Shown here in pieces: positions 1 through 64,000 of a stretch of DNA of 64,000 nt. This stretch comes from Fervidobacterium changbaicum (GTDB lineage Bacteria > Thermotogota > Thermotogae > Thermotogales > Fervidobacteriaceae), in contig NZ_CP026721.1 in assembly GCF_004117075.1 (NCBI RefSeq), positions 186,001-250,000 on the forward strand, given 5' to 3'. The translations under genes were made by a program, and so were the position numbers. The first letter of the stretch is position 1. Each line of letters starts with the position of its first letter. The notes below the pieces were generated by a model, which saw only the letters and a list, made by a program, of their open reading frames with translations, searched no databases and was not told the origin of the DNA.

Positions 1-495
1 GAGAAGCTAACGCCAACCGTTATGAGCTACATATCAACGATATACAACCTTATGGAAAAAGAAGGAGTTGCACGCATAAGTGATATAGCCAAATCAAAAG
101 GCGTGTCTTATGCCAGTGCCACCAATGCTGTTAAAAAACTTGTCTCGTTAGGTCTAGTTGACCATAAAAGATATGGATTTGCCAAATTGACACCGCGTGG
201 TCTTAGAATTGCGCAGATGCTTAAGTCTGGAGAATCAAGAATCAAATACTTTTTCATGTACGTTGTTGGAATCCCTGAAAAGAAGGCTGAACAGATTGCA
301 AGTCTAATGGTTTACGACTTAGATGCTGATACTCGCAGAAAGCTGAGGAAATTCTATTCTATTCTCATCGATTTTACCAAAGACAAAGCGGAAGAACTTG
401 AAAAGTTCATCCAAGAGCAAAGGAAGAATACGGAGCTTCCAGAAGAAGCATATAGACTAAAAGGAAAAATAAAGGAGGACGAAGATTATGAGTAA
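1..495 (+). CDS. DtxR/MntR-like winged-helix transcriptional regulator (5' end cut by window)
   Basis: The reading frame is open from base 1 and reads E-K-L-T-P-T-V before the first ATG at 22. This is the usual DtxR-family opening, so the true start probably lies just outside the window. Residues about 10-65 form a winged helix-turn-helix with the wing read as L-T-P-R-G. The dimerisation helices follow, but the Cys/His/Glu metal ligands expected around residues 95-115 are not visible (IPEKKAEQIASLMVYD instead). It may be a metal-independent relative. Its stop overlaps the epimerase start by 8 bp, which suggests co-transcription. Confidence 0.75.
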   Translation, partial: EKLTPTVMSYISTIYNLMEKEGVARISDIAKSKGVSYASATNAVKKLVSLGLVDHKRYGFAKLTPRGLRIAQMLKSGESRIKYFFMYVVGIPEKKAEQIASLMVYDLDADTRRKLRKFYSILIDFTKDKAEELEKFIQEQRKNTELPEEAYRLKGKIKEDEDYE

Positions 496-1423
496 AATTT
501 TGGTCACGGGAGGGGCCGGATTCATCGGTTCGCACTTAACCGACAAGCTCGTTGAACTTGCTCACGAGGTTGTGGTTGTTGATAACCTGTCTACAGGAAA
601 AAGGGAGAACGTAAATCCAAAAGCGAAGTTCTACGAGATGGACATTTACGATGGCGAGGCAATTAGTAGGTTGTTTGCTGAAGAGAAATTTGAATACGTA
701 TTCCACTTGGCAGCTCAGGCAAGTGTCGCAGTTTCTGTTAAAGACCCTGTTAAAGATGCAAACGTGAATATAATTGGCAGTTTGAATCTAATAAAGGCTT
801 CTGTTGAAAACAACGTCAAAAAGTTTATCTTTTCTTCAACAGGTGGAGCTATATATGGAGAAGAGGTAAAAGTCTTTCCAACACCCGAGAGCGTGTTCCC
901 ACAACCAATTTCTCCATATGGTATCGCAAAGTTTAGCGTTGAGAACTATTTGAGGTTTTTCAGCAAAGAATTTGGTCTTAAATATACAGTTCTTAGATAC
1001 GGTAACGTTTATGGTCCAAGGCAGGACCCGTATGGCGAAGCAGGTGTTGTTGCAATCTTTACTTCCAAAATGCTAAAAGGAGAGGATTGTACGATTTTTG
1101 GTGACGGAGAATACGTCAGGGATTACGTGTATGTCGAAGATGTTGTTGACGCTAACATACGTGCCATGGAAAAGGGAGACGGTTTGGTAATCAATATCGG
1201 CACCGCGACAGGAACGACGACAAATGAACTTTTCAAGATACTCAAGAAACTAACAGGCTACAAAAAAGACCCAATATATGGACCTCACAGAAAAGGAGAT
1301 ATCCGCAAAAGTGTGCTTTGTTATAACAGAGCATGGATAGAACTCAAATGGGAACCAAAACACACATTAGAACAGGGGTTGAGGGAAACTGTCGAATGGT
1401 TTAAGCGAAATACTCAGGCCTAA
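488..1423 (+). CDS. galE: NAD-dependent sugar epimerase/dehydratase (UDP-glucose 4-epimerase type)
   Basis: An extended short-chain dehydrogenase of 311 residues. It shows the N-terminal NAD motif GGAGFIGSH (about 8-16), the acidic ribose-binding VVDNLSTG segment, a Ser-containing SSTGGAIYG block near 116 and the catalytic YGIAK near 142. The C-terminal half has the RYGNVYGPRQ and VRDYVYVEDV blocks typical of nucleotide-sugar epimerases. It probably interconverts UDP-glucose and UDP-galactose or a related sugar for envelope polysaccharide; the exact substrate cannot be read from the sequence. ATG start overlaps the upstream stop, with AAGGAGGA 10 bp upstream. Confidence 0.85.
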   Translation: MSKILVTGGAGFIGSHLTDKLVELAHEVVVVDNLSTGKRENVNPKAKFYEMDIYDGEAISRLFAEEKFEYVFHLAAQASVAVSVKDPVKDANVNIIGSLNLIKASVENNVKKFIFSSTGGAIYGEEVKVFPTPESVFPQPISPYGIAKFSVENYLRFFSKEFGLKYTVLRYGNVYGPRQDPYGEAGVVAIFTSKMLKGEDCTIFGDGEYVRDYVYVEDVVDANIRAMEKGDGLVINIGTATGTTTNELFKILKKLTGYKKDPIYGPHRKGDIRKSVLCYNRAWIELKWEPKHTLEQGLRETVEWFKRNTQA

Positions 1424-2666
1424 GACTTTTGAAGAATTTGTCGGACAAGAGCACCTTCTCGGACAAGGTGCTCTTTTGCGTATATCTATAGAGCAAAATC
1501 AACTATTTTCAGCCATCCTTGCCGGTCCTCCGGGAACTGGTAAAAGTTCTGTTTTACAGTTAATACGAAATTACACTGACTATGAAATTTATCAATTGAA
1601 TGCAGCTTTCACATCTGTTGAGGAAATCAAAAAATTGGAACATTACGCGTACAACGTCAGAGGGATCAAAAAGATATTAATTTTTATCGATGAAATCCAT
1701 AGATTCAATCGGAAACAACAAGATGTGTTTTTGCCCGGAGTTGAAGCCGGAGTCTACGTACTGTACGGTACAACAACCGAAAGCCCTGAACATACTATCA
1801 ATCCAGCGCTCCTTTCTCGTTGTAGGGTTTTGAGATTTAGAAGGTTAAGTAACGAAGACCTTTCAAAAATCTTGGAAAAGGCTGTGAATCATACGGGAAT
1901 CCGTGTAAGTGAATCCAGTAAGGCATATCTTATAAATTCGTCAAACGGAGATGCTCGGTTTTTGCTAAACTCCTACGAGTTGCTCTCAAACATTGCAAAA
2001 ACTCAAGGCAAAGATGTTATAGACGATGCTGTTTTAAATATGTACCTTGGAGAAGGATATACAAAATACACCGACAAAGAGCACTACAACCTTGCTTCAG
2101 CTTTCATTAAAAGTATCAGAGGTAGCGACCCGGATGCCGCTTTGTACTACATGATGCGTATGATCGAAGGAGGGGAAGATCCACGTTTTATTGCTAGAAG
2201 ACTTGTTATTTTAGCGAGCGAAGACGTGGGGTTGGCTGACCCATTTGCTTTCGTCCTCGCAACCGCTACAAGTCAGGCTGTGGAAAGTGTCGGTTTGCCA
2301 GAATGCATAATAAACCTTTCAGAATGTGTGATTTACTTGGCATTGGCTCCAAAGAGTAACTCAAGTTACGAGGCAGTCATGAAAGCACAACAGTTAGCTC
2401 AAAAGACGATGAACCTACCTGTGCCGAGACATCTACTGAACGTCGAAAATAGTGGTTACAAATACCCACACTCGTATGGAGGCTTCATAAAACAAACGTA
2501 CATGCCAAAGCAAATAACCGAAAGAATTTATATACCAAAAAACATTGCAAAGGAAGCAAAGCTGGCAGAAGTTTATAAAAAACTATGGAAAGAACGGTTT
2601 CCTTCTGAAAGTCAAGACGGCAAAAAGGAAGTAGACAAGGGAGGTGCGCAGCGTGAGAACTTTTGA
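1389..2666 (+). CDS. rarA: RarA/MgsA replication-associated AAA+ ATPase, probable CTG start
   Basis: AAA+ ATPase of the clamp-loader-like RarA family, which acts at stalled replication forks. Walker A is GPPGTGKSS, Walker B is IFIDEIHRF, and a TTTESPEHTINPALLSRC sensor-1 block follows. The C-terminal tetramerisation part carries DVGLADP and YPHSYGGF. The first conventional start (TTG, 1476) would remove the conserved LSEILRPKTFEEFVGQEHLLG block, which is encoded in frame upstream. The frame is open from 1383; CTG at 1389 gives a 425-residue protein of normal family length and has AGGGG at 1374-1378 ten bases upstream. The gene would then overlap the epimerase by 35 bp. An ATA at 1410 is a weaker alternative start. 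Confidence 0.8.
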   Translation: MSNGLSEILRPKTFEEFVGQEHLLGQGALLRISIEQNQLFSAILAGPPGTGKSSVLQLIRNYTDYEIYQLNAAFTSVEEIKKLEHYAYNVRGIKKILIFIDEIHRFNRKQQDVFLPGVEAGVYVLYGTTTESPEHTINPALLSRCRVLRFRRLSNEDLSKILEKAVNHTGIRVSESSKAYLINSSNGDARFLLNSYELLSNIAKTQGKDVIDDAVLNMYLGEGYTKYTDKEHYNLASAFIKSIRGSDPDAALYYMMRMIEGGEDPRFIARRLVILASEDVGLADPFAFVLATATSQAVESVGLPECIINLSECVIYLALAPKSNSSYEAVMKAQQLAQKTMNLPVPRHLLNVENSGYKYPHSYGGFIKQTYMPKQITERIYIPKNIAKEAKLAEVYKKLWKERFPSESQDGKKEVDKGGAQRENF

Positions 2667-3228
2667 ATTAAAAGGTAACGTTCGCATCGGTAATGTTGAA
2701 ATCCAATTCGTGGTTGGTGATATAACAAAGTTAGACGTTGATGCTATTGTGAACGCGGCAAATTCATACCTGCAGCATGGTGGAGGAGTGGCAGGTGCTA
2801 TATCACGGGCTGGCGGACCTGCGATTCAAGAAGAGAGCGACGAATTTGTGAGGAAAAACGGACCTGTTCCACCAGGTGGCGTTGCAGTTACTGGTGCAGG
2901 AAATCTAAAGGCCAAGTACGTGATTCACACAGTTGGGCCCATAGGAAATAAGGAAGGGAATGATGAAATAATGAAAAAAGCTTTCGAGAACGTATTCTCG
3001 AAAGCCGATGAACTAAACATTACTTCTCTTGCTATTCCTTTTGTGGGAACCGGAATCTTTGGATATCCTTTTGAGAATTTCATCAAAATTTGTGTTGATA
3101 AGACTCTGAATTTCTTTTCAAATTACAGTGGCCCAATAAAATTAGTTACCTTTTGCGATATAGACAGTTCGAAAGTTCAGAAACTCATGGAAACATTTTT
3201 GAAAAAAAGTTTCTCCCAGGATAATTAA
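2653..3228 (+). CDS. Macro-domain protein (ADP-ribose / O-acetyl-ADP-ribose binding or hydrolysis)
   Basis: A single macro domain of 191 residues. Diagnostic blocks are VGDITKLDVDAIVNAAN, the glycine-rich GGGVAGAISRAGG loop that contacts ADP-ribose, and AIPFVGTGIFGYP for the diphosphate. The family binds ADP-ribose and often removes it from proteins or from O-acetyl-ADP-ribose. GTG at 2653 is preferred over GTG at 2644, because the strong GGGAGGTG at 2639-2646 is correctly spaced only for 2653. It overlaps the end of rarA, so translation is probably coupled. Confidence 0.88.
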   Translation: MRTFELKGNVRIGNVEIQFVVGDITKLDVDAIVNAANSYLQHGGGVAGAISRAGGPAIQEESDEFVRKNGPVPPGGVAVTGAGNLKAKYVIHTVGPIGNKEGNDEIMKKAFENVFSKADELNITSLAIPFVGTGIFGYPFENFIKICVDKTLNFFSNYSGPIKLVTFCDIDSSKVQKLMETFLKKSFSQDN

Positions 3229-3234
3229 CGCTTT

Positions 3235-5193
3235 TTAGAACAACCAAATTCCAAGCTTAATCTTTATTTCCAGAGTTTTCCCTGCTCTTTCGATTGTGAG
3301 AACCGAAACGTCTCCTTGTTTTTTTCCTGAGAGTGCCTTCAGTGCATCATCTTGTGACTTAATAGCTTTTCCGTCTATCTTTACAATCACATCTCCAGTC
3401 TTTACGCCAGCTAGTTGTGCCGGTGAGCCGGACTCTACGTACGCTACGTAGAGACCTTCGGATTTTACGCTGTATTGTTTCTTTATATTGTCATTCACAA
3501 TAAACCATGTTATTCCGACAAGTTTGTTATTAAGTGGCTTCTTTGAAATGTCAAGTGCTTCTTCAACGCTCAGTACCACTCTAAAAGTTGTATCGTCTCT
3601 TGGTTCGGATGGAAGGATCGGAATTCTGTCGGTTATTCTACCAGTCAGAACACCTGTCCTACCAACCACGTAAGTTCCCGTGGTATTTAGCGGATCATCC
3701 TTAGGCAGCTTTTTGTATGCATCCTTGCTGTAGTAATCCCTGCAAATTTCAATAGGATAACCGTACATATTTACTACACCGTATGGGGATACGTCGGTTT
3801 CTTCAAACATATCAACAGGGTAATCCTTCTTACCATCGTTATATGTGGTTGGTCTACTATTACCCCACGGATATCTCCTTCCATCCGTACCCCTTGCCGC
3901 CTTCTCCCATTGTGCTTCAGTAGGGAGTTGATAGCCTGCCCAATCGCAGTATGCCTTTGCTGAGAGATAGTTTATACCAGTTATCGGACTGTTAAGAAGG
4001 GCTTGTGGAGCGTTGTAACTCACTCTAACTTTTTGACTCAGGAAATCGATTTCAACAGGACTTATCTGTTTTCCGTAAACAACACTAGAACTTGTCTGAG
4101 AAGCTTTAAGGAAGTCTAAGTACTGCTTTACCGTGATTGGGTATTTGGATATATAAAATGCTGAAACATAAACTTCGCGTTGTGGAAGCTCATCATCGTC
4201 GACGCTTCCCCAAGAAGTGTCCGCTCCCATTTTGAATACTCCACCAGGAACAAGGACGAACACAATTCCCGTCCTCGGATCAACAATTTGCCTCGGATAG
4301 ATGTTTATCCTTTTGATTTCTTTCCCTTCGACTTTTATAGGACTGTCCGCCACAACCACTGCAACCCCATCTTTGTCGTAAATGAGTCTATCAAGAAGGT
4401 TTGGAGCAGGTTCTACCTTTGGAGTTGGTTGAACAGGCTGTACAACCTGCTCCTTCGTTTCCTTATAGGTCGTGAACAGGATTTCTCCCTGGTTGACAAC
4501 AACTTTACCCCATTGTCCAGAAACCTCATACTGCGTTTCCGAAAGTTTCTTAACTACACCATACAACTTACGTCCCGTACTAAGCACGACCAGATCATAG
4601 CCCTTAGCGTATTTGTAAGGTATGTATAAATCCTCTACGGCCCCTTTCAATATGTAGAACGTGTTTCTATAGTTGTCAGAAACAATGAGATAATCGTTAT
4701 TTGAGCTGAGTTGGGTCCCAACGATCATTTCACCACTTTTTAAAGAGCAAACGTAATATTCGTTTAACGATAATTCAACTTGGAAATACGTTTCCAACGG
4801 GACATTAGGAAAATCAACTTTTTCAAAGCCTATGAAATCCAAAATATCTGACTTCAAATTTACCTTAACGTTTCCAAACCACGTAGTGACTGTTACGTAT
4901 TCTTTTGAGAGTTCGGTAGCATACCCTTCGTACTTTTTTCCACCTATGGAAACTTCACGGCCAGTTTGAAACATGTTATGATTTCTGAAGATGATAGCTT
5001 TTACATTATCTACCGGTATCTGGATTTTGCCAAGTGCGTTACTTACAACGACATACTTGTTGTTCATATCTTCCAAGTCACCCTCAATCGTTGAACTGTC
5101 TTTGTAAACTATCGTAACGGCAAGGACTATAGACAAGACCGAAAAATACATAATAAATAAAATAACTGTTAACAGATATTTGTTCAGTTTCAT
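3235..5193 (-). CDS. Secreted SUMF1/FGE-like domain protein with N-terminal beta-repeats and C-terminal PDZ domain
   Basis: A 652-residue exported protein. An N-terminal hydrophobic segment (about 7-26) is followed by about four roughly 50-residue beta-rich repeats, in which a G-x-x-G-x-[LV] stretch is followed by a W/Y-G-K-[VI]-x-[IV] strand. Residues about 310-540 resemble the formylglycine-generating-enzyme/SUMF1 fold (VPGGVFKMGAD, SKYPITVKQYLDFL, YQLPTEAQWEKAARG, YPWGN). The paired catalytic cysteines of true FGE are absent, so a binding or structural role is more likely. The last 100 residues are a PDZ domain (SPAQLAGVKTGDVIVKIDGKAI). Single-gene unit read from an extended -10 promoter at 5237-5245. 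Confidence 0.8.
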   Translation of the reverse strand: MKLNKYLLTVILFIMYFSVLSIVLAVTIVYKDSSTIEGDLEDMNNKYVVVSNALGKIQIPVDNVKAIIFRNHNMFQTGREVSIGGKKYEGYATELSKEYVTVTTWFGNVKVNLKSDILDFIGFEKVDFPNVPLETYFQVELSLNEYYVCSLKSGEMIVGTQLSSNNDYLIVSDNYRNTFYILKGAVEDLYIPYKYAKGYDLVVLSTGRKLYGVVKKLSETQYEVSGQWGKVVVNQGEILFTTYKETKEQVVQPVQPTPKVEPAPNLLDRLIYDKDGVAVVVADSPIKVEGKEIKRINIYPRQIVDPRTGIVFVLVPGGVFKMGADTSWGSVDDDELPQREVYVSAFYISKYPITVKQYLDFLKASQTSSSVVYGKQISPVEIDFLSQKVRVSYNAPQALLNSPITGINYLSAKAYCDWAGYQLPTEAQWEKAARGTDGRRYPWGNSRPTTYNDGKKDYPVDMFEETDVSPYGVVNMYGYPIEICRDYYSKDAYKKLPKDDPLNTTGTYVVGRTGVLTGRITDRIPILPSEPRDDTTFRVVLSVEEALDISKKPLNNKLVGITWFIVNDNIKKQYSVKSEGLYVAYVESGSPAQLAGVKTGDVIVKIDGKAIKSQDDALKALSGKKQGDVSVLTIERAGKTLEIKIKLGIWLF

Positions 5194-5236
5194 AGCTCAA
5201 ACCTCCCTTTTGACATCGTATCATCGTATCTAATAT

Positions 5237-5245
5237 ATTATACCA
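5237..5245 (-). promoter_or_regulatory. Extended -10 promoter for the SUMF1/PDZ gene
   Basis: On the minus strand this reads TGGTATAAT, a perfect extended -10 (TGn-TATAAT), 44 bp upstream of the ATG at 5193. No convincing -35 is seen. Confidence 0.5.
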
Positions 5246-5261
5246 GAACACAAAAAACTTC

Positions 5262-5291
5262 TTCACTTAAATAGAAAATTTGTGGTAAAAT
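5262..5291 (+). promoter_or_regulatory. Possible promoter of the ftsQ-like/ftsA/ftsZ run
   Basis: TTCACT (5262-5267) and TAAAAT (5286-5291) are separated by 18 bp, about 75 bp upstream of the first gene. The match to consensus is moderate. Confidence 0.35.
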
Positions 5292-5365
5292 ATGTTTAGC
5301 AATTCTTGTTTCTAAAGTATTAGAAACTTATCGTCAAAAACCAAATGAAAAAATGGGAGTAGAAA

Positions 5366-5854
5366 ATGGCAGGAAGGTATTTATTGATTGTTACCCTTTA
5401 CGTTGTTTTGCTATTTTTTTCATCATATAACCTAAAATCTTACAAAACCTTTTCAATAACTACAGAACAACCGTCAACTTACTGGTTCTCTATTTCATAC
5501 GATGGACGCTTTTGGAAAGTCAACACAGCAGGTCGTATATATGATATTTATCCAGATGATGGGAAATCACTGCTGGAGGCTGCACCTTTTGTAACAGGTT
5601 TCAACATCGATTTAATACAAGGAAAAATCGATAGCCCGTTTTTGAAATATTTGCCTCAGAAAATCCCAACAGGCGTATTTGAAATCAATCTTAAAGAAAA
5701 ATACATTGTAACAAGGAACTCCTCAATAGTTTATATTACAGACATTAGTGATATCCAATCTTGTCTGAACACACTAGCTTTGGCATGGCAGTATATGGAT
5801 CCTAAGAAAGTATACTTATTCAAGAATGGAAAAATTTATACAATAAAGGGGTGA
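5366..5854 (+). CDS. Short FtsQ/DivIB-like membrane-anchored protein
   Basis: A 162-residue protein with one N-terminal membrane segment (about 5-20), which places the rest outside the membrane. It lies immediately before ftsA and ftsZ, where ftsQ often sits. The region WKVNTAGRIYDIYPDDGK followed by PFVTGFN resembles the FtsQ beta-domain pattern of a D-x-x-G-x-[VI] strand followed by a LP-[LV]-[IV]-x-G turn. The end, KVYLFKNGKIYTIKG, also fits. The polypeptide is shorter than usual FtsQ and no clear POTRA domain is visible, so this is a divergent or minimal form. The assignment rests on context plus weak motifs. RBS GGGAG precedes ATG 5366. Confidence 0.5.
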   Translation: MAGRYLLIVTLYVVLLFFSSYNLKSYKTFSITTEQPSTYWFSISYDGRFWKVNTAGRIYDIYPDDGKSLLEAAPFVTGFNIDLIQGKIDSPFLKYLPQKIPTGVFEINLKEKYIVTRNSSIVYITDISDIQSCLNTLALAWQYMDPKKVYLFKNGKIYTIKG

Positions 5855-5859
5855 GGATT

Positions 5860-7140
5860 ATGCCTAAATCACGAGAGATCGTTTCTTTGGATATCGGAAA
5901 CGATAGTATCAAAGGTATCGTGGTTGATTTCAGCGAAGGATTCGGAAACGTATTGGCTTTTTCAAATGTTAAAACTAGGGGTATAGAAAATGGTGAAATC
6001 AAAGATGTCGTTGCTTTAAACGAATCAATGGGTCAGATTGTTGAAGACTTAGAAGAACAGTTGGGCAAAGAGCTTAGAGGGGAACTTTTAGTTTCTTCCA
6101 GTTGTGGCGACTTCACCCTTACTGAAATCACTGAAGAGCTCATATTGACGGAAAAAGAAGAAGCATACGTTTCTGAAGAGCACGTAATGAAACTTACCGA
6201 CAATTTACTTGCGGACCTTTTCCCAAACAACGAGAGGAACTCGCTGCATCTCTTTGTAAAAAAATACGTGCTTGATGATAATAAGATTGTTGTCAATCCC
6301 ATAGGCATGAAGACAAGAAAAGTTGCTGCAATCTACACAGTTGTAATGGGTTCGGAGAAGTACAGAAATGTTGTCGAATATGCAACAAAAGATATCCTTG
6401 GTGAAGCGGAGTATTATATTTCCTTTGTATCAAATGCAGAAGCCGTGCTATCAAACGTTGAGAAAGATAGAGGAGTTGTCCATGTGGATTTAGGTTATAA
6501 TCACACAACTGTAACCCTGTACTACGCAAACACGCCTTTGGAGATGGAAAGAATTGATATATCCATGAAAAACGTTTTAAAAGACATCGCTATTGTTCTG
6601 AAGACGTCTTTACAAGAAGCAGAAAGGCTACTAAAGACGTATGGTGTTGCTGTTTACATGGATATAGAGTCAGTCCCTATTGAATACAAGGGCTTAGATG
6701 GTAGAACTATTCAACGAACCGATAAGGAGTTCCTATCAAGAATCATATATGCACGGCTGAGGGAAATATTCATGCGTGTAAAGAAACTTTACAAAGACTT
6801 CACCGTAAAATATCCAGATTTTGGAAACATTGGGATTCCCGGTGGGATAGTCCTGACTGGGGGAGGAGCAATGCTACAACGTATTGAAACACTCGCTAGT
6901 GAAGTCTTTAAATGTCCCGTTAGAATCGGAACAGTAGCGGACACGGAGATGTTTAAAGCTGAAGGTGCAGAGCTTAACGTATTTACACCTCTTTATGCTG
7001 CAGCCTTTGGGAATATTATTGTTTATCAAAAGGAACAGAATATGTACAGTCCTATGGTTGGTGAGAGGACAAAGAAGCGACAATCAGGTCCCGGATTTTT
7101 CAAAAAACTCTCCGAGACCTTTGGAAAGATATTTGGATAA
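5860..7140 (+). CDS. ftsA: Cell division protein FtsA
   Basis: Actin-fold ATPase that tethers FtsZ to the membrane. Phosphate-1 motif SLDIGNDSIKGIVVD is at the N-terminus, the SHS2/1C region is in the middle, and the adenosine motif GIPGGIVLTGGGAML is near 335. The last residues form an amphipathic membrane-targeting helix (GFFKKLSETFGKIF). ATG 5860 is chosen over GTG 5851, because GGGGTGAGG at 5848-5856 is then a normal ribosome site; this gives 426 residues. It begins a few bases after the FtsQ-like stop and is followed by ftsZ. Confidence 0.95.
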   Translation: MPKSREIVSLDIGNDSIKGIVVDFSEGFGNVLAFSNVKTRGIENGEIKDVVALNESMGQIVEDLEEQLGKELRGELLVSSSCGDFTLTEITEELILTEKEEAYVSEEHVMKLTDNLLADLFPNNERNSLHLFVKKYVLDDNKIVVNPIGMKTRKVAAIYTVVMGSEKYRNVVEYATKDILGEAEYYISFVSNAEAVLSNVEKDRGVVHVDLGYNHTTVTLYYANTPLEMERIDISMKNVLKDIAIVLKTSLQEAERLLKTYGVAVYMDIESVPIEYKGLDGRTIQRTDKEFLSRIIYARLREIFMRVKKLYKDFTVKYPDFGNIGIPGGIVLTGGGAMLQRIETLASEVFKCPVRIGTVADTEMFKAEGAELNVFTPLYAAAFGNIIVYQKEQNMYSPMVGERTKKRQSGPGFFKKLSETFGKIFG

Positions 7141-7170
7141 TTGGATAAAATGATAAGGAGGGAAATTCTC

Positions 7171-8232
7171 ATGCCGTTTATGATAGAAAAAGAAAGCAAG
7201 CAAAGAGATGTTGAAAGAATACCTGGTGTTCCTGTGTTGAAAGTGATAGGGGTTGGGGGAGCTGGTTGTAACGCGATCAACAGGATGGCTGAAATGGGAT
7301 TGAAAGGCGTCACACTGATCGCAGTGAACACCGATGCTCAGGTGCTTGATGTAAGCAAAGCAGATGTCACAGTTCAAATTGGAGAAAAACTTACAAAAGG
7401 CCTTGGTGCAGGAGGAAATCCGAAGATTGGGGAAGAGGCTGCATTAGAAGATAGGAAAAAGCTTGAAGAGATCCTGCATGGGACGGACATGCTTTTCATC
7501 ACCGCTGGATTTGGCGGAGGAACGGGTACCGGAGCTGCACCTGTTATTGCAGAGATTGCCAGGAATTTGGGCATCTTAACGGTTGCAATTATCACTATGC
7601 CTTTCTTCTTTGAAGGAACACCCAGGTGGAACGTGGCTTTAGAAGGTGTAAAGCGAATTACAGGAAAAGTCGACACACTTATTAAAATAAGTAACAACAA
7701 ACTACTTGAACAACTTTCACCATCAACTACTATCGTTGATGCCTTTGCTACCGCAGATGAAATCCTGCATCAAGCTGTTCGCGGTATATCTGATCTCATT
7801 ATGAAACGTGGTTACATCAACCTTGACTTCGCAGATGTAGAGTCCGTTATGAGGAATGCCGGCAATGCGATGCTCGGAATTGGTGTTGGAAAAGGCGAAA
7901 AGCGCGTAATAGACGCTGCGAGAAAAGCTCTTGATAGCAAGTTCCTAGACTATCCTATCGAGAATGCAAGGTCCATTATACTGAATATATCAGCTCCACG
8001 AAACGCGACACTCCAAGAAATGCAAGAAGCAGCAATGATAGTAAAACAAACCTGCAGCGAAGATGCGGATATGAAGTTTGGTATGGTTATCGACGATGAG
8101 TTGGCCGATGACGAAATGAGAGTGACTGTCATTGCTACACGTTTTGATGTCGAGGAAAAATTCGTAAAGTCTGAGGAAGACATACCAGCAATTTATAAAT
8201 TCGGTCTCGAATATAAAGGAAGGCAAGATTAA
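7171..8232 (+). CDS. ftsZ: Cell division protein FtsZ
   Basis: Tubulin-like GTPase of 353 residues that forms the division ring. The N-terminal GVGGAGCNAINRM loop and the tubulin signature GGGTGTGAAPV are intact, as is the T7-loop region with NLDFADVESVM. The linker is very short and ends in DIPAIYKFG, resembling the conserved C-terminal peptide that binds FtsA. ATG 7171 has an AAGGAGGG site ten bases upstream; the in-frame TTG at 7141 would place that site inside the gene. It follows ftsA by 30 bp. Confidence 0.97.
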   Translation: MPFMIEKESKQRDVERIPGVPVLKVIGVGGAGCNAINRMAEMGLKGVTLIAVNTDAQVLDVSKADVTVQIGEKLTKGLGAGGNPKIGEEAALEDRKKLEEILHGTDMLFITAGFGGGTGTGAAPVIAEIARNLGILTVAIITMPFFFEGTPRWNVALEGVKRITGKVDTLIKISNNKLLEQLSPSTTIVDAFATADEILHQAVRGISDLIMKRGYINLDFADVESVMRNAGNAMLGIGVGKGEKRVIDAARKALDSKFLDYPIENARSIILNISAPRNATLQEMQEAAMIVKQTCSEDADMKFGMVIDDELADDEMRVTVIATRFDVEEKFVKSEEDIPAIYKFGLEYKGRQD

Positions 8233-8276
8233 AGAAGACTTTTCGATTCTTAGCCTCTTAGAAGAGGTGAGTTGAT

Positions 8277-9980
8277 GTGGAAAAGAATATTATGAAACTA
8301 GGAGACGTGCTCATAGAAAAGGGAATTATCACACCTGCCGAACTCCAAAACGCACTGGAATTGCAAAGGGAACTACACAAACCACTTGGAGAGATTTTGA
8401 TTCAGCTTGGGTACTGTACATGGGACGATATCGTAAAAGCCCTTGCTGAGCAGTACGAAATCCAAGCATGTGTCGGGGAAGTAAAAATCAACGAAGAGTT
8501 TGCCAAGTCATTCGCAAAAGATTTAATAAATGAATTGAAAATCATCCCAATCGATGAAAAGGAAGGAAAAGTCATCGTTGGGATCTCAAATGTTTACGAT
8601 ATACCTGTTATAAAACGCAGGTTAAAATTCAAATTGGGCAAAGATGTTGACTTTTGCCTTATGCCACCAAGTATCTTTGAAACACTCTACAACAACATTC
8701 TACACGGCATAACGTCCGGGTTAATGGTTCAAGAAATTGACGAAATAATTACTCAGCAAGAAATAGAACAGCAACAGCTCGAAGAGGAAAAGACCATCTC
8801 CGAACAAGAGGAAACTCCTGTTGTAAGGCTAGTTTCCAACATCGTCGACCATGCAATTGAGCTTGATGCGAGTGATATTCATATAGAACCACAAAGACGA
8901 AATGTCGTTGTTAGGTATCGTCTCGATGGGGTCTTGAGAAAAATTACTGAGTACCCCAGAAACATGCACGCGGCGGTAGTTTCAAGGATAAAAATCTTGG
9001 CAGGTCTTGATATAGTGGAAAGAAGGTTGCCGCAAGATGGAAAATTCTTTGTCAAGCACGGAGAGGAACAGTACGACTTACGTGTTTCAACGATGCCTTC
9101 TGTTCATGGTGAAAAGGTGGTTATGCGTTTACTGAAGGTCTCATCATCGAAGAAAAAACTTGAAGAACTTGGCTATTCCCCTTACAACTATGAGAGAGTT
9201 CAAAAGCTAATAGAACATCCTTACGGTATTATACTCGTCACGGGCCCGACTGGTAGCGGTAAATCCACAACCTTAGTAGCTATAATAAATTCGCTTAATT
9301 CGGAAGACGTGAACATTGTCACAGCCGAAGACCCGGTGGAATATACTGTCGAAGGAATTACTCAGTGCCAAGTCAACGCTGAAATAGGACTAACTTTTGC
9401 TAAATATTTGCGAGCTTTCCTAAGGCAAGACCCTGACATCATAATGGTCGGTGAAATCAGAGACAGGGAAACTGCCCAGCTTGCTGTTGAGGCATCGTTG
9501 ACAGGTCACTTGGTCTTGTCGACACTGCACACAAATACAGCTGCTGGAGCTATTGACAGGTTAGTAAATATGGGGATCGAACCATCACTCATCTCGGCAT
9601 CCCTTATAGGCGTTATTGGCCAAAGGTTGGTTAGGAAAGTTTGTAGTAAATGTAAAGTAGAAAGAGACCTGCCTGAAAGATTTGTAAACCTGGCAAGAAA
9701 ACTTTTCCCAGAAATGAACACAGTTCAATACATCGGTGAAGGATGTCAAGCTTGCAACAACACAGGCTACAAAGGAAGGACTGCTGTAGCAGAAGTCCTC
9801 ATGGTTAATGATGAGATAAGGAGGCTCGTACAAAAGGGTGCGTCAACGTACGAACTCGATAGAGCTGCAAGGAAGTATGGAATGATCAGCATGTTCCAAG
9901 ATGGCTTGTACAAAGTACTGAATGGTGAAACAACCATGGCAGAAATTCTAGCAGTAGTGGGTGAAGAAGAGGAAGAATAA
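8277..9980 (+). CDS. pilB: Type IV pilus / type II secretion assembly ATPase (PilB/GspE family)
   Basis: A hexameric extension ATPase of 567 residues. An N-terminal MshEN/GSPII_E-like domain (LGDVLIEKGIITPAELQNAL, about 6-140) precedes the motor domain. Walker A is GPTGSGKSTT, the Asp box is TAEDPVEY, Walker B is DPDIIMVGEIRD and the His box is STLHTN. A four-cysteine zinc site (CSKCK ... CQACNNTGY) is present, as in PilB and GspE. GTG 8277 follows AGAGGTGA. Placement straight after ftsZ is noteworthy; the other pilus genes are not in this window. Confidence 0.92.
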   Translation: MEKNIMKLGDVLIEKGIITPAELQNALELQRELHKPLGEILIQLGYCTWDDIVKALAEQYEIQACVGEVKINEEFAKSFAKDLINELKIIPIDEKEGKVIVGISNVYDIPVIKRRLKFKLGKDVDFCLMPPSIFETLYNNILHGITSGLMVQEIDEIITQQEIEQQQLEEEKTISEQEETPVVRLVSNIVDHAIELDASDIHIEPQRRNVVVRYRLDGVLRKITEYPRNMHAAVVSRIKILAGLDIVERRLPQDGKFFVKHGEEQYDLRVSTMPSVHGEKVVMRLLKVSSSKKKLEELGYSPYNYERVQKLIEHPYGIILVTGPTGSGKSTTLVAIINSLNSEDVNIVTAEDPVEYTVEGITQCQVNAEIGLTFAKYLRAFLRQDPDIIMVGEIRDRETAQLAVEASLTGHLVLSTLHTNTAAGAIDRLVNMGIEPSLISASLIGVIGQRLVRKVCSKCKVERDLPERFVNLARKLFPEMNTVQYIGEGCQACNNTGYKGRTAVAEVLMVNDEIRRLVQKGASTYELDRAARKYGMISMFQDGLYKVLNGETTMAEILAVVGEEEEE

Positions 9981-9989
9981 TAAGGGGGT

Positions 9990-11162
9990 ATGTTCTTGGG
10001 TTTTGATCCAGAGAAGTTTAGGAAAGAGAAAGAAAAAGAAATAAATACTACTTACGGCGCTATGAGGAAGAGAAGTTTCAAATTTCTCTTCCTCAACGTT
10101 TTAATAGTACTGGCAGTATTTTCTTTTCTCTTTTTCGTTAGAAACGTTTCTCCGCAGACCTATTCCAATATCGTTGATGCACTTCAACTGACCATTGAAA
10201 TCCCAAAACTTGAGTATACCGCTCCCGAAAAGATTGGAGCGAGAGTTTACATTGTAAACACGAAGCGGACGGAGAAAAATTTTGTTATTTCGGAATTTTA
10301 CTTTAAGATTTATAGCGAATCGAAAACACTGTACGAATTCACGTATCCAAATGCAGTTCAAGGCTCTGTAGATGCTCGGGGGCGGAAACTTGTTTTCAAT
10401 TTGGAAGAAAACGTCTTTTTAGCAAATTTGCCAAGCGGGACGTACACGATCTACTCTAAATGTAAGATCAATGGAAAGCCTGCTGAAATTTCTAGAACAT
10501 TTACTTATAAGGAAGAGATATATTATGGCATCTTCTCTGAACCTTACTACTTAGTCGGTGAGGAGTTTAAGCCTTCTGTGTACATAATCAACAGAACGAC
10601 TCAGCTGCAAAATATTTCACTTTCAAAGATCGTATGGAATTATTTAGGTAAAGAGGTACAGCAAGTTGTAAAAGAAGAAGTTAAACTTTACCCCGGTGAA
10701 TCGCATATATTTAAATCGAGCGTCAACATCAAAGCGGAAAAGGAAGGGCTAATGGAAGTGGCTGTCAAACTTTATTTTAATGACGGGACTATAAAAGAAT
10801 TTAAATCTGCAATTCCTATTACGAAAGAGCCGGAACCTGCTCCAAGAGAAATTGACTTTAACATAGAAACCGAGGACCTAGTAGTTGTCGGAAAGACTCC
10901 TGTAATCAAAGTCTATTTAACAAATAAAATAAATAAGGAGCGCTTCATAAAAGTTGACAAAATGCAATTCAGTATAGCGAAAATAGGTTACAACTTTGAA
11001 ATCAGTAACAGAAGATTCTATTGCTTGCCGTTTGGACGAACTTTTGTTGGAACATTGGAAAGGCTTGCGTTCGCGGAACCCGGAGTCTATGACCTCATCG
11101 TTACGTTTTCTTCAGGGAAGTCAAAAATTGAAAAGAAAATCCCAATAGCAGTAGCGAAGTAA
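9990..11162 (+). CDS. Unknown single-pass membrane protein with extracytoplasmic beta-sandwich repeats
   Basis: A 390-residue protein not assigned to a family. A charged N-terminus (residues 1-28) is followed by one hydrophobic helix (about 31-47). Then come about three Ig/CARDB-like beta segments with repeated patterns such as APEKIGARVYIVNTKR, VGEEFKPSVYIINRT and VGKTPVIKVYLTNKI, each introducing a strand pair. The topology suggests a cytoplasmic N-terminus and a periplasmic body. It starts 9 bp after pilB with an AAGGGGG site, so a role in the pilus/secretion apparatus or division envelope is inferred from position only. Confidence 0.7.
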   Translation: MFLGFDPEKFRKEKEKEINTTYGAMRKRSFKFLFLNVLIVLAVFSFLFFVRNVSPQTYSNIVDALQLTIEIPKLEYTAPEKIGARVYIVNTKRTEKNFVISEFYFKIYSESKTLYEFTYPNAVQGSVDARGRKLVFNLEENVFLANLPSGTYTIYSKCKINGKPAEISRTFTYKEEIYYGIFSEPYYLVGEEFKPSVYIINRTTQLQNISLSKIVWNYLGKEVQQVVKEEVKLYPGESHIFKSSVNIKAEKEGLMEVAVKLYFNDGTIKEFKSAIPITKEPEPAPREIDFNIETEDLVVVGKTPVIKVYLTNKINKERFIKVDKMQFSIAKIGYNFEISNRRFYCLPFGRTFVGTLERLAFAEPGVYDLIVTFSSGKSKIEKKIPIAVAK

Positions 11163-11194
11163 AGGTTCAGAATAATTAGAAAAGGAGGAGCAAA

Positions 11195-12418
11195 ATGAAT
11201 CAGATGGAAAAAAATCTTCAAAAGTCAGGACATCAAAAAATAGATTGGGTATCAAAACATATGAAACTTCTGAATTTAATTCAGGAAATGGATTACTCAC
11301 TAAGTGGTTTAAAAATAGGGATGTCGATTCACCTTGAAGCCAAAACCGCTTATCTTGCGATCACCTTGAAAAAGCTTGGTGCGGAAGTTTTCGTAACTGG
11401 CTGTAATCCGTTGTCAACACAGGACGATGTCGCACAGGCTCTTAAAGACTTTGGTATAACAGTTCATGCTAAGCGCACGGAAGACGAGAACGAGTACTTT
11501 GGTTTTTTACATAGAATACTCGACTACAAACCAGATCTAATACTCGATGATGGAGCCGATTTAACGGTTCTTGCACATACACAAAGACAAGAGGTCTTAG
11601 AAAACTTGAAAGGAGTCTCTGAGGAAACAACAACGGGAGTGAGAAGGCTAAAAAACCTTCAGGTGCAGGGAATTTTGAAGGTCCCTGTAATAGCAGTTAA
11701 CAACGCAAAGATGAAATTCATGTTTGACAACAGATATGGAACAGGACAATCAACTTGGGATTCGATTATGCGAAACACGAATTTGCTCATAGCCGGTAAG
11801 AACGTTCTTGTAGCAGGTTACGGTTGGTGTGGAAGAGGCATAGCGATGCGTGCACATGGTTTAGGCGCTAAAGTCATGGTCAGTGAAGTTGACCCCATCA
11901 AAGCTGTAGAAGCCTTGATGGACGGGTTTGAAGTAGGGAAAATCGAAGAACTTGCTCCAAGAGCAGACATAATAGTAACAGCCACAGGTGTTCGCGATGT
12001 TTTAAATGAAGAAATAATTCGCAAACTCAAAAATGGGGTAGTTTTGGCAAATGCAGGACACTTCAATGTGGAAATACCTATTGAGAAACTTGAAAAGCTT
12101 GCAACTAGGAAATACGAGATACGACAAAACGTTACTTGCTATGAAATCGATGGTAAAGACATTTTCGTTATTGGACAGGGTAGATTGGTTAACCTGGCAG
12201 CCGCAGACGGACATCCAGTCGAAATCATGGACATTTCATTCGCGCTTCAAGCCTTTTCGTTGATTTACCTTTCCCAAAAATATAAACAACTGAAAAACGA
12301 GGTCTACGATTATCCTGAAGAATTAGACAAACAGGTCGCAAAGTTAAAATTAAGAGCATTAGGAATACAGATAGACGAACTATCCGACGAACAAAGAAAA
12401 TACCTGGAAAGTTTTTGA
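11195..12418 (+). CDS. ahcY: Adenosylhomocysteinase (S-adenosylhomocysteine hydrolase)
   Basis: Hydrolyses S-adenosylhomocysteine to adenosine and homocysteine, closing the methyl cycle with MetK (also in this window). Visible blocks are the substrate-site ETTTGVRRL (about 145), the NNAKMKFMFDNRYGTGQSTWDSI segment, and the NAD fold GYGWCGRGIAMRAHGLGA followed by an acidic SEVDP. A C-terminal NLAAADGHPVEIMDISFA motif is typical. At 407 residues it is the short bacterial/thermophile form that lacks the 40-residue insertion. AAAGGAGGAG precedes ATG 11195. Confidence 0.95.
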   Translation: MNQMEKNLQKSGHQKIDWVSKHMKLLNLIQEMDYSLSGLKIGMSIHLEAKTAYLAITLKKLGAEVFVTGCNPLSTQDDVAQALKDFGITVHAKRTEDENEYFGFLHRILDYKPDLILDDGADLTVLAHTQRQEVLENLKGVSEETTTGVRRLKNLQVQGILKVPVIAVNNAKMKFMFDNRYGTGQSTWDSIMRNTNLLIAGKNVLVAGYGWCGRGIAMRAHGLGAKVMVSEVDPIKAVEALMDGFEVGKIEELAPRADIIVTATGVRDVLNEEIIRKLKNGVVLANAGHFNVEIPIEKLEKLATRKYEIRQNVTCYEIDGKDIFVIGQGRLVNLAAADGHPVEIMDISFALQAFSLIYLSQKYKQLKNEVYDYPEELDKQVAKLKLRALGIQIDELSDEQRKYLESF

Positions 12419-12455
12419 ATACACTCGTGCGGAGTATTATAAAGAGGTGTAGAGT

Positions 12456-13838
12456 GTGATATTAGTTATAAACAAGAAAGACGACAGACCTCAAGTTGCA
12501 CTACTCGAAGATGGAAGATTAGTTGAAATATACTTCCCAGAAGATGAGGAAAGCGTTGCGGGAAGTATTTTTGTCGGAAAGATAGAGAAATTTGTTCCTG
12601 CACTCGAAGCAGCGTTTGTCAAATTGTCGAACGATGAGAATGGTTTTCTAAGATTAAAAGATATAAAACAGGAATATCTCGAATTCTTTGGTCTGAAAAA
12701 ACTCCAGGAAGGTCAAAAAGTGCTTGTGCAAATAAAAAAAGAAGGTGGACAAACAAAAGGCCCCCAGGTAACCACAAACATTGGTCTACCGGGTAGGTAT
12801 GTAGTCTTGATGCCATTTTCACACAGTATCGGAGTCTCACGGAAGATTCAAGATCAAGATGATAGGAGCAGGCTTAAAGAGCTTGGGAGTCGGTTACGTG
12901 AAAAACTCTCGTGCGGATTTATCATGAGAACTGCAGCGGCGGAGGCCACTGAAGAGCAGATTTACCATGAAGGTGAGTTGCTACTGTCTAAGTGGAACGA
13001 GTTGATCAAAGAATTTAAAAAGGCTAAGAAGGTTAAATTACTCTACAAAGAGTCGGATTCGGATGCTTTTGTACTTAGGGAATTCTTGAAGCAAGGTGTA
13101 GATGAGGTAATAACGAACTCGGCAGCTTATAAAGAATTGATAAGAGAATATTCCAGAGACATCCGGGTGAAAATAATAGAAGGAGATGTATTCGAAGAAC
13201 TTGGAATAAACAAAGAACTGAAGAAAATTCTAAGTCGATACATTCCGTTGCCATCAGGCGGCGAGATTGTGATCGACAAAACGGAAGCAATGGTCGTTAT
13301 AGACGTCAATTCAGGGCATTTCACAACCACAAGCGACCATGAAGAACTTTCTGAACAAATAAACGCGGAGGCTGCCAAAGAGATTGCAAGGATTCTTAGA
13401 TTGAGAAACTTAGGAGGTATAATAATCATAGATTTCATCGATATGAGAAGTGAAAAGAGTAGAAACAGGATAATCGAAATCATGAAGAAAGAAGTACTTA
13501 AAGACCGAAACAGGGTTGAGATCTATGGTTTCACTCAGCTAGGATTACTTGAAATGACAAGGAAAAGAACCACCAAGTCGTTGGATGAACGCTTGACAAC
13601 AACGTGTCCTGTGTGCAGTGGCAAAGGAACGATACCAAGTCCTGAGCTTGTTATTGAACAACTCTTTAACGAGCTCAAGAAAAGGCCAAAAGATGTTTCA
13701 GAGGTCATTGTTAAATTACACCCACACTTTAGAGATATAATTAACAAAGAAGAAATCAAGAAAGTCGCCAAACTAAACGTCCATGTTCATTTTACTCACG
13801 TTAACCCCGCTGATTTCGAAATTACCTGGAAAAAATAA
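12456..13838 (+). CDS. rng: Ribonuclease G/E family endoribonuclease
   Basis: An S1 RNA-binding domain (GSIFVGKIEKFVPALEAAFVKL, about 31-60) is followed by the RNase H-like and DNase I-like catalytic region. The metal-binding aspartates are visible in MVVIDVNSGHF and IIIDFIDM. The zinc-link CPVCSGKG near 385 joins subunits in this family. At 460 residues without the long C-terminal scaffold of RNase E, it is closest to RNase G (CafA). Start GTG 12456 follows AGAGGTG. It acts in RNA turnover and rRNA maturation. Confidence 0.92.
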   Translation: MILVINKKDDRPQVALLEDGRLVEIYFPEDEESVAGSIFVGKIEKFVPALEAAFVKLSNDENGFLRLKDIKQEYLEFFGLKKLQEGQKVLVQIKKEGGQTKGPQVTTNIGLPGRYVVLMPFSHSIGVSRKIQDQDDRSRLKELGSRLREKLSCGFIMRTAAAEATEEQIYHEGELLLSKWNELIKEFKKAKKVKLLYKESDSDAFVLREFLKQGVDEVITNSAAYKELIREYSRDIRVKIIEGDVFEELGINKELKKILSRYIPLPSGGEIVIDKTEAMVVIDVNSGHFTTTSDHEELSEQINAEAAKEIARILRLRNLGGIIIIDFIDMRSEKSRNRIIEIMKKEVLKDRNRVEIYGFTQLGLLEMTRKRTTKSLDERLTTTCPVCSGKGTIPSPELVIEQLFNELKKRPKDVSEVIVKLHPHFRDIINKEEIKKVAKLNVHVHFTHVNPADFEITWKK

Positions 13839-13847
13839 CAAATATTG

Positions 13848-13856
13848 TGATATAAT
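13848..13856 (+). promoter_or_regulatory. Extended -10 promoter upstream of the uridine-kinase-like gene
   Basis: TGATATAAT, an exact extended -10, lies 57 bp before ATG 13913 in the only sizeable gap of this run. It suggests an internal promoter for the kinase and the genes after it. Confidence 0.45.
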
Positions 13857-13912
13857 TTTTGGCTACGATCACCGTAAAAGACTAAACAATTTTTTAAAAA
13901 GGGGGAAAGCAT

Positions 13913-15586
13913 ATGGAAATGCTCAAAATTTATGTCAATAGCGAAACTTACGAAATACCTCTTGGAGGAACTTTGGAAAATATCGCTAAAGAATACGAAC
14001 GAAAGACTGGAAAAATGGTTCTTGGAGCGAGATTAAATAACTCAATTGTTGAGTTATTCAGACCGATATATCGTTCTGGTGAGGTTAGCTTCATTACTTT
14101 AGAATCTCAAGATGGTATGAGAATATACCAGCGCGGTTTGTTATTTATTCTACACGCAGCTGTGAGAAACGTATTTAAACAATATACCTTGAAAGTACTT
14201 CACACAATTGGACACGGTGTGTACTGCGAAATCAGAGACAATAACAACCCCGTTCTTCTCACAGAAAACGACGTAAAGAACTTATCTGATGAGATGAAAA
14301 AGTGGGTGGAAGCTGATATCAGATTTAAGAAAAACGAGCTTCAAAAGAGCGAAGCAATACAGCTCTTTGCATCGGCAGGAATGGAAGATAAGGTAAAACT
14401 TTTAAAATACAGAAAGAAAAAAACAGTCAAAGTGTACGAAGCAGATGGACATTTTGATTATTTCTACGGCTACATGCCGCCATCAACGGGTTATTTAAAG
14501 TGGTTTGAGCTTGTCAAGTACGAGCAAGGTTTTGTGCTTCTTCTTCCTGTAGTTAAAGACGGGAACGTTTCAGTTCCTGCATTTAAACCCCTACCGAAAC
14601 TATCGGCTGTCTTTCTTGAGTACTCAAGATGGCTTGAAATCATGGAGATAAACAGTGTTGGTGAACTGAATGAGGTAATCGCAAAAGGTGAACGGGCGGT
14701 TACCGACTTAATCATTCTAGCTGAGGCGTTGCATGAAAAAAGAATAGCAATGATATCTGAGGAGATAAAGAAAAAAGGTAAGGTCAGATTGGTCCTTATT
14801 GCTGGACCTTCTTCAAGTGGAAAAACAACGTTCTCAAAACGTTTGATGGTCCAGTTGAAAGCCAGTGGGTTCAAGCCTGTGACAATTTCACTGGACGATT
14901 ACTTCGTTGATAGGGAAAAAACGCCTCGTGATGAGAATGGCAACTACGACTTCGAAGCACTCGAAGCGATAGATGTTGAATTGTTCAACAGGAATCTGAT
15001 AGACCTTTTTGATGGCAAGGAAGTTGAAATACCGAAATTTAACTTTGTTTTGGGAAAAAGAGAACCAGTGGGTACCAAGATGAAAATAGAGAAAGAACAA
15101 ATAATTATTGTTGAAGGTATCCATGGTCTCAATCCGAAACTCACAGAGCTTGTGCCAGAAGAACTGAAGTTTAAGATCTACGCAAGTGCACTCGCACAGC
15201 TCAATTTAGATAACGTCAACAGATTGCACACAACCGACGTCAGACTTTTAAGAAGAATGGTTCGAGATAGCAAATTCAGAGGGCACGACGCGCTTGCAAC
15301 GCTCAGGATGTGGGATAGTGTTAGACGAGGTGAGGAAAAGAACATCTTCCCGTACCAAGAAAATGCGGACGTAATGTTTAACAGCGCACTTATTTACGAA
15401 GTATCTGTGCTAAAAATCTTTGCTGAACCATTGCTTTCAGTAGTGCCAGACGATGTGCCGGAGTCCACCGAAGCAAATAGACTGCTCAAGATACTCGATT
15501 ACTTCTTGCCCATTACAAACATAGAAGACATACCAAGGACATCCATTATAAGAGAATTCATAGGTAGGAGTGCGTTTAGATACTAA
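13913..15586 (+). CDS. Uridine-kinase-like P-loop kinase with N-terminal TGS and ThrRS-like (SAD) domains
   Basis: A 557-residue three-part protein. Residues 1-65 look like a TGS/ubiquitin-fold domain (IYVNSETYEIPLGGTLENIAKEY). Residues about 70-220 resemble the second-additional domain of threonyl-tRNA synthetase, including an HTIGHG (HxxxH) motif. Residues about 285-500 are a uridine kinase/phosphoribulokinase domain with Walker A GPSSSGKTT, DDYFVDR and VEGIHGLN. This architecture is known in Thermotoga and Firmicutes as a uridine-kinase-related protein of unproven substrate. GGGGGAAAG precedes the ATG. Confidence 0.85.
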   Translation: MEMLKIYVNSETYEIPLGGTLENIAKEYERKTGKMVLGARLNNSIVELFRPIYRSGEVSFITLESQDGMRIYQRGLLFILHAAVRNVFKQYTLKVLHTIGHGVYCEIRDNNNPVLLTENDVKNLSDEMKKWVEADIRFKKNELQKSEAIQLFASAGMEDKVKLLKYRKKKTVKVYEADGHFDYFYGYMPPSTGYLKWFELVKYEQGFVLLLPVVKDGNVSVPAFKPLPKLSAVFLEYSRWLEIMEINSVGELNEVIAKGERAVTDLIILAEALHEKRIAMISEEIKKKGKVRLVLIAGPSSSGKTTFSKRLMVQLKASGFKPVTISLDDYFVDREKTPRDENGNYDFEALEAIDVELFNRNLIDLFDGKEVEIPKFNFVLGKREPVGTKMKIEKEQIIIVEGIHGLNPKLTELVPEELKFKIYASALAQLNLDNVNRLHTTDVRLLRRMVRDSKFRGHDALATLRMWDSVRRGEEKNIFPYQENADVMFNSALIYEVSVLKIFAEPLLSVVPDDVPESTEANRLLKILDYFLPITNIEDIPRTSIIREFIGRSAFRY

Positions 15587-15632
15587 TTCATGTGGTAAAA
15601 TAAAATCGAATGCAAATAGAGAGGTGAACTTT

Positions 15633-16154
15633 ATGGAAAGTCAACTCGGCCCAACTGAACGGAAATATCTTTTGGCAGTTTACCTAACATTGAACGAAAT
15701 GGGATGGACAAGATTAAAAAAGATTTCGAACTTTTTAAAAGTTAAAATGCCTTCGGCCAAACAATTTTTGGAAAGGTTGGCTGACGCAGGTCTTATCTAT
15801 TACGAACACAGGGGTGGTATCTCTCTAACTGCTGAAGGAAAGAAGATAGCTGTTGCAGAAAATGCAAGATTCAACGCTGTTAAGGTGTTCTTTTGCGAAA
15901 TTCTACAACTTTCTGCTGAAGAAGCAGACGAAGCGGCATGGAACATATACTTCAACTTAAGTGAAAACACGGTAAACAAATTCTCAGAGTTTGCAAGGTT
16001 CCTCTTTGAAGAAGAAGGTAAAGAAGTTATCGAAAAGTTTAGAAATTTCCTATCCCAACCACGTAAAAGATTAGCTCCCTGCCCCTTAACAAAGGGCATG
16101 TTTGAAAATTCAGGCGATACGAATGAACAAACCAAGGAGGCAGAGGAAAAGTGA
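15633..16154 (+). CDS. Second DtxR-like winged-helix protein
   Basis: A 173-residue protein whose first 65 residues form a DtxR-type winged helix (TERKYLLAVYLTLNEMGW, then the recognition-helix region PSAKQFLERLADAGLI and a wing GGISLTAEGKKIA). The dimerisation helices follow. The metal-binding Cys/His/Glu set is not recognisable (AEEADEAAWNIYFNLS), although a short Cys-Pro-rich stretch (APCPLTKGMF) near the end echoes DtxR/IdeR proteins. ATG 15633 is chosen because AGAGGTGA stands 7 bp upstream. The reading frame extends 21 codons further upstream, but that part has no ribosome site and overlaps the kinase gene. Confidence 0.72.
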   Translation: MESQLGPTERKYLLAVYLTLNEMGWTRLKKISNFLKVKMPSAKQFLERLADAGLIYYEHRGGISLTAEGKKIAVAENARFNAVKVFFCEILQLSAEEADEAAWNIYFNLSENTVNKFSEFARFLFEEEGKEVIEKFRNFLSQPRKRLAPCPLTKGMFENSGDTNEQTKEAEEK

Positions 16155-16417
16155 TGAAAAATAACTCTGTAAATGCTTTAGAACCTGTTGAATACGACAT
16201 ACTTGTAAAGCTCAAAAAAGAAGATGTTCATATCTTAAATTACTTGCTTGAAGCAGAGGATAATGTTATGAACATAAGAAGTTTCGAAGGTGAATTCTTG
16301 AAGGTTATTGCTACAAAGGACACCGTAGTTGATGCCATTAGACTTTTGGAGAGTGCGAAAAGTTTTGTTGACCTTGAAATCATTACGTTAAAACCAAACA
16401 ATGGAAATGCTGGATGA
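16154..16417 (+). CDS. Small conserved protein, DUF4911-like
   Basis: An 87-residue protein with alternating strands and helices: PVEYDILVKLKKEDVHILNYLLEA, a middle FEGEFLKVIATKD, then VVDAIRLLESAK. The pattern fits a small ferredoxin-like fold and resembles DUF4911 proteins, which are often encoded beside regulators. Function is unknown. Its ATG overlaps the regulator stop (TGATG), so the two are probably co-translated. A terminator follows immediately. Confidence 0.6.
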   Translation: MKNNSVNALEPVEYDILVKLKKEDVHILNYLLEAEDNVMNIRSFEGEFLKVIATKDTVVDAIRLLESAKSFVDLEIITLKPNNGNAG

Positions 16418-16435
16418 ATCTTTAAAAGATAATGG

Positions 16436-16470
16436 ATAACCCCAACAGTATCGTTGGGGTTATTTTCTTT
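16436..16470 (+). terminator. Rho-independent terminator
   Basis: Eleven-base arms (ATAACCCCAAC / GTTGGGGTTAT) with loop AGTATC are followed by TTTTCTTT. It ends the long ftsQ-like-to-DUF4911 run. Confidence 0.9.
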
Positions 16471-16518
16471 AGTGAGTACTTGATATCTATGCTAAATCCA
16501 GTCTTTGGGGGGAGCGCT

Positions 16519-17109
16519 ATGAATTTTGATGCGGGGTCGGAAGTCAATGGTTTAGAATTTCCTGTTAATTTCAAAGGGTACATTTTGCGTACAGTCTGTG
16601 TAGATGATATTGAAAATGTATATATAATGCGAAAAAAGGTCGCCGCTGAAAGCGATACGATACTATCTGCTCCAGATGAAATCACCTTGGAGGGTATGAG
16701 TAGCTGGGTAAAGAACTGGCTCTCCATAAGCAACAGACTCTTTGTGGTTGTTGAACACGGAAATGAAATCGTTGGCCAGCTATGGGTTTGGTTCTTGGAT
16801 AGCAAAAAGAAGACAGCGCATGTTGCGGAATTCGGAATGGAAATAGTAGCCGAACACCGTGGTAACGGCATTGGCTCGAAATTAACCGAGTTGGCTATTG
16901 AATGGGCGAGAAACAACAACGCTGTAAGAATCGAAGCGGAAACCTTAGAAAAAAACATACCGATGAGGAAGATCCTAGAGAAATTCGGTTTTGAATTAGA
17001 AGGTACTAAGAAATGCTACCTTAGAAATCGTGATTCCTACGAAAACACGGTCATTTACGGAAAGATTTTAGACGTATCAAAGTGCATTGATGAGAACTTT
17101 CAAGAATAA
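16519..17109 (+). CDS. GNAT-family N-acetyltransferase
   Basis: A 196-residue acetyl-CoA-dependent acetyltransferase. The acetyl-CoA pyrophosphate loop is seen as VAEHRGNGIGSKLTELAIEWA. It is preceded by the V-H-x-A-E-F-G-M-x-[IV] beta-4 strand and followed by the beta-5/alpha-4 region (EAETLEKNIPMRKILEKFGFELEG). This pattern resembles RimI/RimJ or small-molecule transferases; the substrate cannot be told. ATG 16519 with GGGGGGAGC upstream is chosen, because an earlier in-frame ATG (16432) lies within the terminator hairpin. Confidence 0.82.
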   Translation: MNFDAGSEVNGLEFPVNFKGYILRTVCVDDIENVYIMRKKVAAESDTILSAPDEITLEGMSSWVKNWLSISNRLFVVVEHGNEIVGQLWVWFLDSKKKTAHVAEFGMEIVAEHRGNGIGSKLTELAIEWARNNNAVRIEAETLEKNIPMRKILEKFGFELEGTKKCYLRNRDSYENTVIYGKILDVSKCIDENFQE

Positions 17110-17134
17110 GAATCGTAATTGGCCTTTCTAAAGT

Positions 17135-17163
17135 TTGTGAAATGACTAATTCAAAAGTATAAT
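17135..17163 (+). promoter_or_regulatory. Promoter of the pduO-hutH-chemoreceptor operon
   Basis: TTGTGA (17135-17140), a 17-bp spacer and TATAAT (17158-17163) lie 43 bp before ATG 17206. This is a near-consensus housekeeping promoter. Confidence 0.7.
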
Positions 17164-17205
17164 ATCATAGAAAGGATGCAACTAACAAGATGGAGGGGAT
17201 AAAAA

Positions 17206-17730
17206 ATGTCGATAACCACAAAGACCGGTGATGCAGGTGAAACAAGTCTTGCAAACGGAGAACGTATATCTAAAGCTGCCATAAGGGTTGAAACCTACGG
17301 AACAGTCGATGAATTGAATTCGTTTCTTGGATTAGCTAAGCATTTTCTACCTGACAATGAAAGGGAGGTTGTAGAACAAGTTCAAAAAGACCTCTTCAGA
17401 TTGGCGGCAGAACTTGCAAAAGGTGAAAAATTCGTCAGATTAATTAGCGAAGAGGATATTGAACTGCTTACAAAACACGTTCATGCTTACGAAGAAGTCG
17501 TGAAACTGGATTCCTTCGTCTTACCGGGCGAAACAGTGCCAAGTGCATACTTGGATGTATGCAGGACGGTTGCCAGACGTGCCGAAAGACTTGTTGTGAA
17601 ACTTTCGGAAAAAGAGGGTGTCAGACCAGAGGTTATAAAATACCTGAACCGCCTTTCCGATTTACTTTACATCATGGCCCGTTTTGTAGAAGGAAAACAC
17701 ATTACAAGAATAAGGGGAAGTGAACTATGA
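17206..17730 (+). CDS. pduO: ATP:cob(I)alamin adenosyltransferase, PduO type
   Basis: Transfers the adenosyl group from ATP to cob(I)alamin to form coenzyme B12. The 174-residue helical bundle carries the family N-terminus TKTGDAGETSLANGERISKA (phosphate loop), the TVDELNSFLGLAK helix, VLPGE in the middle and the RRAERLVVKL ... YLNRLSDLLYIMARF helices that form the active site. GGAGGGG precedes ATG 17206. It is the first gene of a three-gene unit; its stop overlaps the hutH start (ATGA). Confidence 0.92.
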   Translation: MSITTKTGDAGETSLANGERISKAAIRVETYGTVDELNSFLGLAKHFLPDNEREVVEQVQKDLFRLAAELAKGEKFVRLISEEDIELLTKHVHAYEEVVKLDSFVLPGETVPSAYLDVCRTVARRAERLVVKLSEKEGVRPEVIKYLNRLSDLLYIMARFVEGKHITRIRGSEL

Positions 17731-19232
17731 CCTCTCAAAGTTCTGCAAGAATCCCCAGCGTGGTAATTGATGGTGAACATCTAACTATTGAAGATGTTCA
17801 TCTTGTTAGTAGAAAGTACGCTCCTGTTAGCATTTCTCCAGATGCGCACGAAAGAGTCAAATTGAGTAGACAAATTCTCCAGAAATTTCTTGATATAGGA
17901 AAGCCAATATACGGTGTGAACACTGGTTTTGGTGCTCTTGCAAACGTTCGAATATCAAAAGAAAAATTAAAAGAACTACAAAGAAATATTATCCTTTCGC
18001 ACTCTGCAGGCATAGGTAACTACCTTTCGGAAGATATAGTGAGAGCAATGATTTTGATAAGGGCTAATGCATTAGCTAAAGGTCTTAGCGGTGTCAGACC
18101 TGTCGTTATTGAAAAACTGTTGGAACTACTCAACAAGAAAATAACACCCGCTGTTCCTGAAATTGGTTCGGTTGGTGCAAGTGGTGACTTGGCTCCTTTA
18201 TCACATATTGCAATGGTCTTAATCGGGGAAGGGAAAATCCTTAAAGATGGAAAAGATATTCCCTTCGTTCCTTCCAGCTATGATTTTGTGCCAATTCAAT
18301 TGGAAGAAAAGGAAGGACTGAGTCTAATAAACGGGACGCAATTCATGGCAGCACATTTGGCTTTGATTGTTCGCGACTTGGAAAGACTGATGAAAATAGC
18401 TACATTAATTGCGGCTTCAAGTGTAGATGTCCTACTTGGAACTCCTTCTGCATTCGATGAAAGAATCCAGCTGGCAAGACCACATCCCGGACAAATAAAA
18501 ATAGCACAGATGCTCAGGGATTTTTTAAAAGGAAGTGAGCTCAGAGAAAGTCACAAAAATTGCAGTAAAGTCCAGGATGCATACACGTTAAGAACGATAC
18601 CACAAGTTTACGGTGCTGTTTTTGATACCATCGAATGGGTTAAAGGAGTTGTTGAACGAGAAATAAATTCAGCTACCGACAACCCGTTGGTTTTTGAAGA
18701 CGAAATAATCAGTGGAGGTAATTTTCACGGAGAACCGCTTGCGCTTTGTGCAGACTTTTTAGCGATCGCACTGACATCCATGGGGAATATGATAGAAAGA
18801 AGGATAGATAGGCTTGTCAATCCAAAGGTTAACGAAGGGCTTCCTCCCTTCCTTGCAGGTGGTGAAGAAGGTCTCAACAGCGGATATATGATTTGGCAGT
18901 ACACAGCCGCTGCACTTTGCAACGAAAATAAAGTTCTTTCTCATCCCGCAAGTGCCGATTCAATACCAACTTCTGCTTACCAAGAGGACCACGTCAGCAT
19001 GGGAGCTACCGCTGTTAGAAAATTAAGAAAAGTGTTTGATAATTTGGTATCACTAGTTAGTATTGAAGCGATGCTCGTTTCAGTCGCCTTAGACTCTCGA
19101 AGGCCACTGAATAGCTCTTGTATAATCGAGGAATTCTATGGTAAAATAAAGATAAAATTATCTGAGGACAAATATTTCGGAGATAACTTTAATAAAGTAA
19201 AGCAAGTGATACTCGAGGAGGTGTTTTCATGA
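17727..19232 (+). CDS. hutH: Histidine ammonia-lyase
   Basis: Non-oxidatively deaminates L-histidine to urocanate. The 501-residue protein has the Ala-Ser-Gly triad that cyclises to the MIO electrophile, in [19 protein letters not shown] (about 140-160), plus the conserved [12 protein letters not shown] block. [20 protein letters not shown] and the STDNPL-like SATDNPLVF segment also match the family. No hutU, hutI or hutG is nearby, so the downstream path is not visible here. ATG overlaps the pduO stop by 4 bp, and its own stop overlaps the chemoreceptor start. Confidence 0.93.
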
Positions 19233-21217
19233 GCTTGAGGACAAAGCTTATCCTATCTTTGGTTCTGGTCGGAGTCGTAGCCTCTTTTGTAAGCGTTTTC
19301 GTCTCTGTTCTTGTCTCAACTTCCGTGGTCAGAGACGCAGCAGCCCAGATTGAAGCACTTGTTCTAAGTTCCGTGAAAAAAGACATAGAAGTAAGTTTAA
19401 ACGAAACCGTTAAGCCTTTGGTCGATTACTCAACAAGTGGTGCTATATCGCCTTATATGATGAATACAAACGATGAATTAGGCATCACACAACTTGGCTG
19501 GGGTGTCAGGAACGCGTACAGCGCACTAAATCCGAAGGGGTATTTAGAGGTTTTCGTTATCTTGCCGGACAAAAGAATAGTGTCCAAAGATGGGGTTGTT
19601 AATATTCAACTTCCAAACGACGTTATCGAAAATATTCTAACAAAAAAGAAAGAATACGATATTTACATGCCTTATGAATACAACGGTCAACAAAGTATCT
19701 TGGTTGTTGCAGCCGTAAAGGATTTTGGAGAAAATGTTATTGGAGTACTAGCTGGTATATATCCATTGGATAAGCTACAAAAGATGGTCGCCGGAATCAA
19801 GATAGGAAAATCCGGCTACGTAGCCCTTGCCTATGGAACACTGACCGTTGCGCATCCAAAGGCTGAATATGTCGGAAAACTTGATTTGGCGAAAGAAGAA
19901 GGTACAAAACAACTTGCTCAGGAAATCATCTCAAAGACAAAAGGGACTGTTGTGTACACGTTCAACGGTAAGAAATTTGCAGCGTTCGAAAGGATAGGAA
20001 GTTATAACCTAACTGCTATCGGCATAATCCCATATTCTGAAATCACGGATGCTGCACGAAAGATCATAACATCCGGTATCTTTGCTGGAATAATCATCGC
20101 ACTTGGTGCAGCTTTAATTGCTCTGTTCTTAACCGATAGCATAACCAAGCGAATCAATCATGTCGTTGAAGTTGCTCAAAAGGTTGCAAATAACGATTTG
20201 ACGGTTGAAGTTTCCGAAGAACAACTTGGAAAAGACGAAATCGCTGAACTTGGCCGCGCATTCAAGATACTCATAGACAGTTTCAAACAAACAGTCGGTG
20301 AGATTATGAAGCTCGGCGCACAAGTCTCATCCGTTTCGTTCATGCTCGATGACCTTGCACAAAATTCGGCAGAAGCAGCGATGGCATCTAAAGAGACCGT
20401 GCAAAAGACAACTTTGGAAGTTCAAGACATCGCTGCAGCTACTCAGGAAGCGAATAGTGGTATGGAAGAGATAGCGGCCGGTGCCCAGAACATAGCCAGG
20501 TACTCAGAAAGGTTGTCTCAGAGCGCCGAATTAATGAGAGAGAATGTCACAACGGTCTCAGGAAGAATGGCAGAAGTCGAGTCCTCAGTGAGTGAAATCA
20601 GAACAGGTATGGGAGAATCTTTGAACGCTATAGTTGAACTGACAAAGTTCTCAAACCAGATAGGAGAAATAGTCGACACGATATCGAGCATAGCAGAACA
20701 AACAAACTTACTTGCGCTCAACGCTGCAATTGAAGCTGCACGTGCTGGAGAAGCTGGAAGAGGCTTTGCGGTTGTTGCCGATGAAATAAGAAAACTGGCC
20801 GAAGAAAGCAGGCAGGCAACAAAGAAGATAGCAGAGATACTTGGCAAAATTGGAGAGCAGGCAAGAAAAGTTGAAAAGGTAACAACAGGAGTAAGTCAAA
20901 AAGTTGATGGTTATGTCGCAACGGTTAAAGAAGCTGGGGAAAGCCTAAAAATGCTTATAGGAAAGATTGAAGAAGTTTCAAAGATGACAGCGGATTTGGC
21001 TGCTACCGCTGAAGAACAAAGCGGTGCTACAGAAGAAGTCAGCGCTGCAATGGATAAGATAACAAAGAACATACAAGAAGTTGAACATGACATTGAAGAA
21101 ATGGCTGCGCAAATTGCAAATCAAGCTGAACAAGTTAGCAACGTTAAGAACTACTCAGACGAACTTGCAAAAGCTGTGAGCGATTTGAACGAGTATGTAA
21201 AAAGGTTCAAAATATAA
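19229..21217 (+). CDS. Methyl-accepting chemotaxis protein with extracytoplasmic Cache-like sensor
   Basis: A 662-residue transmembrane receptor. TM1 spans about 6-30, a periplasmic dCache/sCache-like region about 35-275 ([49 protein letters not shown]), TM2 about 280-305, then HAMP and a long signalling coiled coil. The hairpin tip reads [38 protein letters not shown], which is nearly invariant among chemoreceptors. It is translationally coupled to hutH, suggesting it may sense histidine or a related amino acid (inference). A strong terminator follows. Confidence 0.92.
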
Positions 21218-21220
21218 GCA

Positions 21221-21247
21221 AAAACCCCCGATGAATCGGGGGTTTTT
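21221..21247. terminator. Bidirectional terminator
   Basis: A perfect CCCCCGAT/ATCGGGGG stem is flanked by AAAA on the left and TTTTT on the right. It can end the chemoreceptor operon (+) and the acidic-protein end of the metK-rpsT operon (-). Confidence 0.9.
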
Positions 21248-21285
21248 ATTTAAAGTAGCTCTCTGTGGGCTTTTGAAATCTACAC

Positions 21286-21693
21286 TTACTCTTCTTCTTC
21301 CTCCTCAATCTCATCGAGGAGTTCTTCGTAGTGTGGTTTTAGATCTTCTTCCTCTTCTTCTTCAAGGCTTTCTATGGTTCTTTCCTTTATCTCTTCCTTT
21401 GCTTGTCCAAGAGGGTGTGCTGGATCGAGCCTTCCGGAGAATATCTCTATCTTTTCTCCATTTTCATATATGTATTCCTTGGCGTTCACTGGTGTTCTCA
21501 ATACTTCCAAGACCATCTGCATGACTTCTTCATCAAGGTCCTCATTCTCCGGAAACTTGATGCTAAGCGTTCCATTCTCAAACTTCACTTCGCACCTTTT
21601 TTCTTCTATTAATCTTTTGAGCTCTTCGTTCTTGAGCGCATAATCTGCGCGTTGCTCACTTACGCTCAGCTCCATCACATAGTAGAATGGCAT
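21286..21693 (-). CDS. Small acidic protein of unknown function
   Basis: A 135-residue protein not assigned to a family. An N-terminal segment (MPFYYVMELSVSEQRADYAL) leads to a beta-rich middle (KRCEVKFENGTLSIKF, IYENGEKIEIFSGRLDPAHPLG). The tail is very acidic, with two runs of five to six glutamates. It begins 2 bp after the rpsT stop and probably shares its transcript. The acidic tail could interact with basic ribosomal or nucleic-acid-binding proteins, but that is speculation. Confidence 0.7.
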   Translation of the reverse strand: MPFYYVMELSVSEQRADYALKNEELKRLIEEKRCEVKFENGTLSIKFPENEDLDEEVMQMVLEVLRTPVNAKEYIYENGEKIEIFSGRLDPAHPLGQAKEEIKERTIESLEEEEEEDLKPHYEELLDEIEEEEEE

Positions 21694-21695
21694 TT

Positions 21696-21983
21696 TTACA
21701 CCCCTTGTTCTTTAGCAGCAACGTAGGCCTTAACCTTTGCTGCCAATCTTGATTTCCTCCTGCTTGCTTGATTCTTGTGAATTGCACCTCTTCTTGCAGC
21801 CTTATCGATAGCACTTTGAGCAACCTTAAAAAGTTCTTGAACCTCTTCGACAGGTTTACCTTCAGCAATAGCTTTAAGAACCGCTTTGATCTTGTTCTTC
21901 ATGCTTGTTTTGTAAGCTTTGTTAAGAACTCTTCTTTTCTCGGAAACTCTCACACGCTTTTCAGCAGACTTTGTGTTAGGCAT
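21696..21983 (-). CDS. rpsT: 30S ribosomal protein S20
   Basis: A 95-residue basic primary 16S rRNA-binding protein. It begins [18 protein letters not shown] and contains the family pattern [15 protein letters not shown] ... [26 protein letters not shown] 21983 is chosen because AGGAGGG lies ten bases upstream; the frame continues upstream, but those codons lack family similarity. It lies about 100 bp after metK in the same direction. Confidence 0.96.
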
Positions 21984-22035
21984 AAAAACCAATCCCTCCT
22001 GCTCTTTTAGTCTTCTTAGTCTTTTTAATCGGTTC

Positions 22036-22051
22036 CCCATCCGTAGATGGG
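22036..22051 (-). other. Short hairpin between metK and rpsT
   Basis: CCCATC and GATGGG form a six-pair stem (extendable by a further pair) with a four-base CGTA loop (+ strand) in the rpsT leader. It has no U-run, so it may be a leader or processing structure rather than a terminator. Confidence 0.3.
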
Positions 22052-22082
22052 ACTTTCTCAGCTCTCAGTACATCTAAAAAGT

Positions 22083-23273
22083 TCAAAGATTGAACGCTGC
22101 CTTTAACTCTTTTGCCATATCGGTCTTTTCCCATGTGAAATCTGGGTCGTTCCTTCCGAAATGACCATATGCAGCTGTCTTTTTGTAGATAGGTCTAAGC
22201 AAATCGAGCTTTTTAATAATGGCACCTGGCCTGAAATCGAAGAGCTCTGTTATAACTTTCAGGAGCTTTTCCTCGTCTACTTTTGATGTACCAAATGTAT
22301 TGATCATTATGGACACCGGTCTTGCAACTCCTATCGCATATGCAATTTGAATCATGAATCTGTCTGCCAAACCTGCTGCGACAACGTTTTTAGCAACATA
22401 CCTTGCAAAGTAGTGTGCAGACCTGTCAACTTTCGTCGGGTCTTTACCACTGAACGCACCGCCACCGTGTGGTATAGCTCCACCGTAAGTATCAACAATT
22501 ATCTTTCTTCCCGTCAAACCCGTATCAGCCGCTGGACCTCCGAGAACAAAACGCCCTGTTGGGTTGACAAGAATTCGCATTTTGTTGTCCCTGAGCGCTT
22601 CCGGAATCACAGGATCGATTACGTACTTTACAAGCGCTTCTTTAATCTCTGGAATTGTCACATCCGGTTCGTGCTGAGTTGATATCAAGATCGTATCTAC
22701 TCTAATCGGTCTATCATTTTCATCGTATTCAATAGTAACCTGAGTCTTACCATCTGGTCTCAAAAACGGTACGGTACCGTTCTTTCTGACTTCGGCAAGT
22801 TTCATGGCTAACTTATGAGCAAGCATTATCGGAAGAGGCATAAACTCTTCTGTTTCGTTTGTAGCGTACCCGAACATCATTCCCTGGTCGCCGGCACCGA
22901 TTTTTTCAAATTCGTCTTCAGCTTTTTGGCCTTCTTTGTATTCTGCTGCTTCGTCAACACCGAGTGCTATATCAGGTGACTGACTGTGTATCGAAGAAAG
23001 AACTGCACAAGTTTCTCCATCAAAACCGTACTTTGCCCTTGTGTAACCGATATCGAGAACGGTCTTTCTCACAATATCCTGAACGTCGACGTATGCCCTT
23101 GTCGTTACTTCACCGGCAACAACGGCAACACCTGTCGTGAGCAACGTTTCGACAGCGACGCGTGCCTTTGGATCCTCTGCGATAATCGCGTCTAAGATGG
23201 CATCACTAATCTGATCTGCCATCTTGTCTGGGTGTCCTTCGGTAACACTTTCGCTTGTGAACAGCCTTCTCAT
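22083..23273 (-). CDS. metK: S-adenosylmethionine synthase
   Basis: Makes S-adenosylmethionine from methionine and ATP. All three repeats are recognisable in the 396 residues: [22 protein letters not shown] (methionine/ATP site) at the N-terminus, [16 protein letters not shown] near 127, and [23 protein letters not shown] (P-loop-like phosphate site) near 270. The length is standard. Its ATG overlaps the stop of the upstream small Cys protein (ATGA type). Supplies SAM to the methyl cycle shared with AhcY. Confidence 0.97.
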
Positions 23274-23599
23274 CTCTCTGCCTCCCTTTCGTAAGTTTCT
23301 TTTGATATAAACTTTCCACCTTCTATTTCGATGCTCACTGGTTTGTACGAACCAGTGAACTTTGCTTTCAACTCAATTTTATTGGGGCATTTCGAACCTA
23401 CGTAAATCTTTTCGATCTTGAACGGAGCTGATCTGTTGTCGTAATCTATTATAAAGTCGTAGCCGATCCTCAGATGGCTCCTGAATACTTCCCCACATTT
23501 ATTACATTTGATGTATACCACCAGTGCGTTCGATTCTTTGTAAAATGGATTCCTTTCTAAGTCTGACTCGGTTTTCTCCTTTTTCCTAAAAAAGAACAT
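23270..23599 (-). CDS. Small conserved protein with a Cys-x-x-Cys motif
   Basis: A 109-residue protein of unknown function. After a charged start ([13 protein letters not shown]) it has [25 protein letters not shown], a zinc-ribbon-like CxxC, and a later [14 protein letters not shown]. Only three cysteines are seen, so a full four-Cys zinc site is uncertain. ATG 23599 follows AAGGTG with good spacing; GTG 23608 is an alternative that would overlap the M23 peptidase stop. It lies between the peptidase gene and metK. Confidence 0.62.
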
Positions 23600-23604
23600 A
23601 TTAA

Positions 23605-24603
23605 TCACCTTCTTTGGAGATTGAAAGAAAACTTACCAACATTTCCAAAAGCATCTTTAATTTCAAGAGACACTTTGTAATTACTTCCACCATACTGCTT
23701 TACCTTATTTACCCTAACAAAAGGAGAATCCTCATCAGAGTACAACTTATAATACGCACGGTAAACCAAGGATGTCATTACAGTGTGTTCGTCATAGAGA
23801 AGATTCGGCTTTTCCCAGTACTCCATAGGTAACTTATCAAGTATTATATGATACACCAAATCATCCGAAAAGTACACCTTTATTTCTTTAACTCCAAGTA
23901 AATTTTTGGCTAATTCTGTGTATGCCTCAACAGCTATTCTTGGATAAGCTCCTGAAAACTCATATGTAGCATTCTCTGAATATGGATACTGCTTGCCATC
24001 AATTATCAAATCTTTCAAGATGATCCCCATCTGGACAGGCTTCAATAATTTCTTATCAATGAAATCCAAAGGATCATATATATTTCGTTCTTCTTTATCT
24101 CGCACCTCGAAATGACAATGCGGTTGAGCTGCTTCGCCAGTTCTTCCAGAATAACCTATTAACTCACCGATTGATACCTTCAAGTCGTCCGACAAGAACT
24201 CCACAACAATCCTTTTTGAACCAAACTCTTCCCTTAGCATATTTGCCAGTTTTTCGTATTTGTCTGCAAACGCTGAAAGATGGGCGTACAGTGTTCTATA
24301 TCCATCAGGATGTTCCAAAACAACGGTGTTACCATAGATGTTATCTAAGTCTATTTCCAACCTTCTTACAAAACCATCGGCAGCTGCTTTTATCGGAACG
24401 CCTTCTTTAAGAAACGTACTGAAATCAATTCCAGAGTGAAAATGCGGTATTTTCCCAGTAGAGCGAAATTCCATGAACGTAGCCGTTATATACGAGCTAT
24501 CAACCGGCAACTGGTATAGCGCAACTAACAAGGAAGGTGTGAAGACGATGAAGAAGACAATAACTGATAACAAGAACTTAAACCCAAAATCTCTAATTTC
24601 CAT
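23605..24603 (-). CDS. M23-family (LytM) metallopeptidase, membrane-anchored
   Basis: A 332-residue envelope protein with one N-terminal membrane helix (about 10-30) and the LytM zinc-peptidase motifs FHSGIDF (about 56) and PHCHFEVRD (about 162), separated by GNTVVLEHPDGYRTLYAHLS. These give the two His plus Asp zinc ligands and the catalytic His, so it is probably active on peptidoglycan cross-bridges. A C-terminal beta-rich region of about 130 residues has no assignment. ATG 24603 has GGAGAGGTG six bases upstream. The IS110 element now separates it from hflX. Confidence 0.88.
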   Translation of the reverse strand: MEIRDFGFKFLLSVIVFFIVFTPSLLVALYQLPVDSSYITATFMEFRSTGKIPHFHSGIDFSTFLKEGVPIKAAADGFVRRLEIDLDNIYGNTVVLEHPDGYRTLYAHLSAFADKYEKLANMLREEFGSKRIVVEFLSDDLKVSIGELIGYSGRTGEAAQPHCHFEVRDKEERNIYDPLDFIDKKLLKPVQMGIILKDLIIDGKQYPYSENATYEFSGAYPRIAVEAYTELAKNLLGVKEIKVYFSDDLVYHIILDKLPMEYWEKPNLLYDEHTVMTSLVYRAYYKLYSDEDSPFVRVNKVKQYGGSNYKVSLEIKDAFGNVGKFSFNLQRR

Positions 24604-24627
24604 GTTCACCTCTCCTACATAAAAATA

Positions 24628-24636
24628 TGGTATAAA
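24628..24636 (+). promoter_or_regulatory. Possible promoter reading into the IS left end
   Basis: TGGTATAAA, an extended -10-like site in host DNA, would start transcripts around 24,643, just before the structured left end of the element. No -35 is evident. Confidence 0.25.
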
Positions 24637-24658
24637 TAATTTAGCTTAAAAAAATTGA

Positions 24659-24790
24659 GGGCAGGACAACTTATGTCACCTTGGCTTTTAAGCCATTTAA
24701 GGAGTCTGTTGCCTGCCTTTAACCATGATTAGTTGGTTGGGCTTTCAGCCCTCGTCAGCATGGAGGATTGGTTCAGCAGGCTCCCTGCCC
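24659..24790 (+). ncRNA. Candidate IS110 bridge RNA (two-loop guide RNA)
   Basis: Two successive stem-bounded internal loops can be drawn. Loop 1: a ten-pair stem (24660-24670 with 24708-24717, one bulged A) encloses strands 24671-24681 and 24696-24707, capped by the hairpin TGGCTT/AAGCCA (24682-24695). Loop 2: stem CCATG/CATGG (24723-24727 with 24759-24763) encloses strands 24728-24738 and 24752-24758, capped by GGGCT/AGCCC (24739-24751). A 3' hairpin GCAGG/CCTGC (24776-24788) follows. Strand 24696-24706 is an 11-nt perfect complement of the right junction DNA. The fold is by eye and the RNA ends are not known. Confidence 0.6.
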
Positions 24791-24815
24791 TCATCATTCG
24801 AAAGGAGGTTCTTGT

Positions 24816-26015
24816 ATGAATAACTTCTCCATATTCGTCGGCATCGATGTTTCCAAGGATAAGTTCAACGTCTGCGCTATCTCTAATCCCAGTTCCATCA
24901 TCTTCGAATCTTCTTTCGATATGTCCCAGCAAGGCTTTTCCTCCTTCGCAAACAAACTCTCTGCCTTCCCAAAACAATCCATCATCATCGCTATGGAATC
25001 TACTGGCTGTTATCATCTCAACCTTCTGGCTTTCCTTTCTTCCAACGACTTTGCTTGCGCTGTTTTTAATCCTCTAACTGTTAAAAACTTTGCTTCTCTT
25101 CGAAAGACCAAAACCGACAAAATCGATGCTCGCATTATCGCTACTGCTTTGTTTTACCTACAACATCAAATTCCTTCTTCTGCTTTTGTCAACTCTGAGC
25201 TTCGTGATATTGTCAGAGCACGCGAAAACATTATCCACCGCATCGCAAAAGTTAAAGGCAATATCGAAAAACTGCTCAACGTTCTTTTCCCTGAACTCGA
25301 AAGAGTTACCAATATCTACAGTGACACTATCCTCAATCTTCTTTCTCATTTCCCTTCTGCCAAGGCTATTCAAAAGGCTCGTAATCTGGATGTGTTCTTT
25401 TCCAAAGACCGTGGCAGAAGTACAAAACTTAATGCTCAAAAACTTAAAGAACTCGCTAATAACTCGATTGCTCAATATTGGCCGATGAAAGAAAAGATTC
25501 TTGTGCAAAATATCAAAGAACTACAATTTTTACAGCAACAGCTTGAAGAATACGACAAGATGATGAAAGAATATTGCGAATGTAGTGCGATAAACCTTGA
25601 TATCGAGATACTCACGTCAATACCAGGTATTGGTGAAAACAGCGCGATGCATTTCTTGGCAGAAGTTGGAGATATCTCAAGATTTAGTACATACAAAAAA
25701 CTCATTGCGTATTGTGGACTCGATCCAAGCATTGCCCAATCAGGCAAAAGCAAAGTAGAAGGACACATATCGAAAAGGGGCAATGCCCACCTAAGACGAA
25801 TACTATGGCTAATGGCAGTGAGTGTAGTGATTCACAACGAATATTTCCGAACATACTATGAACGAAAAAGGCAGCAAGGTTTACCGTACAAAAAAGCGAT
25901 AATGTCAGTAGTACACAAGTTATTGCGAACGTTGTACGCAATGTTGAGAAAGAAAGAGAAGTTCAATATTGATTATGCTATCTCACACTCAAAACAAAAA
26001 TTTAATTTTGCATAG
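24816..26015 (+). CDS. IS110-family transposase (DEDD recombinase)
   Basis: A 399-residue transposase. The N-terminal RuvC-like DEDD domain shows FVGIDVSKDKFNV (first Asp, about 9), IAMESTGCYHLNL (Glu, about 59) and KTDKIDARIIA (Asp residues, about 100). A coiled-coil middle precedes the C-terminal Tnp domain with LTSIPGIGENSAMHFLAEVGD, AYCGLDPSIAQSGK and KRGNAHLRRILW, which holds the conserved serine used in strand exchange. It is intact. ATG 24816 is preceded by AAAGGAGG. Its codon use in the first third (Phe/Ser/Tyr with C-ending codons) looks unlike neighbouring genes. Its 3' end overlaps the end of hflX on the opposite strand. Confidence 0.93.
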   Translation: MNNFSIFVGIDVSKDKFNVCAISNPSSIIFESSFDMSQQGFSSFANKLSAFPKQSIIIAMESTGCYHLNLLAFLSSNDFACAVFNPLTVKNFASLRKTKTDKIDARIIATALFYLQHQIPSSAFVNSELRDIVRARENIIHRIAKVKGNIEKLLNVLFPELERVTNIYSDTILNLLSHFPSAKAIQKARNLDVFFSKDRGRSTKLNAQKLKELANNSIAQYWPMKEKILVQNIKELQFLQQQLEEYDKMMKEYCECSAINLDIEILTSIPGIGENSAMHFLAEVGDISRFSTYKKLIAYCGLDPSIAQSGKSKVEGHISKRGNAHLRRILWLMAVSVVIHNEYFRTYYERKRQQGLPYKKAIMSVVHKLLRTLYAMLRKKEKFNIDYAISHSKQKFNFA

Positions 26016-27294
26016 TTGACTCCTTAAAGCAATTATTCTCAGTTCTTGAATCCAAGATATTTTTTATTTTTAACACAATACTTTCGGGACCACTTATCTG
26101 AACGAAGTCATAACCATCGGACGAGCTCAATTCTTCTATCCTCACATATTCAAAGTACTTAGAAACAAGTCCATAATCACTATGAGCCATTTTGATATTC
26201 AGGTGCACGTCGAACGATTTAAAATAACTTTCCAGTTTTAAGAATAAATCATCAAAACCTATTCTGTGTTTAGCTGATATATAAACCGCCTCGGGATATT
26301 CGTACCTTATGAGTTCGACTTTGTCTTCAGGCAGAGCATCTATTTTGTTAAAAACAAGCATCTTTGGTTTTTCATATGCTCCTATCTCTTGCAAAACATC
26401 GTACGATGCGGCAATTTTGTCCTTATAAAATGGATCCGAAATATCGACCACAAGCAAAAGAAGGTCCGAGTACAAAATCTCTTCCAGTGTAGAATGAAAA
26501 GCCTCGACAAGTGTATGCGGCAGTTTACTTATGAACCCGACCGTATCACCTACAAGACAACATCGACCACTTGGTAACTTAACTTTTCGAATGGTAGGGT
26601 TCAACGTTGAGAAAAGTTTGTCAGAAACGAGTATATCACTTTCTTTGGACAAAGCACTCAAAAGCGTGCTCTTTCCTGCATTCGTATAACCAACGATTGA
26701 AACAAGGTAATAGCCACTCGACAACCTTGCTCTTCTCGTATTTTCCCTGTTAATTTTCAACTTATTTAGTTCTTTCCTTAGCACTGCGATCCTTTGTTTC
26801 AACTTCCTTCTATCGAGTTCAAGAGCAGTCTCGCCAGGTCCTCTAGTACCTATTCCTGCTCCAGGATTGGATAAATACAAACCTTTACCCCTAAGTCGAG
26901 GTAGCTCATAAACTAGCTTTGCCATTTCTACTTGTATTTTTCCTTCGTAAGTTGTCGCATGTTTGGAAAAAATTTCCAAAATTACCTGCGTTCTGTCGAG
27001 AACAGGGACTTTTAGGATACTTTCTAAGTTTCTTTGCTGAACAGGTGTAATCTCATCATCGAACACAACAACATCTATTTGGTTTTCATCGCAGAGTTTT
27101 TTTATCTTCTCGAGTTTACCGCTGCCAATGTAAGTTGCCGGGTCGGGTTTTTCCCTGCGCTGAACAACCTTTTCTAAAACATCAATCCCTAACGTCTTAC
27201 AAAGCAGTTCTAATTCCTCAAGTGATTCATTCGTTTTAAGGTTAATATCATGCGCAACCGCTATTATTAACCCCTTCTTCCTAAACTTTGTCAT
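26002..27294 (-). CDS. hflX: HflX-type GTPase with C-terminus altered by the IS insertion
   Basis: Ribosome-associated GTPase, 430 residues. The N-terminal HflX domain (RREKPDPATYIGSGKLEKI, DDEITPVQQRNLE, DRTQVILEIF, GPGETALELDRR) is followed by the G domain: G1 GYTNAGKST, G3 DTVGFI, G4 NKID. A C-terminal domain follows the G domain. The last four residues and the stop are encoded by IS DNA. Without the element the frame would read K-E-S-I-F-L-S then stop, instead of K-E-S-T-M-Q-N. Function is probably kept. It follows hfq by 32 bp, and its ATG directly abuts an AAAGGGG tract. Confidence 0.92.
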   Translation of the reverse strand: MTKFRKKGLIIAVAHDINLKTNESLEELELLCKTLGIDVLEKVVQRREKPDPATYIGSGKLEKIKKLCDENQIDVVVFDDEITPVQQRNLESILKVPVLDRTQVILEIFSKHATTYEGKIQVEMAKLVYELPRLRGKGLYLSNPGAGIGTRGPGETALELDRRKLKQRIAVLRKELNKLKINRENTRRARLSSGYYLVSIVGYTNAGKSTLLSALSKESDILVSDKLFSTLNPTIRKVKLPSGRCCLVGDTVGFISKLPHTLVEAFHSTLEEILYSDLLLLVVDISDPFYKDKIAASYDVLQEIGAYEKPKMLVFNKIDALPEDKVELIRYEYPEAVYISAKHRIGFDDLFLKLESYFKSFDVHLNIKMAHSDYGLVSKYFEYVRIEELSSSDGYDFVQISGPESIVLKIKNILDSRTENNCFKESTMQN

Positions 27295-27326
27295 CCCCTT
27301 TCCAAAGAGCTGTACATTCAGCCAAA

Positions 27327-27617
27327 TTATTCTTGCGAATCTTCAGAATCCTGCTGTTCTTGTTGTTCTTGTTGTTCCGATTCTTGCTCTTCGGTCTTCA
27401 TAAGCATGATGTACTGAGCAGGTTGGATCGTACTGATAGCATGTTTGTAAATAAGCATCTGTTGCTTACCATTCTCCAAAAGAACCGTAAAGTTATCAAA
27501 CGACCTAACAATCCCCTTAGCTTGAAAGCCGTTGACCAAGTAAACTTTGACCTCTATCTTGCGCGTTCTAACGATGTTCAAAAAGCGATCTTGAAGGTTA
27601 AACTTTTCCTTTGCCAC
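27327..27617 (-). CDS. hfq: RNA chaperone Hfq
   Basis: A 96-residue Sm-like hexamer-forming RNA chaperone for small RNAs. Sm1 reads FNLQDRFLNIVRTRKIEVKVYLVNGFQAKGIVRSFDNFTVLL, and Sm2 is seen as QMLIYKHAISTIQPA (the usual YKHAIST). The C-terminal 22 residues are a Gln/Glu/Ser-rich low-complexity tail encoded by a repeated GAACAACAA-type unit. GTG 27617, with GGGGGGA seven bases upstream, matches the usual MAKEKFNLQD start; codons further upstream encode an unrelated hydrophobic stretch. The hfq-hflX order is widely conserved. Confidence 0.95.
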   Translation of the reverse strand: MAKEKFNLQDRFLNIVRTRKIEVKVYLVNGFQAKGIVRSFDNFTVLLENGKQQMLIYKHAISTIQPAQYIMLMKTEEQESEQQEQQEQQDSEDSQE

Positions 27618-27669
27618 ACAAATCCCCCCAAATTTAAAGAGAATCATAAAGACAGCACAATGCAATGTG

Positions 27670-27697
27670 ATTATACCACAACATATGTAAATTTCAA
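27670..27697 (-). promoter_or_regulatory. hfq: Promoter of hfq-hflX
   Basis: On the minus strand TTGAAA (27692-27697), a 16-bp spacer and TGG-TATAAT (27670-27678) lie 53 bp upstream of the GTG start. It combines a -35 with an extended -10. Confidence 0.6.
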
Positions 27698-27760
27698 AGA
27701 GATGTTTTTTCACAGCTTTACATTGTTTGCCAAGAACTCTTTGTGTATTTTTTGTTTAAT

Positions 27761-27789
27761 TTGACAAATTATTTGGAAAGTGGTACAAT
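27761..27789 (+). promoter_or_regulatory. Promoter of the DUF2089/bactofilin-like operon
   Basis: Consensus TTGACA (27761-27766), exactly 17 bp, then TACAAT (27784-27789), 20 bp ahead of GTG 27810. It is one of the best promoters in the window, and its short leader leaves little room for other control. Confidence 0.75.
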
Positions 27790-27809
27790 AATTTTGGGAG
27801 GTGAAATCC

Positions 27810-28208
27810 GTGGCTAAGATGTTACCAAGGTGTCCAGTATGTGGAAAGCCGATGAAAGTAATTCAGTTAAGATGTGACGATGATGGTGTGACCGTTAGTG
27901 GTTCATTTGAAGCGCCTTCGTTTGCTTATCTCGATGAAGAAGATACGAGGTTTATTATGATGTTCTTGAGAACAAAAGGAAACTTAAAAGAAATGGAAAG
28001 ACTCACTGGGATTGGTTACTTTGCACTTAGAGGAAGACTCGACAAAGTTTTGGAAAAGATGGGACTTACACCTATTGAGGAAGATGAAGAGCAGGTTGAC
28101 TCCAACGATGTCTACAAGCTACTTAAAGAAAAGAAGATCACGGTTGAAGAAGCTATTGCTCTTTTGAAAAAGAAGAGAGGTGAAACCGATGGGAGAACTT
28201 CCGAATGA
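27810..28208 (+). CDS. DUF2089 family protein (zinc-ribbon plus helix-turn-helix-like)
   Basis: A 132-residue cytoplasmic protein. An N-terminal zinc-knuckle PRCPVCGKPMKVIQLRCD is followed by a family core (GSFEAPSFAYLDEEDTRFIMMFLRTKGNLKEMERLTGIGYFALRGRLDKVLEKMG) that looks like a DNA-binding helix-turn-helix. The C-terminus is a small helical hairpin (VYKLLKEKKITVEEAIALLKKK). The same hairpin type opens the next two genes. It may regulate this envelope-related operon (inference). GTG 27810 is set by GGGAGGTG at 27797-27804. Confidence 0.8.
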   Translation: MAKMLPRCPVCGKPMKVIQLRCDDDGVTVSGSFEAPSFAYLDEEDTRFIMMFLRTKGNLKEMERLTGIGYFALRGRLDKVLEKMGLTPIEEDEEQVDSNDVYKLLKEKKITVEEAIALLKKKRGETDGRTSE

Positions 28209-28686
28209 TATCTTAGCGGTTCTGGAAGCTCTTTCGCGAAAAGAAATAACGGTTGATGAAGCAGAACAACTCATCCAGGCTGTTATGGAGAAAAGAATGA
28301 ACAAAAATGTGAGGAAACAGAGAACGTACATCGGTAGAGAATTTATGATAAATCCCGGTGAAGAGTACGTTGGAACAGTTGAAGTAGTGAACGGAAAAGC
28401 AGTTATAAACGGAAGACTTGTTGGAGACCTTGAAGTGGTTTTCGGCGAACTGATCTTTTCTGGTGAAGTAACCGGGAATGTAGAACTCGTTGGCACAAAT
28501 ATTGTGTGGAATGGGGGGCGCATCGGACGTAACCTTGAGATGGTAGGTTGCTCATACAAAGGTACAAGACCCACAGTGGATGGAAAGGTAAACGAAGTGA
28601 ATAACTTCTTCATAAACGGTATACTTGGAATGGTGCGCAATCTCATAATTAAACCTTTTTTACACGGCATAAGGATTGAAGAATGA
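28189..28686 (+). CDS. Bactofilin-like (polymer-forming) protein with N-terminal SHOCT-like hairpin
   Basis: A 165-residue protein. Residues about 5-35 are a helical hairpin (ILAVLEALSRKEITVDEAEQLIQAVMEK). Residues about 55-150 carry short beta-helix rungs (VGTVEVVNGKAVINGRLVGDLEVVFGELIFSGEVTGNVELVGTNIVWNGGRIGRNLEM), as in bactofilins and the polymer-forming cytoskeletal family. It overlaps the DUF2089 stop by 20 bp. ATG 28189 follows GAGAGGTG. The role is inferred to be a scaffold or membrane-surface polymer. Confidence 0.72.
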   Translation: MGELPNDILAVLEALSRKEITVDEAEQLIQAVMEKRMNKNVRKQRTYIGREFMINPGEEYVGTVEVVNGKAVINGRLVGDLEVVFGELIFSGEVTGNVELVGTNIVWNGGRIGRNLEMVGCSYKGTRPTVDGKVNEVNNFFINGILGMVRNLIIKPFLHGIRIEE

Positions 28687-28712
28687 CCTTTACCAAAAGG
28701 TGGTGAAAAACT

Positions 28713-29792
28713 ATGGATAGATCGGAACTAAGGAGAGTACTGGAGGCTGTCGAGAGTGGAGAGATAACCCCCCAGGATGCCGAAAAACTGATAGAGGCGC
28801 TCTATGAGAAAGAGATTGGAGATAAATACGATGCAGAAGATTTTGTAGAGATAACAAAGGAAATTCTGGAAGGTGAAGAACTAAACAAAAGCATATCTAT
28901 GACTAACGGAAAGCTTGTGATCAAAGGTAAGGTCAAAGGTGATGTTTCAGTGGTAAACAGCGTTGTCGAAATCCAAGGGATCATAAACGGGAATCTAAAT
29001 GCTGTGAGGTCCAAAATAATCTGGGCTGGAGGTCAAGTTGACGGAGATGTAAACTTAATACTTTCAAAAGAGGAAGGCACTCCAAACGTCGTTGGAAAAC
29101 ATAACATCGTGTCTTTTGATATCCCATTAGTTAATAAGCTATTCGCCGATAAAGTCAAGCTTCAGTCCGAGAGAGAAATATTCATCGATGGCGAGCACAA
29201 GATAGATTCTCTCAAAAAAGAAAAAGTAATTGTTAACGGAAGACTTTCTGCTCTCTCCATTGAATGCGAAAATCTTATCTTAACAGGCTCACTTACCGTT
29301 AACAATTTACAAGCAGAGAGCGTGGTCGTCTCAAAAAGTGGTATACTAAATGCAGAACATGTTGAACTTGAACGTCTCGTGAATAGCGGTAACTGTAATG
29401 TTGGAGTCTTAGAAGCTGAGGAAATTACCAATATGGGGAGCATTGAAGCAAAGGAAGTAGAGTCTGAAAGAATAGAGAACTCAGGAAGAATGAAGGTCAA
29501 AAGCATTACCGGTGAAACTATGGAAAACAAAGGAGAAACAGAATGTCAAGACATCAAACTCGAATCAGTTGAAAATACAGGCTTGATGATAATTGAAACG
29601 GCGAAATTGGAAGTGATCGATAACACCGGCGAAATAAAGGTAAATTTATTAAGGGCGGAAACAATTTATAACACAGGTACGATAAGTGTACAAGCACTGG
29701 AAACTGACTTCTTGAAAAACAAAGGTAAGGTCAGTGCTAAATTGTTCAATTGCAGAGAGCTCGAAGGAAATCCTGTAACCAAGTTGGATTAA
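28713..29792 (+). CDS. Larger bactofilin-like beta-helix protein with N-terminal SHOCT-like hairpin
   Basis: A 359-residue protein. The N-terminal hairpin (LRRVLEAVESGEITPQDAEKLIEALYEK) is closely related to that of the preceding gene. A bactofilin-like rung region (LVIKGKVKGDVSVVNSVVEIQGIINGNLNAVRSKIIWAGGQVDGDVNL) follows. From about 190 to the end, the chain is a long series of short repeats of the form [V/I]-x-N-x-G-x-[I/V/M]-x-[V/A]-x-x-[L/I]-x-x-[E/D], such as VENTGLMIIETAKLE and IYNTGTISVQALE. This predicts an extended right-handed beta-helix. No signal peptide. RBS AAAAGGTGG. Confidence 0.72.
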   Translation: MDRSELRRVLEAVESGEITPQDAEKLIEALYEKEIGDKYDAEDFVEITKEILEGEELNKSISMTNGKLVIKGKVKGDVSVVNSVVEIQGIINGNLNAVRSKIIWAGGQVDGDVNLILSKEEGTPNVVGKHNIVSFDIPLVNKLFADKVKLQSEREIFIDGEHKIDSLKKEKVIVNGRLSALSIECENLILTGSLTVNNLQAESVVVSKSGILNAEHVELERLVNSGNCNVGVLEAEEITNMGSIEAKEVESERIENSGRMKVKSITGETMENKGETECQDIKLESVENTGLMIIETAKLEVIDNTGEIKVNLLRAETIYNTGTISVQALETDFLKNKGKVSAKLFNCRELEGNPVTKLD

Positions 29793-29823
29793 ATGTACGA
29801 AACTCAGAAAGGGGTGTGGTATT

Positions 29824-30126
29824 GTGTTTTGGGGTGTGATACTTTTCACGGCAGGTGTGTTCATTCTCTTGAGTGTCGTCCTATCTGTAACTTCTCCGGT
29901 TTGGTTAGTCTTCGGCGCAATAGCGCTTGTTGGTGGTATCGTTAGCATGATAAAGAGTTTTCCCAACGGCCTTGGACTCTCGATTTTAGGTGGATTAATC
30001 ATCACCCAAGCTTTAGGTTACATAAAGATGGGATTTTGGGAGTTCGTCGTAGCAATTATTGCAGCAGGATTAATAGAAATAGGTTTGAAACTCATGGTTG
30101 CAAGTCATAGAAAGGAAAATTGGTAG
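29824..30126 (+). CDS. Small membrane protein, LiaI/LiaF-like
   Basis: A 100-residue protein of about four hydrophobic helices (about 3-21, 25-43, 50-65, 70-90) ending in a basic tail (HRKENW). The paired-helix pattern VFILLSVVLSV ... VWLVFGAIALVGGIVSMI resembles the membrane half of LiaI/LiaF or DUF5668-type envelope-stress proteins. Its place after two bactofilin-like genes suggests a membrane anchor for them (inference). GTG 29824 after AAAGGGGTG. Confidence 0.6.
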   Translation: MFWGVILFTAGVFILLSVVLSVTSPVWLVFGAIALVGGIVSMIKSFPNGLGLSILGGLIITQALGYIKMGFWEFVVAIIAAGLIEIGLKLMVASHRKENW

Positions 30127-30150
30127 CACACAATGAGTCAGTGATGGATA

Positions 30151-30187
30151 AACTAAGCGGGGCTACTTATCTACCCCGCTTAGTTTT
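30151..30187. terminator. Bidirectional terminator between the bactofilin operon and guaB
   Basis: Twelve-base arms AACTAAGCGGGG (30151-30162) and CCCCGCTTAGTT (30174-30185) with an 11-base loop are followed by T-rich sequence on the right. A-rich bases precede it for the minus direction. Confidence 0.88.
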
Positions 30188-30221
30188 AATACTTACAAAC
30201 TGCTAACGTTTATCCAATTTA

Positions 30222-31766
<1,545 letters not shown>

Positions 31767-31787
31767 TTATTTTTATTTTATAACAAA

Positions 31788-31810
31788 GCAGACCCCCTAC
31801 ATGGGTCTGC
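31788..31810 (-). terminator. Terminator downstream of tRNA-Gly
   Basis: GCAGACCC and GGGTCTGC form an eight-pair stem with a seven-base loop. On the minus strand it is followed by TTTGTTATAAAA. It separates the tRNA from guaB. Confidence 0.6.
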
Positions 31811-31827
31811 CTGCTTTCCTGGTTATT

Positions 31828-31903
31828 TGGAGCGGGCGACGGGATTCGAACCCGCGGCCCTCAGCTTGGGAAGCTGATGCTCTACCAACTGAGCTACACC
31901 CGC
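31828..31903 (-). tRNA. tRNA-Gly (anticodon CCC)
   Basis: A 76-nt cloverleaf on the minus strand. The acceptor GCGGGTG pairs with CGCCCGC (one U-G pair), the D arm is GCTC...GAGC, and the anticodon stem TCAGC/GCTGA holds loop TTCCCAA, giving anticodon CCC. The T arm contains GGTTCGAATCC. U73 and CCA are encoded (+ strand TGG at 31828-31830). It reads the rare GGG glycine codon. Confidence 0.97.
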
Positions 31904-31918
31904 TCAATTTCTGTATAT

Positions 31919-31947
31919 ATTATATCACCAGAGACCGACATTTTCAA
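31919..31947 (-). promoter_or_regulatory. Promoter of tRNA-Gly
   Basis: TTGAAA (31942-31947), 17 bp, and TATAAT (31919-31924, preceded by TGA as an extended -10) lie 16 bp upstream of the tRNA 5' end. The spacing puts transcription start just before the mature tRNA. Confidence 0.75.
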
Positions 31948-31975
31948 GACCCTTACAGTCAAAAACACGGCGAAC

Positions 31976-33148
31976 TTAGAAATTCGCTGTCCCTCCAACA
32001 AATGCGGTCTGTTTCCACTCATTATCTTGCCAAATGTATTTTACGCCCGCGTAGAAACTACCAAAAACAGGATACGCTATAGTTATTCTTGCCAATGTAT
32101 CGGAATCGAGGATCTGACCTTCTTTGAAAGGTGTGTCGTCGTACAGATAACCGTAGAGAACCAAACCATTCGTACCACCGATAGCTGGTATGTTGATCAG
32201 TCCTTCACCAGAAAGCGTCATATTTCCTTCGAAATTCCCCTTCAAAAGAATTACCACTTTTCCGTACGGCGTGAATGTCAAAGCCAAATTTGCGATGTAA
32301 CCAACATCTGATTTGTATTTCTCCGGTCCGAAATCCGGTTGTAATTTCTCGAAAGCATAGTTTCTTGAAATAAGCCATGGTTTAAATCCGTCGGATGCGT
32401 AGAACGGACCAGCAACAAACTGCAGCATACCAAAATCTCCAAATATACCACCAAACGCACCATAACCGACTGTTCCGTCCTTCCAAATTTGTGCTCCGGC
32501 CTCTGTACCAAGTACAAAACCGATTACGTTCGTGGTCATTGAAACACCTGCAGCATATGTAAGTGGTGTGGCAACTGCATCTTCCTTCAAGCCATCCATG
32601 TCTACTCCGCCAAAGAGTGATAGCTCGAAGAGAGAAATCTTCGAGCTTACAATTGCCGTATACAACGGATCTGATTGAGTGAAGGTAAATGTTGAAAGTT
32701 GTGCCATTTGGTAAGGTATATGTGCGGAGGCGTCCAAGGATCCCAATCTGATACCTACATCAACGGTTCTTGCACTCGGATTAGAATAACCACTGAAAAT
32801 TAAACCCATTCCGTAAGTTATTGGTTTCATCCTGCCGTATCTGAACCAAACGTTACCAAGGTCTAATCCCAAAGCTGTTATGTTAATACCGTCGATAATG
32901 TTGGTGCTTGGTGCTGATAAGCCAGGATATCCAAAATAAAAATTACCAGTCGTTAGATCGGTTGCATACGTTGTAAGAGTAAGCCCAAGTGTTACAGGAC
33001 CTATTGAAAACTCAGGTCCGAATTCATAAACCATATAGTTGTCGTTTCCAATTTGAACGGTACCTACGTTAAGGTAAAAATCCGCGAAACTTATGACCGC
33101 AAAAAGTATCATCAAAACAAAAATCCCTTTAAATGTCCACTTCTTCAT
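31976..33148 (-). CDS. Outer-membrane (toga) beta-barrel protein
   Basis: A 390-residue protein with an N-terminal signal peptide (KKWTFKGIFVLMILFAVISFA, cleavage near 22), then many amphipathic strands of alternating aromatic/hydrophobic residues with turns rich in Gly and Asn. It ends in Phe (FVGGTANF), the classic outer-membrane insertion signal. No enzymatic motif is seen. It probably forms a pore or structural protein of the Thermotogota outer sheath. Single-gene unit upstream of the tRNA, driven by an extended -10 promoter. Confidence 0.72.
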   Translation of the reverse strand: MKKWTFKGIFVLMILFAVISFADFYLNVGTVQIGNDNYMVYEFGPEFSIGPVTLGLTLTTYATDLTTGNFYFGYPGLSAPSTNIIDGINITALGLDLGNVWFRYGRMKPITYGMGLIFSGYSNPSARTVDVGIRLGSLDASAHIPYQMAQLSTFTFTQSDPLYTAIVSSKISLFELSLFGGVDMDGLKEDAVATPLTYAAGVSMTTNVIGFVLGTEAGAQIWKDGTVGYGAFGGIFGDFGMLQFVAGPFYASDGFKPWLISRNYAFEKLQPDFGPEKYKSDVGYIANLALTFTPYGKVVILLKGNFEGNMTLSGEGLINIPAIGGTNGLVLYGYLYDDTPFKEGQILDSDTLARITIAYPVFGSFYAGVKYIWQDNEWKQTAFVGGTANF

Positions 33149-33227
33149 CCTTCGTCACCTCCTATAAGTTTTGACCACTGAAGGTACCTTATCGTTCAAT
33201 TAATAAGAATTCTCTACATTCGATTCA

Positions 33228-33236
33228 ATTATAACA
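33228..33236 (-). promoter_or_regulatory. Extended -10 promoter of the barrel gene
   Basis: Reads TGTTATAAT on the minus strand, 80 bp before the ATG at 33148; there is no recognisable -35. Identical sites stand about 80 bp before the ROK gene and about 75 bp before the amber-interrupted gene. Confidence 0.5.
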
Positions 33237-33266
33237 CGTTGACTGTAAAACGTGCTATAAAAAATT

Positions 33267-33285
33267 GCCGGGTTAGAAACCCGGC
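33267..33285 (-). terminator. Terminator of the amino-acid fermentation operon
   Basis: GCCGGGTT and AACCCGGC form an eight-pair stem with loop AGA. On the minus strand it is followed by AATTTTTTATAG. It lies 50 bp beyond the last oxidoreductase gene. Confidence 0.85.
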
Positions 33286-33334
33286 ATAATGTGTGTGTAT
33301 CTATCTAATCCGCCTTAAAAGTATCGTTTGCTTC

Positions 33335-33886
33335 TCACTTTCTAAGTTGTTCTTTTGCTATCTCTATGCCTTTTAGAATAGCTTGTTTGTTAATTTCAAT
33401 AAGCGTAGCTTTTCCACCACTGAGTTTCTTTTCAAGTGCTTTGAATACACTCTCTACATCAACAACATCTGTTGCTCCAACAACTGCGCCAAGCATGACC
33501 ATGTTTGCAACCTTCAGATTGCCGAGTTCATCAGCGATTTCATTACAAGGTACCTTGATGATGTTTATATCATTCCTTACTGGTTCTCTGTCCACAACCG
33601 ATTGGTTGACAAAAAGATATCCATTTGGTGTTACCGCAGGCTCAAATTTTAGAAGAGAAGGTATGTTCATCGCTACAATAACCTCCGCTTTATCGGTAAC
33701 TGGAGACGCAACTGGTTCATTACTTATCACAACGGTACAGTTTGCAGTTCCTCCACGCATTTCTGGTCCATATGATGGCATCCACGTAACGTTTTTACCC
33801 TGTAACATCCCAGCGAGGGAAAGGATCTGTCCCATCAACATGACACCTTGTCCACCAAATCCTGCGAAGATCATCCTTGTTGTCAT
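33335..33886 (-). CDS. 2-oxoacid:ferredoxin oxidoreductase, gamma subunit
   Basis: A 183-residue gamma domain of the KorABCD/VorABCD enzyme. N-terminal [21 protein letters not shown] is followed by [17 protein letters not shown], both family hallmarks. It works with the alpha, beta and delta genes just upstream to convert branched-chain or related 2-oxoacids plus CoA to acyl-CoA, CO2 and reduced ferredoxin. ATG overlaps the beta stop by 4 bp. Last gene of the operon; a terminator lies 50 bp beyond. Confidence 0.92.
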
Positions 33887-34638
33887 TGCTCATCCCCTAC
33901 CTTGTCAACGAATACTCCAAGTGGGTACTCTGGAACCATATGCTCTTCCAACCATTTCAGTGCACTAACAGGGTCGATTCCCCAGTTCGTCGGACATGTG
34001 GATAGTACTTCGACCATCCCAAATCCTAAGCCCTTTATCTGCGCTAAAAAAGCCTTCTTTATTGCTTTCTTTGTCTTAACCACATCTTGAGGAGTGTTAA
34101 CCTTCGTCCTGGCCAAGAATGCGACACCTCTTGCTTCCTTTATTACTTCAGCAACATGAAGTGGGTAACCATCATTTTCCGCACTTCTACCGTATGGTGT
34201 GGTTGTTGTCTTCATACCGAGCAATGTTGTAGGAGCCATTTGACCACCAGTCATTCCGTAAATAGCGTTGTTTACAAAAATCGTTGTAATCTTTTCTCCT
34301 CTGTTTGCTGCATGAATAATCTCCGCAGTTCCAATTGCTGCAAGATCTCCGTCACCTTGGTAAGTGAAAACATACAGATCCGGCCTTGCCCTCTTCATAC
34401 CGGTTGCAACAGCGGGAGCTCTTCCATGAGCTGCAACAGTTGCATCTGTATTAAAGAACTGATAGGCAAAAACAGAGCAACCAATCGGAGCAACAGCGAT
34501 TGTCTTTTCTCTTATTCCAAGCTCATCGATAACTTCTGCAACCAATCTGTGTATAATTCCGTGTGTACATCCCGGACAATATGTAAATTCTTTTTGAGTA
34601 AGGCTTTCCGGCTTTTTCAATATAACCTCAAATGCCAT
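33883..34638 (-). CDS. 2-oxoacid:ferredoxin oxidoreductase, beta subunit (TPP-binding)
   Basis: A 251-residue thiamine-diphosphate subunit. It shows [12 protein letters not shown] (iron-sulphur/TPP region), the TPP motif [30 protein letters not shown], and [12 protein letters not shown] that contacts the cofactor. It resembles the KorB/VorC type that uses a separate ferredoxin subunit. ATG 34638 is preferred to ATG 34644, because GGGAGGTA is too close to the latter. Overlaps or abuts the alpha gene stop, so translation is coupled. Confidence 0.92.
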
Positions 34639-34643
34639 ATCCA

Positions 34644-35705
34644 TTACCTCCCGAGTTTAGATTTCAATGCTTGGAGTATTTCATCAGGTGTTGGGACAAC
34701 TCCTCCAAGCCTGCCGTAATATTCAACAGGTGCATGGTCCTTAACTGCGAGCTTAACATCTTCCAACATCTGTCCCATGTTCATTTCAACGTCGAAAATT
34801 AACTTTTTACCCTTTGCTATTTCTTCTAATCTTTCATACGGGAATGGCCAGAGTGTAATTGGTCTGAAAAGTCCCACTTTAATTCCTTCTCTTCTTGCCT
34901 GTTCAACGACGCTCTTTGCAATCCTTGCTACCGTTCCAAACGCTGTAATAACTATTTCTGCATCATCCAATTTGTACTCTTCCCATCTCTTTTCCTTTGC
35001 TTCAATCCTCTTGAACTTCTCAACAAGTTCGAGGTTCATCTTTTCAAGCACGTAAGGATCTATGTCGAACGATACAACTATGTGTTTCTCTCTACCATCC
35101 GCACCTGTCAAAGCCCAGCTCTCGTGCTTTGGTAACGTGTTTAAATCTCTGAATTCAGGGAACGTAACAGGTTCCATCATTTGACCAATAACGCCATCAG
35201 CTATTATCAATACAGGATTTCTGTACTCATCAGCTAAATCGAAAGCAAGATAAGTAAGGTCAACGGCTTCCTGAACTGTTGAAGGAGCGAGCACAATGAG
35301 CTTGTAGTCGCCGTGGCCTCCACCTTTCGTTGCCTGCCAATAGTCGCCTTGCGATGGTTGAATATCACCGAGCCCGGGTCCACCACGTACAACGTTGACA
35401 AGAACTGCCGGTAACTGCGCACAAGCCATGTAAGAAACGCCTTCTTGCATCAAACTAAAACCTGGAGAGGAAGTCGAGGTCATTACTCTCGTACCTGTAC
35501 ATGCCGCACCATATACCATGTTGATTGTTGCTACTTCACTCTCTGTTTGGAGGAATGTTCCTCCAACTTCTGGCATTCTCTTGGACATATACTCTGGCAA
35601 TTCGTTTTGCGGTGTTATTGGATAACCAAAGAACAAACGACAACCAGCTCTAACAGCAGCTTCGCCTATTGCTTCTGTTCCTTTTACTAAAACTCTTTCA
35701 CTCAT
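34644..35705 (-). CDS. vorB: 2-oxoacid:ferredoxin oxidoreductase, alpha subunit (VorB/KorA type)
   Basis: A 353-residue alpha subunit. The TPP-proximal N-terminal domain reads [33 protein letters not shown], with [39 protein letters not shown] and [28 protein letters not shown]. These blocks are closest to 3-methyl-2-oxobutanoate (2-ketoisovalerate) oxidoreductases as I know them. The linked phosphotransacylase and butyrate kinases support branched-chain 2-oxoacids as substrate. ATG 35705 is 19 bp after the ferredoxin gene. Confidence 0.92.
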
Positions 35706-35723
35706 CAGTCTTCCCTCCTCAAA

Positions 35724-35954
35724 TTATGCGCTCTCTACTTCACGGTAGACTGTAATACATACATCGGGACACATGTTATAGCAAAAACCACAGGCGATAC
35801 ATTTTTCAACATGTTTAGGTTCAGCTGGATGGTAACCCTTTGAATTGAACGTATCACTGAACTCGATAACTTTCATCGGACAAACGCTGATACATAATCC
35901 GCAACCTTTGCACCTTTCTTGATCGATCTCTATCCTACCTTTGACCTTTGGCAT
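35724..35954 (-). CDS. Two-[4Fe-4S] ferredoxin-like delta subunit of the 2-oxoacid oxidoreductase
   Basis: A 76-residue dicluster ferredoxin with two CxxCxxCxxxCP motifs: CKGCGLCISVCP (about 15-26) and CIACGFCYNMCP (about 50-61). It passes electrons from the TPP subunit to external ferredoxin. ATG 35954 (MPKVKG) is preferred to ATG 35960, because the AAAGGAGG site abuts the earlier ATG. First of the four oxidoreductase subunits in transcription order. Confidence 0.93.
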   Translation of the reverse strand: MPKVKGRIEIDQERCKGCGLCISVCPMKVIEFSDTFNSKGYHPAEPKHVEKCIACGFCYNMCPDVCITVYREVESA

Positions 35955-35992
35955 ACGCATCCTCCTTTGCGAAAAAATGAATTCAAAAAATT

Positions 35993-36637
35993 TTATAATT
36001 CCATTTTCATGAATCGACGAATCCTAAACACCGGATATCTAAAATCATTTTCGCTGATAAAATCTGGAACAACGGTCCACTTTACAGGAACTTCTATGAT
36101 TTCTGAAACCTTTGAGATTATCTCTTCCCCTTTTCTAATCAAATCTGGTGTTGTTTCATAAGACAGGTTTGCGTTGTTTATGAGATAGTCCACCTTAATT
36201 CTCGCAACCCTGCGCAATTGTTCGTATGCTCTAATTATCCCGTCCACTGTTGAAGAGAAAGGCCTTGCAATATTCACAACCATACTTATTTCCGAGTCAC
36301 CAAGATATGGTTTCAAGTAACCAAGTACGACAATCCCGTTTTCTTCACCACCAACATCAATGACTGTCCTGAAATCGGGATTTAAAAGATACCCAATTGC
36401 ACCACCGGTGATAATTGGTAAGTCTGCGTTCCTTAATGCCCCTTTAGGGTAAACTGTCACCAATCCGGCATTTTCGAGTTCTTCAGCAACATCTCTTGTT
36501 CTGTAGTACGGGGAGATTATATCTCCGTCGATAATTGCCACTTTATCGTGCTCTTCCTTTAGTTTCAGTGCCCAATTAATCGCCACCTCAGTCTTACCGC
36601 TCCCAAACAAACCTATGAATGCATAATTCTTTGCCAT
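35993..36637 (-). CDS. P-loop ATPase of unknown role, in the 2-oxoacid oxidoreductase operon
   Basis: A 214-residue nucleotide-binding protein. It opens with a Walker A-type YAFIGLFGSGKTEVAINWA, then VAIIDGDIISPYYRTRD and FRTVIDVGGEENGIVVLGYL, which look like the switch and Walker B regions of the MinD/Mrp/CooC-like SIMIBI class. The pattern suggests a maturation or metal-insertion ATPase for the adjacent iron-sulphur enzyme, but no family name is certain. It is separated from both neighbours by short gaps and is evidently co-transcribed. Confidence 0.72.
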   Translation of the reverse strand: MAKNYAFIGLFGSGKTEVAINWALKLKEEHDKVAIIDGDIISPYYRTRDVAEELENAGLVTVYPKGALRNADLPIITGGAIGYLLNPDFRTVIDVGGEENGIVVLGYLKPYLGDSEISMVVNIARPFSSTVDGIIRAYEQLRRVARIKVDYLINNANLSYETTPDLIRKGEEIISKVSEIIEVPVKWTVVPDFISENDFRYPVFRIRRFMKMEL

Positions 36638-36657
36638 TCGGTTTACTTCCTTTCTTG

Positions 36658-37746
<1,089 letters not shown>

Positions 37747-37777
37747 CTACACCACCTATCTTCTTGAAGGTTGAGCA

Positions 37778-38668
37778 TCATTCACTCATCAAGCATGTTA
37801 ACGCTAGTGACAGCAACTTTGTTTCGTCGCTATCAGCCCTCGATGTAAGTGCAACAGGGCACTTTGCACCAATGATCGCAGAAGCAACCTTTGCTCCGGC
37901 AAGAAAGACCATAGCTTTGTAGAAGATGTTTCCGGCTTCAATGTCTGGCATAATCAGAATATCGGCATCTCCGGCAACCGAACTAACTAAACCTTTATGC
38001 TCAGCGGCTTCTTTTGACACCGCATTATCCAACGCGAAAGGCCCGTCCACAATACAGTTCTTTATCTGTCCTCTTTCGTTCATTTTCGCGAGTAATGCAG
38101 CATGCACTGTAGCTTCCATCTTTGGATTAACAACCTCAATTGCTCCTAATATCGCTACCTTGGGCTTTTCCACACCAACTGCTTTTCTTGCAACAAGAAC
38201 CGCATTTTCTATAAGATGCACCTTTTGTTCCAAATCAGGCGCAATTGTCATACCTGCGTCCGTAACTATCAATAGCTTGTGGTACAGTGGTGTTTCAAAA
38301 ATACTAACAAGAGACATCGTTCTACCAGTTTTCAGGTTGTATTCATCCTTCAAAACTGCCTTCATCAAATCCCCTGTTTTAATATTTCCCTTCATTACAA
38401 AGTGTGCTTTACCCTCAACAACAGCTTTGACAGCGTCATCAGCTGGATTCTTGGAATCGACTATTTCAAAATCCTTGAGGCTGACTCCAGCTTTTTCAGC
38501 GTGAAGCTCAATTTTCTTTACATCGCCGAATAAAATCGCATCGACGATACCTTCTTTTCTTGCCATATCAACAGCTCTCAGCACAACATCGTCATCCGCA
38601 GCCGCAACAGCAACAACCTTTTTACCTATGCTCCTTGCTTTATCCAAAAGTTCGTAAAGTTTCTTCAT
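37778..38668 (-). CDS. ptb: Phosphate butyryltransferase (phosphotransacylase family)
   Basis: A 296-residue enzyme that exchanges CoA for phosphate on butyryl or branched acyl groups. Diagnostic segments are KKVVAVAAADDDVVLRAVDMARKEGI, VMKGNIKTGDLMKAVL, VSIFETPLYHKLLIVTDAGMTIAPDLEQK and VDGPFALDNAVS. The C-terminal SRADSDETKLLSLALTC also fits the Ptb/Pta family. It is flanked on both sides by butyrate kinase genes; together they convert acyl-CoA to acid and ATP. Confidence 0.93.
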   Translation of the reverse strand: MKKLYELLDKARSIGKKVVAVAAADDDVVLRAVDMARKEGIVDAILFGDVKKIELHAEKAGVSLKDFEIVDSKNPADDAVKAVVEGKAHFVMKGNIKTGDLMKAVLKDEYNLKTGRTMSLVSIFETPLYHKLLIVTDAGMTIAPDLEQKVHLIENAVLVARKAVGVEKPKVAILGAIEVVNPKMEATVHAALLAKMNERGQIKNCIVDGPFALDNAVSKEAAEHKGLVSSVAGDADILIMPDIEAGNIFYKAMVFLAGAKVASAIIGAKCPVALTSRADSDETKLLSLALTCLMSE

Positions 38669-38671
38669 TTA

Positions 38672-39748
38672 TCACACCTCCTGAGCTTTCCAAACCTTGG
38701 GTTGTTCAACACCAGTCAGTACCCTGAGTGCACCGTAGGCAAGTGCTTCCATTTCCATCTCACCGGGAACGACGAAGATCGGACCGAATTTGAAAATATA
38801 CGACTTAATCATGTCAACAAACTTTTCGCTAAAAGCCATACCACCGGTGAGTACTATTGCATCAACTTTACCTTTAAGAACCACACACATAGCACCAATT
38901 TCTTGTGCAATCTGATAAGCCATAGCTTCTATCACTTCAAGTGCCTTTGGATCACTCTCTCCCATTTTAAACGCTTCTCTTAAATCGTTTGTTCCAAGGT
39001 AAGCTACTAAACCTCCCTTGCCAACGAACATCTTCTTTAGCTGGTCTTTGGTGTATTGACCTGAGTAGCACAATTTAACAACGTCACCAACCGGCAATTC
39101 TCCAGTCCTTTCAACGCTAAATGGACCTTCGTCGTTTGCGTTGTTCACATCGATCATTCTTCCCTTTTCGAAAGGAGCGACCGATATCCCACTGCCAAGG
39201 TGTGCAATAACCATGTTCAGTTCTTCAAACCTTTTTCCAAGTTCTTCTGAGATCCTAATACCCACAGCTCGCATATTGGATATATGCGAAAGACTTTTTC
39301 TTTCTATGTCCTTGATGCCAGATAATCGGGCTTCCGGTATCATCTCATCAACGCTTACAGGATCTGTGATATAAACTGGTATATTTTTGGATGCTCGTCT
39401 TGCCAATTCATAGCCTATAACCGCCGCTAAGTTTGAAGCGTGTTGAACTTTTGTTTTGTTGGTCAGATAATCTACCATATACTCATCAACAACGTAAGTT
39501 CCACTTTCAACTGGTGGAAGAATACCTCCGCGTGCTGCTATAGCATCGAAGTGCTCAATCGACAGATTGTGCTTTTTCAAAAATTCCTCTACGGCGTTTG
39601 CGCGCATTTCTTTTTGATCCATTATTGATGGATACTTATCGAGCTCTTCGACTGTGTGTTGAAGGGTTTCTTGTATTATCTTTTGCTTATCCTCGAACAC
39701 CGCTACTTTTGTACTTGTTGCACCAGGATTGATAACGAGAATTTTCAT
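38672..39748 (-). CDS. buk: Butyrate kinase (copy 2)
   Basis: A 358-residue paralogue of the other kinase in this operon. It has [76 protein letters not shown] and [18 protein letters not shown]. The differences around the substrate loop (for example SGISVAPF against GGISIGAH) suggest different chain preference. It lies between the aminotransferase (1 bp gap) and ptb (3 bp gap), so the expression of all three is tied. Confidence 0.93.
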   Translation of the reverse strand: MKILVINPGATSTKVAVFEDKQKIIQETLQHTVEELDKYPSIMDQKEMRANAVEEFLKKHNLSIEHFDAIAARGGILPPVESGTYVVDEYMVDYLTNKTKVQHASNLAAVIGYELARRASKNIPVYITDPVSVDEMIPEARLSGIKDIERKSLSHISNMRAVGIRISEELGKRFEELNMVIAHLGSGISVAPFEKGRMIDVNNANDEGPFSVERTGELPVGDVVKLCYSGQYTKDQLKKMFVGKGGLVAYLGTNDLREAFKMGESDPKALEVIEAMAYQIAQEIGAMCVVLKGKVDAIVLTGGMAFSEKFVDMIKSYIFKFGPIFVVPGEMEMEALAYGALRVLTGVEQPKVWKAQEV

Positions 39749-39749
39749 A

Positions 39750-40985
39750 CTATATCAACCCTTTCTTCTTCCCATATTCAACAACAACTTCTTTTAGTCT
39801 CTTGACGCCTTCAATAATTTTCTCTTCTGGCGGTAAGCAGAATGAGAGTCTCATAGAAGAACTTATACTATCATCCACGGTAAATGCTTGACCTGGGATA
39901 TAGTAGATCTTCTTTTCCTTTGCTGTCTCGAACATTTCCATCGTATCGTAACCTTCAGGCAGCGTAAACCATACGAAAAGTCCACCCTGCGGATTTACCC
40001 ACTTTGCGCCTTTCATATCGGCGAATTCCTCTTCGAGTGCTTTTATCATTGTGTTCTTCTTCTTTCTGTACAATTCGATTCCTGGTTTTAAGTACTCAAG
40101 TAAATCGTATCTTTCTAAGAATCTTGCTGCTATCCTCTGGTTTAAGCTCGGGCTACACAAATCAGCCGCCTGTTTGGCAAGAGTTGCTTTTCTGACAATG
40201 TCAGCTCTACCAACTATTACTCCTATTCTTAAGCCTGGTGTGAGGATTTTGCTGAACGTATTGAGCAAAACAACTCTATCGGGCCCTCCTAATTTATAAA
40301 GTGATGGCAAATGTTCACCTTCAAATCTTAGAAGGCCATACGGGTCATCTTCAAGAATAAGAATGTCGTATCTCTCTGCTATTTCAATTAGTTTCTTTCT
40401 CTTCTCCAAGCTCATAGTTACGCCAGCTGGATTGTGGAAATTAGGAACAGAGTAGATGAACTTCACATTCTTTATCTTTCCTAATTTATCCAGTTCTTGA
40501 AGCTTTCTTTCCAAGTAGTCTACATCCATACCATCTTCTTGAAGCGGTACAGTTTCAAAATTTGTAAAGGTCATTCTGAAAGCACTTGCGGCGCCAAGGT
40601 ACACTGGAAATTCGACAAAACAGATGCTATCTTTGTCAAGAAAAATCCTTGCGATAAGGTCGAGTGCTTGTTGCGAGCCTGTTGTGAAAAGTAAGTTAGA
40701 CCTATCAAGGTTCGTTATTCCATAAATCCTCTCAAGAAGTTTAATCATTTGTTTGGCAAGCTCGTCGTCACCTTCGGTTGTATTGTATTGGAGAGTGTAC
40801 GCGTATTCTTTCTCAATTACCTCTTTGGCGATCTCAGCAAGTTCATGGCGCGGGAACGTGTTCGGGTCAGGGACTCCACCTCCGAACGATATAGAACCTG
40901 GAACAGAGGCATATTTGAGCAGTTCTCTAATCAAAGAAGACCTTAGGTTTCTTCCAACATCGGACAATATGCTTTCTAAATCCAT
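39750..40985 (-). CDS. PLP-dependent aminotransferase, fold type I (2-aminoadipate/branched-chain type)
   Basis: A 411-residue class I/II aminotransferase. ISFGGGVPDPNTFPRHEL, TLQYNTTEGDDELAKQM, the GSQQALDLIARIF block, PNFHNPAGVTM and the PLP-lysine segment LNTFSKILTPGLRIGVIVG are visible. It resembles LysN/MocR-like multi-substrate aminotransferases. Its place as first gene of the operon suggests it makes branched-chain or aromatic 2-oxoacids for the oxidoreductase. ATG 40985 (MDLESILSD) follows AAGGAGAG; upstream in-frame codons are basic and unlike the family. Confidence 0.9.
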   Translation of the reverse strand: MDLESILSDVGRNLRSSLIRELLKYASVPGSISFGGGVPDPNTFPRHELAEIAKEVIEKEYAYTLQYNTTEGDDELAKQMIKLLERIYGITNLDRSNLLFTTGSQQALDLIARIFLDKDSICFVEFPVYLGAASAFRMTFTNFETVPLQEDGMDVDYLERKLQELDKLGKIKNVKFIYSVPNFHNPAGVTMSLEKRKKLIEIAERYDILILEDDPYGLLRFEGEHLPSLYKLGGPDRVVLLNTFSKILTPGLRIGVIVGRADIVRKATLAKQAADLCSPSLNQRIAARFLERYDLLEYLKPGIELYRKKKNTMIKALEEEFADMKGAKWVNPQGGLFVWFTLPEGYDTMEMFETAKEKKIYYIPGQAFTVDDSISSSMRLSFCLPPEEKIIEGVKRLKEVVVEYGKKKGLI

Positions 40986-41079
40986 GACTCTCACTCTCCT
41001 TCTCATATTTTTGCAGATAACTCTTTGCACAAGGTTTCTCTTAACCCTTTGGAATAGTTTCAATTGTTGTTCCACTTAT

Positions 41080-41107
41080 ATATTAGCAACATTGTGCCAA
41101 AAGGCAA
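41080..41107 (-). promoter_or_regulatory. Possible promoter of the amino-acid fermentation operon
   Basis: On the minus strand TTGCCT (41102-41107), 16 bp and TAATAT (41080-41085), about 95 bp upstream of the aminotransferase ATG. Moderate match only. Confidence 0.4.
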
Positions 41108-41214
41108 AAGAAAGATAATACTGCATACTCACGTTATGAACAGATTAGTGGAGATTTTGCTTCAATTTCAACTTTGCAAATCATTGCATGAAAAAAATTG
41201 CACAATTAAGCCTG

Positions 41215-41244
41215 TTGTCAAATATACGTTCCAAGATGTAAAAT
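41215..41244 (+). promoter_or_regulatory. Possible promoter of the serine-synthesis genes
   Basis: TTGTCA (41215-41220), 18 bp and TAAAAT (41239-41244), about 90 bp before GTG 41336. The rest of the 350-bp divergent region between the two operons shows nothing else that I can assign. Confidence 0.35.
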
Positions 41245-41335
41245 ATTGGTGAATAAATTCTCATTTTAGCATAGGTTAGTCAGTGTAAGTTATAGACAAA
41301 AATTCCACACTAATATCGAAGAAGGAGGGATTTAT

Positions 41336-42478
41336 GTGGTAAAAAAGTATTTATTGTTATCACCTGGTCCAACGCCAGTTCCTCACGAAATATTACTCGA
41401 AGGTGCGAAGGAAACCATTCACCACAGAACACCTGAGTTTGTTAAGATTCTTGAAGAAACTATCGAACTGACAAAGTACGTTTTCCAAACGAAGCACGAT
41501 GTTTTCATTCTCACCGCTTCCGGAACAGGTGCACTTGAGACCGCAGTTGTCAACCTTGTGAATCCTGGTGAGAAAGCAATAATAGTCAACGCTGGTAAAT
41601 TCGGTGAAAGATGGGTATTAATCGCAAAAGCGTATGGTGTTGACGTTGTGGAAATCAAACTACCGTGGGGTAAAGCAGTAACACCAGAAATGATCGAAAA
41701 GGCAATGAAAGAGCATCCAGATGCAAAGGTCATTTTCACAACATACAGTGAAACATCCGCAGGTACAGTCATCGACCTCGAAAACATTGCCAAACTCACA
41801 AAAGACACAGATGTCATCCTTGTTACAGACGCAGTTAGTGGTCTTTTGGCCGAACCTCTTAAGATGGATGAATGGGGCGTAGACGTTGTAGTTTCTGGTG
41901 CACAGAAGGGTTGGATGCTCCCGCCAGGACTTGCTTTCATAGCTATAAACGACAAAGCTTATGCAAAAGTTGAAAAATGCACGAACAGCAGATTCTATTT
42001 TGACCTCAGAAAATACAAAAAGAGCTCACCAGACAACCCATGGACAACAGCAGTCAACCTAATTTACATGTTGAATAAAGCTGTTAAGATGCTCAAAGAA
42101 GAGGGAATTGAAAATGTCTGGGCAAGACATGCGCTTTATGGGGAAGCGACAAGAGCAGCAGTTAGAGCTCTTGGATTGACCTTCTTCTCAGAAAGACCTG
42201 GTAACGTCTTAACTGCAGTTAACTCACCCGAGGGAATCCCATCAAGCAAATTGACGAAACTCATGAGGGATAAGTACGGTGTTACCATAGCAGCCGGTCA
42301 AGAACCAATGAAGGACGAGATATTCAGAATTTCTCATCTTGGATACCTTACTCCGTTCGATATAATCACCGGAATCACCGCTTTAGAGTTCGCTCTGAAA
42401 GAACTTGGATACAACGTTGAGCTTGGTAAAGGAGTTGTCGCTGCAGAAGAAGTTCTCTTCAAAGGGTTGGTGAAGTAA
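41336..42478 (+). CDS. Class V aminotransferase (serine-pyruvate / phosphoserine type)
   Basis: A 380-residue PLP enzyme of the alanine-glyoxylate/serine-pyruvate aminotransferase group. [67 protein letters not shown] and the PLP-lysine loop [17 protein letters not shown] are present. Since serA begins 2 bp later, it probably transaminates 3-phosphohydroxypyruvate to phosphoserine (the SerC role), although its class is not that of classical SerC. GTG 41336 follows AAGGAGGG. Confidence 0.88.
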
Positions 42479-42479
42479 G

Positions 42480-43388
42480 ATGAGGATACACATTAACGAT
42501 CCACTTGATAAACAAGCTACTGAAAAATTGAAGAGTGTCCCCGGAGTAGAAGTAACATCTGAACATCTAGAAAAAGAAGAACTTCTTAAAATCATGCCCG
42601 AAATAGAAGTACTAATTGTTAGAAGTGCAACGAAAGTCACAGCTGACATAATCGAAGCAGGTACAAAGCTTAAGATTATCGGACGCGCGGGAACAGGATT
42701 GGACAACATCGATGTAAAAGCAGCTGAAGGGAAAGGAATCAAAGTCATAAACACACCAGGTGCAAACAGCATTTCCGTAGCTGAATTAACAATCGGGCTT
42801 ATGATCGCCTGTTCAAGACACATCGCACGTGGGACAATTGACCTTAAAAACGGCAAATGGACGAAGAAGGAACTTGAAGGTCATGAGCTCTTTGGTAGGA
42901 CCGTCGGAATCATAGGATTTGGAAACATTGGTCGAGAAGTTGCAAAAAGATTGCTTGCATTCAACATGAACATCTTGGCTTACGATCCATTTGTTAAAGA
43001 AACCGATATGAACGTCAAGATGGTTGATCTAGATACACTCTATAAAGAAAGCGACTACATAACGATCCATGTTCCACTAACACCAGAGACAAAGTACCTA
43101 ATAAACAAAGAAACGATCTCAAAGATGAAAGACGGAGTAATAATCATCAACGCCGCTAGGGGCGGAATTATCGACGAAGCTGCACTGTACGAAGCCTTGG
43201 TTAATGGCAAGGTCTACGCAGCCGGGCTCGATGTATTCGAAGTAGAGCCTCCTACAGACGAACTCAGACAGAAACTGCTTGCCTTACCAAATGTTGTAGC
43301 AACTCCGCACATTGGTGCTTCCACATTTGAAGCGCAAGAGAGAGTTGGAATGCTACTCGTTGAAAGGCTTATAAAAGAAATCGCATAA
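42480..43388 (+). CDS. serA: D-3-phosphoglycerate dehydrogenase, short form
   Basis: First enzyme of serine synthesis, oxidising 3-phosphoglycerate with NAD. The 302 residues contain the D-2-hydroxyacid dehydrogenase signature GRTVGIIGFGNIGREVAKRLLAFNMNILAYDP, the VPLTPETKYLI block, NAARGGIIDE and the catalytic-His region PHIGASTFEAQE. No C-terminal ACT domain, so allosteric serine inhibition of the long form is not expected. Two-base gap to the aminotransferase; a terminator follows. Confidence 0.93.
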   Translation: MRIHINDPLDKQATEKLKSVPGVEVTSEHLEKEELLKIMPEIEVLIVRSATKVTADIIEAGTKLKIIGRAGTGLDNIDVKAAEGKGIKVINTPGANSISVAELTIGLMIACSRHIARGTIDLKNGKWTKKELEGHELFGRTVGIIGFGNIGREVAKRLLAFNMNILAYDPFVKETDMNVKMVDLDTLYKESDYITIHVPLTPETKYLINKETISKMKDGVIIINAARGGIIDEAALYEALVNGKVYAAGLDVFEVEPPTDELRQKLLALPNVVATPHIGASTFEAQERVGMLLVERLIKEIA

Positions 43389-43417
43389 GAATAGTTATCA
43401 GAAAATCACATATCTAG

Positions 43418-43442
43418 GGGAGCATGCGTGCTCCCTTTTTTT
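43418..43442 (+). terminator. Terminator after serA
   Basis: GGGAGCA and TGCTCCC with loop TGCG are followed by seven T residues. Confidence 0.92.
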
Positions 43443-43557
43443 GTTTTTCTGTATTTGTCAGTTTAATATTACGACTGATTAACATTTTAATTGCTATAGA
43501 ATTTAGCATGCGTATTCTGTTTTTCGTTATGTATAATCGCAACTACCGACTTTGTTA

Positions 43558-43584
43558 TTATCACTCTTGACAGTAGAGTGATAA
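43558..43584. promoter_or_regulatory. CIRCE-type operator (probable HrcA site) upstream of hsp20
   Basis: The inverted repeat TTATCACTC-N9-GAGTGATAA has perfect nine-base arms and the exact nine-base spacer of CIRCE, differing from the classical TTAGCACTC at one base per arm. It straddles the -35 box of the hsp20 promoter, so a bound repressor would block transcription. hrcA itself is not in the window. Confidence 0.8.
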
Positions 43585-43595
43585 TTCTGTATAAT
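43567..43595 (+). promoter_or_regulatory. Promoter of hsp20
   Basis: TTGACA (43567-43572), 17 bp, TATAAT (43590-43595): exact consensus. The -35 is the first six bases of the CIRCE spacer. Confidence 0.9.
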
Positions 43596-43644
43596 ATAAG
43601 TGGAATTCGGTAGAAATCCAACACGCTGAGCAGGGGGTGAGAGT

Positions 43645-44073
43645 ATGTTGGCAAGAAGAAACGACTTATTTGAACCATTCATGGAATTACAAAGAGAAGT
43701 TGACAGACTCTTCTCAGAATTCATGAAACCATTCAGAACAGATTTTGAATTCCTCCCAAAGGTAGACGCTTATGAAACAGAAGACAAGGTAGTTCTTGAA
43801 CTTGAAGTTCCTGGCGTTAAGAAGGACGAACTAAAAATCACAGTTGAAGACGGAATATTAAGAATTTCAGGAGAAAAGAAGGCTGAAAGAGACGAAAAAG
43901 GTAGGAACTACAGAATCGTCGAAAGAAGCTTTGGCAAATTTGAGAGATCGTTCTTGCTCCCAGACTATGTTGACGTACAAAACATCAAGGCAAAATACAA
44001 CGATGGTGTCTTGACAATAGAACTGCCAAAGAAGAAAGAAGAAAAACCAGCTCTCGAGGTAAAAGTCGAATAA
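43645..44073 (+). CDS. hsp20: Small heat-shock protein (Hsp20/alpha-crystallin family)
   Basis: A 142-residue ATP-independent holdase chaperone. After a short N-terminal region (FEPFMELQREVDRLFSEFMKPF) the alpha-crystallin domain spans about 38-130 (VDAYETEDKVVLELEVPGVKKDELKITVEDGILRISGEKK, and the GxLxL-like NDGVLTIELPKK). A short charged tail may hold the C-terminal anchoring motif in degenerate form. A consensus promoter overlapped by a CIRCE-type repeat implies heat-induced expression by HrcA release. Confidence 0.94.
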   Translation: MLARRNDLFEPFMELQREVDRLFSEFMKPFRTDFEFLPKVDAYETEDKVVLELEVPGVKKDELKITVEDGILRISGEKKAERDEKGRNYRIVERSFGKFERSFLLPDYVDVQNIKAKYNDGVLTIELPKKKEEKPALEVKVE

Positions 44074-44095
44074 CAGACTAGAGCTACATAAAGAA

Positions 44096-44134
44096 AGCGG
44101 GGTTCTTGCGAAAGCGAGAACCCTGCTTTTATTT
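44096..44134 (+). terminator. Terminator after hsp20
   Basis: AGCGGGGTTCTTGC and GCGAGAACCCTGCT pair around GAAA with an internal imperfection, followed by TTTATTTTTTT. Confidence 0.88.
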
Positions 44135-44507
44135 TTTTAGAACAGAGCGTAGAAATACTTTCCTAGGTTGAACTGTGCAAAAAATTGCAATTTGCTTAAA
44201 ATGATTGTTTTAATATGCTTTTTTGTTATCTGGCCACAAATGGCAGGTGAGCATTTGAACCTTTTTCTCCATACTAAGGTCAAAAGTATATTAGGGTTGA
44301 TTAGGAATTGCTTAGAATCCCCAATGTGCTTAAAACAATCCAAAGAACTTCGAAAACTTGTCGAAGTTCACTAGAAACAAGAAAGGATCTGTTTAAATCA
44401 AATTGTTGGAAATTACGGAGGGAGGTGTAAGAGGTGAGATTTACCTAAATGGAGTAACAACGTATTTAAGGAAAATCTAATCAACACAAAAAGGAGAAGG
44501 TGATTTT
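44135..44507. other. Non-coding interval between hsp20 and the barrel/VWA lipoprotein genes
   Basis: About 370 bp with no convincing gene. It contains a perfect eight-pair hairpin GAACTTCG/CGAAGTTC (44345-44369, nine-base loop) without a U-run, and a stretch with two ribosome-site-like tracts (GGAGGGAGG and AGAGGTGAG near 44418-44438) followed only by very short frames. It may be a leader or a small RNA; no known riboswitch was recognised. Confidence 0.3.
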
Positions 44508-44987
44508 ATGAGAAAAGTTTTGATTATCGGTTTTGTTGTACTTGCTTTAATTTCCGCATTCAGTTTTGAAATATCCGTCTTTGGTGGTTTGGAACTTGGT
44601 GGTAAGAACAGACCTTACGTAGGTGCAAGGATAGGAACGCTTTCAGCAGGAATCTCTCTCATGTTAGAAGGATATTATCCTGTTGCATCTTTTGAGCAAT
44701 TAGAAGAGATAAACATCGAAGAAATCCAGTTTGTAGAGATTGATCCGTATCTCTACCTTGGAATACCGTTGATGGGTTCGTTACTTTATGTGGGTGCTGC
44801 GCCGATTATCATTTACGATATCAAGAATACAGAGTTTGCGATGTATCAAGATATATTCCACCTCAAAGCCGGTATGAGATTCGGAACTGGCATAATCTTT
44901 TTTGTAGAGGGAATTGCAACAATGAACACGTCATTTCAACTTTTCGATACCTACGCAGTATCAGCGGGCGTAGGAATTGGGTTCTAA
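44508..44987 (+). CDS. Small exported beta-barrel-like protein
   Basis: A 159-residue protein with a signal peptide (RKVLIIGFVVLALISAFS, cleavage near 19), then alternating hydrophobic strands and glycine turns (ISVFGGLELGGKNRPYVGARIGTLSAGISLMLEGYY, PYLYLGIPLMGSLLYVGAAPIIIY, FRFGTGIIFFVEG-like MRFGTGIIFF). It ends in AGVGIGF with the terminal Phe expected of outer-membrane barrels. Function is not known. It precedes a VWA lipoprotein with only 13 bp between. Confidence 0.65.
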   Translation: MRKVLIIGFVVLALISAFSFEISVFGGLELGGKNRPYVGARIGTLSAGISLMLEGYYPVASFEQLEEINIEEIQFVEIDPYLYLGIPLMGSLLYVGAAPIIIYDIKNTEFAMYQDIFHLKAGMRFGTGIIFFVEGIATMNTSFQLFDTYAVSAGVGIGF

Positions 44988-45000
44988 GGGAGTGGTAAGT

Positions 45001-46044
45001 ATGAAAAAGATGATTATAAGTATCTTAACTTTTGTTTTTGTTCTCGCATTTTTGGTCAGCTGTTCAGAGATACCTCAAGCTCCTAAGGTAATCCCAAGAG
45101 ATCCAGTTGGCACAACTAAACCTTCCACAACAGGTTACTCAAGCAGCGGTATCTATGGGACACTGGACAAGCAACCTTCTTTGGTTCCTATTGCTGTTCC
45201 CGATCCAGTTCGACTAAGGATTAGTCTGCCCGGTGTAGAAAATTTGCAATCTAGCGAACTGAGGGTATTTGAAGATAACAGGGAACAAGGGTTTGTGCTA
45301 TACAAGGAATCCACCGTAAGAAACAAACTAGACATCGCTATCATCCTTGATGTGACTGGAAGTATGTCTTTTGCTATAAACGGTGCTAAAAACAGCATAA
45401 TCAATTTTGCAAAGTCTCTCGAAGAACGAGGATTGGACGCAAGGGTCGGTGTCGTTCCGTTTGATGATTACGTGAATCCTCCAAGTGATATAGTAGCCAG
45501 CCCAACATTTTTAAATCTCACCTCACCAGCTTCAGCTCAAGAATACGTTGCAACACTTTATGCAGGTGACGGTGGCGATTGGCCAGAAAATGATTACGAT
45601 GCTATCATGTTTGCTGCTACTGCTATGGAATGGAGACCAGCTGCACAGCGTGTGATGATTGTTATTACGGATGCACCAGCGCATTATAAAAGCGATGGCT
45701 CAGGAATTGCTCATTTTGACAAATCAGACATGTTACCACTTCTTGTTGGATTTTTCACAATACATGGTGCATTCATACCAGGAAGTTACTACAACTCATC
45801 TGCAACAGTCTTTTCTGCTCCGGGAGACGTAAGGGAACTCTGTCAAAAAACAGGCGGAGTTATAAAATACACTGATTCTTACGGAAGTGTCAACTTAAAT
45901 GACCTTGGTATAGTAGAGTACGTGACTTCATCTTGGATCGTCACTTTTGAGAGCGATTCACCAGCAGCTACACATACGATAGAAGTCTTCTACACTAAGG
46001 ACGAAGATAAGAAATATCTTAAGCTCGAAAATATTTCTTATTAA
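45001..46044 (+). CDS. VWA-domain lipoprotein
   Basis: A 347-residue exported protein. The signal peptide ends in a lipobox (LAFLVSCS, lipid-modified Cys near 20). After a Pro/Ser-rich linker and a short beta-domain (LRISLPGVENLQSSELRVFEDNREQ), a von Willebrand A domain starts at about 100. It has the MIDAS motif ILDVTGSMSFAI and later VMIVITDAPAHY and GGVIKYTDSYG. VWA domains bind ligands through a metal. ATG 45001 follows AGGGAGTGG. It is likely to act at the envelope with the small barrel upstream. Confidence 0.8.
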   Translation: MKKMIISILTFVFVLAFLVSCSEIPQAPKVIPRDPVGTTKPSTTGYSSSGIYGTLDKQPSLVPIAVPDPVRLRISLPGVENLQSSELRVFEDNREQGFVLYKESTVRNKLDIAIILDVTGSMSFAINGAKNSIINFAKSLEERGLDARVGVVPFDDYVNPPSDIVASPTFLNLTSPASAQEYVATLYAGDGGDWPENDYDAIMFAATAMEWRPAAQRVMIVITDAPAHYKSDGSGIAHFDKSDMLPLLVGFFTIHGAFIPGSYYNSSATVFSAPGDVRELCQKTGGVIKYTDSYGSVNLNDLGIVEYVTSSWIVTFESDSPAATHTIEVFYTKDEDKKYLKLENISY

Positions 46045-46065
46045 TAGTCAACTTTTTAAAGAAAA

Positions 46066-46093
46066 GCGGTGCCGAGATTGGCACCGCTTTTTT
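46066..46093. terminator. Bidirectional terminator between convergent operons
   Basis: GCGGTGCC/GGCACCGC stem, loop GAGATT, T6 on the right and an A-rich run on the left. It serves the VWA gene (+) and the twelve-gene operon ending in rsuA (-). Confidence 0.9.
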
Positions 46094-46820
46094 AGATTCG
46101 ATTTTCAAAAATTTTCCTAACCTCTTCTTGTGACAGTTCTCGCCATTCACCAGGTTTCAAAGTCTCGTCGAGTCTTAGTTTTCCAATTCTAATCCTTTTT
46201 ATCTTCTCCCAATCTATTCCAAGCTTTTTACACATCTTTTTAACTTGGTGGTACTTCCCTTCAACAATAGTTATTGAAATTATTTTTTCATCAATTTGTC
46301 TTATCTTGCCCGGCAAAAACTTCTCACCATCAACTTCTAATCCCTTTTCGACATCATTTTTCATCTGCTCACTCACAAAAACTGGTGTTCTTGTGTAAAT
46401 GTAATATTCTTTTTCTATGTGTTTTTTCGGTGATATCAAATTGTGTGTGAAGTCTCCATCGTTGGTAATTATCAAAAGCCCTTCTACATCTTTGTCGAGC
46501 CTTCCTGCTATGTGCAGCTCATTAATATAAGGATGCTCTATCAAATTAAGAACACTTGGCTCATTTTCAGCCGTTGTTGACACAAAGCCTGCTGGCTTGT
46601 TTAACATAATGTAGACAAAATGATGTGCTATCACAGGATTATCATCGATTGTAACAACGTCACGCTCTGATATGTGAAGGCCAGGATCAGTAATAATCTC
46701 ACCGTTAACTTTTATCCGTTTGTCTTTTATATACCTTTTAACTTCTGCTCTGGACCCTATGTGTGCATTAGCCAAGAACCGGTCTAAGCGGATTTTCTTA
46801 TTTTTGTCTTTGACATCCAT
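46092..46820 (-). CDS. rsuA: RsuA-family 16S rRNA pseudouridine synthase
   Basis: A 242-residue pseudouridine synthase of the RsuA/RluB/E/F family. An N-terminal S4 domain (IRLDRFLANAHIGSRAEVKRYIKDKRIKVNGEIITD) precedes the catalytic domain with NKPAGFVSTT and the motif-II HIAGRLDKDVEGLLIITNDGDF, whose Asp is catalytic. The C-terminal IVEGKYHQVKKMCKKLG is also typical. ATG 46820 is chosen with GAAGGT upstream; GTG 46847, overlapping the folP stop, is possible. Last gene of the long minus-strand operon. Confidence 0.92.
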   Translation of the reverse strand: MDVKDKNKKIRLDRFLANAHIGSRAEVKRYIKDKRIKVNGEIITDPGLHISERDVVTIDDNPVIAHHFVYIMLNKPAGFVSTTAENEPSVLNLIEHPYINELHIAGRLDKDVEGLLIITNDGDFTHNLISPKKHIEKEYYIYTRTPVFVSEQMKNDVEKGLEVDGEKFLPGKIRQIDEKIISITIVEGKYHQVKKMCKKLGIDWEKIKRIRIGKLRLDETLKPGEWRELSQEEVRKIFENRI

Positions 46821-46843
46821 TCTCTGTTTACCTTCTTTCCTTT

Positions 46844-47683
46844 TCACAGTGGATAATTTTTGATAGCCTCCATTACTTTTACAACTTCAACATTTTCTTT
46901 CACATCGTGGACTCTTACGAAATCCACGTCGTGCATAACGCAGTATGCGGTCAACGCAAGTGTGCCATTCAGTCTTTCTTCTGGTGGCAGGTTAAGTATC
47001 ATTCCTATCATCGATTTTCTACTCGCACCGATGAGAACTGGATATCCGAGTTCTTTGAACTTGTCTATGTGTTTGAATATCGCTAAGTTGTGCTCCAATT
47101 TTTTTCCAAATCCAATGCCTGGATCAATTATTATTTGTCCTACTCCACGATTCTTAGCAAAATTGATCCTTTCTTTGAAAAAATCGAGCAGTTCAGCAAT
47201 AACATCTGTATATTCAGGGTTCTGTTGCATCGTTTTTGGAGTACCTTTCATATGCATAATGATGACAGGACATTTGTACTGCGCAGCAACATCGACCATT
47301 TTTTCGTCAAATCTTAACGCACTTATATCGTTTATAATGTCCGCACCAGCTTCTAGAGAAAGTCGTGCAACTTCTGATTTATAGGTATCAACTGAAATTG
47401 GAATATCAAAATGTTGCCTTATGATCTTTACGGCTGTTACTGTCCTTCTAATTTCCTCCTCAAGAGGTACAGGTTCTGCACCTGGTCTTGTACTTTCACC
47501 GCCGACATCTACAATATCCACACCGTTTCTGACCATCTCTTCTACTTTCTTGAGCAGTTCGTCTTCGCTGACGCGACTGCCTGAATAAAAAGAATCAGGT
47601 GTAACATTAATTATCCCCATGACTTTTGTCCTCTTTGAGTTTATTAATTCTCTTATCGTGTGAGCTCGAGCAATGTTTTGCAT
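46844..47683 (-). CDS. folP: Dihydropteroate synthase
   Basis: Joins 4-aminobenzoate and the pterin pyrophosphate in folate synthesis (the sulfonamide target). The 279-residue TIM barrel shows VMGIINVTPDSFYSG, GVDIVDVGGESTRPGA, PISVDTYKSEVARLSLEAGADIINDISAL, IIMHMKGTPKTMQ and ASRKSMIGM, all standard. ATG 47683 follows AAGGAG by eight bases; GTG 47692 lies inside that ribosome site. No other folate gene is adjacent. Confidence 0.95.
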   Translation of the reverse strand: MQNIARAHTIRELINSKRTKVMGIINVTPDSFYSGSRVSEDELLKKVEEMVRNGVDIVDVGGESTRPGAEPVPLEEEIRRTVTAVKIIRQHFDIPISVDTYKSEVARLSLEAGADIINDISALRFDEKMVDVAAQYKCPVIIMHMKGTPKTMQQNPEYTDVIAELLDFFKERINFAKNRGVGQIIIDPGIGFGKKLEHNLAIFKHIDKFKELGYPVLIGASRKSMIGMILNLPPEERLNGTLALTAYCVMHDVDFVRVHDVKENVEVVKVMEAIKNYPL

Positions 47684-47709
47684 ATCATTCACTCCTTAAA
47701 CAAAGCTTT

Positions 47710-48222
47710 CTATTCTTCCCTTGTGACAATTATACTTACTATCTGGACATTTGGAAGTTTGATCGGTATCAAGCATTTTTCGTAGTAAGTTGTTTCTATA
47801 ATAAGATGCTTTCCATCTTGTGATGAGCTGAGCTTGTAAAATCCATCTACCGTGTATGTTCTTCTGTTCAACAATTTGTAAGTAGTGCCAAAAGGCTCGT
47901 ACACATCTCTGTATATTACTGATTTGCCTTCGAACGGTTTCATGGCTTTATACAGCACTCTTTTTATTTGACCGTCTATTTCCTCATCAAATGCAAACGA
48001 TGTGTAGTTTTCCGCTTGAGTTATTTTTATATTCGAATTTGCAACACCGTGCCTATGAAAATCAAACCTCAGATAGTTTATCATATGGAAGGTTCTCAAA
48101 GTCTTTCTATTTATATCTAAAATATAAGCCATGTGTTGTAACACATGGCTGTACCCATCGAACGCGGTGATCATAATCAAGCTTGCAACGATCATGAAAA
48201 TAACAAACTCAACGTAACTCAC
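47710..48222 (-). CDS. Pilin/pseudopilin-like membrane protein
   Basis: A 170-residue protein with one N-terminal hydrophobic helix (SYVEFVIFMIVASLIMITAF). Counting the initiator Met as residue 1, a Glu sits at position 5 inside the helix, as in mature type IV pilins, but no Gly-containing leader precedes it. The rest is a beta-rich globular part (ITQAENYTSFAFDEEIDGQIKRVLYKAM, RRTYTVDGFYKL, LPNVQIVSIIV). A minor pseudopilin-like role is inferred. GTG 48222 has GGGGG ten bases upstream. The frame is open for about 27 more codons upstream, including a hydrophobic stretch, so the start is not certain. Confidence 0.55.
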   Translation of the reverse strand: MSYVEFVIFMIVASLIMITAFDGYSHVLQHMAYILDINRKTLRTFHMINYLRFDFHRHGVANSNIKITQAENYTSFAFDEEIDGQIKRVLYKAMKPFEGKSVIYRDVYEPFGTTYKLLNRRTYTVDGFYKLSSSQDGKHLIIETTYYEKCLIPIKLPNVQIVSIIVTREE

Positions 48223-48318
48223 AAAACGAGAACCCCCAGTTTCCCCCTTGAGATACTGACAAGCAACAAAAAGTAAAATTGATAAGAAATGAAATAAGAT
48301 GAATTAAAATCAACACTA

Positions 48319-48744
48319 TTAAAGGTTAAACTTCTCCTTCGGAGCTTCGGCTTTCGCAATTTTGTCTAAAACACCGTTCACAAATTTTCCACTCTCTTCG
48401 GAACCATACTTCTTTGCAATCTCTACCATCTCGTCCAACGTAACCTCGATAGGTACATCCATTTCGTAAAGCAATTCGTACGCTCCTAATCTTAAAATAC
48501 TTCGGTCGATGTAAGAAACCCTTCCAAAATCCCAGTTCAAAAGATACTTTGAAATAGTCTCATCTATCTTCTCTTTGTTCTCATGTATATTTCTCAAATA
48601 CCTTTCGACGTCCTTCTTTAACTCCGATATCTTTTCATCGCTAAGCATATCTTGAAGGATATCATTAAATTCGTCAGGCCTAAAATCAAGTTGGAAAAGC
48701 GCTCTTACTACCGCTTCTCTGAGCTTCCGTCTCCTTGATACCAA
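48319..48744 (-). CDS. nusB: Transcription antitermination factor NusB
   Basis: A 141-residue all-helical RNA-binding protein acting with S10 at boxA in rRNA transcription. The N-terminal arginine-rich helix [19 protein letters not shown], the [35 protein letters not shown] core and [13 protein letters not shown] are characteristic. Start codon is TTG; TTG 48744 has AAGGGG nine bases upstream, while TTG 48753 abuts that site. Confidence 0.93.
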
Positions 48745-48780
48745 ATTTTTCAACCCCTTGAATTTGATTATCTAAACTCT

Positions 48781-49098
48781 TTATGAAGCTTTGTTAAATT
48801 CCCTTTCTGAAACACCAACCACAATAACGTTTACCGCCTCAACGACTTTTTCTGTCATCTGAGTAACGTTTTCAGAGATTGCTTTCATAACTTTTTTGGA
48901 AAATTCAACGATGTTTTCCCCGTATGGAACCTCAAGTTTGATGTTTAAAATCACGTTATCTTCCGGTGTTCTCTCCACAGATATATTTTTTCGCACCTTT
49001 TTAAACTCTTTGTCATCCGGTTCCACACCGTAGACTGAACATATAGATCTGTAGGCAATTTCGGAAATAACATTATCAGATACCGTGATGTTGCCCAT
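48781..49098 (-). CDS. Asp23/Gls24 family protein
   Basis: A 105-residue protein with the Asp23 pattern ITVSDNVISEIAYRSICSVYGVE followed by strand-rich NVILNIKLEVPYGENIVEFSKKVMKAISENVTQMTEKVVEAVNVIVVGV. In Gram-positives such proteins are membrane-associated envelope-stress factors. In many genomes they sit between efp and nusB, as here. ATG 49098 is placed by GGGGGG 9-10 bases upstream. Confidence 0.88.
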   Translation of the reverse strand: MGNITVSDNVISEIAYRSICSVYGVEPDDKEFKKVRKNISVERTPEDNVILNIKLEVPYGENIVEFSKKVMKAISENVTQMTEKVVEAVNVIVVGVSEREFNKAS

Positions 49099-49149
49099 GG
49101 GTTTCCCCCCTTTCAAACACTATCGTTAAGTTAATTCTGTTGAATGTCA

Positions 49150-49707
49150 TCACGCTCGTTCTATGTACTCTCCCGTCCTTGTATCGACCTTAATCTTGTC
49201 CCCCACGTTTATGAAGAACGGAACGTTGATCTTAAGCCCTGTCTGCAAGACCGCAGGTTTGCCCCCACCTGAAACGGTATCACCTTTAAAGTTTGGTTCC
49301 GTTTCCACAACTTCCAAGACCACAGTTGTTGGTAATTGAATACCGATAGGTTTTTCGTCATGCATCACAAGATCTACCTGTGTATTTTCAACAAGGTAGT
49401 ATTTTGCTTCATCAACTTCCGACTCAGGGATTGCGTACTGTTCGTAAGTCTGTAGGTCCATAAAGTAATAGTTTTCACCATCGTTGTAAAGGTATTCCGC
49501 TTTCCTGAAGGAAAGTTCAGCTTCCTCGACCTTTTCACCGCTTGCGAAGTTGGCTTCTCTAATCAAACCAGTTGACAGACTCTTGAGCTTTGTTCTGATA
49601 AGTCCTGACCCTCTTCCTCTGAAGTGCTTGTTCACATCGATTATTCTGTATATATCTCCTTCGTACTTGATGTACATACCCTTTTCAAGGTCACCAACTT
49701 CTATCAT
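49150..49707 (-). CDS. efp: Elongation factor P with Arg at the tip
   Basis: Relieves ribosome stalling at polyproline. The 185 residues form three beta domains: KOW-like N-terminal ([21 protein letters not shown]), OB 1 ([20 protein letters not shown]) and the C-terminal signature [53 protein letters not shown]. The tip loop reads [11 protein letters not shown], so residue 32 is Arg where many EF-Ps have a modified Lys. ATG 49707 follows GGAGGG. Confidence 0.96.
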
Positions 49708-49740
49708 ACTAATCCCTCCAGTTAGTTTTTGTTTATCTTA

Positions 49741-51141
49741 TTATTCGTATTTAACGACTAGCACCGTAGTATCATCGTGCTGAACCGTACCTTGCGAGAA
49801 TTCGAAGACTGCGTTCATTATTTTATCAACTATATGCGAGGCTTTCAAGTATCTATTTCTCATTATCAATTCCTGCAATCTATCAAATCCAAATTCTTCT
49901 CCTGTAATACTCCGCGCTTCAACTACGCCATCAGTGTAAGCCACGATTACGTCGTTTTTTTCGAGTTTAAATTTCCCGATATCATACCAACCCTCGCCGA
50001 GAATTCCAAACGGTGTACCTGTAGACTCCAGCTTAATTATCTTGTTCTCCCTGAGTATGTACAGCGGATCATGACCTGCGTTAACATATTCCATTTCACC
50101 ATCGGGCGTAATCTTAAAGATTATTGAAGTTATAAACCTACCAGTTTCAAAATCTTGGTGTATCATTTTATCAAACTGTTCTGCCAACATCTTTAAATCT
50201 TCAGAAATCTTACTTGAGAGCCTGAACATACTCCTAAAAGAAGACATTATAAGCGCTGCTGGCAGGCCTTTGCCAGAAACATCCGCAATACAACATATAA
50301 TCGTTCCATCGTCTTTAGCAAGTACATCATAATAGTCCCCACCAACTTGAACGGCCGGTGCGCTTTGCGCACTTATATCAAATTTTTCGTTAACAGGGAA
50401 TTCCTTCGGCAGTAAGCCCATTTGAATATTTCTTGCAATTTGAATTTGCTCTTCAAGTCGCTTCTTTTCTATTTCTCTTTGTAACATAACATACCTATTC
50501 ACAGCTGTGAGTATTTGTTGCGCAACCGCTTCGGCAATCTTCTTGTCGCCAGCTGTGAATATCTTCTCAGAACCATAGCCCGAAAGTATCATTATCCCGT
50601 AATCACCTATCTCCGATTTTAGAGGAAGAGCTATATGACCACCAACATCTTTATCAAAGTCGACAAAGATCGTACTATCTTCTTGCTGATATCTTTGGAC
50701 TAACTCGTTGAGAACGTTCTCAGCACTCTTGCCACCATAGTATTCTAAGTACTGCTTATCATTGATCTTGAGTACAATGACCGCTGCGGAAAAATTAACT
50801 GCATTCTTTAAAAGCTTTAGAACACTACTCAAAATCATCCAAGGCTCTTCAACGGATGAGATGATTTTATTTATTTCGAATAAAGCTGACAATCCCTCGT
50901 ACGTCGCTGTTAGTTCCTCGAGTTGTGCCTCAATTAGCTGTTGTAGTGCTTCGTTGTTCGCCTTCTGGTCAACGAGGCGTCTATGAATATAATCATAGAG
51001 CTGTTCAGCTGTATTAAACAGCTCTTCGAGACTATTTACGGATTTTAACTCAAAACCAAACAACTGAGCTATCTTTTCCAAAGTTTTCGAAAGGGGTTTC
51101 ACCGCTTCCAAAACCTGTGTTTCATTTGTTCTGTCAACCAT
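49741..51141 (-). CDS. PP2C-type (SpoIIE/RsbU) serine/threonine phosphatase with GAF-like sensor
   Basis: A 466-residue regulator. An N-terminal helical/coiled-coil region (about 1-85) leads to a GAF-like domain (about 90-215: [32 protein letters not shown]). A linker helix then leads into the PP2C domain (about 235-466). Metal-binding aspartates are visible in [50 protein letters not shown] and HDDTTVLVV. It overlaps the CheY-like gene by 8 bp, so it is probably the output partner of that receiver in a partner-switching pathway. Anti-sigma partners are not in the window. Confidence 0.9.
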
Positions 51142-51496
51142 TTACTAAGCTCTTTACCTCCTCGACGAGTTGGGTAGGACTAAACGGTTTGGTCATTACC
51201 TTCTTTGCACCGAGTGACAGGGCTATTTGCTCATCATCTTGACCACCTTTTGCAGTCAAGACAATGACAGGTATATCCTTTATCGCTTCGTCCTTTTTCA
51301 TCTCCTTCAAAACTGTAAAACCATCCATTCGTGGCATCATAATGTCAAGAATGACTACATCGGGACGCCACGAACGCATTTTTTCCAGGCCATCAACGCC
51401 ATCTACTGCTTCTTCTACTTCCATCCCCAATTTTTTTAAGTTGAACACCGTAATTTTTCTTAGCACATCCGAATCATCAACAACAAGAACTTTCAT
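51134..51496 (-). CDS. Single-domain response regulator (CheY-like receiver)
   Basis: A 120-residue receiver. The acidic pair DD is at 7-8, the phospho-acceptor Asp is at 51 in [13 protein letters not shown], the conserved Thr is in VIVLTAKGG, and the Lys is in MTKPFSP. There is no output domain; the overlapping downstream PP2C phosphatase is the likely effector. The sensor kinase is not nearby. Its ATG overlaps the DUF2344 stop (ATGA). Confidence 0.92.
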
Positions 51497-52092
51497 GGAA
51501 TCTTCCCCCCGTTTTTGGTCAGAAACTCTCTTAGTTCAACGGTTCCATAGAATGCTTTTGTCCTAACAGCCAAAAAAACTCCATCTATCAGGTACGGGTT
51601 GAATATTTTTTGACGTTCTATAGTGTATTTTACCACATAAAGTCCGTTTTTCAAAATAAGTTCGTATCCGTTCATCATTTCAGCAGGGATAAATAATTTG
51701 CCTGAATGCTTTTGAACAGGACGGTTCAAATCAAGAGGTTCTCGTGAAAAGAGAAGATATTCATACGAAGTGACAATTTCATTCAAGTTAATGTCGCTGG
51801 GAAATATTTCAACCAGTTCCAGACCTTGCACGGCTACGTTTCTTATAATCCCTTTCCAACTCTCTATATCCAGATCGCTGGCCTCGTGCTCCAATTTAAC
51901 ATTAACATAAAGTGCCAAATCGACAACACCGGTAGCAACAGTATCCAGAAAAGAAACCCTTGGTTTTGGATGAAAACCTTCAGAATATTGGATTTTCATA
52001 CCGGACCTCAGAAGAGTTCTAACAATTGCATTCGAGGTCTCAATAGCAGATAAGAACCTCAAAAGTCCCTTCTTCTTAAATAATAGAATCAT
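51493..52092 (-). CDS. DUF2344 (TIGR03936) radical-SAM-associated protein
   Basis: A 199-residue protein with the family opening [52 protein letters not shown], including the E-G-F-[HN]-P-[KR]-P motif. In other bacteria this domain is encoded next to or fused with a B12-binding/radical SAM protein of the TIGR03960 type; here it stands alone and the partner is not in view. Function unknown; an RNA- or tRNA-modification role has been suggested by context in other genomes. ATG overlaps nothing upstream (26-bp gap to lptB). Confidence 0.82.
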
Positions 52093-52118
52093 TGTAACCT
52101 CCGTATCTTTTCATCGTA

Positions 52119-52853
52119 TCATTCTTCTCCGAGATAGACAGATTTAACCAATTCGTTTGACAGAACCTCATCGGGATCGCCCTCGGCTAAAACTTCCCCT
52201 TTGTGGATTACATATAACCTGTCTACAATTGGCTTCAAAGCTTCCACAGAATGATCAGTGATAATCACACCGATTCCTCTTTCTTTCAGGCTCAAAACTA
52301 CCTTTTGGATCTCTTTGACCGTCTTCGGATCTATACCAATAAACGGTTCGTCCAGCAGAACGAATTTCGGTTTCAGTGACATCATCCTTGCCAATTCCAG
52401 TCTTCTTTTTTCTCCACCAGATAGCGAAAATGCGTACTGTTTCCTCAATGAGTCTATTCCAAACTCTGTAAGTGTGGTATCGATAATGGATTTTATCTCA
52501 TTCCTCTTGAGTTTCTGAAATTCCAACACCAACCTGACGTTATCCTCTACATTCAAATCTCTAAAAACGGAAGTCTCTTGTTGAAGATACGTTATACCAA
52601 GCCTTGCTCTTTTGTGGATAGGCATATTAGTGATATTCTTGCCGTTAAAATAGACCTTTCCTCTCGTTGGTACAACGACACCGAGTATGATATTAAACAA
52701 CGTAGTCTTGCCTGACCCGTTAGGGCCAAGCAAGCCTACCACTTCTCCAGTATTCACGTACATATTAACTTCCTTAAGAACCAGTTTTCTGCCGAACTTT
52801 TTAACTATCCGTTCACAAGAGATCTGATCGAAAACTTTGTCTGTCTCTGCCAT
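52119..52853 (-). CDS. lptB: ABC transporter ATP-binding protein, LptB type
   Basis: A 244-residue ATPase. Walker A GLLGPNGSGKTT, Q-loop YLQQETSVFRDLNVEDNV, signature LSGGEKRRLELARMM, Walker B KFVLLDEPFIGIDP and H-loop IITDHSVEAL match LptB of lipopolysaccharide transport more closely than LivF-type ATPases. Whether a Thermotogota outer sheath needs LPS-like transport is not clear; it may serve another outer-envelope lipid. ATG 52853 with AGGAG upstream is chosen over the in-frame TTG 52895. Follows the Skp-like gene. Confidence 0.85.
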   Translation of the reverse strand: MAETDKVFDQISCERIVKKFGRKLVLKEVNMYVNTGEVVGLLGPNGSGKTTLFNIILGVVVPTRGKVYFNGKNITNMPIHKRARLGITYLQQETSVFRDLNVEDNVRLVLEFQKLKRNEIKSIIDTTLTEFGIDSLRKQYAFSLSGGEKRRLELARMMSLKPKFVLLDEPFIGIDPKTVKEIQKVVLSLKERGIGVIITDHSVEALKPIVDRLYVIHKGEVLAEGDPDEVLSNELVKSVYLGEE

Positions 52854-52898
52854 TTTTCGTACAAACTCCTGTGCTTTGCTTTGACTGTCGAACAATCA

Positions 52899-53333
52899 TT
52901 ACTTCTTTGCAGTCTTAAGATACTTTATAAAAGCATCCGTGATATTATAAGCTTGGCTTCCATAGGCCATCGTTGTGCTATTGAAAATGAAGTCGTATCC
53001 CATAATTTCTGCATACTCTTTTACCTTTCCCAAAATCTCTGCTTCTATTTGTTGTTGTGTTTGTGCTATTTTGTTGTTGATCAGCTGTTGATATTCTAAG
53101 TACTTTTGTTGTTTCTGATTTTGATCTTTGATCTTATCAAGCTCGGCTTGGTATTTTGCTATTTCATCCTGCATTTGCTTCTGGAAGTTGATCCACTTAT
53201 CGTAATTTTGCAGTACTTTGTTTGGATCAATGTAGCCAAGCTTTGGCCCTGTTTTTGAATCTGCCGCTGTTCCAATAATGACTGCAAGAACCACAAGTGC
53301 TGAAACTAATACGTACAAGAAATACTTACTCAT
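52899..53333 (-). CDS. Skp/OmpH-like periplasmic chaperone
   Basis: A 144-residue exported protein. The signal peptide/membrane segment (KYFLYVLVSALVVLAVIIGTA, about 3-23) is followed by the OmpH start KLGYIDPNKVLQNYDKWINFQKQM. Then come long coiled-coil helices rich in Gln and Lys (QAELDKIKDQNQKQQKYLEYQQLINNKIAQTQQQIEAEI) and the C-terminal strand block GYDFIFNSTTMAYGSQAYNITDAFIKYLK. It would hold unfolded barrel proteins in the periplasm, in keeping with the barrels elsewhere in the window and with LptB next door. Confidence 0.88.
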   Translation of the reverse strand: MSKYFLYVLVSALVVLAVIIGTAADSKTGPKLGYIDPNKVLQNYDKWINFQKQMQDEIAKYQAELDKIKDQNQKQQKYLEYQQLINNKIAQTQQQIEAEILGKVKEYAEIMGYDFIFNSTTMAYGSQAYNITDAFIKYLKTAKK

Positions 53334-53381
53334 CCTGAAAACACCTCCAAATGTAGTAGTTAAAATTTACTCTAGTGATGC

Positions 53382-54317
53382 TTATTTAACCCCTCTTTGA
53401 AGAACAATAGAAGCTGCTCCAAGTATCCCTGCATCCTCAACCAACGGGCTTTGAACAATTTCGTAAGTACCACGGAAGGAAGGCATCACCAGGTGATGCA
53501 CCTTTTCTTTAAGTGGCGTGAACAGAATATCACCTGCGCGAGAAACACCTCCACCGATAACCACAATACTCGGGTTGAAAATATGTATAAAGTTAGCTAC
53601 ACCTACAGCCAATGCATTAACAACCCTGTCGACTATTGTTTTACCAAGTAAATCACCGTTTCTTGCAGCATCAAAAACAACCTTGGCATTTACTTCTTCA
53701 GCCAAGAATATCTCTGATTCTGGGAATTTCTTCTGACCCTCCAGTGCCATGCGTTTTATCGCTGTAGCAGAAGCTATTGCTTCAAGACAACCGTAATTGC
53801 CACATCCACAAAGTGGGCCATTTGGCTCAACTATTACGTGTCCTAACTCGGTACCTATCCCGTCCTTTCCTGTTATAAGTACCCCATGCGAGATAACTCC
53901 TCCACCAACGCCTGTTCCAAGCGTTAGTGCTACTATATGTTCGTGCCCCTTACCTGCACCAAACCATCTTTCACCAAGCACGAACGCATTCGCATCATTT
54001 TCAACAAAAACAGGCTTACTCAAAAAAGATGAAAGCTTTTCACCAAGCTCGAAATTGACCCAGTCTGGGAAATTGGGAGAGAAACGCACAACACCTTTAT
54101 CGTGATCAATAGACCCGGGTGAACCTACACCAACCCCCACATACTCGTTACCTTCCGTAACTTCTAAAACCGCTTGCGCCATGCGCTCAACTACTTTGTC
54201 TCTACCTTCTTCTACCTTTGTTTCTCTTTCAATTTTTCTCAAGATCCTTCCATCCTTCGCATCAACCAAACCTACTTTAAAAAACGTTCCGCCTAAGTCT
54301 ATACCAACGACATACAC
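53382..54317 (-). CDS. glk: ROK-family sugar kinase (glucokinase-like)
   Basis: A 311-residue ROK kinase. The ATP phosphate motif VGIDLGGTFFKVGLVD, the sugar-binding FVENDANAFVLGERWFGAGKG and GTGVGGGVI, the ELGH zinc His and the zinc-binding cysteines CGCGNYGCLEAIAS are all present, so it is a kinase, not a ROK repressor (no helix-turn-helix). Glucokinase is most likely. GTG 54317 is placed by GGGAGG eight bases upstream; GTG 54338 lies inside a weaker context. First gene of the twelve-gene minus operon. Confidence 0.92.
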   Translation of the reverse strand: MYVVGIDLGGTFFKVGLVDAKDGRILRKIERETKVEEGRDKVVERMAQAVLEVTEGNEYVGVGVGSPGSIDHDKGVVRFSPNFPDWVNFELGEKLSSFLSKPVFVENDANAFVLGERWFGAGKGHEHIVALTLGTGVGGGVISHGVLITGKDGIGTELGHVIVEPNGPLCGCGNYGCLEAIASATAIKRMALEGQKKFPESEIFLAEEVNAKVVFDAARNGDLLGKTIVDRVVNALAVGVANFIHIFNPSIVVIGGGVSRAGDILFTPLKEKVHHLVMPSFRGTYEIVQSPLVEDAGILGAASIVLQRGVK

Positions 54318-54398
54318 TTTCGTCTCCTCCCTTGTCACTTAGTATTATTTTACTGGATTAAAATAGACAAAAAACCAAAAACGACAAAGTCATAAACG

Positions 54399-54407
54399 AT
54401 TATAACA
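54399..54407 (-). promoter_or_regulatory. Extended -10 promoter of the ROK-to-rsuA operon
   Basis: TGTTATAAT on the minus strand, 82 bp before the ROK start, without a clear -35. A plus-strand TATAAT (54426-54431) nearby may serve disA in the opposite direction. Confidence 0.5.
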
Positions 54408-54603
54408 CAGACTCGCACGATAGTGTATAATATAAAGTGGAAGTTTTCAATACAAGTTTGAAACATAAAATCTCTTTAGCAAGTTAAACTATTTAAGCTG
54501 GGTGTTTTTGTAATCTCACATACCATTGTAACACAGCCAACCTTGGAAAGACCTTAGAACTATGTTTAACTTTCAGAAATTCTGTGTAAAAGGATGTGAT
54601 GAC

Positions 54604-55668
54604 ATGATAGAACCTATCGAACAAGAACTCACAGAAAAAATAAAACTCCTATCTCCTGGTACGAAACTTAGAAAAGCACTTGATGACATTATACACGCAC
54701 AACTAGGTGCTCTCATTGTTTTCATAGATGAGGAAGAATTTCCGAGGTACTCTAATATATTACAAGCGGGCTTTAGAATCGAATGTGCTTTTTCACCTGA
54801 GCGACTGTACGAACTTTCAAAAATGGACGGAGCTATAGTTATGGACAAAAATGCATCGAAGATCTTAGCAGCCAACGTTCATATAGTGCCAGACCCTGGC
54901 ATTCCAACGTCAGAAACAGGCACACGTCATAGAACTGCCGAAAGGTTAGCCAGGCAGCTTGGCGTCATGGTGGTTGCGATATCAAAGCGAAGAAATGTTG
55001 TAACCTTGTATTATAAAGATAAAAAGTACGTATTTGGTGATATAAACTTTGTCCTAACAAAAGTAGGGCAAACGATTAACGCACTTGAAAGGTTTAGGGA
55101 GTCCTTCGATAGGGATTTGGAATTGCTCGACAAACTCGAGATTGAGGGAAGTGTTCCGCTCGATTCAGTCTGCGAAATCCTCATCAGAGGTATTGAAATC
55201 AAGTCGATATCGTCAAGTATAGAATTAAACATCATTGAATTAGGTGTCGAAGGACGGTTATCTCAACTCAGGTTACGCGAGGTTCTCAAAGATTTAGAAG
55301 AACTACTTACGTTGGTAATAATGGATTATTCGAAAAAAGATGTAACGGAAGACGAAGCAAAGCAAATTCTTGAAACTATGATGAGGATAGACCACCGTGT
55401 TGTCCCGTTTGCAAAGGCATTAGGATACGATGTTGTTAATTCACAGCAGGTTTCCGACACGATTGTGAGACCAAGAGGTTACAGAATCTTGAGAAACGAA
55501 GTCCACATTCCAATGAACATATCACAAAACGTCATCAAGTCATTCAGGTCCATAGACCAGCTCGTAAAGACGAATGCGAATGTCCTGCAAAGAGTCGAAG
55601 GTATCGGTGATAAACGTGCCAAAGCAATTCTACGAAGGCTGCGTGAAATAAAGAAAAGGCGCCAATAA
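54604..55668 (+). CDS. disA: DNA integrity scanning protein DisA (diadenylate cyclase)
   Basis: Makes cyclic di-AMP and senses branched DNA. The N-terminal DAC domain shows the catalytic DGAIVMD (about 74-80) and GTRHRTAERLARQ (about 105-117), preceded by LGALIVFID. A helical spine (about 145-290) follows. The C-terminal helix-hairpin-helix DNA-binding part is RVEGIGDKRAKAILRRLREIKKR. ATG 54604 is chosen (354 residues, family length) over ATG 54562, whose extra codons are not family-like. Confidence 0.96.
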   Translation: MIEPIEQELTEKIKLLSPGTKLRKALDDIIHAQLGALIVFIDEEEFPRYSNILQAGFRIECAFSPERLYELSKMDGAIVMDKNASKILAANVHIVPDPGIPTSETGTRHRTAERLARQLGVMVVAISKRRNVVTLYYKDKKYVFGDINFVLTKVGQTINALERFRESFDRDLELLDKLEIEGSVPLDSVCEILIRGIEIKSISSSIELNIIELGVEGRLSQLRLREVLKDLEELLTLVIMDYSKKDVTEDEAKQILETMMRIDHRVVPFAKALGYDVVNSQQVSDTIVRPRGYRILRNEVHIPMNISQNVIKSFRSIDQLVKTNANVLQRVEGIGDKRAKAILRRLREIKKRRQ

Positions 55669-55681
55669 TCGGCGCCTTTTT
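55654..55681. terminator. Bidirectional terminator overlapping the disA stop
   Basis: AAAAGGCGCC/GGCGCCTTTT arms with loop AATAATC; the TAA stop of disA is inside the loop. It also serves the convergent DUF1015 gene. Confidence 0.9.
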
Positions 55682-55700
55682 CAACATCATAGCGTCATAT

Positions 55701-56936
55701 TCAAATCAGATGGACAACGATTCCACTCTTCAATTTTGGTTCAAACCATGTAGATTTTGGAGGCATGATTTTACCTTCGTCAGAAACTCTCAAAAGGTCG
55801 TTGATCGATGTTGGATACATAGCAAACGCAACTTTGAACTCTCTACCGTCGACAAGCCTTATCAGTTCTTCTATACCAAGAATACCACCAACAAAATCTA
55901 TTCTCTTATCCGTTCTTGGATTTTCTATTCCAAGGATAGGTGCAAGAAGATTATTCTGCAGAATTGACACGTCAAGCGAAGCGATTACATCGTTCTCATC
56001 GTACGTTCCGCTCTTTGGTTCCAACTTGTACCACTTTCCTGACAGGTACATACCTATTGTATGTTTTTTTTCGGGTCTATAAACTCCGTCCACTGGAGTA
56101 ACCTCGAATTTTTCAGAAACCCTTCTTAAGAATTCATCTTCGCTCATACCATTCAGATCCTTAACCACCCTGTTGTAATCAAGTATCTTAAGCTGGTTGT
56201 GTGGAAATAGTGCTGCCAAGAAATAGTTGAATTCTTCTTCACCTGTGTAATTTGGATTTTCATTCCTAAAGTCGATAGCAGCCCTTACAGCCGCTGCTGC
56301 TCTGTGGTGACCGTCGGCGATGTAGAAAGAATCAACGGACTTAAATGCATCAACAATTTCTTGAATTTCGTTTTCGTCTCTTAGCACCCAAACTATGTGT
56401 CTCACACCGGATTCATCAACGAAATCATATTCTGGTGTTCCTGCTGTGTGTTTCATAATCAAGTTATCAATTTCCGGTTTGGATTTGTACATTAAAAACA
56501 CAGGTCCCGTATGTGCTTTAACTACCTTCACATGGAGAGCCCTTTCGTCTTCTTTGTCTTTCCTTGTCAGTTCGTGCTTCTTTATCTTGTTCTCGATGTA
56601 TTCATCTACTGAGAATGTTGCAAAAAATCCGGTTTGCACATGGTCTCTCCAATGCTGCTGATAAATGTAAATGGAAGGTCTGTCTTCAACGAACATGTAT
56701 CCATTCTCCGTCAACCATTCCAAGTGCTTCCTACCAGTTTCCAGAACCTTTGGATCATGCGTATCCACAGGCTGCTCAAAGTTTATCTCAGGTCTTGAGA
56801 CCTTGTAAAACGTATATGGATTGTTCTTAGCCACCTCTCTGGCCATTTCTTCTGTTACGACGTCGTATGGTTTAGCGGCGATCTTATCAACCATCTCTTT
56901 CGTTGGCCTCAGAGCTCGAAAAGGTCTGACAATCAT
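55701..56936 (-). CDS. DUF1015 family protein
   Basis: A 411-residue protein with the family hallmarks IVRPFRALRPTKEMVDKIAAKPYDVV at the N-terminus, NPYTFYKVSRPE, a middle SVDEYIENKIKKHELTRKDKEDER block and FYIADGHHRAAAA (about 212-220), plus FVGG and MPPKSTWFEPKLKSGIVVHL at the end. The ADGHHR motif suggests a ParB-like, phosphotransfer-type active site. I recall proposals that DUF1015 enzymes act in serine metabolism but cannot confirm them; the adjacent glyA is consistent. ATG 56936 starts 28 bp after glyA. Confidence 0.82.
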   Translation of the reverse strand: MIVRPFRALRPTKEMVDKIAAKPYDVVTEEMAREVAKNNPYTFYKVSRPEINFEQPVDTHDPKVLETGRKHLEWLTENGYMFVEDRPSIYIYQQHWRDHVQTGFFATFSVDEYIENKIKKHELTRKDKEDERALHVKVVKAHTGPVFLMYKSKPEIDNLIMKHTAGTPEYDFVDESGVRHIVWVLRDENEIQEIVDAFKSVDSFYIADGHHRAAAAVRAAIDFRNENPNYTGEEEFNYFLAALFPHNQLKILDYNRVVKDLNGMSEDEFLRRVSEKFEVTPVDGVYRPEKKHTIGMYLSGKWYKLEPKSGTYDENDVIASLDVSILQNNLLAPILGIENPRTDKRIDFVGGILGIEELIRLVDGREFKVAFAMYPTSINDLLRVSDEGKIMPPKSTWFEPKLKSGIVVHLI

Positions 56937-56964
56937 TGTCGCACCTCCGTATTTGTTAGTCTAC

Positions 56965-58242
56965 TTACGCTAACTTTATTTTTCCTTCGTAAAGTGGGAA
57001 CTGTTTGCACAATTCAATTACTTGTGAAGACACCTCTTTTGCAACGCCTTCATCGATATTTCCTTCCTCGTCTTTGATGTTCTTCAAGACTTTAACAATT
57101 AACTCAGCGATGATTTCCATCTCTTTTTCCTTCATCCCACGTGTGGTTAACGCAGGAGTTCCAAGCCTTATACCACTTGCCACGAATGGTGACCTTGTTT
57201 CGTTAGGTATCGTGTTTTTGTTGACGGTGATATGGCAGTATCCGAGAGCTGTTTCGGCTGCTTTACCTGTTACGTTAAGCGGATTCAAATCAACAAGCAT
57301 CAAATGAGTATCCGTTCCTCCCGACACAATTCTTAGACCTCTATCCTCCAATGCCTTTGCCAGTGCTTTCGCATTTGCTACAACCTGTTTTTGATACTCC
57401 TTGAATTCTTCGGTAAGTGCTTCCTTGAAACAGACAGCCTTTGCTGCGATAACATGCATCAACGGACCGCCTTGAATCCCTGGGAAGATTGCTTTGTTAA
57501 TCGCCTTGTAAATCTCTTCATCATTAGTCAATATCAAACCACCGCGTGGACCTCGCAAAGTTTTGTGTGTCGTACTTGTAACAACATGCGCATACTCAAG
57601 TGGGTTCGGATAAAGACCTGCAGCAACGAGTCCAGCAAAGTGTGCCATATCGACTACAAGGTAAGCTCCCACTTCGTCAGCTATTTCCCTAAACTTCTTG
57701 AAGTCTATGATTCTCGAATAAGCACTACCACCTGCAACGATTATCTTCGGTCTGTGTTCTAATGCGAGCTTTCTTACTTCGTCGTAATCGATGACCTCTG
57801 TTTGTGGGTTAACACCGTACTGAACGACTTTGTATATCTGACCTGAGAAATTTACACTTGCACCGTGTGTAAGGTGTCCTCCGTGACTCAGTGACATACC
57901 CATCAGCACAGAGCCTGGCTCTGCAAGAGCAAAATACGCTCCCATGTTAGCCTGAGAACCAGAATGAGGTTGCACGTTTGCATACTTCGCGTTGAACAAT
58001 TTCTTTGCGCGTTCTCTTGCGAGTGTTTCAGCTACATCAACCCATTCACATCCACCGTAATAGCGCTTTTTTGGGTATCCTTCTGCATACTTGTTCGTTA
58101 AAACACTCCCCATCGCTTCCATAACAGCTAAAGAAACAAAGTTTTCAGAAGCTATGAGCTCGAGTCCGTACTCTTGCCTTTCCCATTCCTTTAGAATCAC
58201 TTCGTAAATCTCAGGATCGGTGACTTTAACATGCTCCCACAT
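56965..58242 (-). CDS. glyA: Serine hydroxymethyltransferase
   Basis: Interconverts serine and glycine with tetrahydrofolate. The 425-residue PLP enzyme shows [48 protein letters not shown], and the PLP-lysine block [16 protein letters not shown], followed by [16 protein letters not shown] 58242 is placed by AGGAGGTG eight bases upstream. With SerA and the class V aminotransferase (41-43 kb) and FolP it completes a serine/one-carbon set in the window. Confidence 0.96.
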
Positions 58243-58305
58243 AGGCGCACCTCCTAAATTGGAATGCAATAATCTGTAATTCATTATACATTGTCAATAA
58301 AAAAA

Positions 58306-58328
58306 CGTGGAGTCCAAAAAACTCCACG
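58306..58328 (-). terminator. Terminator after the S1/P1-nuclease-like gene
   Basis: CGTGGAGT/ACTCCACG stem with a CCAAAAA loop (+ strand), followed on the minus strand by seven T residues. It separates the nuclease-like gene from glyA. Confidence 0.88.
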
Positions 58329-58430
58329 CAGTCTCGAAAAATTACATTATTCATGTGTTTTTATCGTTTAAGATATCGAAAACATACCAATGAATCTTAT
58401 TCTTCGGATATGCTTTCTTCCACAAGGAAA

Positions 58431-59429
58431 CTACTTTTCCACATAGCTTGACAGATAGTTTTCAAGAAACGCCTTTATCGTTCCAGTCATCACAACGATT
58501 ATTTCCTTCGTTACATCGTACAACTTATCAAGCTTCCCCTCTGCTTCCAGCCTTTTGAAGTCCTCAAGTGTGGGAACGCGTTCTGTTAACATATCGCCCA
58601 TCACATCCTTTATACGCTTGTGGACTTCTGGAAATCTCGAATAACCGTACATCATTACCTCGTTTATCAACGCCTCGTAATTCGAAGGTATTCTTCTTTT
58701 TGGCGTGCTGGTTATCAAATTCCGTATCTCTTCGCTGTGCTTCGAATAATGAATCAGAAAAGCCAGATAGTTGTCGTACGTATAGTGTGCGTTGTTCAAA
58801 AGATTCTTCGTCTTCTTATCCATTAAGCTTCTCACAACTTCCCAGAACGTTCCAGGTGTTTCGTGGTATGGCTGGAATAGGTCCTCCATATAATGGAGCG
58901 CGTAAGATAGGAACCTGTAGCCCCAGTATTCATCACCTTTTGAAAATGCTTGTTTAGACATCTCAACAAAGTACAAGAATGACTTATCTCCTTCGAATGC
59001 TTCAATTAATCCTAATTTATACCTCATATGCCTGACACCTTGACTATTACCAATAAGTGACTGAAGCGGGGAAAGGTTCAATCCTTCATCCATTCCAAAA
59101 TCCGGAAACTGTGCATATATTGTCATTATCTGCCACACAGGTAACTTACCATCGACAGGTTCAGGATCAGGCGGAAAAATTCCATCGTTGAGAGAATCGA
59201 AGAACTTTCGCTGACCTGCAAAATCATCGGTGTAGTAAAACTCCATGTTGTAAACACGGCTTTCTTTGTAAGTGTAAGGCCTTATCTCAACCAATCTGTC
59301 AACGTCAATTTTCAGCGATTTTACGACCAAATATGTGTACGACTCATGGCCACTCCAGGAAAGCAACAGAGTCGAAAATATTATCAAAAAAGCAAATATT
59401 AAAAAGCGAAACCAGAAATTCTTAGCCAT
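58431..59429 (-). CDS. Secreted S1/P1-nuclease / zinc-phospholipase C-like protein
   Basis: A 332-residue exported protein. The signal peptide (FWFRFLIFAFLIIFSTLLL) is followed by SWSGHESYTYLVVKSL, where Trp and His after cleavage resemble the N-terminal zinc ligands of the P1 nuclease/PLC fold. The motif YALHYMEDLFQPYHETPG (about 185-202) matches the H-x-x-x-D-x-x-Q-P-x-H zinc motif of that superfamily. NNAHYTYDNYL follows. Family placement is by motif only; the substrate (nucleic acid or phospholipid) is unknown. ATG 59429 follows CAGGAGGTG. It abuts the esterase gene. Confidence 0.65.
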   Translation of the reverse strand: MAKNFWFRFLIFAFLIIFSTLLLSWSGHESYTYLVVKSLKIDVDRLVEIRPYTYKESRVYNMEFYYTDDFAGQRKFFDSLNDGIFPPDPEPVDGKLPVWQIMTIYAQFPDFGMDEGLNLSPLQSLIGNSQGVRHMRYKLGLIEAFEGDKSFLYFVEMSKQAFSKGDEYWGYRFLSYALHYMEDLFQPYHETPGTFWEVVRSLMDKKTKNLLNNAHYTYDNYLAFLIHYSKHSEEIRNLITSTPKRRIPSNYEALINEVMMYGYSRFPEVHKRIKDVMGDMLTERVPTLEDFKRLEAEGKLDKLYDVTKEIIVVMTGTIKAFLENYLSSYVEK

Positions 59430-59458
59430 CTTTGCACCTCCTGCAGGAATCAGCATTT

Positions 59459-60643
59459 CTACTCTTTACCAAAGAAATAAAGTAGAACTTCTGGTAGCCG
59501 CCTTGCCCAAGCACTTTCAGAGTGTGGGGCTCCCCTATCTTCGATGTAGAATACTTCAAGATTCTCCTTTTGGAGCAAGACCTTGTAAAGCTCGCGAGCA
59601 TCGTTTAAGCGGTCTACTGGATTAGAACCCTCTGCTGTTCCAATATCGACGTACACCATTGTAAAATCTTCAACTTGTGCATTTCTTACATATTCTACCA
59701 ACTTCCTATTTGCAAACCAAACAGATGGACTCATCGCACCTATTTTCGAAAAGACATCGTTGTATTCAAAACCTATGTAAAGTGAAATCAAACCACCCAT
59801 CGACGAACCCATTATGGCTGTGTTTTCTCTGTCTGGTAAGGTTCTGAAATGCTCATCGATGTAAGGTTTGAGGGTGTTTACAATGAACTTCGCATACAGA
59901 TCTCCTTTTCCTCCTCCGTAACTTGAATCAACCCAAGGGGAGTACTCGTTTATCCTTTCCGCGCCCGTGTAGTATATCCCAACAATTATAATCGGACGCA
60001 TCAAACCTTTTTTAATTAACTCTTCCGCACTTTCATCTGCACCCCACTCAACACCCGAAAACGAAGTTGAGGCATCGAAGATATTCTGACCGTCGTGCAT
60101 GTACAGAACGGGATACCTCTCATCCGAAGTTTCGTAATCCGGTGGAAGGTAGATGATTATGTCTCTTTTGTTCCCGAGCTCTGGAGAATAAAAATCCTTA
60201 ATCAACTTTATGTTTCCAGTGTACGTCTTTCTCAGACCTGCTTGCTGCTTTTCCACAAAATCCCTCCAGTGATTTACGGTGATATTAACAACCATATCTT
60301 TGTCAACGTTCAGCACCCTGTTAGGAATCTCCTGACCTTTTTGACCCTTTTCAACGGTCTCCCATGAACCTCGGGTAAATTTGAATTCAATCGGTCCGTT
60401 AAGCTCAAGTGTTATCGTATAAACCTCTCCAGCCCTTTCCAACTTGTACCTTTCGTCTTTTGGATTCCAGTTATTAAACGTACCCGCTATGTAAACATCA
60501 TCATCATCAAAAGGTGTGTACGTTGGAACCTCAACAACGAACGTAACCTTGAATCCAAATAGTGTTACAAAAACACTCAAGAGCATTGCAATAGACAAAA
60601 GCACGCTCTTTTTAAATATGTTTCCTGATAAAACAAAACTCAT
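59459..60643 (-). CDS. Secreted esterase with CBM48/starch-binding-like N-terminal domain
   Basis: A 394-residue exported hydrolase. After a signal/membrane segment (about 12-32), a glycogen/starch-binding-like domain (VYIAGTFNNWNPKDERYKLERAGEVYTITLELNGPIEFKFTRG, about 50-125) precedes an alpha/beta-hydrolase of the putative-esterase (EstD/Fes-like) group (about 140-390). The nucleophile is Ser in AIMGSSMGGLISLY, an oxyanion-type YLPPDYETSDERYPVLYMHDGQN is present, and the catalytic His is likely in GAPHSESAW. A role in breaking down esterified polymers or feruloylated glycans is possible. Confidence 0.82.
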   Translation of the reverse strand: MSFVLSGNIFKKSVLLSIAMLLSVFVTLFGFKVTFVVEVPTYTPFDDDDVYIAGTFNNWNPKDERYKLERAGEVYTITLELNGPIEFKFTRGSWETVEKGQKGQEIPNRVLNVDKDMVVNITVNHWRDFVEKQQAGLRKTYTGNIKLIKDFYSPELGNKRDIIIYLPPDYETSDERYPVLYMHDGQNIFDASTSFSGVEWGADESAEELIKKGLMRPIIIVGIYYTGAERINEYSPWVDSSYGGGKGDLYAKFIVNTLKPYIDEHFRTLPDRENTAIMGSSMGGLISLYIGFEYNDVFSKIGAMSPSVWFANRKLVEYVRNAQVEDFTMVYVDIGTAEGSNPVDRLNDARELYKVLLQKENLEVFYIEDRGAPHSESAWARRLPEVLLYFFGKE

Positions 60644-60683
60644 ATGCTCCCCCTCCCGGAAATGACTGGATTTATTAATAGTG

Positions 60684-60926
60684 CTAAGTTAATTTTCCTT
60701 TGGATTGTGCCTCTAGAAGTATCAACTCCGCCCTCTCTTTTTGATTTGGAAACAGGTCATCGGGTACGTGTTCTTTTCCAAGCTTTTGGCAAACGATCTA
60801 ACGAGCGCAGTCTTTGTACTTATCACTTGCTGAACAGTAATTCGATTTATAGTATTCCTGAAGTGCGCTTTTTCCCGAGAGAGTGATATTGAAGAACTTA
60901 CATCCTTGCAGATTTGGGCATATCAT
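60684..60926 (-). pseudogene. Small Cys-rich conserved protein interrupted by an in-frame TAG
   Basis: ATG 60926 with GAGGTG five bases upstream encodes MICPNLQGCKFFNI ... DKYKDCAR (42 residues, five cysteines), then TAG (60798-60800). The same frame then reads on without interruption as IVCQKLGKEHVPDDLFPN ... LLEAQSKGKLT to TAG at 60684-60686. The C-P-N-L-x-x-C start and the K-x-C-A-R / V-P-x-D-L-x-P-N-Q half look like two parts of one protein of about 80 residues. The TAG may be a recent nonsense mutation, a sequencing error (TAC or TAT expected) or readthrough. An extended -10 promoter lies 75 bp upstream. Confidence 0.7.
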
Positions 60927-61000
60927 CTTTTCACCTCATAGTACCAAAATTAAAATGGAAGTGTTTTCTCAATCCTTGGACATATAGTTGCTCATGAACA

Positions 61001-61009
61001 ATTATAACA
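61001..61009 (-). promoter_or_regulatory. Extended -10 promoter of the interrupted Cys-rich gene
   Basis: TGTTATAAT on the minus strand, 75 bp ahead of ATG 60926. The remaining 140 bp up to the EF-hand gene hold only a plus-strand TATAAT (61091-61096) as a possible -10 for that gene. Confidence 0.45.
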
Positions 61010-61149
61010 CACTATCGATATTCATTTGCAAAATCTCTTCACTTTTTTAAAAGTCTGATAGCCTACAGTTCATGTTTGATATTCCGATAATATAATTGGA
61101 AATACTCACTCCACAAAGTTTTGTTCCATCTCCAAGAGGTGGTGAGCAA

Positions 61150-62037
61150 ATGAGAATAGAAGAATACAACGTAGCACTTTCGTCAGAAAACCTTAGTTTG
61201 AATTACGTGCGAAACTCTTCAACGGTTCGTAAATACAAAATTCCAGCAACTGTTGAAATCACGGTTTATGAAAAATCGCCTATGATCGATGAGAAGACTT
61301 TGAACAAGATCAAGATACTCAAGATGATGTTGGAAAAACTGACAGGTAAGAAGTTGAAAATCTATCTTCCAGGAACACAATACGAGATTTCCGTAAACAA
61401 AAAAGACGCACAAGAAGTTGTTGAGTTTGAAAATGAGACAGAATCTTTGAATCTCCAATACTCAAACTTCTCGGCAACCGGACAAGTAAAGACAAAAGAC
61501 GGCAGAACAATAGATTTTTCCATTCAAGCTTCGCTCTTCCAAATGACCTATTCATATGAAAAGGTATCTGGAAAAGTTGTGGATCCACTTGCCCTTGATT
61601 TAAAATCACCGACCGGCAAGGAGCAAGTCGTCGAACTTGACCTGAATTTTGATGGAAAGCTCGAAAAATTCTACATCGGTAACGGGCGAGGGCTGCTCGT
61701 GTACGATAAGAACGGAAACGGGAAGGTAGACGATGCAAGAGAATTGCTCGGACCTGTAACTGGTGATGGGTTTTCTGAACTGGGCAAGCTGGACAGTGAC
61801 GGAGATAATTGGATAGATGAAGACGATGTGGAGTTCTTAAAACTGAAAATCTGGACAACTGATGAAAATGGAAGGCAAAAACTTGTTGGCTTGTTAGACC
61901 TGAACGTTGGGGCGATATTTCTTGGAAGCGTAACTACTCCTTTTGACTACTACGATACGATTATAAGACGTACGGGTATTTACCTTACTGAGAACGGAAG
62001 TGTCGGAACGGTCAGGCAAGTCGATTTCAAAGTGTGA
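61150..62037 (+). CDS. EF-hand-like calcium-binding repeat protein
   Basis: A 295-residue protein with no obvious signal peptide. The first 100 residues are a beta/helix region of no known family (IPATVEITVYEKSP, LNKIKILKMMLEKLTGKKLKIYLPG). A strand-rich part follows (SNFSATGQVKTKDGRTIDFSIQASLF). From about 180 there are acidic loops: LDLNFDGKLEKFY, YDKNGNGKVDDARELLG and LDSDGDNWIDEDDVEFLKLKIW, matching D-x-[DN]-x-[DN]-G calcium loops. Similar proteins are known from many bacteria without a defined role. ATG 61150 has AAGAGGTGGTG upstream. Confidence 0.7.
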   Translation: MRIEEYNVALSSENLSLNYVRNSSTVRKYKIPATVEITVYEKSPMIDEKTLNKIKILKMMLEKLTGKKLKIYLPGTQYEISVNKKDAQEVVEFENETESLNLQYSNFSATGQVKTKDGRTIDFSIQASLFQMTYSYEKVSGKVVDPLALDLKSPTGKEQVVELDLNFDGKLEKFYIGNGRGLLVYDKNGNGKVDDARELLGPVTGDGFSELGKLDSDGDNWIDEDDVEFLKLKIWTTDENGRQKLVGLLDLNVGAIFLGSVTTPFDYYDTIIRRTGIYLTENGSVGTVRQVDFKV

Positions 62038-62093
62038 ATTCTCAGTTCCTAATGCCTCTACGCAAAAACGCATAACCTCACCTTTATAACTTT

Positions 62094-62119
62094 GTCCACC
62101 TGAGAAGGTGGACTTTTTT
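62094..62119 (+). terminator. Terminator after the EF-hand gene
   Basis: GTCCACCT/AGGTGGAC stem with loop GAGA, followed by TTTTTT. Confidence 0.92.
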
Positions 62120-62134
62120 CTTTTCGCCGATTTT

Positions 62135-62143
62135 TGGTATAAT
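62135..62143 (+). promoter_or_regulatory. Extended -10 promoter of the amidohydrolase gene
   Basis: TGGTATAAT, 47 bp before ATG 62190 and just beyond the terminator. No clear -35. Confidence 0.5.
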
Positions 62144-62189
62144 TCTAAGTGACCGGTAAAAGAACGCGACGGATTGGAGAGGTGTAGCG

Positions 62190-63317
62190 ATGGGTATGGA
62201 AAACATTTCAAATGCCATTTCACCGATAGAAATGAGACACAGACTTCACATGTCGCCAGAGCTCGCGTTTAACGAGTACAAAACCCAAGAAATAATTATC
62301 AAAGAACTTGAAAAACTCGGAGTTAAGTACGAAAAGATCGCGAAAACAGGTCTAGTTGTCCTTATAGAACAATCTCCTGCGAAACCTTCGGTTCTCTACA
62401 GAGCCGATATGGATGCACTCCCGATAAGAGAAGAAACAGGCTGGGAATTTGCTTCAAAAAACGAAGGACTTATGCACGCGTGTGGTCATGATGTCCATAT
62501 GTCTGTGATGTACGGTGTAATTAAGAAGATTCTGGAAGAAAAAATAGAGGGAAACTACGTCTTCGTTTTCCAGCCTGCGGAAGAAACTATCGGAGGTGCA
62601 AAGTACGTCCTTGATGAATTAAGAGAAAAGTACAAAGTGAAGTGCGCAACAGCACTCCACGTTACTGATGAATACAAACTCGGAGAGTTTGCATCTACCA
62701 ATGGTACACTCTTTGCTTGCGCAATGGAAATTACCGCAAAATTCAAAGGAGTATCAGCCCACATCGCTCAAAAAGAGAAAGGTATAGATGCAATAAGAAA
62801 TGCCGTAGGATTTCTCTCTGAGTTCTACAACAACCCCATAGATGACTCAACTTTAGGCAGAAGGGTACTGGCAGGTTTTGGAAAAATGTTTGGTGGTAAT
62901 GTAAGAAACGCTGTTGCAGACTATGCACAGGTTGAGGGTTCTATACGTGGAGAAACACTTGAAATTGTCTTTGAGAATTTTCAAAAACTTACTAAAATGG
63001 TAGAAAAATACGGTGGAACATTGGAGAAGGGAAGTCTCTACCCACCCGTTGTCAATAACACCGTTATTTATGGTCTATTCAAAGACTTCGTTTCAAAAAA
63101 CTCGTACAAATTCATAGATTGTGGGATGAAATATACAGGTGAGGACTTCGGATTTTTCACGATGAAATATCCATCCTTGATGTTCTGGGCAGGTGTTAGG
63201 ACAGGGAACGAAGTAATAGGATTGCACCATCCTAAATTCTTGCCAGGTGACGAGGTTATTCCACACCTTGTCGACTTTATGGTAAAATGGTTAGTTGAAC
63301 TGTACAATGAATTTTGA
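62190..63317 (+). CDS. M20-family amidohydrolase (N-acyl amino acid / hippurate type)
   Basis: A 375-residue metal-dependent deacylase. RHRLHMSPELAFNEYKTQEII opens the family, followed by YRADMDALPIREETGW, the metal-binding HACGHDVHMSVMYG, FVFQPAEETIGGAKYVL with the catalytic Glu, and YTGEDFGFF plus GLHHPKF at the end. The insertion between is the dimerisation domain (CAMEITAKFKGVSAHIAQKEKGIDAI). Members release acyl groups from amino acids or peptides (for example N-acetyl-diaminopimelate or hippurate). ATG 62190 after GGAGAGGTG. Confidence 0.9.
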   Translation: MGMENISNAISPIEMRHRLHMSPELAFNEYKTQEIIIKELEKLGVKYEKIAKTGLVVLIEQSPAKPSVLYRADMDALPIREETGWEFASKNEGLMHACGHDVHMSVMYGVIKKILEEKIEGNYVFVFQPAEETIGGAKYVLDELREKYKVKCATALHVTDEYKLGEFASTNGTLFACAMEITAKFKGVSAHIAQKEKGIDAIRNAVGFLSEFYNNPIDDSTLGRRVLAGFGKMFGGNVRNAVADYAQVEGSIRGETLEIVFENFQKLTKMVEKYGGTLEKGSLYPPVVNNTVIYGLFKDFVSKNSYKFIDCGMKYTGEDFGFFTMKYPSLMFWAGVRTGNEVIGLHHPKFLPGDEVIPHLVDFMVKWLVELYNEF

Positions 63318-63380
63318 AAAGCAACCTGAATAGGAAAAATCGAAACTCTTAGAAACACCACTGAAAGGAAGGTGTCTGGT

Positions 63381-64000
63381 GTGATTGTATTCATGACCGA
63401 TTGGGGAAATTCACATTACGTTGGTATCTGCAAAGGCGTGATGCGACATATAACGGATGCAGAAATTGTGGACCTAACACACAACATCACTCCTTACAAT
63501 GTAAGAGAAGCTATGTATATCTTGGATAGAAGCGTCGACTACTTTCCTGAAAAGTCTGTTTTCCTTATTGTAGTCGACTATGGTGTTGGTACAGCTAGAA
63601 AAGCAATAGCAGTGGAAACTGAAAAGTACTATTTCGTTGCACCTGATAATGGTATCCTCACACTGGTTTTGGAAAGGCACCTACCAAGGAAGATCGTTGA
63701 TTTGGTAAACAAGAAATATCACTTTGGAAGCTCAAGAACATTCCACGGCCGTGATATCTTCTCACCTGCAGCTGCGTACATCACAAAAGGTATCTTCGAT
63801 GAATTAGGAACAAGGTTACCGAATTACGCCACCGTTCCTTACAGAAAGGCGCACATGAGTGCCACCGGTATCTTTGGGGAAGTGGCCTACTTTGACAGGT
63901 TTGGCAATATCGAAACCAACGTGCCTTTCTCCTGGGTTGCTCAGAAAGACCAAGTGAAATTGAGAATAGGCAACAAAACAGTTGCTGTCCCCGTTGTTGA
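63381..64000 (+). CDS. SAM hydroxide adenosyltransferase / DUF62 family protein (3' end beyond window)
   Basis: GTG 63381 with GGAAGGTG six bases upstream opens a frame that runs to the window edge without a stop (206 codons). It begins MIVFMTDWGNSHYVGICKGVM, the DUF62 opening (T-D-[FW]-G), then ITDAEIVDLTHNITPYNVREAMYIL, VFLIVVDYGVGTARKAIAVET, FVAPDNGILT and FHGRDIFSPAAAYI. The family cleaves S-adenosylmethionine to adenosine and methionine with hydroxide (related to fluorinase). It fits the SAM-cycle genes metK and ahcY in the window. Partial. Confidence 0.88.
   Translation, partial: MIVFMTDWGNSHYVGICKGVMRHITDAEIVDLTHNITPYNVREAMYILDRSVDYFPEKSVFLIVVDYGVGTARKAIAVETEKYYFVAPDNGILTLVLERHLPRKIVDLVNKKYHFGSSRTFHGRDIFSPAAAYITKGIFDELGTRLPNYATVPYRKAHMSATGIFGEVAYFDRFGNIETNVPFSWVAQKDQVKLRIGNKTVAVPVV

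Follow-up and report, generated by a model that had tools for sequence, protein, structure and literature searches.

Within the 64,000-nucleotide stretch of Fervidobacterium changbaicum DNA that we analyzed (the window), four closely spaced genes on the forward strand, here called P1 to P4, lie between what we take, from reading the translations, to be a divergent hfq/hflX pair upstream and a convergent guaB downstream (Table 1). P1 and P2 overlap by 20 bp, and the gaps between P2 and P3 and between P3 and P4 measure 26 and 31 bp. The first-pass annotation had read these genes as one envelope-stress-like operon bounded by a promoter and a terminator, and both boundaries held up. The promoter is conserved in all nine loci of the genus and its sister genus, where the surrounding sequence does not align, and a terminator-like hairpin, with an 11-nt loop and a short T tract behind the stem, follows P4. 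The automatic terminator scan missed this hairpin because of the length of its loop. Inside the four genes, the promoter scan found no further promoter-like site on the forward strand.

Table 1. Features of the P1 to P4 locus (positions in the window).
Feature	Position	Strand	Description
Operator-like CAAATATTTTG boxes (three)	27744-27755, 27765-27776, 27786-27797	+	spacing 21 bp
Promoter	27761-27789	+	TTGACA-17-TACAAT with extended -10 (TG); kept in 9/9 orthologous upstream regions
P1	27810-28208	+	DUF2089 regulator: zinc ribbon, HTH, C-terminal SHOCT-like hairpin; start codon GTG at 27810
SHOCT-like hairpin of P1	28116-28184	+	residues 103-125; PF22746 21.8 bits
P2	28189-28686	+	SHOCT-like hairpin, bactofilin-like beta-solenoid, hydrophobic C-terminal helix
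SHOCT-like hairpin of P2	28210-28293	+	residues 8-35; PF22746 18.2 bits; model helices 6-16, 22-39
P2 beta-solenoid	28318-28599	+	residues 44-137; model pLDDT above 90 over most
P2 conserved hydrophobic C-terminal segment NFFINGILGMVRNLIIKPFLHGI	28603-28683	+	alignment, hydrophobicity; low model confidence
P3	28713-29792	+	SHOCT-like hairpin, bactofilin-like solenoid, then long second solenoid
SHOCT-like hairpin of P3	28725-28814	+	residues 5-34; PF22746 30.0 bits; model helices 3-14, 20-35
P3 first solenoid	28833-29111	+	residues 41-133; rungs of about 17-18 residues
P3 second solenoid	29175-29768	+	residues 155-352; 12 rungs, each exactly 16 residues long; pLDDT above 90
P4	29824-30126	+	LiaI/LiaF-TM-like four-helix membrane protein
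Terminator-like hairpin	30150-30186	+	13-bp stem; between operon and convergent guaB; z = -3.2 for 96-nt region

P1 had been assigned to DUF2089, and it exceeds the cut-off of both models for this family, the HTH and the zinc ribbon (PF09862 and PF22747; 65.3 and 44.1 bits). Its zinc ribbon does not have the full set of four cysteines, as the fourth Cys of the CxxC...CxxC pattern is replaced by Asp. The same position is likewise Asp in the related SHOCT-bactofilin loci (His in one of them), and the four-cysteine ribbon, which the Pfam cut-off does not demand, is present in nearly all the other DUF2089 proteins compared. A search with the DUF2089 alignment found 49 loci; the nearest named loci to P1 are in Fervidobacterium MAGs, at 77-80% identity. 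We know of no DUF2089 protein whose function has been tested.

The same short helical hairpin had been proposed to end P1 and to begin P2 and P3, with a profile comparison as the suggested check, and this comparison found it in all three proteins. Each of them matches PF22746 (SHOCT-like_DUF2089-C; curated cut-off 27 bits), P3 above the cut-off and P1 and P2 below it; some P1 homologs and some single-copy homologs of P2/P3 also exceed it. Across the 2.27 Mb genome, no PF22746 match other than these three hairpins is better than E = 0.5, the next ones having E values of 0.5 and 0.7. A profile built from the DUF2089 C-termini of other genomes likewise ranked P3 and P2 at the top of the non-DUF2089 ORFs of the window (650 scanned). 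The six frames of the window contain the core of the hairpin pattern, [IV][TS]x[EQD][ED]AxxL[IL], three times and no more, once each in P1, P2, and P3, against 0.01 expected from residue-shuffled ORFs. The core alone was correct: the full pattern as first written separates the first L from [KE] by six residues and, its spacing being off, has no match in the window. Across the families, PF22746 matches 16 of the 18 SHOCT-bactofilin proteins and seven of the nine DUF2089 family members. Judged by these profiles, the hairpins of P1, P2, and P3 are one domain family, already represented in Pfam as SHOCT-like.

AlphaFold models of P3 and P2, built from 18 and 15 sequences, respectively, contain a two-helix hairpin followed by beta-solenoid rungs (mean pLDDT 85.8 for P3 and 79.8 for P2). 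These rungs had been anticipated, as had the long repeat beta-helix of P3, which appears as a strict 16-residue repeat with autocorrelation peaks at 16 and 32. Confidence is lower for the hairpins than for the solenoids (block pLDDT 47-72 in P3, 64-90 in P2), and the models do not fix how the hairpins are oriented to the solenoid (pTM 0.57). NTG motifs are found in the second solenoid of P3, and the segment NFFINGILGMVRNLIIKPFLHGI of P2 could form a membrane-facing helix or a cap.

The description of P2 and P3 as bactofilin-like stood for their homologs, while the proteins of the window remain under the threshold of the Bactofilin model (PF04519; cut-off 27.9 bits), with 23.5 bits for P3 and 13.5 for P2. 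Bactofilin matches are present in 12 of the 18 members of the SHOCT-bactofilin family (best E 9.7e-11), and five homologs (L132, L134, L135, L136, and L139) pass the cut-off. Proteins that are encoded beside DUF2089 and carry both domains above their cut-offs were found in Dictyoglomota (L139; Bactofilin 33.8 and SHOCT-like 29.5 bits), Thermosipho (L132; 33.2 and 28.9 bits), and Thermotogaceae (L136; 29.1 and 31.5 bits). Two other matches of the bactofilin model in the genome were discarded as GlgC/GlgD-like nucleotidyltransferase beta-helices. Since GlgC-like proteins of this genome, whose beta-helix is unrelated, reach 25.3 bits with the model, bactofilin scores under the cut-off are, by themselves, weak evidence. 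Foldseek found no significant match in the PDB for either model, and the type of solenoid is thus assigned from sequence profiles; solved bactofilins, which are triangular beta-helices with rungs of about 17-18 residues, were among the results as weak matches for P2 (6ria at rank 21, TMt 0.36). A search of the PDB sequences with the family profile found no chain, and the NCBIfam models gave no match over cut-off. P2 and P3 are thus best described as bactofilin-like and not as proven bactofilins. P4, which had been called LiaI-like, appears to be LiaF-TM-like: it matches the full length of PF22570 (positions 1-97 of 98) with 24.9 bits, and an ortholog in the same genus (L090) reaches 28.9 bits, over the cut-off of 27. 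P4 differs from LiaI/LiaF in being a stand-alone four-helix protein without a Toastrack domain, and in falling 2 bits under that cut-off.

Of the three CAAATATTTTG boxes, the first precedes the -35, the second lies in the spacer, and the third covers the -10/start region of the promoter. Boxes with a spacing of 20-22 bp are present in all nine loci of the genus and sister genus, and also in most Thermotogaceae loci and two Dictyoglomota-type loci. None of 200 shuffled sequences equalled the arrangement, a test that is partly circular because the consensus was drawn by eye from the same loci on which it was then tested. The genome-wide uniqueness of the boxes is stronger evidence. In the genome of F. 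changbaicum, the pair formed by the spacer and start-region boxes occurs only at this operon, besides one site with three mismatches. When ten Thermotogaceae genomes were searched, AAATATTTNG-N8-12-AAAATATTTT was found once per genome in eight, each time at a distance of about 130-160 bp ahead of the DUF2089 HTH and never elsewhere, and the reversed control gave 0. Such recurrence implies dedicated autoregulation. The boxes look like a predicted autoregulatory operator, of which P1, as the cassette's sole HTH protein, would be the obvious reader, although a factor other than P1 could also read them. An inverted repeat over the -35, TTTGT(C/T)N6GACAAA, was considered as operator and rejected, as the direct 21-bp phased boxes fit the conserved bases better. 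A box pattern of fixed spacing, mismatches allowed, missed the known sites in relatives and so carries no information, whereas the variable-spacing pattern recovered them. Thermosipho relatives are mostly without clear boxes, and at Toastrack-type DUF2089 promoters the box search did mostly no better than shuffles, with three or four marginal cases.

We then consider the distribution of these genes. DUF2089 is nearly universal among the sampled Thermotogota (98 of 101 genomes). Every one of the 33 genomes in families f1 and f3 has SHOCT-bactofilin proteins, and none of the 68 others does, while Toastrack was found over cut-off in one of the 33 and in 66 of the 68. The sole exception, G034, has both systems at separate loci, and its second DUF2089, the one beside Toastrack, groups in the other DUF2089 clade. 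The DUF2089 proteins that accompany SHOCT-bactofilin, including those of two Dictyoglomota-type loci, fall on one side of a branch with support 99/97. From this lineage split with Toastrack and the separate DUF2089 clades, the SHOCT-bactofilin cassette is, on phylogenetic grounds, a distinct and co-inherited subsystem. Fervidobacteriaceae, Thermotogaceae, and Dictyoglomota all keep the order DUF2089-SHOCT/bactofilin. DUF2089 is followed in Fervidobacterium and its sister genus by a short SHOCT-bactofilin, a long SHOCT-bactofilin, and LiaF-TM, and in Thermosipho-like genera and Thermotogaceae by SHOCT-bactofilin and then by an MFS transporter, an ABC ATPase and permease, or both. In the other Thermotogota families, the genes found with DUF2089 encode Toastrack, small or four-helix membrane proteins and, at some loci, a small SHOCT-like protein. 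At locus L105, the Toastrack protein next to DUF2089 carries a C-terminal SHOCT-like domain that scores 29.2 bits, over the cut-off. P2 and P3 each have a clean clade of their own (98/98 and 100/99), and the two clades parallel each other across the genus and its sister, so that the pair probably goes back to an old tandem duplication.

DUF2089 has been described as a zinc ribbon-HTH-SHOCT-like protein in a four-gene Toastrack context with LiaI-LiaF-TM, for which membrane-linked stress signalling was proposed, and SHOCT-like domains as membrane-proximal anchors or assembly modules of sub-membrane complexes (Ravi et al., 2024; PMC11237479). The locus resembles this context in having a partner solenoid protein and a LiaF-TM membrane protein in one operon with DUF2089. 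It departs from it in that a bactofilin-like solenoid with an N-terminal SHOCT-like domain replaces Toastrack, in the tandem arrangement of P2 and P3, and in the second, 16-residue-repeat solenoid of P3. By its gene content, the operon is therefore a member of the DUF2089 context and not of the Toastrack family. The likeness to YvlB/LiaX-type SHOCT-like systems suggested at first is borne out by the published presence of DUF2089 with a C-terminal SHOCT-like domain in the PSP-linked envelope-stress gene contexts of YvlB, LiaX, and LiaF (PMC11237479). In LiaX, the alpha-helical N-terminal part binds antimicrobials and the beta-rich C-terminal part restrains LiaFSR (PMC10269926), and YvlB contacts PspA and LiaH (PMC9239133). 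YvlB and LiaX, encoded in yvlABCD and liaXYZ, resemble P2 and P3 in that an alpha-helical SHOCT-like N-terminus precedes a beta-rich scaffold, in lying beside genes for small membrane proteins, and in a link to cell-envelope stress. Unlike P2 and P3, however, YvlB and LiaX have Toastrack (DUF4097) as their beta part, their operons hold PspC (YvlC) with no DUF2089 gene described there, and LiaX acts through LiaFSR. With the bactofilins (PF04519; BacA, the Thermus bactofilin) P2 and P3 appear to share the short-rung beta-solenoid, and homologs of P2 and P3 pass the Pfam cut-off; P2 and P3 differ from the bactofilins in scoring below it, in the N-terminal SHOCT-like hairpin, and in having a regulator in the same operon. 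By analogy, the operon most plausibly works like the DUF2089/Toastrack, LiaX, and YvlB systems.

The hairpin as a Pfam domain and the DUF2089 context with Toastrack were already known. As far as the literature searched shows, the apparent use of a SHOCT-bactofilin fusion instead of Toastrack in Fervidobacteriaceae, Thermotogaceae, and Dictyoglomota is new, and so are the operon-specific boxes. The word bactofilin is absent from the main text of PMC11237479, and no paper in the literature searched has it together with SHOCT, phage shock, or DUF4097.

On balance, we consider it fairly probable that the operon encodes a self-regulated, membrane-associated envelope-stress module of the DUF2089/LiaF-TM kind, in which a bactofilin-like scaffold with a SHOCT-like domain takes the place of Toastrack. 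We infer P1 as the box-binding protein, the membrane location, the contact between hairpins, and the envelope-stress signal. P1 would bind through its zinc ribbon-HTH part to the three phased boxes that overlap its own promoter and hold the operon low, while P2 and P3 would assemble with the four-helix P4, providing beta-solenoid platforms on the membrane's inner face. Regulator and scaffolds would dock onto each other, or onto a common membrane site, through the SHOCT-like hairpins of P1, P2, and P3. A change in the state of the envelope would then alter the P1-P4 assembly, move P1 between membrane or scaffold and DNA, and tune the expression of the cassette. In relatives without P4, MFS or ABC exporters come after the cassette. 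A bolder version, which we hold to be unlikely, is that the bactofilin-like scaffold polymerises and captures its own regulator directly via the matching hairpins; transcription would then follow the assembly state of a membrane-bound polymer, with no kinase or sigma factor involved. If it were true, DUF2089 would act as a dedicated autorepressor that the scaffold releases or captures.

The most serious alternative, to which we give somewhat less than an even chance, is that the hairpins are independent membrane anchors, each protein being tethered alone, with no specific docking of regulator and scaffold. Anchoring is what has been predicted for SHOCT-like domains (PMC11237479), the domain is joined at either end to varied partners (HTH, Toastrack, bactofilin, small proteins), and P2 has an additional conserved hydrophobic segment at its C-terminus. 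However, the three copies lie in adjacent genes, with none of comparable score elsewhere in the genome, and the regulator and scaffold clades are co-inherited. Both observations suggest a common partner, and such pairing would be unnecessary if anchoring were merely generic.

Bactofilins are scaffolds that form polymers independently of nucleotides. P2 and P3 might accordingly be ordinary cytoskeletal bactofilins acting in cell shape or wall synthesis, with P1 merely setting their level and no stress sensing, and this polymer-forming nature, like the bactofilin-like matches across the family, speaks for such a role. We find it rather unlikely, though, as the position and companions of the genes fit the Toastrack/LiaF-TM stress contexts, the SHOCT-bactofilin family takes the place of Toastrack almost one for one, the next genes in relatives encode exporters, and a literature search on both words found no description of a SHOCT-like domain as part of cytoskeletal bactofilins.

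It is less probable still that the solenoids of P2 and P3 are strongly diverged Toastrack domains and that no exchange took place. Both folds are beta-helices at the same gene position, and the NTG motifs in the second solenoid of P3 resemble the SGD repeats of Toastrack. Nevertheless, Toastrack (DUF4097, PF13349) has no match in the 18 SHOCT-bactofilin members at E 0.01 and none in the F. changbaicum genome at E 10, five members pass the bactofilin cut-off, and G034 has both types, each with its own DUF2089 clade. Chance or convergence among charged amphipathic helices, conceivable for a motif of about 25 residues whose single PF22746 scores in P1 and P2 are under the curated cut-off, has a negligible probability in view of the excess of core matches, the independent profile that puts exactly these ORFs on top, and the breadth of PF22746 matches in both families.

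Returning to the favored reading of an envelope-stress module, the near-perfect exchange of Toastrack and bactofilin-like proteins beside the same regulator suggests an equivalent role for both beta-solenoids in this setting and would tie bactofilin-like proteins to envelope-stress modules. A search for related loci with P3 alone found none. The phased, operon-specific boxes provide a predicted DNA target for DUF2089, with which its role becomes directly testable.

The fourth cysteine of the DUF2089 zinc ribbon is gone from P1, the regulator in the window, and from its relatives paired with SHOCT-bactofilin proteins, where Asp stands instead (His in one); all four cysteines are retained in nearly all DUF2089 proteins of the Toastrack type and of Chloroflexota. 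One Thermotogaceae genome, G034, has two DUF2089 genes, one beside SHOCT-bactofilin and the other beside Toastrack (loci L098 on contig C16 and L111 on C27), and their products fall into separate DUF2089 clades, one per partner type. Having both systems, G034 may represent an intermediate stage of the exchange between Toastrack and SHOCT-bactofilin.

The Pfam bactofilin model also matches the beta-helices of two adjacent GlgC/GlgD-like nucleotidyltransferases in the genome of the window, with 25.3 and 18.1 bits, scores comparable to that of P3 from the same model, which calls for caution when annotating bactofilin. In some Thermotogaceae the first bactofilin-like protein is followed by a second lacking the SHOCT-like domain, and that of L135 passes the bactofilin cut-off with 29.6 bits. 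Two overlapping frames in G035, also Thermotogaceae, hold a split SHOCT-bactofilin gene, either a frameshift or an assembly error.

Other Thermotogota carry, at or near DUF2089 loci, genes for small proteins in which a SHOCT-like hairpin at the N-terminus is joined to a further C-terminal part. In Thermosipho and Thermotogaceae the genes after the cassette encode an MFS transporter, a DrrA-like ABC ATPase plus permease, or both; these are candidate outputs of the module.

Coordinates of the features discussed (L, related loci; G000, genome of the window; C, contig)
Feature	Location	Positions
P1 zinc ribbon	window	27831-27884
Small SHOCT-like proteins (~120 aa)	L112	3804-4175
	L121	1227-1583
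	L106	4151-4528
Second bactofilin-like protein	L135	5309-6091
	L136	5319-6101
Split SHOCT-bactofilin gene	G035:C1	358975-359464
Transporter genes	L132	5269-8260
	L138	5305-6988
	L136	6123-7801
GlgC/GlgD-like beta-helix matches	G000:C1 (L190)	1782358-1782534, 1783515-1783691
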